Source: a virus. From it: a DNA stretch of 25,028 nt. Numbering within the stretch: the stretch's first letter is position 1; each line of letters opens with the position of its first letter. Shown piece by piece: positions 1 through 25,028 of the stretch. The notes under the pieces were generated by a model. It had not been told where the DNA came from. It did no database searches and worked only from the letters and a program-made list of their open reading frames with translations. The DNA lies in the IMG/VR virus record IMGVR_UViG_3300025070_000213, positions 1 to 25,028 of that record, one strand, 5' to 3'. A program made the translations under genes and the position numbers.

Positions 1-2
1 TC

Positions 3-731
3 CTAACCAGCATTCAGAGAATGTTACGACAGCACGATAACCCAAACATTACTTTGAGCTTTGACGCGGCATCACCGTTTGTGAATACAGCATATGGACA
101 AACGTATGCACATAACTTTTTTGAGCCTGGTAAGTTTGGTTACTTTATGGACAGAGCATTTGATCAACAAGAACTTGTTGGTAGTGATTTGCCTGCTCCG
201 TTTGGCCACAGTCCTATTATGGAAAGGCTTACAATGGGAGACCTATGTTCAATGGGTCCAGGTGCTCAGGACAAGAACGGTAACTACAAGTTCAGTGAAG
301 GACAACCACTTACAGATAAGCATGGTGAGCCTAAACTAGATGCAGAAGGCAATCAGTTGTATGCAGAACGTGACAGCACTACTTGGGACACACAAAGTTA
401 TTTGTATTACATGGCTCACAGTGTGTTCAATCACATTGACGCAGTACAAGAAGCAAACAGACTTGCTGACGTAGAACGTACAAGAGAATCAGTACACTAT
501 ACACAGTGGCGTAAACCTACAAAGAAAAGCAGTAAAGCACAAGAGGTATCACCTTACGTGCCAGTTAACTTGTTCTTCTTTGATAGTTTTGTTAAAGATG
601 TATTAGACCCTGCGTGTAGTGAACCGAGAAAACTAATCAAAGACTACAAGGAAATGTTAGATTCATTCAGTGTAGGCGGCGAAGCAGAAGATACTAAAGA
701 AGAGGTGTTAAATGAGTTTTTTGAATTTTAA
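3..731 (+). CDS. C-terminal part of an unidentified protein, possibly TGT/DpdA-like (partial at left edge)
   Basis: The reading frame is open back to base 3, so the first ATG at 21 is probably internal and the gene starts outside the window. About 242 residues are visible. Near the left end is a stretch reading NITLSFDAASPF, which resembles the hydrophobic-plus-Asp strand of the tRNA-guanine transglycosylase fold (FD followed by a small-residue/SP segment). A later segment around NHIDAVQEANRLAD resembles the helix seen in that fold after the active site. I see no CxCxxC zinc site in the visible part. A QueD-like gene, folE and queE lie downstream, and a DpdA-like DNA transglycosylase would complete that pathway, but the family call is a guess from short motifs and context. 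The stop overlaps the next gene by 20 bases. That a gene is present is certain; the function is weakly supported. Confidence 0.85.
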   Translation, partial: LTSIQRMLRQHDNPNITLSFDAASPFVNTAYGQTYAHNFFEPGKFGYFMDRAFDQQELVGSDLPAPFGHSPIMERLTMGDLCSMGPGAQDKNGNYKFSEGQPLTDKHGEPKLDAEGNQLYAERDSTTWDTQSYLYYMAHSVFNHIDAVQEANRLADVERTRESVHYTQWRKPTKKSSKAQEVSPYVPVNLFFFDSFVKDVLDPACSEPRKLIKDYKEMLDSFSVGGEAEDTKEEVLNEFFEF

Positions 732-1080
732 GAATCCTTTTAAGAAGACTGTTAAAGTTAATGGTTTAATAAAAGGCGATGTCCAGATGTTTGATAATGC
801 TATTAGACAATGGCATCATGATAGAAATTTAATTGATGGTAGTACTGATAAAGATCAAGTACTTAAATTAATGCAGGAGTTAGGCGAACTGTCTGATAAT
901 TGTTGCAAGGGTAAAGACATGCGTGATGACCTAGGTGACATGATGGTAGTAATGCTTAATATTATGGAACGCAATGGCTACTCATTAGAAGGTTGCCTTG
1001 CACAGGCATATGGTGACATCAAAGACCGTAAAGGTAAAATGGTAGATGGTATCTTTGTCAAGGAAGAAGACTATCTATGA
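712..1080 (+). CDS. MazG-like nucleotide pyrophosphohydrolase
   Basis: 122 residues. MazG-type enzymes hydrolyse NTPs or dNTPs to the monophosphate and pyrophosphate with Mg2+ held by acidic residues on helices. The sequence shows the pattern: QELGEL at 55-60 gives an ExxE pair (E56, E59), and DDLGDM at 72-77 gives the second acidic pair (D73, D76), followed by VVMLNI and NGYSLEGCLAQAYGDIKDRKG, the usual MazG-like tail. The length suits a single-domain member. The ATG at 712 has GAGG at 702-705 with a six-base spacer. It overlaps the previous gene by 20 bases and the next by four (ATGA). In phages such enzymes are thought to adjust nucleotide or (p)ppGpp pools; the substrate cannot be read from sequence. 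Confidence 0.85.
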   Translation: MSFLNFKNPFKKTVKVNGLIKGDVQMFDNAIRQWHHDRNLIDGSTDKDQVLKLMQELGELSDNCCKGKDMRDDLGDMMVVMLNIMERNGYSLEGCLAQAYGDIKDRKGKMVDGIFVKEEDYL

Positions 1081-1265
1081 CTAGGATTATTGTTGGGTTG
1101 TATACCAACGAGGGACACGATGTTGTATTCGAAGAACACAGCGACAGCGAAGTGCAGGTAACAGAAACATATAATGGTAACACAATGCCAACTGTGATTG
1201 TTAATCTTGCTGATGCTAAAGCAAAACAAGATCAACTATCAGCATTAGGTTATCAGTTGGTATGA
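1077..1265 (+). CDS. Small unknown protein (62 aa)
   Basis: I do not recognise this 62-residue protein. It begins MTRIIVGLYTNEGHD, has a strand-rich look, and ends with a short helix-like DAKAKQDQLSALGYQ segment. There are no cysteines, no membrane segment and no clear motif. The ATG overlaps the stop of the MazG-like gene (ATGA) and its own stop overlaps the next start the same way, so it is probably translated by coupling within one transcript. The coding call rests on the tight fit between neighbours and on the frame being open exactly between overlapping stop and start codons. Confidence 0.75.
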   Translation: MTRIIVGLYTNEGHDVVFEEHSDSEVQVTETYNGNTMPTVIVNLADAKAKQDQLSALGYQLV

Positions 1266-1447
1266 AAACTATCAGAGCAACTATCACAGTAGAAATTCCG
1301 TACAGCAATGAACTTATGAACTATGGTGATAAGTTGAGCGATAAGTTAAAGCAAGTAATTGCAGATACAGATTTTATATCACACGAAACTCAGGCAGGTG
1401 ATTTACAACCTTGTACAAGACCAGTTATAAGAGTAACAGATGAATAG
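1262..1447 (+). CDS. Small unknown protein (61 aa)
   Basis: A 61-residue protein that I do not recognise. It opens with a strand-like stretch (MKTIRATITVEIPYS) followed by an amphipathic helix-like segment (NYGDKLSDKLKQVIADT). The composition is typical of small soluble phage proteins. It overlaps the upstream gene by four bases (ATGA) and the downstream gene by eight (ATGAATAG), which places it firmly in the same transcription unit. No function is suggested. Confidence 0.75.
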   Translation: MKTIRATITVEIPYSNELMNYGDKLSDKLKQVIADTDFISHETQAGDLQPCTRPVIRVTDE

Positions 1448-1952
1448 AGAAGGACACACAATAGACACAAAGTTCTTTATAGGCACTGAAGTAGAGCATA
1501 GCCCTGCTTATGGTCAGAGAACATTGTTTGTTATTGGACCACAACCTTACAAAGAAGTATTAGCAAGGGCATTGAATAATAACTGTCCTCACATATACTT
1601 AGGTGCTAATCAAAGTTTTGACATCAGCACAGAACATGCTAAACAAGAATGGGACTTTATGTTAAACAAACTTGTAGTTGATACAGGTATTTGGGTAACA
1701 CTTGACTTTGATGTAAAACATGTTGAATGGGTACTTGATAGTGGTATGACAGAGTATAACACTTTTATACCAATGATGAGTTGTAAGTTACCATTTATAA
1801 ATCAATTAGGATACAATGCATGTCTCAAATTAGATGACATGGATTTCAAAGCAACAAACCCAGGTGTATGGACACACAGAGTACACGACTTGATGGATAG
1901 GAAAGTATTCACCGATTGGACCAAGTACACCAAAGATGAGGTAATAGAGTAA
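1440..1952 (+). CDS. Unknown soluble phage protein (170 aa)
   Basis: A 170-residue soluble protein of unknown function. It shows alternating strand/helix segments: TLFVIG (about 29-34), HIYLGA (51-56), GIWVTLDFD (83-91), TFIPMM (108-113), ACLKLDD (127-133). This could be an alpha/beta or partial TIM-barrel-like fold. FIGTEVEHSPAYGQ near the start and GVWTHRVHDL near the end look like conserved-motif material because of their Gly/His/Trp content. It lies between two small unknowns and a basic protein, and overlaps the upstream gene by eight bases. A role next to the deazaguanine genes is possible but unsupported. Confidence 0.85.
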   Translation: MNREGHTIDTKFFIGTEVEHSPAYGQRTLFVIGPQPYKEVLARALNNNCPHIYLGANQSFDISTEHAKQEWDFMLNKLVVDTGIWVTLDFDVKHVEWVLDSGMTEYNTFIPMMSCKLPFINQLGYNACLKLDDMDFKATNPGVWTHRVHDLMDRKVFTDWTKYTKDEVIE

Positions 1953-1966
1953 TCGAGGAAGATACT

Positions 1967-2134
1967 ATGAAAAGAGATGAAAGAATGTATAAGTCTACAA
2001 AAGCAAGACAAAAACGCAGACTAGTAAAAGCAATCAGAGCAAAAATTAAACGTAGTTACTATGCTCACATGCGACATCTCCGAAAGAAGTATCAAAAGAT
2101 CAGAGGAAGACATCATGATGAGGCAACAAATTGA
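1967..2134 (+). CDS. Small very basic protein (55 aa)
   Basis: A 55-residue protein dominated by Lys, Arg, His and Tyr, with runs such as KARQKRRLVKAIRAKIKR. The charge suggests nucleic acid binding, but no named motif is visible. The ATG at 1967 follows GAGGAAG at 1955-1961, a good ribosome binding site. The stop TGA at 2132-2134 lies inside the TTGA that also holds the probable TTG start of the next gene. Codons and spacing fit a real gene. Confidence 0.65.
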   Translation: MKRDERMYKSTKARQKRRLVKAIRAKIKRSYYAHMRHLRKKYQKIRGRHHDEATN

Positions 2135-2373
2135 CAATAACTGATGTCATAGGATTGATAGGGGTAGCATTATTAATCTACACTTATGCAATGCTACAGT
2201 TTGATAGGATAGACCCTAAAGGATTTTGGTACAGTTTTAATAATATGGTTGTTGCCATACTAGTAACTGTGAGTTTACTCTACAGTTTTAACTTAGCAAG
2301 TATGGTTATAGAAGTATTTTGGTTTAGTCTAAGTGTGTATGGCATTTGGAATTATTATAGGAAGAAGAAATAA
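2131..2373 (+). CDS. CBU_0592-like small membrane protein
   Basis: 80 residues with three predicted membrane segments, at roughly 3-20, 29-50 and 55-73, and a basic tail YYRKKK. The pattern IGLIGVALLIYTYAMLQFDRIDP, then a Phe/Asn-rich second helix and a final FWFSLSVYGIWNYY, resembles the CBU_0592 family of small bacterial membrane proteins, whose function is not established. No in-frame ATG sits at the start of the homologous region, so translation probably begins at TTG 2131, which overlaps the upstream TGA (TTGA) and implies coupled translation. It is the first of a cluster of small membrane proteins. Confidence 0.75.
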   Translation: MTITDVIGLIGVALLIYTYAMLQFDRIDPKGFWYSFNNMVVAILVTVSLLYSFNLASMVIEVFWFSLSVYGIWNYYRKKK

Positions 2374-2535
2374 ATGGACGGTGTAATATTAGCGGCAGGT
2401 ATGGTAGCAAGTTTGATTGCTATTGTGGGTTTACTATTTGGTGCAGAAGGCAGTAAAGGTATTACAGAAGAATACACCACTAAGTCGGGTGTCAAGCACA
2501 CTGCAAAAAAAGATAGAGAGGAACACTTAGTATGA
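2374..2535 (+). CDS. Small single-pass membrane protein (53 aa)
   Basis: A 53-residue protein starting immediately after the previous stop. Residues 4-23 (VILAAGMVASLIAIVGLLFG) form one hydrophobic segment. A polar, Lys-rich tail follows (residues 24-53). There is no lipobox or cleavage signal I would trust, so it is probably a single-pass inner-membrane protein. The stop overlaps the start of the PsiE-like gene (ATGA at 2532-2535). I do not recognise a family. Confidence 0.7.
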   Translation: MDGVILAAGMVASLIAIVGLLFGAEGSKGITEEYTTKSGVKHTAKKDREEHLV

Positions 2536-2978
2536 GAGAACTATTTGATACTTTACTGAAGCAGGACCACAAGTTACATTGGACCACAGTACTAACTGAA
2601 CGTGCAATTATTGCACTGATTGGTTTGTGTACTGTTATGGCCGTAGGTGATTATGTTTATGGCATGTGGTTAATAAAGTCTGTTCAACTAGCAGACTTGT
2701 TTATGTTGTTTATTTTTGCAGAGGTAGTTGCAATGATTGGTGCGTTTTATAATACAGAACGTATTCCTGTAACATTGCCAATAATCATTGCCATTACAGC
2801 ACTATGTAGATTAATAGTGTTACACAGCAAAGAAATGGAGAGTTTGGACTTGATTGCTGAGGCAGGAGCCATATTAATCTTAGCAGGTTCGGCTTACTTG
2901 ATGAGCCTCAAAGATAAACTCAGTTTAGAAAAATTAAAAATTCAATCTAAGAAAGTAAAGGTTGACAAAAAGAAATAG
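2532..2978 (+). CDS. psiE: PsiE-like phosphate-starvation membrane protein
   Basis: 148 residues with four predicted membrane segments (about 24-46, 53-72, 78-96 and 106-124) and a very basic C-terminal tail. The middle and end match the PsiE family pattern: a FIFAEVVAMIGAF segment, then IPVTLPIIIAITALCRLIV, then a polar H-S-K-E motif before the last helix. E. coli PsiE is induced by phosphate limitation; its biochemical role is unknown. A phage copy could alter the host response to phosphate shortage, as other marine phage genes do, but that is inference. The ATG overlaps the preceding stop, and no separate promoter is evident upstream. Confidence 0.8.
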   Translation: MRELFDTLLKQDHKLHWTTVLTERAIIALIGLCTVMAVGDYVYGMWLIKSVQLADLFMLFIFAEVVAMIGAFYNTERIPVTLPIIIAITALCRLIVLHSKEMESLDLIAEAGAILILAGSAYLMSLKDKLSLEKLKIQSKKVKVDKKK

Positions 2979-2989
2979 GTATGTATAAT
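2962..2989 (+). promoter_or_regulatory. Sigma70-type promoter P1 (TTGACA-N16-TATAAT)
   Basis: A perfect -35 (TTGACA, 2962-2967) and a perfect -10 (TATAAT, 2984-2989) are separated by 16 bases. It sits inside the end of the psiE-like gene. Transcription would begin around 2996, essentially at the ATG of the next gene (2997). Confidence 0.75.
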
Positions 2990-2996
2990 ATATAGT

Positions 2997-3176
2997 ATGA
3001 AGATAAATCTATCGACCAGAAAAGGCAGAACAGAAATTGCCACAGAAATTGACAGTGACTTTGAAACTGAATATGACTGGCAAGAGTTTATGTTAGGCGT
3101 GTTTGATTTTTTATTAGCGGCAGGCGTTGAACTGCCAGATGAAATAGCAGATGCTTTAGACGATTTTAATGATTGA
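2997..3176 (+). CDS. Small acidic protein (59 aa), possibly from a leaderless transcript
   Basis: A 59-residue acidic protein beginning MKINLSTRKGRTEIATEIDS and ending ELPDEIADALDDFND. A central FMLGVFDFLLAAG stretch is hydrophobic but short, more like a helix in a small soluble fold than a membrane anchor. No family is recognised. Its ATG lies seven bases after the -10 of promoter P1, so the mRNA would have almost no 5' leader and no ribosome binding site; alternatively it is read from the upstream transcript. The stop region overlaps the next small gene by eight bases. Confidence 0.65.
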   Translation: MKINLSTRKGRTEIATEIDSDFETEYDWQEFMLGVFDFLLAAGVELPDEIADALDDFND

Positions 3177-3264
3177 GTTATTATTGTGGAGTCTAATAGT
3201 TATTACATGGTTAAGTTATGGAATGCATGTGATAAGAGAATACATAAGGCATCACAGTGAATAG
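3169..3264 (+). CDS. Very small single-pass membrane protein (31 aa)
   Basis: A 31-residue frame beginning MIELLLWSLIVITWLSYGMHV and ending in a polar His-rich tail. The first 21 residues form one hydrophobic helix. Its ATG (3169) overlaps the previous stop by eight bases, and its end lies just upstream of the next gene. It fits a gap between two genes that has no other use, and joins a cluster of small membrane proteins. It is short, so the call is tentative. Confidence 0.45.
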   Translation: MIELLLWSLIVITWLSYGMHVIREYIRHHSE

Positions 3265-3272
3265 GAGAATTT

Positions 3273-3683
3273 ATGATTGAACCACATATGAAAAAGCCAC
3301 CTTTATTTAGAAGGGCAGTAATGAATACTGTTTGGTTATGGAGACGTATAATGAGTCTCAAATATAATCCACTAGGCAAGATTCCAGACCCAAGTCTGCA
3401 GACTTACTTTATGTTAGTGCTGTTTACTATTTGGAGTGTATGGTTTGGTTTCTTAGCATCAAGTTACCTAGGCTGGTTTGGCTATAGTACTGTAGCAAGT
3501 ATTATTATTCATGCCGCTATATTGGTACCATTGGCAATGACTAATGCAATCTTTATTGATGCAGAACGTGATGGTCATAAGTGGCTAAAAGAATGGAAAG
3601 AAGAACACAATAGATGGACTATTGTTACCAATAGACTCAAGACAAAGAACTTGACTATATGGGATCCGAGCAAGGAGGCGTAA
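3273..3683 (+). CDS. Unknown membrane protein with two helices (136 aa)
   Basis: 136 residues: a basic N-terminal part (about 1-42), then two hydrophobic helices (about 46-70 and 74-95), then a charged C-terminal part rich in Lys, Trp and Glu. No signal cleavage site is obvious, so both ends probably face the same side of the inner membrane. The ATG at 3273 has AGGAG at 3264-3268; a second ATG at 3288 is possible. I do not recognise a family. The final TAA shares its last A with the start of the next gene. Confidence 0.75.
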   Translation: MIEPHMKKPPLFRRAVMNTVWLWRRIMSLKYNPLGKIPDPSLQTYFMLVLFTIWSVWFGFLASSYLGWFGYSTVASIIIHAAILVPLAMTNAIFIDAERDGHKWLKEWKEEHNRWTIVTNRLKTKNLTIWDPSKEA

Positions 3684-3865
3684 TGGCAATATCAGATGAA
3701 ATGAGAGAACAACTTGAACAGGTTGTTCAGTATGGTGATCAAATCAAAGCAATGTTTGCAGAACAAGACGACGTTGACTATGAGATTGGTGACTACGATG
3801 AACCTATCACACAACTGCTAGGACACATGAATGAAGTCATGGAAACAATAGACGGAGGTTGGTAG
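3683..3865 (+). CDS. Small acidic unknown protein (60 aa)
   Basis: A 60-residue acidic, probably helical protein (MAISDEMREQLEQVVQYGDQ...). The start at 3683 is preferred over the in-frame ATG at 3659 because AAGGAGG at 3672-3678 sits at good distance from 3683 and the longer start would overlap the upstream gene. No motif or family is recognised. Its TAG shares one base with the GTG start of the QueD-like gene, so the two are likely translated together. Confidence 0.7.
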   Translation: MAISDEMREQLEQVVQYGDQIKAMFAEQDDVDYEIGDYDEPITQLLGHMNEVMETIDGGW

Positions 3866-4296
3866 TGAGAAGTATTTGGGTAACGTTTACTAAAGAGGGT
3901 ATTCACAAGTACCCTGCCGCCTTAGATGATCCTAAGTTAGCAACAGGCGATTGGGACGATGTATCCTTTTTAGGATATCCACATAGACACACCTTTCACT
4001 TTAAGGTGTGGCTCGAAGTGTTCCATGATGACAGAGACGTAGAATTTATACAGTTTAAGAGATGGATGGAAAGACTGTATGCACAAGACACATTGCAATT
4101 AGATTACAAGAGTTGTGAAATGATTGCAGACGATTTAGCGAGTGAGATACAAGCAAAGTATCCTGATCGCTGGATTAAGATTTCGGTAGCCGAAGATAAT
4201 GAAAACGGTTGCGAAATGGAGTATCCAATAAATTATATGGATGGTCCAAACTTTGATGCTGATGGTATCGAAGAAGTATTTGATAGTCTAAAATAA
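3865..4296 (+). CDS. QueD-like (6-pyruvoyl/6-carboxytetrahydropterin synthase fold) protein
   Basis: 143 residues from the GTG at 3865, which has GGAGG at 3854-3858 at six bases. QueD converts dihydroneopterin triphosphate to 6-carboxytetrahydropterin. A plausible zinc triad is visible: H14 in GIHKYPAA, and H40 and H42 in YPHRHTFHFK, with the H-x-H spacing of the family. DDRDVEFIQFKR (55-66) corresponds to the usual V-x-DF segment before the long helix. SCEMIADDLASEI (83-95) matches the helix that normally begins PTxEN, and E110 in KISVAED fits the conserved late Glu. No cysteine lies between H14 and H40, where QueD has its catalytic Cys, so it is divergent or does a related reaction. FolE and QueE genes downstream support the assignment. 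An unrelated cupin-like fold is less likely. Confidence 0.6.
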   Translation: MRSIWVTFTKEGIHKYPAALDDPKLATGDWDDVSFLGYPHRHTFHFKVWLEVFHDDRDVEFIQFKRWMERLYAQDTLQLDYKSCEMIADDLASEIQAKYPDRWIKISVAEDNENGCEMEYPINYMDGPNFDADGIEEVFDSLK

Positions 4297-4306
4297 GGAG
4301 AAAACT

Positions 4307-4489
4307 ATGAGTTCAGAAATACATTTACAAATCAAAGCCGCAATGGATACTTACTTAGAGGAAAGTTCTAAGTTTGAAGACAAAGGTGTAAAGGCCGCGG
4401 CTACTAGAGCACGTGGTGCTTTGATGGAATTAACTAAACTTGCAAAAGCAAGACGTGGTGAAATCCAAGACAAAAAGAATGCAATGTAA
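4307..4489 (+). CDS. Histone H1-like (Hc1-type) small protein
   Basis: 60 residues. The pattern of a helical acidic N-terminal half, then FEDKGVKAAATRARGALMEL and TKLAKARRGEIQ, resembles the histone Hc1-like family of small DNA-binding proteins, where the conserved core is a G-x-K-A-A-x-T-R-A-R/K motif followed by a basic helix. Such proteins are thought to bind DNA non-specifically. The ATG at 4307 follows AAGGAG at 4295-4300. The last A of its stop is the first base of the next ATG, so it is translationally linked to another Lys-rich small protein. The family call is moderate because the protein is short. Confidence 0.7.
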   Translation: MSSEIHLQIKAAMDTYLEESSKFEDKGVKAAATRARGALMELTKLAKARRGEIQDKKNAM

Positions 4490-4656
4490 TGACAAAGAAG
4501 AAGGCAAACACTAGCTCAACACCTAAAGTTATTAGCAAAAATGAGGCTGACAAAATGGACAACTATGTTCAAAGTCTCGAAGATGAAGTAACTCATGTTG
4601 TTGACTATGGTGACATAGCAGAACCAAAAAAGAAACGAGGTAAAAAGAAGAAATGA
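4489..4656 (+). CDS. Small lysine-rich protein (55 aa)
   Basis: A 55-residue protein with basic ends (MTKKKANTSS at the start, PKKKRGKKKK at the end) around an acidic middle (residues about 18-45). Basic tails of this kind often bind nucleic acid or membranes, but no family is recognised. The ATG overlaps the Hc1-like stop by one base (TAATG), and the stop overlaps the next gene by four (ATGA). The gene is entirely enclosed by these overlaps, which supports it. Confidence 0.65.
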   Translation: MTKKKANTSSTPKVISKNEADKMDNYVQSLEDEVTHVVDYGDIAEPKKKRGKKKK

Positions 4657-5861
4657 GAAAACTGTTTTATATGGGACTTGAGTCCTACGAGGCACGATAT
4701 ACACTTCAGTTACAAGACTGGAATGAACGAGTATTCAAACGCAGAGGCATTGACTATGAGATCATTACAGGTGAAGAGCTGGATAACAGCAAGGCTATTG
4801 TAACAGGTAGTGTGTTAGATGCACATGGGCGTTCCTATTACAGTTTGTCTCAGACTATGAACCTTGTTCAAATGATGAAGAACGGCGAACTAACAAACGA
4901 GGATGTTATCTTTTATGAAGATATGTTTACTCCTGGTATTGAATGTTTGCCTTACATCATGGATCAGTCACCGCCAGAATACAGACCCAAAGTGTATTTG
5001 CGTTTCCTTGCACAAACTACAGACCCAGATGACTTCCTTATTAGAGAAGGAATGTTCCACTGGATGCGTAAGTATGAGGAAATGGTAGATCACGTAGTAA
5101 GTGGTATTATGGTAGCAAATGAAGAGTTTGCCGCACACTTGCGTATTGCTGGATTGTTAGCACCTATTTATGTAACTGGCTTGCCATATGGTAAAGAAGA
5201 AGTACAAGGTAGGGTTGATCACAGCACACCATTGCATAAAAGAAAGAAGCGTGTAGCCTTTGCCGCACGTTGGGATGACGAGAAGCAACCTAACTTCTAT
5301 ATGGATCTTGCAGAAGCATACTACAAGATTGATCCTGAAGTAGAGTTTGCAGTATTTTGCGGACACCCAGAACTAAAGAGCAACAGGCAAGAGTATGTTG
5401 ATAGGGCATTAGCCTATGAAGGTGGTCACAACAGACTCGGTGATGCAAACTTCAAAGTCTACACAGGCTTAAAGAAGAATGACTACTATAATTTACTTGC
5501 AGACAGCCAGGTGCTGTTCAATTGTGCATTGCAGGATTGGACCAGCAACACTGTAAGTGAAGCGGATACCATGGGGGCATTAACACTGTTTCCTGCTTAC
5601 AGAAGTTTCCCAGAAGTATTTGCAAATAACCATAACCACTTGTATGCTCCTTGGAGTATTGATGATGCAGTAAACAAATTGCAGAATATGTTTGCCAACA
5701 TCGAAGCCAAAGACCTCAGTGGTTATAACTTAGGAAAAATATCAGACTACCAGAATGGTACTATCGATAGAACGTTAGATATTATGATGGGCAACGGAGA
5801 GCAATATGCAAGGAACGAATGGGACTTCCGTAGACATGTTGCTATAAACAAATATGAGTGA
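4653..5861 (+). CDS. GT-B-type glycosyltransferase-like protein
   Basis: 402 residues. GT-B glycosyltransferases move a sugar from a nucleotide donor to an acceptor with two Rossmann-like domains. Here the second domain is the clearer: KKRVAFAARWDDEKQPNF (about 198-215) is the usual domain-opening strand and loop, followed by helix DLAEAYY. FAVFCGHPELK and LLADSQVLFNCALQDWTSNTVSEADTMG (about 281-308) hold the expected DWTSxTxxEA-type donor-binding segment, then LTLFP. The N-terminal domain is less recognisable. The ATG overlaps the upstream stop by four bases, and the stop overlaps galE by eight (ATGAGTGA), so the two enzymes are probably used together. The acceptor (DNA, protein or host glycan) is not known. 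Confidence 0.7.
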   Translation: MRKLFYMGLESYEARYTLQLQDWNERVFKRRGIDYEIITGEELDNSKAIVTGSVLDAHGRSYYSLSQTMNLVQMMKNGELTNEDVIFYEDMFTPGIECLPYIMDQSPPEYRPKVYLRFLAQTTDPDDFLIREGMFHWMRKYEEMVDHVVSGIMVANEEFAAHLRIAGLLAPIYVTGLPYGKEEVQGRVDHSTPLHKRKKRVAFAARWDDEKQPNFYMDLAEAYYKIDPEVEFAVFCGHPELKSNRQEYVDRALAYEGGHNRLGDANFKVYTGLKKNDYYNLLADSQVLFNCALQDWTSNTVSEADTMGALTLFPAYRSFPEVFANNHNHLYAPWSIDDAVNKLQNMFANIEAKDLSGYNLGKISDYQNGTIDRTLDIMMGNGEQYARNEWDFRRHVAINKYE

Positions 5862-6822
5862 AGCAAAAACAATCTTAGTAACAGGAGGTAGCGGATACAT
5901 TGGTGGGCAAGTTTGTCGACTACTTGTAGATGCAGGCCACAATGTTATTAACGTAGACAGGCGTAAGAGCGACATACCAGGTGTTACACTATATCCTTTT
6001 GATATAGATAACCACCAACTAAAAGGTGTTATCCAACTTACAAAGCCAGATACCATTATGCACTTTGCCGCAGACCATGAAGTTGGTCGTAGCATGAGTG
6101 AACCAGGAGTGTTCTATTGGAACAACGTGGCTAACACTATTGCATTGTTAAATCATGCAGTAGAGGCTGGTGTACAGAACTTTATCTTTAGCAGTTCAAG
6201 TTCAGTGTATGGGGATATAGATAACTTCCCAACCACAGAAGACACACCAAAGTCACCTGTTAGTTCTTATGGAATGAGCAAAAGTATTATTGAAGATATA
6301 CTACCAGACTATAAACGAGCATACGGTCTTAACTATGCCGCTCTGAGGTACTTCAATGCCGCTGGTGCAAGTCCAGACAACACACATGGTTACATGCAAG
6401 AAAAGGCTTCTCACATTGTCCCAATCATTAGCAGAAAGATACTTGCTGGTGAAGTTGTAGAAGTGTTTGGTAACGACTATAACACAGAAGATGGTACATG
6501 CGAACGTGACTACACTCACATGTTTGACATTGCCACAGCACATTTGGCCGCTGATTACTACCTGTCTGATGGTGGAGAAGGTGGCATATTTAACATTGGT
6601 GCAGGTAACAGCATGAGTGTTTTACAAGTAATAAATGCATTTGAAAGAGTGCTAGGCAAAACTGTACACTATGAATTTGTACCAAGACGTGATGGTGATG
6701 CACCTAAGACGTTTGCAGACAACACAAAGGCACGTGAAGCATTTGGTTGGACTCCAATGTTTGGTTTAGATGAAATAGTTGAACATTCGTTTGCATGGGA
6801 AGAGAAGAACTTTAAGAAATGA
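5854..6822 (+). CDS. galE: UDP-glucose 4-epimerase-like NAD-dependent sugar epimerase
   Basis: 322 residues, a normal length for the extended short-chain dehydrogenase family. GalE interconverts UDP-glucose and UDP-galactose using bound NAD. The N-terminus has TGGSGYIGG (10-18) as the dinucleotide-binding loop and V-D-R at 34-36. The catalytic YxxxK is Y139 and K143 in SSYGMSKS, with the serine-rich SSSSSVYG stretch (113-120) before it. RYFNAAGASPD and HIVPII and the GNDYNTEDGTCERDYTH segment are typical GalE substrate-side motifs. Related epimerases such as those for UDP-GlcNAc or GDP-sugars cannot be excluded. It is coupled to the glycosyltransferase upstream and overlaps the phosphoribosyltransferase downstream by four bases (ATGA). 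Confidence 0.9.
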   Translation: MSEAKTILVTGGSGYIGGQVCRLLVDAGHNVINVDRRKSDIPGVTLYPFDIDNHQLKGVIQLTKPDTIMHFAADHEVGRSMSEPGVFYWNNVANTIALLNHAVEAGVQNFIFSSSSSVYGDIDNFPTTEDTPKSPVSSYGMSKSIIEDILPDYKRAYGLNYAALRYFNAAGASPDNTHGYMQEKASHIVPIISRKILAGEVVEVFGNDYNTEDGTCERDYTHMFDIATAHLAADYYLSDGGEGGIFNIGAGNSMSVLQVINAFERVLGKTVHYEFVPRRDGDAPKTFADNTKAREAFGWTPMFGLDEIVEHSFAWEEKNFKK

Positions 6823-7286
6823 ATAGTTACGAATATATAAGTCAGGACTTAATGAAAACGTATTACAAATCTGTAATACAAAAGATGGCACAAAGCAATT
6901 ACAAACCAGATTTGGTTATAGGGTTACTTCGAGGTGGTGCTGAGATGGCTGTGAATTTCAGTCACTACTTTGATGTACCTTGTGAAATTATCAAGTGGCA
7001 GTTACGTGACAGCAACAAAGATATTGATAAAGAATTACTTGCTGAAATTATAAAAAGCAATTCGCATTCTAATATTTTAGTTGTAGATGATTTGTGTGAC
7101 ACAGGTGCGGCATTACAAGGCGTTGATGATGTCTTCTCTGATGCACACTTCTTAGGTGATGTTTCCTATGCTGTATGTATAGAAAACATTGATAATGATT
7201 TCAACATTGATTTTACTGCTAGACAGATTAGTAGAAATGTTGATGAACAATGGTTTGTATTTCCATGTGAGAGTTGGTGGTTATGA
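6819..7286 (+). CDS. Type I phosphoribosyltransferase
   Basis: 155 residues. Type I phosphoribosyltransferases join a base to PRPP. The PRPP-binding motif is ILVVDDLCDTGAAL (86-99), with two acidic residues followed by DTG. The early PDLVIGLLRGGAEMAV segment (30-45) is the usual first loop with R-G-G, seen in hypoxanthine/xanthine-guanine type enzymes. The length is close to that of bacterial Gpt-like enzymes, but the substrate base is not determined by what I see. It overlaps galE by four bases and the next small gene by four. A salvage role for purines in the infected cell would fit. Confidence 0.85.
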   Translation: MNSYEYISQDLMKTYYKSVIQKMAQSNYKPDLVIGLLRGGAEMAVNFSHYFDVPCEIIKWQLRDSNKDIDKELLAEIIKSNSHSNILVVDDLCDTGAALQGVDDVFSDAHFLGDVSYAVCIENIDNDFNIDFTARQISRNVDEQWFVFPCESWWL

Positions 7287-7480
7287 AAACAGCAGATATA
7301 AAAAATGAAAACGGTTATGTGGTTTATTTGTATATAAACAATGACCTATTTGGTACAGTTGATGTTAGAAACAAGTCTATTCACTATGCTGAAGATGTAG
7401 TAGAGAATTGGCAGAACGGTATACTAACAGAAGACAACCAACACATTAAAAATAAAAAGACGAAATTATTCACATCATAG
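7283..7480 (+). CDS. Small unknown protein (65 aa)
   Basis: A 65-residue protein, probably starting at ATG 7283 (ATGA overlap with the previous stop) rather than at the TTG at 7274. It has a strand-like N-terminal half (GYVVYLYINNDLFGTVDV) and a Lys-rich tail. It is the last gene before promoter P2, whose -35 begins at the base after its stop. No family is recognised. Confidence 0.65.
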   Translation: MKTADIKNENGYVVYLYINNDLFGTVDVRNKSIHYAEDVVENWQNGILTEDNQHIKNKKTKLFTS

Positions 7481-7509
7481 TTGACTTTTTATCTAAATAC
7501 AAGTATAAT
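7481..7509 (+). promoter_or_regulatory. Sigma70-type promoter P2 (TTGACT-N17-TATAAT)
   Basis: -35 TTGACT at 7481-7486 and -10 TATAAT at 7504-7509, 17 bases apart, directly upstream of folE. The leader from about 7516 contains CGGAGAAAACGAC just before the ATG at 7547, giving a GGAG ribosome binding site. Confidence 0.75.
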
Positions 7510-7546
7510 ATAAAGACATCCTCGTCTTAAACTCGGAGAAAACGAC

Positions 7547-8236
7547 ATGAAAAAACATGAAGAAGTAGCCAAAAGGTTACAAGAAAGTAACACTCGTTAC
7601 TGGGCCGGAGATAACATCTCACAACATCTTGAAGAAGGTGACAAACAAACATTAATAGAAGAAGCCACAGTAGCATTTGAAAATGTGCTAGACACGTTGG
7701 TTATCGATAGACACAATGACCCTAACAGCATGGGCACAGGCAAACGTCTTGCTAAAATGTATATCAATGAACTAATGGCAGGACGTTATGATCCAATACC
7801 ACCTGCAACTGCTTTCCCTAACGACAGTGCTGATAGGTATGAAGGCATGTTGGTTGTGCGTAGTGAGCTCACAAGTATGTGTTCACATCATCACCAGATC
7901 GTTAAAGGTGTTGCATACATTGGTATCATTGCCAGTGAGAAACTAATTGGACTAAGCAAGTACACAAGGATTGCACAGTGGTGTGCAGAGCGTGGTACAT
8001 TGCAAGAAGAACTTGCTAACGACATCGTTAGAGAGATTCAGAAAGCAACAGGCACAGAGAACTTGGGTGTATACATTCAAGCCACACACGGTTGTGTAGA
8101 GAACAGGGGTGTTAAAGCACACAGTAGTCTCACACAAACAACTGTATTAAAAGGTGCATTCAAAGATGACCCAGCAACTAAGAAAGAGTTTATGGACAAT
8201 ATTAAACTACAACAATCATATGCGTGTGATAGATAA
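7547..8236 (+). CDS. folE: GTP cyclohydrolase I
   Basis: 229 residues, the usual length. FolE converts GTP to 7,8-dihydroneopterin triphosphate, the first step of folate, pterin and 7-deazaguanine synthesis. The zinc ligands are C112 and H115 in MCSHHHQ and C183 in HGCVENRGVK. GTGKRLAKMYINELMAGRY (63-81) and IGLSKYTRI (134-142) are standard family motifs, and the SSLTQTTVLKG tail fits. A dedicated promoter lies just upstream. The last A of the stop is the first base of the next ATG (TAATG). With a QueD-like protein and QueE in this window, the likely use is 7-deazaguanine synthesis rather than folate, but that choice is inferred. Confidence 0.97.
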   Translation: MKKHEEVAKRLQESNTRYWAGDNISQHLEEGDKQTLIEEATVAFENVLDTLVIDRHNDPNSMGTGKRLAKMYINELMAGRYDPIPPATAFPNDSADRYEGMLVVRSELTSMCSHHHQIVKGVAYIGIIASEKLIGLSKYTRIAQWCAERGTLQEELANDIVREIQKATGTENLGVYIQATHGCVENRGVKAHSSLTQTTVLKGAFKDDPATKKEFMDNIKLQQSYACDR

Positions 8237-8769
8237 TGTCGATTAGTGCTAGAGGACCAAGAAACATATTAGTGATTGATCGTAATTGCGTTCCTATCAA
8301 TGAAATTATTAATCATGTAGTTCATCACAGAGACATTGATAATGTAATGTCAAGATACAGTGTTCATGAGAGCGAAGTATTTGATGCTATCAGTTGCTGG
8401 TGTGATGTGCGTGAACCCACTGAGAATGATTTTATCAAGTTCAAGACGGAGATGAATGAGACTGGTATACTTGATGTTGAGACAACAGGTATCAGTGACT
8501 GGATGATGCTGAGTTGTATATCATTTGGTAAGGATTATCAACCTACTGAATCAGACCTATCATACCTTTATGGTTGGGGACTAGGTGAACTGTTGATACA
8601 ATCTATGACTGATATCAAAAACGATACCAAGGACTACGAAGCAAGTGTATTGCATGAAGCAATACTGTTAGCATTTGAAAGCAGTTACAAAAAAGTAACA
8701 CCAGAGAATGCTGAAGAAATGATTTACAGTATTGAATTAGAAAGAAGCAGAGATGAGGTAAGACATTGA
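8236..8769 (+). CDS. Unknown protein between folE and queE (177 aa)
   Basis: A 177-residue acidic soluble protein. It begins with GPRNILVIDRNCVPINEI, a Rossmann-like opening strand-loop without a glycine-rich loop, followed by helical segments. The middle contains ISCWCDV (CxC) and GILDVETTGISDW, and the end is a long charged helix. It is not QueD: there is no zinc triad. It is co-translated with folE (TAATG) and with queE (TTGA), so a role in the same pathway is plausible, but no family is recognised. Confidence 0.8.
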   Translation: MSISARGPRNILVIDRNCVPINEIINHVVHHRDIDNVMSRYSVHESEVFDAISCWCDVREPTENDFIKFKTEMNETGILDVETTGISDWMMLSCISFGKDYQPTESDLSYLYGWGLGELLIQSMTDIKNDTKDYEASVLHEAILLAFESSYKKVTPENAEEMIYSIELERSRDEVRH

Positions 8770-9662
8770 GCAACGTACCTATTAAATATTCTGAGACATT
8801 TTACTCAGCACAAGGTGAAGGCCAGTACATAGGCATACCCAGTTTGTGGATGCGATTCTTTTTGTGTAACTTACAATGTAATGGCTTTGGACAAGCAGAT
8901 CCTACTAATCCTGATACATATGAATTGCCATTTGAGGAGATTGATATATCTGATATAACAGATGTACGTGATCTTCCTGTGTTCGATAAAGGCTGTGATA
9001 GTTCGTACACATGGAGTAGAAAGTACAGGCATCTTATTACTAACAGAAGTATCAAAGAAGGAGTTGATGAGCTCACAGAACTACTGCCACATGGCAAGTT
9101 CCAGAACCCTGTTACCAAACAATGGGTACACATGGTGTTTACTGGTGGTGAGCCATTACTCCATCCTACACAACCTGGTATCATTGGCGTACTAAATGAA
9201 TTCAAAGAGCGTGATAACTTCCCTAACAATGTCACAGTTGAAACAAATGGTACACGTGAACTAAGTGATGATTTGTTTTACTACATACAAAACAACTTCA
9301 CAGATGTAACTGGCAGAGAATGGTTTTGGTCGTTGAGTCCTAAGTTATGGAGTACTGCTGGAGAAAAGCATAAACGTGCTATTAAGCCTGAGTTTGTTGC
9401 TAAGTATGCAAAGTGTACACCACACGGTCAGTTAAAGTTTGTAGTAAACGGAAGTGAGGAGAGTTGGCGTGAAGTCGAAGAGAACACAAAAGCATTTCGT
9501 GATGCTGGTTGCGATTACCCTGTTTGGATTATGGGGGTCGGTGGCACCTTGGAAGGACTCAAGGTCACTGAAGCAGACATTGCCGATGAGGCCATCGCCA
9601 GAGGATATTATTACTCCAGCAGGGTCCACGTTCATATATACGGCAATGCTATAGGCAAGTAA
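8766..9662 (+). CDS. queE: QueE, 7-carboxy-7-deazaguanine synthase (radical SAM)
   Basis: 298 residues, longer than many QueE proteins. QueE is a radical SAM enzyme that converts 6-carboxytetrahydropterin to 7-carboxy-7-deazaguanine. ETFYSAQGEGQYIGIPSLWMR (10-30) is the standard QueE opening. Two cluster cysteines are C34 and C38 (FFLCNLQC). The third is probably C77 in KGCDSSYTW, the family's CDxxYTW motif, after a 38-residue insertion. FTGGEPLLH and VTVETNGT follow as SAM-binding segments. The only usable start is TTG at 8766, overlapping the preceding TGA. Its TAA shares one base with the next ATG. Confidence 0.93.
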   Translation: MSNVPIKYSETFYSAQGEGQYIGIPSLWMRFFLCNLQCNGFGQADPTNPDTYELPFEEIDISDITDVRDLPVFDKGCDSSYTWSRKYRHLITNRSIKEGVDELTELLPHGKFQNPVTKQWVHMVFTGGEPLLHPTQPGIIGVLNEFKERDNFPNNVTVETNGTRELSDDLFYYIQNNFTDVTGREWFWSLSPKLWSTAGEKHKRAIKPEFVAKYAKCTPHGQLKFVVNGSEESWREVEENTKAFRDAGCDYPVWIMGVGGTLEGLKVTEADIADEAIARGYYYSSRVHVHIYGNAIGK

Positions 9663-10213
9663 TGTTTAGATATATTGAGAATGTATTTGATGAAACAATA
9701 CTAAATCGCTTTTACAATAAGTATTTTCAAATACTTGATAGCGATCTCAATAGCCACGACATTTGGGCAGACAGTGCAACAAAGAATAAAACACTGCCCG
9801 AATGTTTTACAAGCAACTTAACAACACAAGAACGTTATGAACTCATAGAGTATTTGTACTCTACACCAACTTCACCTTTCCACCAAGACAACCGAATACG
9901 TAATTGCGATGTAGCAATACAAAAATTGTTGCCAAATTGTAGCATACCAAAACACACAGACACTTGTATAGGCAGTATGACGGTGTTCATGAACAAAGAG
10001 TATGACACTTCTAATGGCGGACAGTTTGTTTGGTATGACCCGGAAGTAGAAAAAGTGTCATACTCTGTGATACCAAAATGGAACTGTGCCGTGTGGAGTT
10101 ATAACAGCGGTATAGAGCATGAGGTTACCACAGTAAACCAACACAATAGAATCACAATGCAGTTTTTTATATGGGACAATAAAAAGGATGCGAAAGTCCA
10201 AGTCAAAAGTTGA
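9662..10213 (+). CDS. 2OG-Fe(II) oxygenase (prolyl-4-hydroxylase-like), first copy type
   Basis: 183 residues. These enzymes hydroxylate a substrate using iron, 2-oxoglutarate and O2. The iron triad reads as H98 and D100 in PKHTDTCIG and H153 in GIEHEVTTV; R163 in HNRITMQFF is placed to bind 2-oxoglutarate. GGQFVWYDP (119-127) and NCAVWSYNS are the usual strand motifs between them. The ATG shares a base with the queE stop. The substrate is unknown: protein, DNA base or sugar are all possible. A second, different oxygenase lies at 20963-21568. Confidence 0.85.
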   Translation: MFRYIENVFDETILNRFYNKYFQILDSDLNSHDIWADSATKNKTLPECFTSNLTTQERYELIEYLYSTPTSPFHQDNRIRNCDVAIQKLLPNCSIPKHTDTCIGSMTVFMNKEYDTSNGGQFVWYDPEVEKVSYSVIPKWNCAVWSYNSGIEHEVTTVNQHNRITMQFFIWDNKKDAKVQVKS

Positions 10214-10361
10214 AAGATATTTGAGAGTGAGGATTGACATGTTGTGTGAAGAACGTAAAAAGAACAACAACGAAGTTGCTCACATGGTCATAGATAAATG
10301 TGTAGGCGAACTGAGTTATGTATTGGAATTGATTGAGAGAGAAAACAATGCAAACAATTAA
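10188..10361 (+). CDS. Small basic protein (57 aa), tentative
   Basis: A 57-residue frame with a basic N-terminus (MRKSKSKVERYLRVR) and an amphipathic helical C-terminal half. It overlaps the oxygenase gene by 26 bases and the next gene by 14. AAGG lies directly against the ATG, too close for a good ribosome binding site; the internal start at 10239 is an alternative that would give 40 residues. It fills a gap of about 130 bases that has no other feature. No family is recognised. Confidence 0.45.
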   Translation: MRKSKSKVERYLRVRIDMLCEERKKNNNEVAHMVIDKCVGELSYVLELIERENNANN

Positions 10362-10956
10362 AGAAACAGTTGTATACGAAAAGACACATAATAAAACAGG
10401 TCAAAAATATGTTGGCATCAGTACCAGAGACACAGACAATTATGATGGCTCAGGTCCTAGATGGCTAGAACATTTAGAAGAACACGGTAACGATCATTCT
10501 ACTGAAATTTTATTTAAGACCACTTTACAACAAGAACTCACAGACTTTTGTGAAGCATACAGCAAAGAAAAGAACATTGTAGAAAGTGACTTGTACTCAA
10601 ATGTACTACCAGAGCATGGTGGATGCTTAGGTGGTGAAGCCAATCCAAATTACAAAGATGGTAAGTGGGTAGGCAGACATGATGATAAAGAATTAGAACG
10701 TCGTGTACAAAAAGAGGCGGATGCTGTTAAATATGAAAGAGACAAAGACCTTTTTACTAAATATCAAATGAATGCCAGATACCACAAAAGCAAAGGCAAC
10801 CGTGAACAAGCACGTTATTGGTTTGATAAATGGCAAGCCGGTATAAGAGGAGAGGACAATAACGGACAGTCTTTACAAAAAACAGACACCTTTGAATTTT
10901 GGTATCAGTGTGTAGGTAGAATGAGTTGGGAGAAAAGAAAGGCATTTTATGGTTGA
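10348..10956 (+). CDS. GIY-YIG-like (homing-type) endonuclease
   Basis: 202 residues from ATG 10348, which has GAGAGAGA just upstream; the in-frame TTG at 10333 is less likely. The N-terminus follows the GIY-YIG layout used by phage SegA-like and homing nucleases: VVYEKTHNKTGQKYVGIST (8-26), then YDGSGPRWLEHLEEHG (32-47) with the conserved Gly-Ser-Gly, then TEILFKT. GGEANPNYKDGKWVG (about 95-109) resembles the DNA-binding modules that often follow such domains. The C-terminal half is Lys/Arg/Tyr-rich and helical. It may be a free-standing mobile nuclease, or a domesticated relative; the classical catalytic Arg and Glu are not both certain. Confidence 0.65.
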   Translation: MQTIKETVVYEKTHNKTGQKYVGISTRDTDNYDGSGPRWLEHLEEHGNDHSTEILFKTTLQQELTDFCEAYSKEKNIVESDLYSNVLPEHGGCLGGEANPNYKDGKWVGRHDDKELERRVQKEADAVKYERDKDLFTKYQMNARYHKSKGNREQARYWFDKWQAGIRGEDNNGQSLQKTDTFEFWYQCVGRMSWEKRKAFYG

Positions 10957-10980
10957 CATTAGCCAGAAAAACTGTATAAT
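10953..10980 (+). promoter_or_regulatory. Sigma70-type promoter P3 (TTGACA-N16-TATAAT)
   Basis: Perfect -35 (10953-10958) and -10 (10975-10980), 16 bases apart, spanning the stop of the GIY-YIG-like gene. The short leader contains CTAGGAGAACCC, with AGGAG at 10994-10998 before the ATG at 11004. Confidence 0.8.
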
Positions 10981-11003
10981 ATATATTAAGACTAGGAGAA
11001 CCC

Positions 11004-11444
11004 ATGGCAAAGAAATTACTACCCTTTCATATGTCGCCCAAGAGTTGGGGTAAGAAAGGCAAAGACAGAGAAGTTGCAGAAGCAGAATACACCCTTGATG
11101 GCGACGAATTGCAATTTGAATTAAACAAAATTGAAAGCAAGTATGAAAGGCTTGAAGCAGACAAGTTAGGCGAACCTTACGTGAATGTTATTAGGATGGG
11201 TGTTGATCCTGACAATGTAGTACAAGGATACTTTGAATTAGATTGGAACGATGCATTTGTTGCAATGCTACAAGAAAAAGGTATGCAAGGTACAAGCGAT
11301 GAGGACGTTGTAAACAAATGGTTCAATGCTGTTTGTAGAACAGTTTTATTACAAGAACAAGCAGACCATGACTATGGTATGCAAACAGGACAGAGAGACG
11401 ATGTCATCAGGACAACAGACACTAGATCAGAAGGCGAAGACTAA
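11004..11444 (+). CDS. Unknown protein behind promoter P3 (146 aa)
   Basis: 146 residues, acidic overall with a basic N-terminus (MAKKLLPFHMSPKSWGKKGK). The middle contains YTLDGDELQFELNKIESKYERLEADKLG, a charged helix with coiled-coil character, then a GYFELDWNDAFVAMLQ segment. No catalytic motif or family is recognised. It has its own strong promoter, which argues that it is wanted at a high level. It overlaps the next gene by 44 bases. Confidence 0.8.
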   Translation: MAKKLLPFHMSPKSWGKKGKDREVAEAEYTLDGDELQFELNKIESKYERLEADKLGEPYVNVIRMGVDPDNVVQGYFELDWNDAFVAMLQEKGMQGTSDEDVVNKWFNAVCRTVLLQEQADHDYGMQTGQRDDVIRTTDTRSEGED

Positions 11445-11637
11445 ACTAGCAGTTCTAGTACAAAAACTAGATGCAGTAGTCACAGAAGCCATTGAGGATA
11501 TGGATACTAAAGAAGTATCATATATACTTGAGAACTTTAGACAACATCTTAAATATGATGTTAGCAGGAACTTTGAAGAACGTAGAGTTGAGGACTTAAA
11601 GAAGAGTCCATTTGATGACATACTAGGAGATATATGA
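11401..11637 (+). CDS. Small unknown protein (78 aa)
   Basis: 78 residues starting at ATG 11401; an in-frame ATG at 11326 would overlap the upstream gene by 119 bases and is less likely. The protein is helical and charged: KTKLAVLVQKLDAVVTEAIEDMD then a second helix YILENFRQHLKYDVSR and an Arg/Glu-rich segment. No family is recognised. It overlaps the next gene by four bases (ATGA). Confidence 0.65.
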   Translation: MSSGQQTLDQKAKTKLAVLVQKLDAVVTEAIEDMDTKEVSYILENFRQHLKYDVSRNFEERRVEDLKKSPFDDILGDI

Positions 11638-11951
11638 ACACTAAAATTACTTGGGCTGAACTAGCACTTACTAAACCTAGGACACTTACAGAAGGTGTTA
11701 ACGTGTATAGTTCTAGTGTAGGTGGCATACCTGTTAAACAAATTGTAATGTCTACTATCACTAACATTACATTCACTAGTAATTGTGTTGTGTTGCCCCT
11801 ACAAGCAATGGGTAGCCTAATACACAAAGATGGTAATACAATGATGTCAATGGGAGAGATGCACAGTATTGCTGAAGGCACAGTTTATACACCTAGCATG
11901 GCTTTTTCTACTATCATTATCATAGGCGAAGGAGATATTACACATGGCTAA
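11634..11951 (+). CDS. Unknown protein rich in Thr, Ile and Val (105 aa)
   Basis: 105 residues with many beta-branched residues and little charge, suggesting a beta-rich fold. Segments include GVNVYSSSVGGIPVKQIVMST, NITFTSNCVVLPLQAMGSLI and MAFSTIIIIGEGDI. There is no membrane segment of convincing length. No family is recognised. ATGA overlap with the gene upstream and eight-base overlap (ATGGCTAA) with the gene downstream place it in the P3 unit. Confidence 0.7.
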   Translation: MNTKITWAELALTKPRTLTEGVNVYSSSVGGIPVKQIVMSTITNITFTSNCVVLPLQAMGSLIHKDGNTMMSMGEMHSIAEGTVYTPSMAFSTIIIIGEGDITHG

Positions 11952-12099
11952 CACATATTCATATCATGAAGTTAACTACGATGGTAACAGTGGTTGGCGT
12001 GTGATTTTAACAGATAGCACTGGCAGGATTGTGGAGTCACGTTCATTCCCAACAGAAGCACAATGTATTTCATATATGGAGAAAAAACAAAATGGCTAA
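11944..12099 (+). CDS. Small unknown protein (51 aa)
   Basis: 51 residues: MANTYSYHEVNYDGNSGWRV followed by a strand (VILTDSTGRIVES) and a helix-like end (TEAQCISYMEKKQNG). It could be a small mixed alpha/beta protein. Its start and its stop both sit in the ATGGCTAA-type eight-base overlaps with its neighbours. GGCGAAGGAG upstream of 11944 gives a ribosome binding site at 11929-11934. No family is recognised. Confidence 0.65.
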   Translation: MANTYSYHEVNYDGNSGWRVILTDSTGRIVESRSFPTEAQCISYMEKKQNG

Positions 12100-13081
12100 T
12101 TATATTCTTGTAGACAGTTTGAATATGTTTATGCGAGCCAAGCACGTTGGTGGTGGCAAGGACATAGACATGCGTGTAGGTATGGCTATGCACATCATGT
12201 TCAACAGCATTAAGAAGTGTTGGAAAGACTTTAATGCTGATCATGTTGTATTCTGTTTAGAAGGACGTAGTTGGCGTAAAGACTTTTATCCTCCATACAA
12301 AGCAAACAGAAAAGTTACTGCTGACAAACGTAGTCCACGTGAGATTGAGGACGACGAGTTATTCTTTGAAGCATATAATGATATGATTACTTTCTTTGCA
12401 GAAAAGACTAACTGTAGTGTAATACGTGTTCCTAATGCAGAAGCAGACGATCTTATTGCAACATGGGTACAACAACACCCCAACGATAATCATGTTATTG
12501 TTAGCACAGACAGTGACTTTTATCAGCTCATAGCACCTAATGTAACGCAGTACAACGGCACTACGGATCAGATAGTTAGTCTTGCTGGCTTTCTTAATGC
12601 TAAAACAATGGAAAGAGTGGTAGATAAAAAGACAGGCAAAGAAAAAGAATTACCCGACCCAGAGTGGTTGCTGTTTGAGAAATGTGTTAGGGGTGATAGC
12701 AGTGATAATGTATTCAGTGCATACCCTGGTGCTAGAAAGAAAGGCAGTAAAAATAAGACTGGTATGCTAGAAGCATATGAAGATAAAGAGCGAGGCGGTT
12801 TCAACTACAACAACTTCATGTTACAGCGATGGGTCGACCATGAAGAAGTTGAGCATAGAGTGAAAGATGATTACGAACGCAATCGCACACTTATTGATCT
12901 CACACAGCAACCTGATGATATTAAAGAAGCATGTATAAATATTGTCAATGAAGCAAAGCAATCAGAGCCCACAACAAACGTTGGTATACACTTTATGAAG
13001 TTCTGTAACAAGTGGAACTTACAAAGACTTAGTCAAGCACCAACAGAGTTTGGAGAGATATTTAGTAAACAGATTACATAG
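12092..13081 (+). CDS. 5'-3' exonuclease, T4 RNase H/FEN type
   Basis: 329 residues from ATG 12092, where homology begins; the open frame extends further upstream but without support. FEN-type nucleases remove RNA primers and 5' flaps during replication, as T4 RNase H does. Acidic metal-binding residues are visible in order: D8 in ILVDSLN, E57 in VVFCLEGRSWRK, E117/D119/D120 in NAEADDLIATW, and D140/D142 in VSTDSDFYQ. YPPYKANR (66-73) is the conserved arch-side motif of the family. A later CVRGDSSDNV segment resembles the DNA-binding helix-turn segment. It works with ligase (19258-20532) in lagging-strand repair. A poor eight-base overlap couples it to the gene upstream. Confidence 0.9.
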   Translation: MANYILVDSLNMFMRAKHVGGGKDIDMRVGMAMHIMFNSIKKCWKDFNADHVVFCLEGRSWRKDFYPPYKANRKVTADKRSPREIEDDELFFEAYNDMITFFAEKTNCSVIRVPNAEADDLIATWVQQHPNDNHVIVSTDSDFYQLIAPNVTQYNGTTDQIVSLAGFLNAKTMERVVDKKTGKEKELPDPEWLLFEKCVRGDSSDNVFSAYPGARKKGSKNKTGMLEAYEDKERGGFNYNNFMLQRWVDHEEVEHRVKDDYERNRTLIDLTQQPDDIKEACINIVNEAKQSEPTTNVGIHFMKFCNKWNLQRLSQAPTEFGEIFSKQIT

Positions 13082-13088
13082 GAATAAA

Positions 13089-13340
13089 ATGGATTTAGGA
13101 AGATGGTATCACAATTTTAAGTTTTGGGGAGTAGTACCTCCAGAGAAAGAACCAGAACCAGAACAGAAGGAAACTAAAGTTATTGACGTCATGGAAGACG
13201 ATGTTGACCCAGCAGAAGTAACTTTGGAGAATGCATATAAAACGAGGTGGATATGGTATCACACAATACTAGCAATAGAGATATTAATGACGAATCTGTT
13301 ATTGATAGCCATTCTAATAGTGATAGCAGTGAAGTTGTAG
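13089..13340 (+). CDS. Small membrane-anchored protein (83 aa)
   Basis: 83 residues starting at ATG 13089 with TAGGA at 13079-13083. The N-terminal half is soluble, with a Pro/Glu/Lys-rich stretch (PPEKEPEPEQKE). Residues about 53-82 are one strongly hydrophobic C-terminal helix (ILAIEILMTNLLLIAILIVIAV), so this is probably a tail-anchored membrane protein. No family is recognised. The coding sequence for the helix is also read in another frame by the next gene over 88 bases. Confidence 0.7.
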   Translation: MDLGRWYHNFKFWGVVPPEKEPEPEQKETKVIDVMEDDVDPAEVTLENAYKTRWIWYHTILAIEILMTNLLLIAILIVIAVKL

Positions 13341-13663
13341 AATGGAGTGATGCTGATAAAGCATTATGGATACTACAAAATGGTCAGCCCAAGTATGCTG
13401 AAATATTTGAGCGTGTAGACGATCATGTATATTCCAGACCGAGCAGTGCCCCGGAAGACATCGTACCTCCCTGGGTGAGCAGAGAAAGAAAATTAAAGTA
13501 CGTAACAAAGAAAAAGAGCTATATGGAGGCACACAATGAGTTTCAAGATCAATTTACAGAACCAGCCAAGCACGGCAACAGGTTCCTTAAAGAGGACAAC
13601 CATCACCAAAGGTGGCTCACTAAGGACGAACAGCAAAGACTTAGGATTAAGAGAGATGAGTAA
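13253..13663 (+). CDS. Unknown charged protein with long overlaps on both sides (136 aa)
   Basis: 136 residues starting at ATG 13253, with GAGG at 13244-13247 as the ribosome binding site; the GTG at 13247 is an alternative. The first 32 residues are Ser/Asn/Asp-rich and low in complexity, as expected of a segment constrained by the overlapping membrane helix gene. The middle (VVEWSDADKALWILQNGQPKY...) looks like ordinary globular protein, which argues that the frame is real. The C-terminal part is charged and Gln/His/Arg-rich. It overlaps the gene upstream by 88 bases and the next by 8 or 128 depending on that gene's start. No family is recognised. Confidence 0.65.
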   Translation: MVSHNTSNRDINDESVIDSHSNSDSSEVVEWSDADKALWILQNGQPKYAEIFERVDDHVYSRPSSAPEDIVPPWVSRERKLKYVTKKKSYMEAHNEFQDQFTEPAKHGNRFLKEDNHHQRWLTKDEQQRLRIKRDE

Positions 13664-14165
13664 GACTATGCTACAACAAATTTCAGATGTAGCATGGCTA
13701 GTACACCAGGGTGAAGAAAAATTAGGTATCTTAAATCAAGATATACAAGGACATTATACCTACATTACTGGCAGAGACTTAATTAAGTTTGACGACGAAG
13801 ACGAAGTTAAAACACACTTTGGTAACATTACACTGTTCACTGAGAAGATTGGAACTCCATTACAAACAACAGAAAAGTTCTTTATCAGAGGACATGAAGT
13901 TGATTATGAAATGCCATTTGCACTAGATAAAGATCACCCTGACTATGATGAAGCCCTCCCATTATACACAAAGATAGAAGGCAGTGATGTTTACTATGCC
14001 GCAGGATTCTACTGCATCAACTTTGAAAAAGGTTGGAAACATGCACATGGTCCTAAATTGGCTACATTGACCAAGTATGGCTTTGAAGGTCCATTTAAGA
14101 CTGAAGATGAAATGCGTCAACGTCTCAAAGTATTAAACAGATTAAGGAGAAAGGTTGGTGAATGA
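13656..14165 (+). CDS. Unknown soluble protein (169 aa; possible longer start at 13536)
   Basis: 169 residues from ATG 13656, which overlaps the previous stop by eight bases (ATGAGTAA), the same junction seen at 23975-23982. An in-frame ATG at 13536 would give 209 residues and has a perfect GGAGG (13525-13529) six bases before it, but it would overlap the upstream gene by 128 bases. The protein has segments such as LIKFDDEDEVKTHFGN, FFIRGHEVDYEMPFALDKDH and VYYAAGFYCINFEKGWKHAHG, with many aromatic residues, and looks globular. No family is recognised. Confidence 0.75.
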   Translation: MSKTMLQQISDVAWLVHQGEEKLGILNQDIQGHYTYITGRDLIKFDDEDEVKTHFGNITLFTEKIGTPLQTTEKFFIRGHEVDYEMPFALDKDHPDYDEALPLYTKIEGSDVYYAAGFYCINFEKGWKHAHGPKLATLTKYGFEGPFKTEDEMRQRLKVLNRLRRKVGE

Positions 14166-14343
14166 ATTACAGCAATTACTACTTAGGATCAAACAACTAG
14201 AAGACAGGAACATTGTGTCAGCAGAGTTTGATATTGCATTTATAAAAAAGGCATTGTCTTATGCTATTATCAACCCTAAAGCCAAGGGCAGTAGCAAACT
14301 TGAGGTTGACGGTGGGAATTTTTCAACCAACTCAAAAGGTTGA
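14158..14343 (+). CDS. Small helical protein with GTG start (61 aa)
   Basis: 61 residues. No ATG begins the frame; GTG 14158 is chosen because AAGGAG at 14144-14149 is eight bases away. GTGAATGA gives an eight-base overlap with the upstream stop. The N-terminal half is a leucine-rich helix (NELQQLLLRIKQLEDRNIV), then a second helix (DIAFIKKALSYAII). The last twenty residues are Gly/Ser/Asn-rich. No family is recognised. It overlaps the next gene by 32 bases. Confidence 0.6.
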   Translation: MNELQQLLLRIKQLEDRNIVSAEFDIAFIKKALSYAIINPKAKGSSKLEVDGGNFSTNSKG

Positions 14344-14629
14344 TGTACACTTGTCTGATCGTTCTACTAAAACTACTATAGAACACAAAGGTGAATACAG
14401 AGTAGAATTTCCATATCGTGTGTACGTGAATAACAATGCTATTCTATTGTCTGACATGTATAAAGTAGATGATATGGTTACAGGAAGGTGGGGTTGGAAC
14501 TTCAAACCTCATCCAGATATGGATGTATACAGTGAATCATGGTATGAAAAACAAGATGCATATCTGTCATTTGAAAAACAAGAAGATGCTGTTCAAGTAC
14601 AACTAGGTATGCAATTTAACAAGGATTAA
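14312..14629 (+). CDS. Unknown protein with GTG start (105 aa)
   Basis: 105 residues. The start at GTG 14312 is preferred because GAGG at 14302-14305 lies six bases upstream; longer in-frame starts (14261 ATG) overlap the upstream gene more deeply. The protein is strand-rich and aromatic: EYRVEFPYRVYVNNNAILLSD, then GRWGWNFKPHPDMDVYSESW. This may be a small beta-barrel or virion-associated fold, but no family is recognised. It ends just before an intergenic gap that holds a possible late promoter. Confidence 0.65.
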   Translation: MGIFQPTQKVDVHLSDRSTKTTIEHKGEYRVEFPYRVYVNNNAILLSDMYKVDDMVTGRWGWNFKPHPDMDVYSESWYEKQDAYLSFEKQEDAVQVQLGMQFNKD

Positions 14630-14653
14630 AACGTGTGTTAACTGCTATTTTTT

Positions 14654-14661
14654 GATAAATA
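14654..14661 (+). promoter_or_regulatory. Possible T4-type late promoter (GATAAATA)
   Basis: GATAAATA matches seven of eight bases of the T4 late consensus TATAAATA. It lies in the 52-base gap upstream of the ATG at 14682, at about 20 bases from it, with CGGAG at 14669-14673 as ribosome binding site. One-off matches are common in AT-rich DNA, so this is tentative. Confidence 0.35.
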
Positions 14662-14681
14662 ATAGTACGGAGACAACACAC

Positions 14682-14981
14682 ATGAGCAGACCAAAACCAA
14701 CAATTTTGTTAGAAGCAATTAACAAACATACTTATAAAGCAGAACAAGTACTCAGTGCAGATGCAATCTACAGTGTATTTCACGAGGGTCATCCAATCAA
14801 TCTCAGAACATTAAACACACTTGTAGATTATCCAGGACCAAAGTATAAGAAGGTATCATTCAGTAATCCAGGTCATGCATTTAATTTAGCAGAAAGACTT
14901 AACAAAATATTTAAGTCAGAGTCATTCACAGTTGTTAAATTAACAGAGGGTGTTGAAGTCAAAGAGTCTGATATAAAATAA
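14682..14981 (+). CDS. Unknown basic protein (99 aa)
   Basis: 99 residues from ATG 14682; the open frame extends to 14652 but CGGAG at 14669-14673 supports 14682. The sequence MSRPKPTILLEAINKHTYKA is followed by SVFHEGHPINLRTLNTLVDY and YKKVSFSNPGHAFNLAERLN, then a mixed C-terminal part. The last segment (KSESFTVVKLTEG) is strand-like. The pattern suggests a small alpha/beta protein; no family is recognised. A possible late promoter lies upstream. Confidence 0.7.
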   Translation: MSRPKPTILLEAINKHTYKAEQVLSADAIYSVFHEGHPINLRTLNTLVDYPGPKYKKVSFSNPGHAFNLAERLNKIFKSESFTVVKLTEGVEVKESDIK

Positions 14982-14989
14982 ATACTTGT

Positions 14990-15394
14990 ATGCTGAACAA
15001 TTTGCATACATACATTTTAGACGAAGTAAAAGACCACCTAGTAAAATCACTTACCTCCTTGCACGGTGAAAAGAAGTACACCGATGAAGAACTATTCCGT
15101 ACCTTATTCAAAAACTATCGTATGCGAGATGGTGAGCATACTGGTTTATTACTTTCATACTATGGACACAGAGTACTAGCAAAATCGTTCCAGTCGTATT
15201 CATACCAAATTAACTTTCAAGACAAAGCAAAAAAGATGAAAAAAACTAAGCATAGCACATTAATAGCACTTGACAAAAACATGAAATGGCCTTATTATAT
15301 AGGTAAGAAATATGTCACTTTCTTCAGCGAAGATGATGCAAGTTGGTTTAGATTATCTGGTAGTGACATCAACGACTTTTCAGGATACGTGTAG
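14990..15394 (+). CDS. Unknown basic protein (134 aa)
   Basis: 134 residues, basic and rich in Lys, Tyr, Phe and Ser, with FKNYRMRDGEHTGLLLSYYGHRVLAKSF in the middle and a Lys-rich KAKKMKKTKHS segment. The end (KYVTFFSEDDASWFRLSGSDINDF) is strand-like. There is no clear Shine-Dalgarno sequence before ATG 14990; it follows the upstream stop by eight bases. The Lys-rich patch may contact nucleic acid, but no family is recognised. Confidence 0.7.
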   Translation: MLNNLHTYILDEVKDHLVKSLTSLHGEKKYTDEELFRTLFKNYRMRDGEHTGLLLSYYGHRVLAKSFQSYSYQINFQDKAKKMKKTKHSTLIALDKNMKWPYYIGKKYVTFFSEDDASWFRLSGSDINDFSGYV

Positions 15395-15402
15395 GAGTTA
15401 CA

Positions 15403-15906
15403 ATGGACACCTTGATGCTTAACAAAGATGCATCACCTATTAGTATCTTGCCACTGAGTGCTGTGGGCTGGCAAGATGCAATTAAGTATATGTGGTTAGA
15501 TAGAGTAGCGGTATTAGAATGGTACGACGATTGGGTTGTGCGATCTCCCAGTTGGGAAACAAAAGTACCTGCGGTAATGATGGTCAAAGACTATGTGCGT
15601 AAAAGCACGTATCCTCGTTTTAGCAAGTATAACGTAACACTTAGGGATAAGTTTACGTGTCAGTATTGCACAAAGCCTGTAGCACTATCTAACGTTACAA
15701 TGGATCATGTGTACCCTGTGAGCATGGGTGGCTCTACTTGCTGGGAGAACATTGTGGCAAGTTGTATGAAATGTAATACCACCAAGGGCTCCAAACTAAT
15801 CAAACCAAGACGCGAACCTTACAAACCAACTTACTATGAGTTGGCTAACATAAGAAAGCAATTACCGTTTGATATCAAACATCCTAGTTGGGAAAACTAC
15901 ATCTAA
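15403..15906 (+). CDS. HNH endonuclease
   Basis: 167 residues. HNH nucleases cut DNA with a beta-beta-alpha metal site. The zinc-supporting cysteines are C86/C89 (CQYC) and C121/C124 (CMKC), the catalytic region is DHVYPVSMGG with D101-H102, and N125 follows the second pair with TTKGSKL, the standard McrA-type layout. The N-terminal 75 residues are a separate unknown domain (MLNKDASPISILPLSAVGWQ...), common in this HNH family in cyanobacteria and their phages. It may be a mobile nuclease or a host-DNA degrading enzyme. TAGGAG upstream of 15403 gives a ribosome binding site. Confidence 0.92.
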   Translation: MDTLMLNKDASPISILPLSAVGWQDAIKYMWLDRVAVLEWYDDWVVRSPSWETKVPAVMMVKDYVRKSTYPRFSKYNVTLRDKFTCQYCTKPVALSNVTMDHVYPVSMGGSTCWENIVASCMKCNTTKGSKLIKPRREPYKPTYYELANIRKQLPFDIKHPSWENYI

Positions 15907-15914
15907 AAAAAAGG

Positions 15915-15942
15915 TTGACAATACCTAAAACTCGTGTATAAT
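15915..15942 (+). promoter_or_regulatory. Sigma70-type promoter P4 (TTGACA-N16-TATAAT)
   Basis: Perfect -35 (15915-15920) and -10 (15937-15942), 16 bases apart, in the gap after the HNH gene. Transcription would begin near 15949, giving a leader of about 56 bases before the ATG at 16006. Confidence 0.85.
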
Positions 15943-15949
15943 GTGTAAC

Positions 15950-15991
15950 ATGCTTAGGAATAAACCTATGCATATTGTTAAACTAAGGTAA
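15950..15991 (+). other. Possible leader peptide ORF (13 aa) in the P4 leader
   Basis: The frame from ATG 15950 reads MLRNKPMHIVKLR and stops at TAA 15989-15991. It begins at the expected transcription start of P4, so it would be leaderless, and ends just before the TTAGGAGG ribosome binding site (15992-15999) of the next gene. It may be chance; no pausing or Leu/aromatic codon run is visible. Confidence 0.2.
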
Positions 15992-16005
15992 AATTAGGAG
16001 GTCAT

Positions 16006-16275
16006 ATGACTACAACTACTACTTTAACTAAAGAGCAAAAAGTATTAAACGCTCTACAAGAAGGAAGAACTCTTTCATCTGCACAGATGAGAGCATTCTT
16101 TGGAACTGGTAACCCACAAGCAGTGATCCAATCACTAAGATTCAAAGGATTTCCAATCTATTTGAATGTTGTGACTGACACTAAAGGAAGATCAAGAAAC
16201 GTATATCGTCTTGGTACTCCTTCAAGAGCAGTTATTGCCGCTGGATACAAAGCGATCGCAAACGGCACTGTCTAA
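16006..16275 (+). CDS. Small winged-helix-like DNA-binding protein (89 aa)
   Basis: 89 residues, basic. KEQKVLNALQEGRTLSSAQMRAFFG (9-33) reads as a first helix and a helix-turn-helix start, NPQAVIQSLRFKGFPIYLNVV (36-56) as the recognition helix and wing strand, and TDTKGRSRNVYRLGTPSRA as the wing. This matches the pattern of small phage winged-helix regulators that shift from DNA-pairing helix to beta-wing. A strong RBS (TTAGGAGG), a strong promoter and a strong terminator isolate it as its own transcription unit, so it is probably made at high level early. The target is unknown. Confidence 0.8.
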   Translation: MTTTTTLTKEQKVLNALQEGRTLSSAQMRAFFGTGNPQAVIQSLRFKGFPIYLNVVTDTKGRSRNVYRLGTPSRAVIAAGYKAIANGTV

Positions 16276-16296
16276 ATCCAGTTCTGGAACAGAAAG

Positions 16297-16321
16297 AGAG
16301 GGCATTCCGCCCTCTTTTTTT
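16297..16321 (+). terminator. Rho-independent terminator after the winged-helix gene
   Basis: A perfect seven-base stem AGAGGGC (16297-16303) and GCCCTCT (16309-16315) with a five-base loop ATTCC is followed by a run of T (16316-16321). It ends the P4 transcript. Confidence 0.93.
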
Positions 16322-16384
16322 GAACTTTTTTACACTAATTTAATTTCTTTAATCAAATCAAGCACTTACAAAACATCAAAACGG

Positions 16385-16412
16385 TTGACAATATACAAAG
16401 ATTTGCTATACT
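16385..16412 (+). promoter_or_regulatory. Sigma70-type promoter P5 (TTGACA-N16-TATACT, extended -10)
   Basis: -35 TTGACA (16385-16390), 16-base spacer, -10 TATACT (16407-16412) preceded by TGC, an extended -10. It drives the MoxR-like gene at 16448. The leader contains AGTTAGGA and AATAGGAG. Confidence 0.85.
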
Positions 16413-16447
16413 ATATTCATAGTTAGGAAATTAAATAGGAGTAAGAT

Positions 16448-17548
16448 ATGGACCTACAAGTAAAACCCAGTTCAGTTACTAATATTGTAAACAGAGCGTT
16501 TGAAGCAAAAAGACCTGTCTTTTTGTGGGGAGCACCTGGTATTGGTAAATCAGAACTTATTGAGCAAATTACTGAGTCTCTCGGTAATTCCACAATGATA
16601 GACATGCGTTTGGCACTTATGGAGCCAACTGATTTGCGTGGCTATCCTTTCCGTAACCCAGAAACAAATACCATGGAGTGGGCTCCTCCAGCAGACTTGC
16701 CTACGCAAGAATTTGCGGCACAATACGATAATGTTGTATTGTTCTTAGACGAGCTCAACTCTGCACCACCAAGTGTACAGGCGGCGGCTTACCAACTTAT
16801 CCTAAACGGCCGAGTTGGTCAATATGAGTTGCCAAGTAACACTCTCATTATTGCGGCAGGTAACCGTGAGACAGACAGAGGTGTTACATACCGTATGCCA
16901 GCACCGTTGGCTAACAGGTTCCGTCATATTAATATGGCAGTTGACTTTGGTGATTGGCAGAAGTGGGCACTTAACAATAGCATCCACCAGGATGTAGTTG
17001 GTTACCTTTCATATGCCAAGCAGGATCTTTTTGACTTTGATCCTAAAACAAGTTCACAGGCATTTGCTACTCCTCGTTCATGGAGTTATGTAAGTGAGAT
17101 GTTGAACGTTGCTTCATTCGACGAGGCATCTATCTCAGAGCAAAAGGCTGAGATTGCAGGTGCAGTTGGTGAGGGAATGGCTGGTAAGTTTATTGAGCAC
17201 AGACGTATCTCAGGTAAACTACCCCACCCATCCGACATTATGGATGGTAAAGTCAAGAAACTTAATGAGGATATTTCCAGAGAAATCTCTGCCAAGTATT
17301 CCTTAGTTGTCGGTCTCACCTACGAGATTGCAGAATTGCACAAAGAAAACAAAGGTGGTAAGGAGTTCCAGACTGCCTTTAACAATGCTGTAAGGTTTGC
17401 ATACGATAACTTTGAGCCTGAAATGGTTATCTTGTTGTTCAAGACAATCATGACAGACTACAAGATTAAGTTCAATATCCGAACAGATCTAGACAAGGAT
17501 GTGTACAAAGTGTTCTCTGAGAGATACACCAAGTACATTGTAGATTAA
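16448..17548 (+). CDS. MoxR-type AAA+ ATPase
   Basis: 366 residues. MoxR ATPases are AAA+ chaperone-like proteins usually working with a VWA-domain partner. Walker A is GAPGIGKS (28-35), Walker B is VVLFLDELN (96-104) with D101 and E102, sensor 1 is IIAAGN (134-139) and R157 in LANRFRH is placed as the arginine finger. MRLALMEPTDLRGYPF (53-68) is the MoxR-family insert that follows the Walker A helix, with the D-x-R-G-x-P signature. The AAA+ C-terminal helical part continues to about 366. It has its own extended -10 promoter and terminates in a UUCG hairpin, directly upstream of the VWA gene. Confidence 0.93.
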   Translation: MDLQVKPSSVTNIVNRAFEAKRPVFLWGAPGIGKSELIEQITESLGNSTMIDMRLALMEPTDLRGYPFRNPETNTMEWAPPADLPTQEFAAQYDNVVLFLDELNSAPPSVQAAAYQLILNGRVGQYELPSNTLIIAAGNRETDRGVTYRMPAPLANRFRHINMAVDFGDWQKWALNNSIHQDVVGYLSYAKQDLFDFDPKTSSQAFATPRSWSYVSEMLNVASFDEASISEQKAEIAGAVGEGMAGKFIEHRRISGKLPHPSDIMDGKVKKLNEDISREISAKYSLVVGLTYEIAELHKENKGGKEFQTAFNNAVRFAYDNFEPEMVILLFKTIMTDYKIKFNIRTDLDKDVYKVFSERYTKYIVD

Positions 17549-17555
17549 TCAGTTT

Positions 17556-17602
17556 TAGCACTGGGCACCTACTACTCCTCCTACCTAACTGTCTCAGTGC
17601 TA
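17556..17602 (+). repeat. Inverted repeat with long CCUCC-containing loop
   Basis: TAGCACTG (17556-17563) and CAGTGCTA (17595-17602) are perfect eight-base complements enclosing 31 bases. The loop contains CTACTACTCCTCCTACCTAA, which is complementary to Shine-Dalgarno-like leaders. It lies in the 3' end of the MoxR-like transcript, four bases before the next hairpin. Confidence 0.6.
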
Positions 17603-17605
17603 ATC

Positions 17606-17625
17606 GACCCCTCTTCGGAGGGGTC
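17606..17625 (+). terminator. Terminator hairpin with TTCG tetraloop
   Basis: Perfect eight-base stem GACCCCTC (17606-17613) / GAGGGGTC (17618-17625) closing a TTCG loop, a very stable RNA fold. It is followed by ACCCTTTAATAA, a weak T-run, so it may terminate with help or act as a 3' stabiliser. Confidence 0.8.
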
Positions 17626-17642
17626 ACCCTTTAATAAATAGG

Positions 17643-17670
17643 TTGACAAACAGGCATTATTTGCTATAAT
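17643..17670 (+). promoter_or_regulatory. Sigma70-type promoter P6 (TTGACA-N16-TATAAT, extended -10)
   Basis: -35 TTGACA (17643-17648), 16-base spacer, -10 TATAAT (17665-17670) with TGC before it. It drives the VWA-metallopeptidase gene; the leader carries TTAGTTAGGAG before the ATG at 17695. Confidence 0.88.
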
Positions 17671-17694
17671 AGTTGTATTAGTTAGGAGAACTTC

Positions 17695-18987
17695 ATGAGC
17701 AAAGATATTAAAAAAGCGGCATCCGAAGTAGCAGATGTAATCATACCAGAAACTACAAAGACTTCTGCACAAATCGAAGACACACTGATCGGCTCTCGTA
17801 TTAAAATGCTGATTAACCAGCCCTTTTTTGGTAACCTAGCAACTAGGTTACACTTTGTTGACGCCACTGCTTGGTGTCCCACATTGGCTACTGACGGTAG
17901 AAACTTTTATTACAACCGTAACTTTGTTGCCGCACTTAGCGACGAAGAAGTAGTGTTTGGTTTTGGTCATGAAGTTCTCCATTGTGTATATGATCACATG
18001 AACAAGGACATGATTGGTAATAGAGATCGTAGACTTTGTAACATTGCACAGGACTATGTTATTAACGCAGACCTTATTGATGCTGGTGTTGGTGAACAGA
18101 TCAAGTTAGTTCAAATATGTCATGATTGGAAGTATCGTGGAATGCACTGGATGGAAGTGTATGACGAACTGTTCCGTCAGGCTGAAGAAGAAGGTCGTGT
18201 TATTGAGGTTGGTACACTTGATATGCACATGGACGGCATGGACCAAAATGGTGGCGAAGGCAATGATGCACCAGGTGAAGGTAACAACGATGGTTCAGAA
18301 GGTCCTATTCAATACAGCGATGACGAGATGGAGACTATCAAGAACGAAATGCAAAATGCTGTGGTGAATGCCGCTAAGGTTGCAGGTGCAGGTAACTTGC
18401 CTGCAGGTGTTAAGCGAATGCTGAAAGACTTGTTGAATCCTCAGTTAGACTGGCGTGAACTACTTGCAATGCAAATCCAAAGTGTTATCAAAAGTGATTA
18501 CACATTTGGTGTCCCTTCACGTAAGGGTATGGACGCAGGCATTTGGTTACCTGGTATGGATCGTGAAACAACAATTGATGTTGCTATTGCATTAGACATG
18601 TCAGGTTCTATTATGGACGAGATGGCACGTGACTTCCTTTCAGAAGTAAAAGGTGTTATGGATCAGTACACAGACTTCAAGATACACTTGTTCTGCTTTG
18701 ACACTGAAGTACACAATCCGCAGAGTTTCACACAAAACACTATGGAAGAGTTCATGGAGTATGAACTTGCTGGTGGTGGCGGTACTGAGTTTGATTGCTG
18801 TTTCAACTACTTGAAAGACGAAGGCATTGTGCCTAAGAAGTTTATTATGTTCACAGATGGTTACCCTTGGAGTAGTTGGGGCGACGAGTCCTACTGTGAC
18901 ACACTGTTTGTTGTACATGGTGGCGGCTATGGCGAGCCTCCTGTAGCACCGTTTGGTATCACTGTTCCATACACAAGAGAGGATTAA
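17695..18987 (+). CDS. VWA-like metallopeptidase (DUF2201-type), MoxR partner
   Basis: 430 residues. The N-terminal domain carries HEVLH (92-96, in FGFGHEVLHCVYDHM), the HExxH zinc-peptidase signature, followed by NIAQDYVINADL, as in the putative metallopeptidase domain of the DUF2201 family. Residues about 185-215 are a Gly/Asp/Glu/Asn-rich linker. The C-terminal domain is von Willebrand A-like: IALDMSGSIMDE (298-309) gives the MIDAS DxSxS (D301, S303, S305), with GGGGTEFD and FTDGYPW as the later metal-binding segments. Proteins of this type are often encoded next to MoxR ATPases, as here. The cellular target is unknown. ATG 17695 has TTAGGAG upstream. Confidence 0.9.
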   Translation: MSKDIKKAASEVADVIIPETTKTSAQIEDTLIGSRIKMLINQPFFGNLATRLHFVDATAWCPTLATDGRNFYYNRNFVAALSDEEVVFGFGHEVLHCVYDHMNKDMIGNRDRRLCNIAQDYVINADLIDAGVGEQIKLVQICHDWKYRGMHWMEVYDELFRQAEEEGRVIEVGTLDMHMDGMDQNGGEGNDAPGEGNNDGSEGPIQYSDDEMETIKNEMQNAVVNAAKVAGAGNLPAGVKRMLKDLLNPQLDWRELLAMQIQSVIKSDYTFGVPSRKGMDAGIWLPGMDRETTIDVAIALDMSGSIMDEMARDFLSEVKGVMDQYTDFKIHLFCFDTEVHNPQSFTQNTMEEFMEYELAGGGGTEFDCCFNYLKDEGIVPKKFIMFTDGYPWSSWGDESYCDTLFVVHGGGYGEPPVAPFGITVPYTRED

Positions 18988-18989
18988 TA

Positions 18990-19205
18990 ATGAGTAAGAA
19001 GTATGCTGTTTTAGAAGGCTATGGCAAATTGATTGTGCCTGTTAGCATGTTAGAAAAAGTTACAGAGCATTGCTATTTAGGTTCTACTAGTTGGACCACG
19101 GAAAAGGAAGTCTTAACTGAAGTCCATGAGATTGGTAAGGTATTGCTCATTGATCAAAAGGACATTGACGATGCAAAGGTGCAGATGGCACTGTCAGGAG
19201 ATTGA
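18990..19205 (+). CDS. Small unknown protein after the VWA gene (71 aa)
   Basis: 71 residues: MSKKYAVLEGYGKLIVPVSM, then a helix, then VHEIGKVLLIDQKDIDD and a short tail. It looks like a small alpha/beta protein. It starts two bases after the VWA stop, so it is probably co-translated with it, and ends where promoter P7 begins. No family is recognised. Confidence 0.7.
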   Translation: MSKKYAVLEGYGKLIVPVSMLEKVTEHCYLGSTSWTTEKEVLTEVHEIGKVLLIDQKDIDDAKVQMALSGD

Positions 19206-19229
19206 CAAATCTACAATTTTTGCTATAAT
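19202..19229 (+). promoter_or_regulatory. Sigma70-type promoter P7 (TTGACA-N16-TATAAT, extended -10)
   Basis: -35 TTGACA (19202-19207) overlaps the stop of the previous gene; the -10 TATAAT (19224-19229) is 16 bases on and has TGC before it. It drives the DNA ligase gene; the leader reads TAGTTAGTTAGGAG. Confidence 0.88.
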
Positions 19230-19257
19230 ATGTGTATAGTTAGTTAGGAGTAGATAT

Positions 19258-20532
19258 ATGCAACCTTGGGAAATAATACAAAAATTAGAATCAGATAACA
19301 GCAGACTGTTCAAAGAATCTGTTGTTGCAGATCATATTGATGATGGCTTGTTTAAGACAGGCCTTCAGTATGCACTCGACCCACTTGTGACATTTGGTGT
19401 TCAACAAGTTCCTGTTAAGAAAGACCCCACTGGCGAAGGACTTTTGCCTGAGGATTTCTATGACATGGCTGATGCATTGATTGCCAGAGACCTCACAGGA
19501 CATGCGGCCAGAGATGCTATCCTTGTTGCAATGGCTAAGGCTACACAAGAAGAATGGAACGACTGGTACAGACGTATCCTAATCAAAGACCTACGTTGCG
19601 GCGTAAGTGTTAAAACAGTGAACGGTGTAAAGAAAGATACTGTTCCTGTGTTTGGTTGTATGTTAGCACATGATGGTGCAAAACACCCTAAGAAAATTAC
19701 AGGAGAATGCTTTGTCGAATATAAGTATGATGGTGTTAGAGTTATTGCAATCGTTAAAAATGGCGATGCTACTCTTTATTCACGTAATGGTAAGTTACTA
19801 GCAAACTTCCCTCACATCAATGAAGCACTCAGTAAGCCAGAGTTTGAAGGCTTGGTGTTTGATGGTGAAGTAATGAGTGATGATTTCCAAACACTCATGA
19901 AGCAGGTACACAGAAAAGAAGGTGCTCAAACAGAAGATTCATATCTAGCAGTGTTTGACTTGCTCACAATAGAAGAGTTCAATGCTGGTGGTACAGAGTT
20001 AAACGCATTTCACAGACGTGAGAGATTAATCAGTTACCAACCTTTCTTTAATGTAAGGCTACAACTTGTACAGGCTGTTAAATTAGACTTAGACAGCGAA
20101 GCAGGACAACTTGCATTCAAGAACATGAACAAAGAAGCCTTAGAAGAAGGCTATGAAGGCTTAATGATCAAGCCTATACACGAAGGCTACAAGTGTAAAC
20201 GTTCACATGCTTGGTTAAAGATCAAACCTTTTATAGAAGTTACACTGAACGTTGTAGCACTAGAAGAAGGCACAGGCAAGAATGAAGGTGGGCTTGGTGC
20301 TCTTGTTGTAGAAGGTGAGGACGACGGTAAGTTCTTCCATCTCAACGTTGGTAGTGGACTTACTGATGAGAACAGAGAGCAAATTTGGGCTAACCAAGAT
20401 AGTGTTATTGGACAGTTAGTTGAGATTAGAGCTGATGCGGCAACGCAAAGCCAGGACGCAGAAGATACTTGGAGCCTTAGGTTCCCAAGGTTTAAGACCT
20501 TTAGAGGTTTTGAACTAGGAGAGAAACTGTAA
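19258..20532 (+). CDS. lig: ATP-dependent DNA ligase
   Basis: 424 residues, close to the length of phage ATP ligases. It seals nicks in DNA via an enzyme-AMP intermediate. The adenylated lysine is K156 in motif I, EYKYDGVRV (154-162). Downstream are YSRNGK (motif Ia type), VFDGEV (motif III type), EGLMIKPI (motif IV) and WLKIKP (motif V) in the expected order. The N-terminal part (residues 1-145) is helical and matches the DNA-binding portion of T4-like ligases. It has its own promoter and probably serves replication and recombination with the 5'-3' exonuclease at 12092-13081. Its stop shares a base with the next ATG. Confidence 0.95.
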   Translation: MQPWEIIQKLESDNSRLFKESVVADHIDDGLFKTGLQYALDPLVTFGVQQVPVKKDPTGEGLLPEDFYDMADALIARDLTGHAARDAILVAMAKATQEEWNDWYRRILIKDLRCGVSVKTVNGVKKDTVPVFGCMLAHDGAKHPKKITGECFVEYKYDGVRVIAIVKNGDATLYSRNGKLLANFPHINEALSKPEFEGLVFDGEVMSDDFQTLMKQVHRKEGAQTEDSYLAVFDLLTIEEFNAGGTELNAFHRRERLISYQPFFNVRLQLVQAVKLDLDSEAGQLAFKNMNKEALEEGYEGLMIKPIHEGYKCKRSHAWLKIKPFIEVTLNVVALEEGTGKNEGGLGALVVEGEDDGKFFHLNVGSGLTDENREQIWANQDSVIGQLVEIRADAATQSQDAEDTWSLRFPRFKTFRGFELGEKL

Positions 20533-20699
20533 TGAAGCGACTTGCTGAATGGTTACAGATCTGTAAAGTACACTGGAAAGAAATCTTTGCTATGAGTTTT
20601 ATATTGCATTTTGTTACAGACCTATTAATTATAGGACCTCTTTTTTATGTGCTAGGTGCTGTATTTGGATTGCCTGTAGAGTGGCACGGACATGAATGA
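20532..20699 (+). CDS. Small membrane protein (55 aa)
   Basis: 55 residues with a polar N-terminal helix (MKRLAEWLQICKVHWKEIFA) and one hydrophobic segment (about 19-47, MSFILHFVTDLLIIGPLFYVLGAVF) that may be one or two membrane passes. The ATG overlaps the ligase stop (TAATG), and the stop overlaps the next gene by eight bases (ATGAATGA). No family is recognised. Confidence 0.65.
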   Translation: MKRLAEWLQICKVHWKEIFAMSFILHFVTDLLIIGPLFYVLGAVFGLPVEWHGHE

Positions 20700-20973
20700 A
20701 GTCTATGTTACATTTAATAAACTAGGAGAGTTAGACTTAGAACTCCTCAAAGGATCGCCAGAATTAGTTACTATGATTAAGAATGGCGTGGTAATTAGTT
20801 GTGACAATGAAACTTTTGAAGAGCTAGAACAGTTTGTAGAAGAGACTGCCACAGGCATTTGGTATGTTAAAAAGTCGCCTTACTATCAGCATAAGTTTTA
20901 TTTCTTAGAAGTAATGGACAGGGAAAATTTGATAGCAAAAATAGCACAAATAAAACTAAGCAATGGCAAATAA
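20692..20973 (+). CDS. Unknown acidic protein (93 aa)
   Basis: 93 residues: MNEVYVTFNKLGELDLELLK, a helix-rich acidic middle (NETFEELEQFVEETATG), then a strand-like aromatic segment (KSPYYQHKFYFLEVMD) and a basic helix at the end. No family is recognised. It overlaps its neighbours by eight and eleven bases. Confidence 0.7.
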   Translation: MNEVYVTFNKLGELDLELLKGSPELVTMIKNGVVISCDNETFEELEQFVEETATGIWYVKKSPYYQHKFYFLEVMDRENLIAKIAQIKLSNGK

Positions 20974-21568
20974 CTATAAAGTATACAACAATGTTCTTAG
21001 TGAAACACAAATTAAACAATGGAAAAAGTTTTACGTAGAACAGGCTACATTTGCATATAACAGTGTTGACAGAGAACAACACGGTACAAGTTTTTTACAG
21101 AATACTGGATGGGACTTAAAACGTTCTATTGAGATGTTTGGTATAGATGAATGGATAGAACCTTACATCAAACCAGTAGAACCAAAAGTTAAAGCAAACG
21201 ATTTTCACGATGCATATCTCAATGCATTACTATCAGGCGATGACTTTTGTGAACATCAGGACATCATAGATACTACAGATGACATGTATTATGTGAGTTG
21301 TGTATTGATGTTGAATCCTTACATGACTGAAAAAGATGCAGGGTTTGTGCTTAACGATACACTTATCCCATACGAGTTTAACAAACTAATAGTGTTCAAC
21401 GGTAAACAAACACATAAGCCGTTAGCACCCAAAGAAGGTTGGGTAAGACTTAGTTACTATTGTAGTTTTTCTAATGCATTCAAGGTTAGATACAATGCTA
21501 ACAATACTAAATCAAGCAATCCGTGGCATAGAGACATAATAATTAACCAGAAATTCACTGGTCAATAA
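20963..21568 (+). CDS. 2OG-Fe(II) oxygenase-like protein, second type
   Basis: 201 residues. The iron triad reads as H98 and D100 (FCEHQDIID) and H151 (KQTHKPLAP), with R162 (VRLSYY) at the right distance for the 2-oxoglutarate carboxylate. Strand motifs VSCVLMLNPY and LIVFNGK lie between, as in phage prolyl-hydroxylase-like enzymes. It is not a close copy of the oxygenase at 9662-10213; only the catalytic layout agrees. Its start overlaps the previous gene by eleven bases. The substrate is unknown. Confidence 0.75.
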   Translation: MANNYKVYNNVLSETQIKQWKKFYVEQATFAYNSVDREQHGTSFLQNTGWDLKRSIEMFGIDEWIEPYIKPVEPKVKANDFHDAYLNALLSGDDFCEHQDIIDTTDDMYYVSCVLMLNPYMTEKDAGFVLNDTLIPYEFNKLIVFNGKQTHKPLAPKEGWVRLSYYCSFSNAFKVRYNANNTKSSNPWHRDIIINQKFTGQ

Positions 21569-21589
21569 AAGTAGATCATTAAATACTAC

Positions 21590-21597
21590 TATAAATA
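21590..21597 (+). promoter_or_regulatory. T4-type late promoter (TATAAATA)
   Basis: TATAAATA is the exact T4 late consensus, in the 61-base gap between the oxygenase gene and the gene at 21630. A start about 12-13 bases downstream would leave AAGGAG (21616-21621) in the leader. The following three genes are likely late or virion-related genes. Confidence 0.65.
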
Positions 21598-21629
21598 AAT
21601 TTACCATTTACTATTAAGGAGCAGACAAA

Positions 21630-21920
21630 ATGGCAGAAGAAAATCAAGTAGAAGTCGAAGAGCAGGTTGAAGCACCCGCAGAAGGACAAGATGGTGTTGC
21701 TACACCTGAAAGTATCTCATTACAAGACTTACAAGTACTTGCACAGATTGTAGATCTAGCAAGTCAACGTGGGGCATTTAGAGGTGCTGAATTAACACAA
21801 GTCGGTAGCATTTTCGACAAATTAAATGCATTTTTAGGCTTTGTTGCAGAACAACAAGCCGCTAACGCAGAAGCCGAAGAAGGTGAGGGAGAGCCTGAAG
21901 CGCCTGCAGAAGGAGAATAA
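21630..21920 (+). CDS. Small acidic protein, possibly virion- or assembly-related (96 aa)
   Basis: 96 residues with Glu/Ala-rich ends (MAEENQVEVEEQVEAPAEGQ and a C-terminal Glu/Gly/Ala/Pro tail) and an ordered middle: SLQDLQVLAQIVDLASQRGAFRGAEL followed by VGSIFDKLNAFLGFV. This layout is common in T4-like cyanophages, where the ordered core is conserved and the tails vary. A late promoter lies upstream. Function is not established; an interaction or scaffold role is possible. Confidence 0.75.
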   Translation: MAEENQVEVEEQVEAPAEGQDGVATPESISLQDLQVLAQIVDLASQRGAFRGAELTQVGSIFDKLNAFLGFVAEQQAANAEAEEGEGEPEAPAEGE

Positions 21921-21922
21921 TC

Positions 21923-22552
21923 ATGGCAGATATTATGAAACATGTTGGAGTTTATGGAGGCAAACCTTGTGTTGTAGTCTTCCGTGAAGTTCCAAATGAA
22001 CCAGAAAATTGTTTGATTGTACTTAGTGACGCACTTGAAGAAACAAAGCATGATGATCTTATGAGCATTGTGTCAAGTAACGAAGGTCAGGGTGCTAGAA
22101 ACATCTCTGATGTATTAGGCAGACGTCAATATACTACAGGTGAACAAGTATTAAATGATTTACACTTTACTAAGAAATTAGTTAAAGTTCCAGTAAGTCA
22201 AGTTAGTCTTACACCTACACCCAGTCAAAATGTACCATTGAGTGAAGTCAATGCTGAAATCCGCAAGATTGATGCAGACATCAAAGATGTAAGAGACCCT
22301 GCTGTTGCAAATCAAGTTGCTGAACAACCACTTATGGAAAGTTCCGCAGACGTTGTACAAGCAGAAGCACCTGTTGCTGATGTTGCTGACCAAGACCCAA
22401 GTGATATTGCTAAAGGCTTAATTGCTCAAGCAGAACTAATGGAAGAGGACGGTAATCGTATGCTACATGATGCAGACTTAAAAAGAGAAGAAGCATACGC
22501 ACTAGACCCTAAATTAAGGGGTCCAGGAAGACCAAAAAAGATCGCTAAATAA
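21923..22552 (+). CDS. Unknown protein with C-terminal AT-hook-like motif (209 aa)
   Basis: 209 residues. The first 80 residues form a globular-looking start (VGVYGGKPCVVVFREVPNEP, NCLIVLSDALEE, HDDLMSIVSSNEGQ). The middle (about 95-165) is Ala/Val/Asp/Gln-rich and probably disordered, and a charged helix (LMEEDGNRMLHDADLKREEAYAL) follows. The C-terminus is GPGRPKK, the core of an AT-hook, a minor-groove DNA-binding motif. It follows the acidic protein two bases downstream and is read from the late promoter. A packaging, virion or DNA-associated role is possible but not shown. Confidence 0.8.
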   Translation: MADIMKHVGVYGGKPCVVVFREVPNEPENCLIVLSDALEETKHDDLMSIVSSNEGQGARNISDVLGRRQYTTGEQVLNDLHFTKKLVKVPVSQVSLTPTPSQNVPLSEVNAEIRKIDADIKDVRDPAVANQVAEQPLMESSADVVQAEAPVADVADQDPSDIAKGLIAQAELMEEDGNRMLHDADLKREEAYALDPKLRGPGRPKKIAK

Positions 22553-22579
22553 GTGTAGTACACTATAAGGAGAACACCG

Positions 22580-22924
22580 GTGAGCAAGTCTGCCCCACAG
22601 GTTGTATTGCTAGGAAAAGGCAAGAGCGACCACACTGATGAGATGTCTAAATTAATTGATGATATCAAACCAGAAAACATACCAGCTCAATTCTTAGAAG
22701 GTGTTTACGTTACTACACCTAGTGGTAAGAAGTATCAAATAGATCCTCGATTATATGCAGACCGTGGGTTGAATTATAAAAATGTCGGGGACTATATTGA
22801 TACACTTAAACTCAACATTGACGAGAGTCCAGAAACAATCGAGGTCGTAATAGACCTCGATGCTACTAAAAAAATCCTATCTAAAAGTGTTAAGTCCTTA
22901 ACAGATATTTTAGAAGGCGACTAA
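22580..22924 (+). CDS. Unknown protein, last gene of the rightward block (114 aa)
   Basis: 114 residues from GTG 22580, preceded by AAGGAG at 22568-22573. The N-terminal 30 residues are charged, and the middle FLEGVYVTTPSGKKYQIDPRLYAD and IDTLKLNIDESPETIEVVIDLD are strand-rich, followed by a Lys/Ser/Leu helix. No family is recognised. Its final 15 bases overlap the end of the opposite-strand gene. Confidence 0.75.
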   Translation: MSKSAPQVVLLGKGKSDHTDEMSKLIDDIKPENIPAQFLEGVYVTTPSGKKYQIDPRLYADRGLNYKNVGDYIDTLKLNIDESPETIEVVIDLDATKKILSKSVKSLTDILEGD

Positions 22925-23284
22925 TAACCAACACATCAATACATAAGTCGCAAAATGTGCGCCTTGATCAATACCATGCATTATCCAATACTGATGATCA
23001 TTTGGTGTTAGTGGTGGGTTAGCCGTTGCTAAACTACTGCTTTTGATGTAGTCTACGTGATAGTGTAAAAACGTATCAAGTAAAAAACCTACTGCTAGTG
23101 CAGGCCATATACCTACTCCTGCACTCCATAATACGATAAAACTGCCTATGCCATGAAGTCCTGCGTGAAGCATTCCTCCGTCGCCACCGTATATATGTTT
23201 ATCTTTGAATTGATATCGAGTCTGTACAAAATAATCAAATATATAATGCTTGATCATTAGACCGATTAATAGAGCGATGTCCAT
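22910..23284 (-). CDS. DUF3307-like membrane protein
   Basis: 124 residues on the minus strand with a good AGGAGG before the ATG at 23284. Four hydrophobic segments are visible. The pattern H-x-x-FDYFVQTRYQ near the start, then LHAGLHGIGSFIVLW, DTFLHYHVDYIK and HGIDQGAHFATYVLMC resembles the DUF3307 family, a poorly characterised membrane protein family with conserved histidines and an early D-F/Y-x-Q motif. The role in phage is unknown. A possible late promoter lies just upstream of it (23311-23318, minus strand). Confidence 0.7.
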   Translation of the reverse strand: MDIALLIGLMIKHYIFDYFVQTRYQFKDKHIYGGDGGMLHAGLHGIGSFIVLWSAGVGIWPALAVGFLLDTFLHYHVDYIKSSSLATANPPLTPNDHQYWIMHGIDQGAHFATYVLMCWLLVAF

Positions 23285-23310
23285 GTGTGTTCCTCCTGTC
23301 TACTCTACTG

Positions 23311-23318
23311 TATTTATT
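23311..23318 (-). promoter_or_regulatory. Possible late promoter for the DUF3307-like gene (AATAAATA)
   Basis: Read on the minus strand the bases are AATAAATA, seven of eight matches to the T4 late consensus. It lies about 27 bases upstream of the ATG at 23284, with AGGAGG between. Tentative because single matches are common in AT-rich DNA. Confidence 0.35.
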
Positions 23319-23982
23319 ACTTGTACCCTATTTGCATAAAACGAGTGTACACAGGCGTTTTTAAGGCGCCTACGTAACGTGTATTGCTTAATGGGTACTT
23401 AGATTGCATATCATCTATGCTTTGACAAGTGTTTATATGGCCATTAAAATCAGGTGAGTCGTTGGTTTGCATGACTATTAGTTGCTCGTTACTAGCAGTT
23501 TCAAACCAACTTGTATCCATGTGTTCACAACTGGTATTGATAACTACGTTTGGTGTAACTTCTATCAGTTCGCCACCTGTTTGAAACTCCATATTATCTG
23601 TGGACAGCATCGACACATCAGCAACGACACCTTTATATTTCCAAGAATTTTCGACATATCGTCTATTGAATATTTCGCTTTTGCTAACTGCAACTGGATC
23701 TACATCAAACCCATACAATCTTTCTATGCTAAACGAATCGTGAAGCAGTGGTACCAAACTACCAATCCAACAACCTAACAATGCCCATGTGGTGTTAGAT
23801 TCAATTGGTACCACTTGTAAACAGTTCTTTAACCATATTTTGCTTGCCATTTGTCCTAGACTAAATGCGTCTTTTGGGTACAGTTGACTATTAACTAACT
23901 CTAGATAACTAGGCTTAAAAGAACCTAATTCATCACACCAATCTCTTACTTGGTCCCATGATTCTAGATTGACATTACTCAT
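23317..23982 (-). CDS. Class I SAM-dependent methyltransferase-like protein
   Basis: 221 residues. Strand I reads WALLGCWIGSL (66-76), the position of the usual GxGxG SAM-binding loop, here G70-C-W-I-G74 with only two glycines. The acidic residue after strand II is D93 in LYGFDVDP. VVADVS and VVINTSCEHMD (the motif IV region) follow in order. This is the layout of class I methyltransferases found in T4-like marine phages, but the substrate is unknown and the loss of glycines leaves activity uncertain. Its ATG overlaps the stop of the neighbouring gene by eight bases (ATGAGTAA). Confidence 0.65.
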   Translation of the reverse strand: MSNVNLESWDQVRDWCDELGSFKPSYLELVNSQLYPKDAFSLGQMASKIWLKNCLQVVPIESNTTWALLGCWIGSLVPLLHDSFSIERLYGFDVDPVAVSKSEIFNRRYVENSWKYKGVVADVSMLSTDNMEFQTGGELIEVTPNVVINTSCEHMDTSWFETASNEQLIVMQTNDSPDFNGHINTCQSIDDMQSKYPLSNTRYVGALKTPVYTRFMQIGYK

Positions 23983-25028
23983 TGTCTTCTTTGTAACGGT
24001 TCTCTAGCCATTCGTAGTCGTTGATTTTAGCAAGTCTTACAGGCTTATTGATATTCTCTTTTGCATACACTGTGCCTGCTTGGGCTCCTGCTCTTGCGGC
24101 TTCTTTGAACTCAGCATCTTTAGCAGGGTTCATCCATTGAGATAGTCTTTGTATGCTGTCTTGATCTGCATTCACTGTTAACTTAACACACTCTCTGAAT
24201 GCACCACGCCATGTAGAGAACTCGTCTGTGTTAAATTTAGTTGTACTTGCAACTTCAGGCATTGCTTTGAACCTACTGCTAAGTCCTGTTGTAAAGTCTA
24301 GTCCCCAACTTGTAGCATCTAATACTTGTTTGGTGTTAAACAACTTGATACCACCATAACCATATTCAGTGCCTGTGATTGGATTACGTGCAAGCCATAC
24401 ATGTACAACTTCTTGGTCGTACACATCAGGTATGTACGAGAAGTCAAACTCATCGTCAACCATGCTGTCTGCATCAACTACCCAGAACATTGAGGTACCT
24501 ACTTGCTTTGCGGCTTCTTGGTGTGCTGAGAATATTCCGTCGATGTCTCTTACCCATAGTGCATTAGGGAACCTTGCTTGTAGACGCTTATATGCGTTCT
24601 CAGCATAGGTTTCGTGGTAGGAAAGGAACACAATATCATATGATTTATACGTGCTACCCGGCTCTCTAACATACTGTAGACCACGAATCTTGTTTAAGAA
24701 TATCTGATCTGTTGTTAAACTAGCATAGTCTTTGTTAGTAGGCCACAGGCGTAATCCACCATAACTGTGTGTCTTTTGTGTATGCGGATTGAGTCTTTGC
24801 CATACGTGAACTTTGTCTATGTTGTTCAATTGTGGCATAAAACTATCATCAATTACTTCTGTGTACACATCAACATCTGTGTCTGTTGTCCAAGCAAACG
24901 AGTGCCCTTGCTCTTTGTGTTCATTAATTTGTTTGACAAACTCATCTCTGTCTGTAACAGTTGCCATATCAATAATAGGAAATGCTGTTGTTGTACTTGC
25001 TACAATATCTACTTGCTTTAAGTTGGCA
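23975..25028 (-). CDS. Glycosyltransferase-like protein with internal duplication (partial at right edge)
   Basis: The frame is open from 23975 to the right edge on the minus strand; the ATG at 24967 is probably internal, because the upstream codons continue with QVDIVASTTTAF, a strand like the YDIVFLSY strand further on. 351 residues are visible. Two copies of a module, at about residues 23-78 and 161-213 counted from that ATG, each read F-x-x-x-D/T-D-x-D/S..., VHVW, NP, then YGG-x-x-L, with equal spacing. The second has VVDADS, a DxD-like nucleotide-sugar site as in GT-A glycosyltransferases; the first has TTDTDV at the same place. The C-terminal part is Ala/Lys-rich. The acceptor is unknown; the link to virion or host glycans is inference. 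Confidence 0.75.
   Translation of the reverse strand, partial: ANLKQVDIVASTTTAFPIIDMATVTDRDEFVKQINEHKEQGHSFAWTTDTDVDVYTEVIDDSFMPQLNNIDKVHVWQRLNPHTQKTHSYGGLRLWPTNKDYASLTTDQIFLNKIRGLQYVREPGSTYKSYDIVFLSYHETYAENAYKRLQARFPNALWVRDIDGIFSAHQEAAKQVGTSMFWVVDADSMVDDEFDFSYIPDVYDQEVVHVWLARNPITGTEYGYGGIKLFNTKQVLDATSWGLDFTTGLSSRFKAMPEVASTTKFNTDEFSTWRGAFRECVKLTVNADQDSIQRLSQWMNPAKDAEFKEAARAGAQAGTVYAKENINKPVRLAKINDYEWLENRYKEDNE

Follow-up and report, generated by a model that had tools for sequence, protein, structure and literature searches.

The window, i.e., the whole stretch of 25,028 nucleotides analysed here, probably carries a phage cassette that exchanges guanine for a 7-deazaguanine in DNA after replication. 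The likely product is DNA with a 7-deazaguanine, which is possibly glycosylated. In the proposed pathway, GTP would be converted to CPH4 by FolE and a QueD supplied either by another part of the phage genome or by the host, and CPH4 would be turned into 7-carboxy-7-deazaguanine (CDG) by QueE. The protein at 3865-4296 would most likely remove the carboxylate of CDG to give 7-deazaguanine, which a protein with predicted TGT fold, whose last half is encoded at 1-731, may then swap for guanine in DNA. The freed guanine would probably be recycled by the phosphoribosyltransferase. What was observed in favour of this mechanism are the identities of the genes, modelled folds, conserved residues and co-occurrence. 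The features concerned are collected in Table 1.

Table 1. Genes of the putative 7-deazaguanine cassette and its neighbourhood in the window.
Feature	Position	Strand	Remarks
Divergent guanine transglycosylase (predicted), C-terminal 242 of 519 residues	1-731	+	truncated by contig start
MazG-like pyrophosphatase, loosely linked	712-1080	+	phrog_1992 2.2e-35; 9/180 loci
Recurrent protein, function unknown	1440-1952	+	homologue of ACP17 gp122, E 3e-12
QueD-fold protein without catalytic Cys	3865-4296 (ORF open from 3859/3865)	+	phrog_17812; candidate DpdL
GT4-type (GT-B) glycosyltransferase	4653-5861	+	homologous to X1 L183:4455-5615, E 6e-13
UDP-glucose 4-epimerase (GalE-like)	5854-6822	+	PF01370 3.1e-53; solved epimerase, phmmer 5.6e-68
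Purine (xanthine-guanine type) phosphoribosyltransferase	6819-7286	+	PF00156 1.5e-11; solved purine phosphoribosyltransferase 1.9e-7
FolE, GTP cyclohydrolase I	7547-8236	+	PF01227 8e-37; phrog_2197 9e-45
ORF, function unknown, between FolE and QueE	8236-8769	+	44/180 loci
QueE, 7-carboxy-7-deazaguanine synthase	8766-9662	+	phrog_2076 'QueE-like' 1.8e-49

At the DNA level, the window as a whole shows no similarity to the phage records. The start of the GalE-like gene overlaps the end of the glycosyltransferase gene by 8 bases, and the epimerase and phosphoribosyltransferase genes overlap by 4 bases. The protein at 1440-1952 matches neither Pfam nor PHROGs; its homologue gp122 sits between FolE and DpdA2 in ACP17.

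The profile matches confirm FolE and QueE, both of which had been named in an earlier note on this DNA. Residues C112, H114, H115, H181 and C183 of FolE, which we take to be the zinc and active-site residues, are unchanged in all 11 aligned phage FolE sequences. In QueE, C34 and C38 are unchanged in 10 out of 10 aligned phage sequences, while the third Cys follows an insertion and lies in GCDSSYTW; the match to Pfam Radical_SAM (4.5e-4) stays under the family cut-off. The earlier note described the pathway as dispersed, which is not borne out, as its genes form a recurrent cassette across related loci.

The protein at 3865-4296 matches phrog_17812 ('unknown function', 9e-32) and has no match at E<=1 to PF01242, in which a QueD is recognised by a score above the cut-off. 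A structure prediction, proposed earlier as a check against QueD/PTPS, yields the T-fold of PTPS/QueD and no unrelated fold: the predicted model (pLDDT 84.6) aligns with 109 residues of E. coli QueD (4ntk) at 2.3 A (VIA Z 12.3; Foldseek 2.5e-5). By hhalign the family matches phage QueD with 6.5e-5 and probability 64, aligned only over 45 C-terminal columns, and a less diverse alignment (A5) gives E 0.0035 and probability 9. The first His, the HxH motif and the helices of QueD are present, and H14, H40 and H42, by position the putative three zinc-binding His, are unchanged in all 12 aligned members. The residue four before HxH is Leu in 12 out of 12 members, whereas the same catalytic position is Cys in all nine aligned phage QueD sequences, and the previous remark on a missing catalytic cysteine was therefore right. 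H54, R57, E60, S83 and C84 are invariant among the 12 members. The Asp-His pair of phage QueD (D70-H71), invariant like C27 in 9/9 aligned sequences, finds no invariant counterpart in the aligned family. The family shares the T-fold, the His triad and a conserved Glu with E. coli QueD, but lacks the catalytic Cys and the QueD catalytic centre, and has new invariant His, Arg, Glu and Cys residues. At least 599 relatives of the protein exist in IMG/VR; a search of plasmids for it returned none.

It is improbable that this protein is a diverged QueD which makes CPH4 without the usual Cys, with CDG as the final product. The retained QueD fold and His triad would allow it, and no other QueD occurs in the window's 97 kb relative or in 7 out of 14 IMG/VR records, some of them above 200 kb. 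This is opposed by the exchange of Leu for Cys, while phage QueD holds C27, D70 and H71 invariant, and by the named phages with the QueD-like family, 11 out of 11 of which have a PF01242 match apart from the QueD-like gene. Ten of these matches lie above the Pfam cut-off and that of D479 lies below; in phiST, ACP17, RHph_I1_18 and BUCT-ZZ01 the match belongs to the same gene cluster. QueD is also present in all nine DpdA2-type cassettes among the glycosyltransferase loci, which derive from the best 80 of many relatives. For the phage of the window itself, no QueD has come to light, and its nearest relative, the 97 kb fragment, has none either, so that the QueD of this phage may be located elsewhere or be that of the host. 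Given the separate PF01242 matches, the protein is unlikely to be the pathway's own QueD. It more likely acts after QueE, and is perhaps a CDG decarboxylase, i.e., a candidate DpdL, the enzyme that decarboxylates CDG to 7-deazaguanine.

No QueC match was found in the window, as noted before. The same holds for 9 out of 11 named phages, while partial matches above the cut-off occur in D479 and in two of 14 IMG/VR records. A CDG-type product, as considered in the earlier note, partly fits these genes, but further processing of CDG is suggested by the additional QueD-fold enzyme. The GTP-derived 7-deazaguanine route can be retained as a phage route with a guanine transglycosylase, though not with 3865-4296 as its QueD step.

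The first reading of this DNA saw no transglycosylase, yet the window holds part of a predicted one at 1-731. Its product is identical to residues 278-519 of L001:5308-6867, and the codon of the catalytic Asp equivalent, residue 298 (SFDAAS), is found at 63-65. The model of the 519-residue protein (mbab9db5d4fdb, pLDDT 90.8) aligns with 304 residues of T. maritima TGT (2ash) at 4.5 A (VIA Z 20.2). All 50 VIA rows shown are TGT, and Foldseek rows 1-4 are TGT subunits, with a thin margin over xylanase barrels (E 1.3e-3 for row 4, 1.7e-3 for row 5). Compared by hhalign with DpdA2 (E 1.7e-6, probability 90), the family pairs DSGGFQ with DSGGLQ and SFDAAS with SYDSTT. Residues D98, S99, G100, G101, Q103, D146 and D298 are present in 58 out of 58 family rows, and with D98 and D298 so is the catalytic Asp pair of the DSGG and FD motifs. 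The CxCxxC...H zinc site which tRNA TGT carries was not found; columns that are invariant or nearly so contain a single Cys, C359 (54/58). There is no significant Pfam or PHROG match, and phrog_10773, the family that holds the DpdA2 of nt-1, does not match. The cut-off of PF01702 is not reached: L001 and PA5oct give no match, L175 gives 0.11, and the best E, 0.026, belongs to a bacterial member (Magnetospirillum). A PF01702 scan of 30 records returned one weak match (E 0.022, in G021), which is of the same family as window 1-731. All 13 matches in phage records are annotated 'hypothetical protein'. Judged by its model, the 519-residue protein appears to be a guanine transglycosylase of the TGT/DpdA superfamily, which would exchange bases on DNA. 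The predicted transglycosylase of the PA5oct/Paride group thereby belongs to a family that neither Pfam nor PHROGs nor the matched phage records annotate. In Phosso, its gene lies about 170 kb from the QueD-like gene.

Co-occurrence was analysed around the best 80 of many relatives of the transglycosylase and, likewise, of the glycosyltransferase. The anchor ORF was present in 76 and 79 of the 80 loci, respectively, and 44 and 53 loci extend 5 kb to each side; both sets contain closely related loci, and one contig appears in them repeatedly. Within these samples from the best 80, 44 of the 53 glycosyltransferase loci carry the transglycosylase of the 519-residue family (type I) and nine carry DpdA2, while none has both and none has neither. 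The QueD-like gene is found in 43 out of 44 transglycosylase-anchored and in 51 out of 53 glycosyltransferase loci of the same samples, the two exceptions in the latter (L333, L334) having DpdA2. A homologue of the 1440-1952 protein occurs in 41/44 type I versus 0/9 DpdA2-type glycosyltransferase loci, again from the best 80 relatives.

DpdA2 is found in 70 phage records, only four of which (X1, BUCT-ZZ01 and two ACP17 records) are also among those with the QueD-like protein. Among 37 records, the DpdA2 profile (A1) detects only X1, ACP17 and BUCT-ZZ01, which are themselves rows of the profile; PA5oct, Phosso and 26 IMG/VR records give no match. The DpdA2 of nt-1 as a single query matches none of 30 records, a list that holds no positive control. 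The record sets searched (30, 37, 25) were picked by length and name from 164 to 357 loci.

Since tRNA is the usual TGT target and the transglycosylase has the TGT fold, the cassette could serve tRNA queuosine, with tRNA instead of DNA as the target, but we regard this as unlikely. The family substitutes for DpdA2 locus by locus (best 80 of many relatives), and no tRNA gene is found in the window. In addition, the DpdA2-bearing phage nt-1 has dPreQ0 in its genome (PMC6884629). Even less credible is a route in which the phosphoribosyltransferase makes a deazaguanine nucleotide that is incorporated by the polymerase, leaving another role to the TGT-like protein. The phosphoribosyltransferase in the cassette, MazG in 9 out of 180 loci and, in phiST, a P-loop (AAA_18) protein adjoining the QueD-like gene would suit such a route. 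It conflicts with the catalytic Asp pair retained throughout the 58 rows of the TGT-like protein, and with the type I loci sampled from the best 80 of many relatives, since 10 out of these 44 yielded no phosphoribosyltransferase.

The glycosyltransferase of X1 (L183:4455-5615) matches PF00534 with 8e-12, the window protein itself with 0.066, and R206, K211, E303 and E321 are invariant in all 26 aligned members. Phage glycosyltransferases acting on 5-hydroxymethylcytosine are well known, and there is a sizeable, though minor, chance that the glycosyltransferase and GalE have nothing to do with deazaguanine and serve another base, e.g., 5-hydroxymethylcytosine, or a cell-surface sugar. PA5oct and Phosso have a PF00303 protein, in 6 out of 11 named phages no glycosyltransferase is found in the 14-16 kb around the QueD-like gene, and 2 of the 53 glycosyltransferase loci (best 80 of many) lack the QueD-like gene. 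A link to deazaguanine is favoured by the remaining 51 loci of this sample, by X1, ACP17 and BUCT-ZZ01, which carry the glycosyltransferase and have no PF00303 match, and by L327 and L345, where the ORFs of QueD-like protein, glycosyltransferase, epimerase and QueD overlap end to end. We tentatively propose glycosylated 7-deazaguanine in DNA: an unrecognised transglycosylase family would insert a 7-deazaguanine that the Cys-less QueD-fold protein, rather than QueC, has prepared, and the GT4 glycosyltransferase, supplied by the phage GalE, would attach a hexose. A C-linked sugar is conceivable, because C7 would be nucleophilic once CDG has lost its carboxylate. PA5oct DNA has an apparent size of 375 kb on pulsed-field gels (PMC3936114), compared to a sequenced genome of 286,783 bases. 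This would fit a bulky modification, with momylation or terminal redundancy as alternatives.

A second transglycosylase is suspected in family A2 (phiST CGPG_00065), which occurs in 6 out of 11 named phages, five of which supplied its rows. We leave it at a suspicion because the motifs were read by eye and the profile similarity is weak (hhalign against the 519-residue family, A4: 0.0033, probability 9.6; against A1: 0.13). A weak tblastn match in a Campylobacter phage (E 0.04) offers a lead. DUF6610, considered as the transglycosylase, gave a single weak match with internal stops among 30 records and was dropped. Sequence searches of solved structures with the profiles A1, A2, A3 (QueD-like family) and A4 retrieved nothing relevant. 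In the Amycolatopsis prophage L375, QueD-like, QueD, QueE and FolE genes stand in a row, followed by terminase genes, an arrangement in favour of the proposed pathway. A 297-residue protein upstream of its QueD-like gene looks TGT-like by eye; it has no Pfam match and 6.5 bits to the A2 profile.

The dDG phages of Cui et al. 2023 reportedly have an extra enzyme (DpdL) acting on CDG. In Cellulophaga phage phiST, the QueD-like protein is encoded near QueD, QueE and FolE, and the 14-16 kb around its gene hold no such glycosyltransferase. The DpdA2 cassettes known from phages like Vibrio phage nt-1 (Hutinet et al. 2019, PMC6884629) share FolE, QueD, QueE and a TGT-related enzyme with ours, and the DNA of these phages is modified at guanine position 7, as proposed for the window. 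The same paper places nt-1 among phages carrying QueC plus an amidotransferase, whereas cassettes of the window type mostly have no QueC match. The window cassette further differs by its other transglycosylase and by the addition of the Cys-less QueD-fold enzyme, the glycosyltransferase, GalE and the phosphoribosyltransferase. PA5oct has already been credited with a 'deazaguanine synthesis/incorporation system' by Iyer et al. 2021 (PMC7824862), whose section 19 names no gene for this phage, no QueD paralogue and no link to a glycosyltransferase. In our literature search, which covered few subscription papers, no report of a CDG decarboxylase or of glycosylated deazaguanine DNA was recognised.

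The analysis suggests a likely role for a family of phage proteins which is common in IMG/VR and had no assigned function, and links the insertion of deazaguanine to glycosylation. If true, this would add a new class to the bases of phage DNA, and one that lends itself to direct tests in Pseudomonas phages available in culture. An altered guanine, perhaps bearing a sugar, could hide phage DNA from bacterial defences.

Both FolE and QueE of the window, which together with QueD form an established route to 7-carboxy-7-deazaguanine (CDG; available text of PMC13329287), were confirmed by PHROG matches and by conserved residues in the alignments of phage FolE and QueE (FolE also by Pfam), with a long insertion between the second and third cluster cysteines of the window QueE. 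The window is a single virus record of 25,028 bases, and a DNA similarity search found no near relative among phage records. Overlaps of 1-8 bases link the glycosyltransferase, epimerase and phosphoribosyltransferase genes, and likewise FolE, ORF 8236 and QueE. QueE is adjoined by a 2OG-Fe(II) oxygenase gene (PF13640, 2e-6) that is present in 9 of 180 loci and whose product could hydroxylate a base. Two minus-strand ORFs gave no Pfam match at E 0.05; one of them encodes a protein with a DAD motif that appears glycosyltransferase-like by eye.

Features discussed in the window and in other loci
Location	Feature	Remark
window 3-731	transglycosylase (family A4), C-terminal part	open frame truncated by contig start
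window 1440-1952	g1440	
window 3865-4296 (+)	QueD-like protein	phrog_17812
window 4653-5861	glycosyltransferase	
window 5854-6822	epimerase	GalE-like
window 6819-7286	phosphoribosyltransferase	
window 7547-8236	FolE	
window 8236-8769	ORF 8236 (g8236)	
window 8766-9662	QueE	
window 9662-10213	2OG-Fe(II) oxygenase	
window 23317-23982 (-)	ORF	
window 23975-24967 (-)	ORF	DAD motif
L184:6215-7366	Bakedbeans fusion protein	
L187:6431-7312	MA9V-3 fusion protein	
L333:6969-7991	DND-motif protein	
L369:10899-11672	DND-motif protein	
L375:7102-12228	prophage gene set	Amycolatopsis

The earlier note described the pathway genes as dispersed, which is probably wrong, since the same gene set recurs together across loci. 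Among 160 loci retrieved by searching for either the QueD-like protein or QueE (some contigs are represented twice), the three commonest gene orders comprise 16 loci each and share the succession transglycosylase, g1440, QueD-like protein and glycosyltransferase (in either order), epimerase (two of the three orders), phosphoribosyltransferase, FolE and QueE. Two further scans used the transglycosylase and the glycosyltransferase as baits, and only loci flanked by 5 kb on each side were counted; as the scans cover the best 80 of at least 599 relatives and the best 80 of 248, the counts come from related loci and cannot be treated as independent. Around the transglycosylase, 43 of 44 loci (from the best 80) carry the QueD-like gene and 43 the glycosyltransferase; in L210, which has no QueD-like gene, QueE adjoins the transglycosylase. 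Around the glycosyltransferase (53 loci from the best 80), the QueD-like gene occurs in 51, and the transglycosylase is of the window type (A4) in 44 and the known phage enzyme DpdA2 in 9, with no locus having both or neither. The A4-type loci contain QueD-like (44), QueE (42), g1440 (41), epimerase (40), FolE (37), phosphoribosyltransferase (34) and QueD (5) genes, and the DpdA2-type loci FolE, phosphoribosyltransferase, epimerase and QueD (9 each), QueE (8) and QueD-like (7) genes; g1440, g11004, the exonuclease, g13536, g14652, g8236 and MazG were found in none of these nine. In both L327 and L345, the ORFs for the QueD-like protein, glycosyltransferase, epimerase and QueD form an unbroken series, each overlapping the next at its end. 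L333 and L369 share an unknown protein (about 60 bits) with a DND motif, by eye similar to a DxD-type glycosyltransferase, which in L333 occupies the expected position of the QueD-like gene.

The transglycosylase at the window edge had been overlooked. Its complete gene on the near-identical contig L001 encodes 519 residues, and the window frame is identical to residues 278-519 of this protein. No Pfam or PHROG model matches family A4 (58 sequences) significantly, and its profile matches DpdA2 (E 1.7e-6, probability 90). In the Foldseek search with the structure model (pLDDT 90.8), rows 1-4 are TGT (E 4.9e-4 to 1.3e-3), followed by xylanase barrels at 1.7e-3; VIA, a re-examination of Foldseek's top 1000, gave Z 20.2 and TGT in all 50 rows listed. 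The gene product is thus predicted from the model to be a TGT. Relatives in phage records, namely 11 PA5oct-like phages, Phosso and Vibrio phage 2.275.O (42% of the query covered), are all annotated as hypothetical proteins.

The QueD-like protein falls in phrog_17812, a family of unknown function. Structure prediction, one of the checks proposed in the earlier note, yielded a QueD fold (60 window and IMG/VR sequences, pLDDT 84.6) with E. coli QueD as the nearest structure (Foldseek E 2.5e-5; VIA Z 12.3, 109 residues, 2.3 A). In the window protein and those of 11 other phages (30-64% identity to it), H14, H40, H42, H54, R57, E60, S83, C84, E85 and E110 are invariant, and a leucine stands four residues ahead of HxH; phage QueD, by contrast, keeps C27, D70, H71 and E137 (9 proteins). 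Profile comparison shows the two families to be related (E 6.5e-5, probability 64, 45 C-terminal columns aligned), with E 0.0035 and a probability of only 9 for a less diverse alignment. Fusion proteins occur in two phages: the QueD-like domain is C-terminally joined to a domain of unknown function in Vibrio phage Bakedbeans and, in Chryseobacterium phage MA9V-3, to a domain that PHROG assigns to the HNH/endonuclease VII endonucleases.

By tblastn, the family is present in 26 phage records, which were sorted into 11 kinds with one record tested per kind (Ahp1, Phosso, PA5oct, phiST, ACP17, RHph_I1_18, X1, Bakedbeans, D479, BUCT-ZZ01 and MA9V-3). Each of the 11 genomes also has a PF01242 match (E<=0.01) away from the QueD-like gene; it exceeds the cut-off in 10 of them and falls below it in D479. 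Given these matches and the altered catalytic centre, the protein is probably not the pathway's QueD, contrary to the reading in the earlier note. A separate match was also found in 7 of 14 IMG/VR records; the seven without one, including a 97 kb relative of the window and records of 210-311 kb, may be fragments. In addition to its QueD-like protein, PA5oct encodes two proteins that match PF01242, with the zinc motif HGH in one and HGY in the other. QueC had no match in nine of the named phages, a partial one over the cut-off in D479 and a weak one in X1; partial or weak matches occurred in 4 of the 14 IMG/VR records (2 over the cut-off), that of G002 being NAD synthase-like by eye.

The named phages differ in their transglycosylase. 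X1 (FolE, glycosyltransferase, DpdA2, QueD-like, QueE), ACP17 (QueD, FolE, DpdA2, glycosyltransferase, QueD-like, QueE) and BUCT-ZZ01 (QueE, phosphoribosyltransferase, QueD, FolE, glycosyltransferase, DpdA2, QueD-like, glycosyltransferase) have proteins of phrog_10773, the DpdA2 family that includes nt-1 DpdA2. A4 occurs in PA5oct, immediately preceding the glycosyltransferase and QueD-like genes (FolE was not found within the stretch examined), and in Phosso, about 170 kb from the QueD-like gene. The other six carry the phiST CGPG_00065 family (A2), whose role as a transglycosylase is no more than a suspicion. DpdA2 also occurs independently of the QueD-like gene: of 70 phage records with DpdA2, only X1, BUCT-ZZ01 and two ACP17 records are among the 26.

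Because Iyer et al. (2021), in the text available, credit PA5oct with a deazaguanine synthesis and incorporation system, the transglycosylase may already be listed in their supplement. On pulsed-field gels, PA5oct DNA migrates as if it were about 375 kb long (available text of PMC3936114), compared with a sequenced length of 286,783 bases; the gap would fit bulky modification, but terminal redundancy or momylation could also explain it. A term search found no mention of phage DNA modification in the available text of the Paride and PA5oct papers.

Bacterial genomes contributed 20 loci with the QueD-like family. Four Magnetospirillum loci and one Rhodospirillaceae bin combine the glycosyltransferase, QueD-like protein, A4 transglycosylase and QueD, with a phage-type integrase near the cassette in L369. 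QueD-like, QueD, QueE and FolE genes are consecutive in the actinobacterial L375, L376 and L380, while L378, L379 and L381 have QueD-like and QueD genes, with FolE in two of the three. L375 runs on into terminase genes and is therefore a prophage; directly upstream of these lies a compact set of TGT-like (by eye), QueD-like, QueD, QueE and FolE genes.

With FolE, QueE and a TGT-fold gene in a recurrent cassette, the deazaguanine direction of the earlier note is borne out. FolE, QueD and QueE would make CDG, and the fold, the lost QueD centre, the gene company and the rarity of QueC suggest that the QueD-like enzyme acts on it, probably by decarboxylation. CDG decarboxylation is the activity of DpdL, for which we take the family to be a candidate. 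The exchange of A4 with DpdA2 across loci points to insertion of the base into DNA by the transglycosylase. PF00303, a family able to make hydroxymethylpyrimidines, had no match in X1, ACP17 or BUCT-ZZ01. In the boldest step of this proposal, the glycosyltransferase, which has clear GT4 relatives (PF00534 at 8e-12 for the X1 homologue) and is accompanied by a GalE-like epimerase, would add a sugar.
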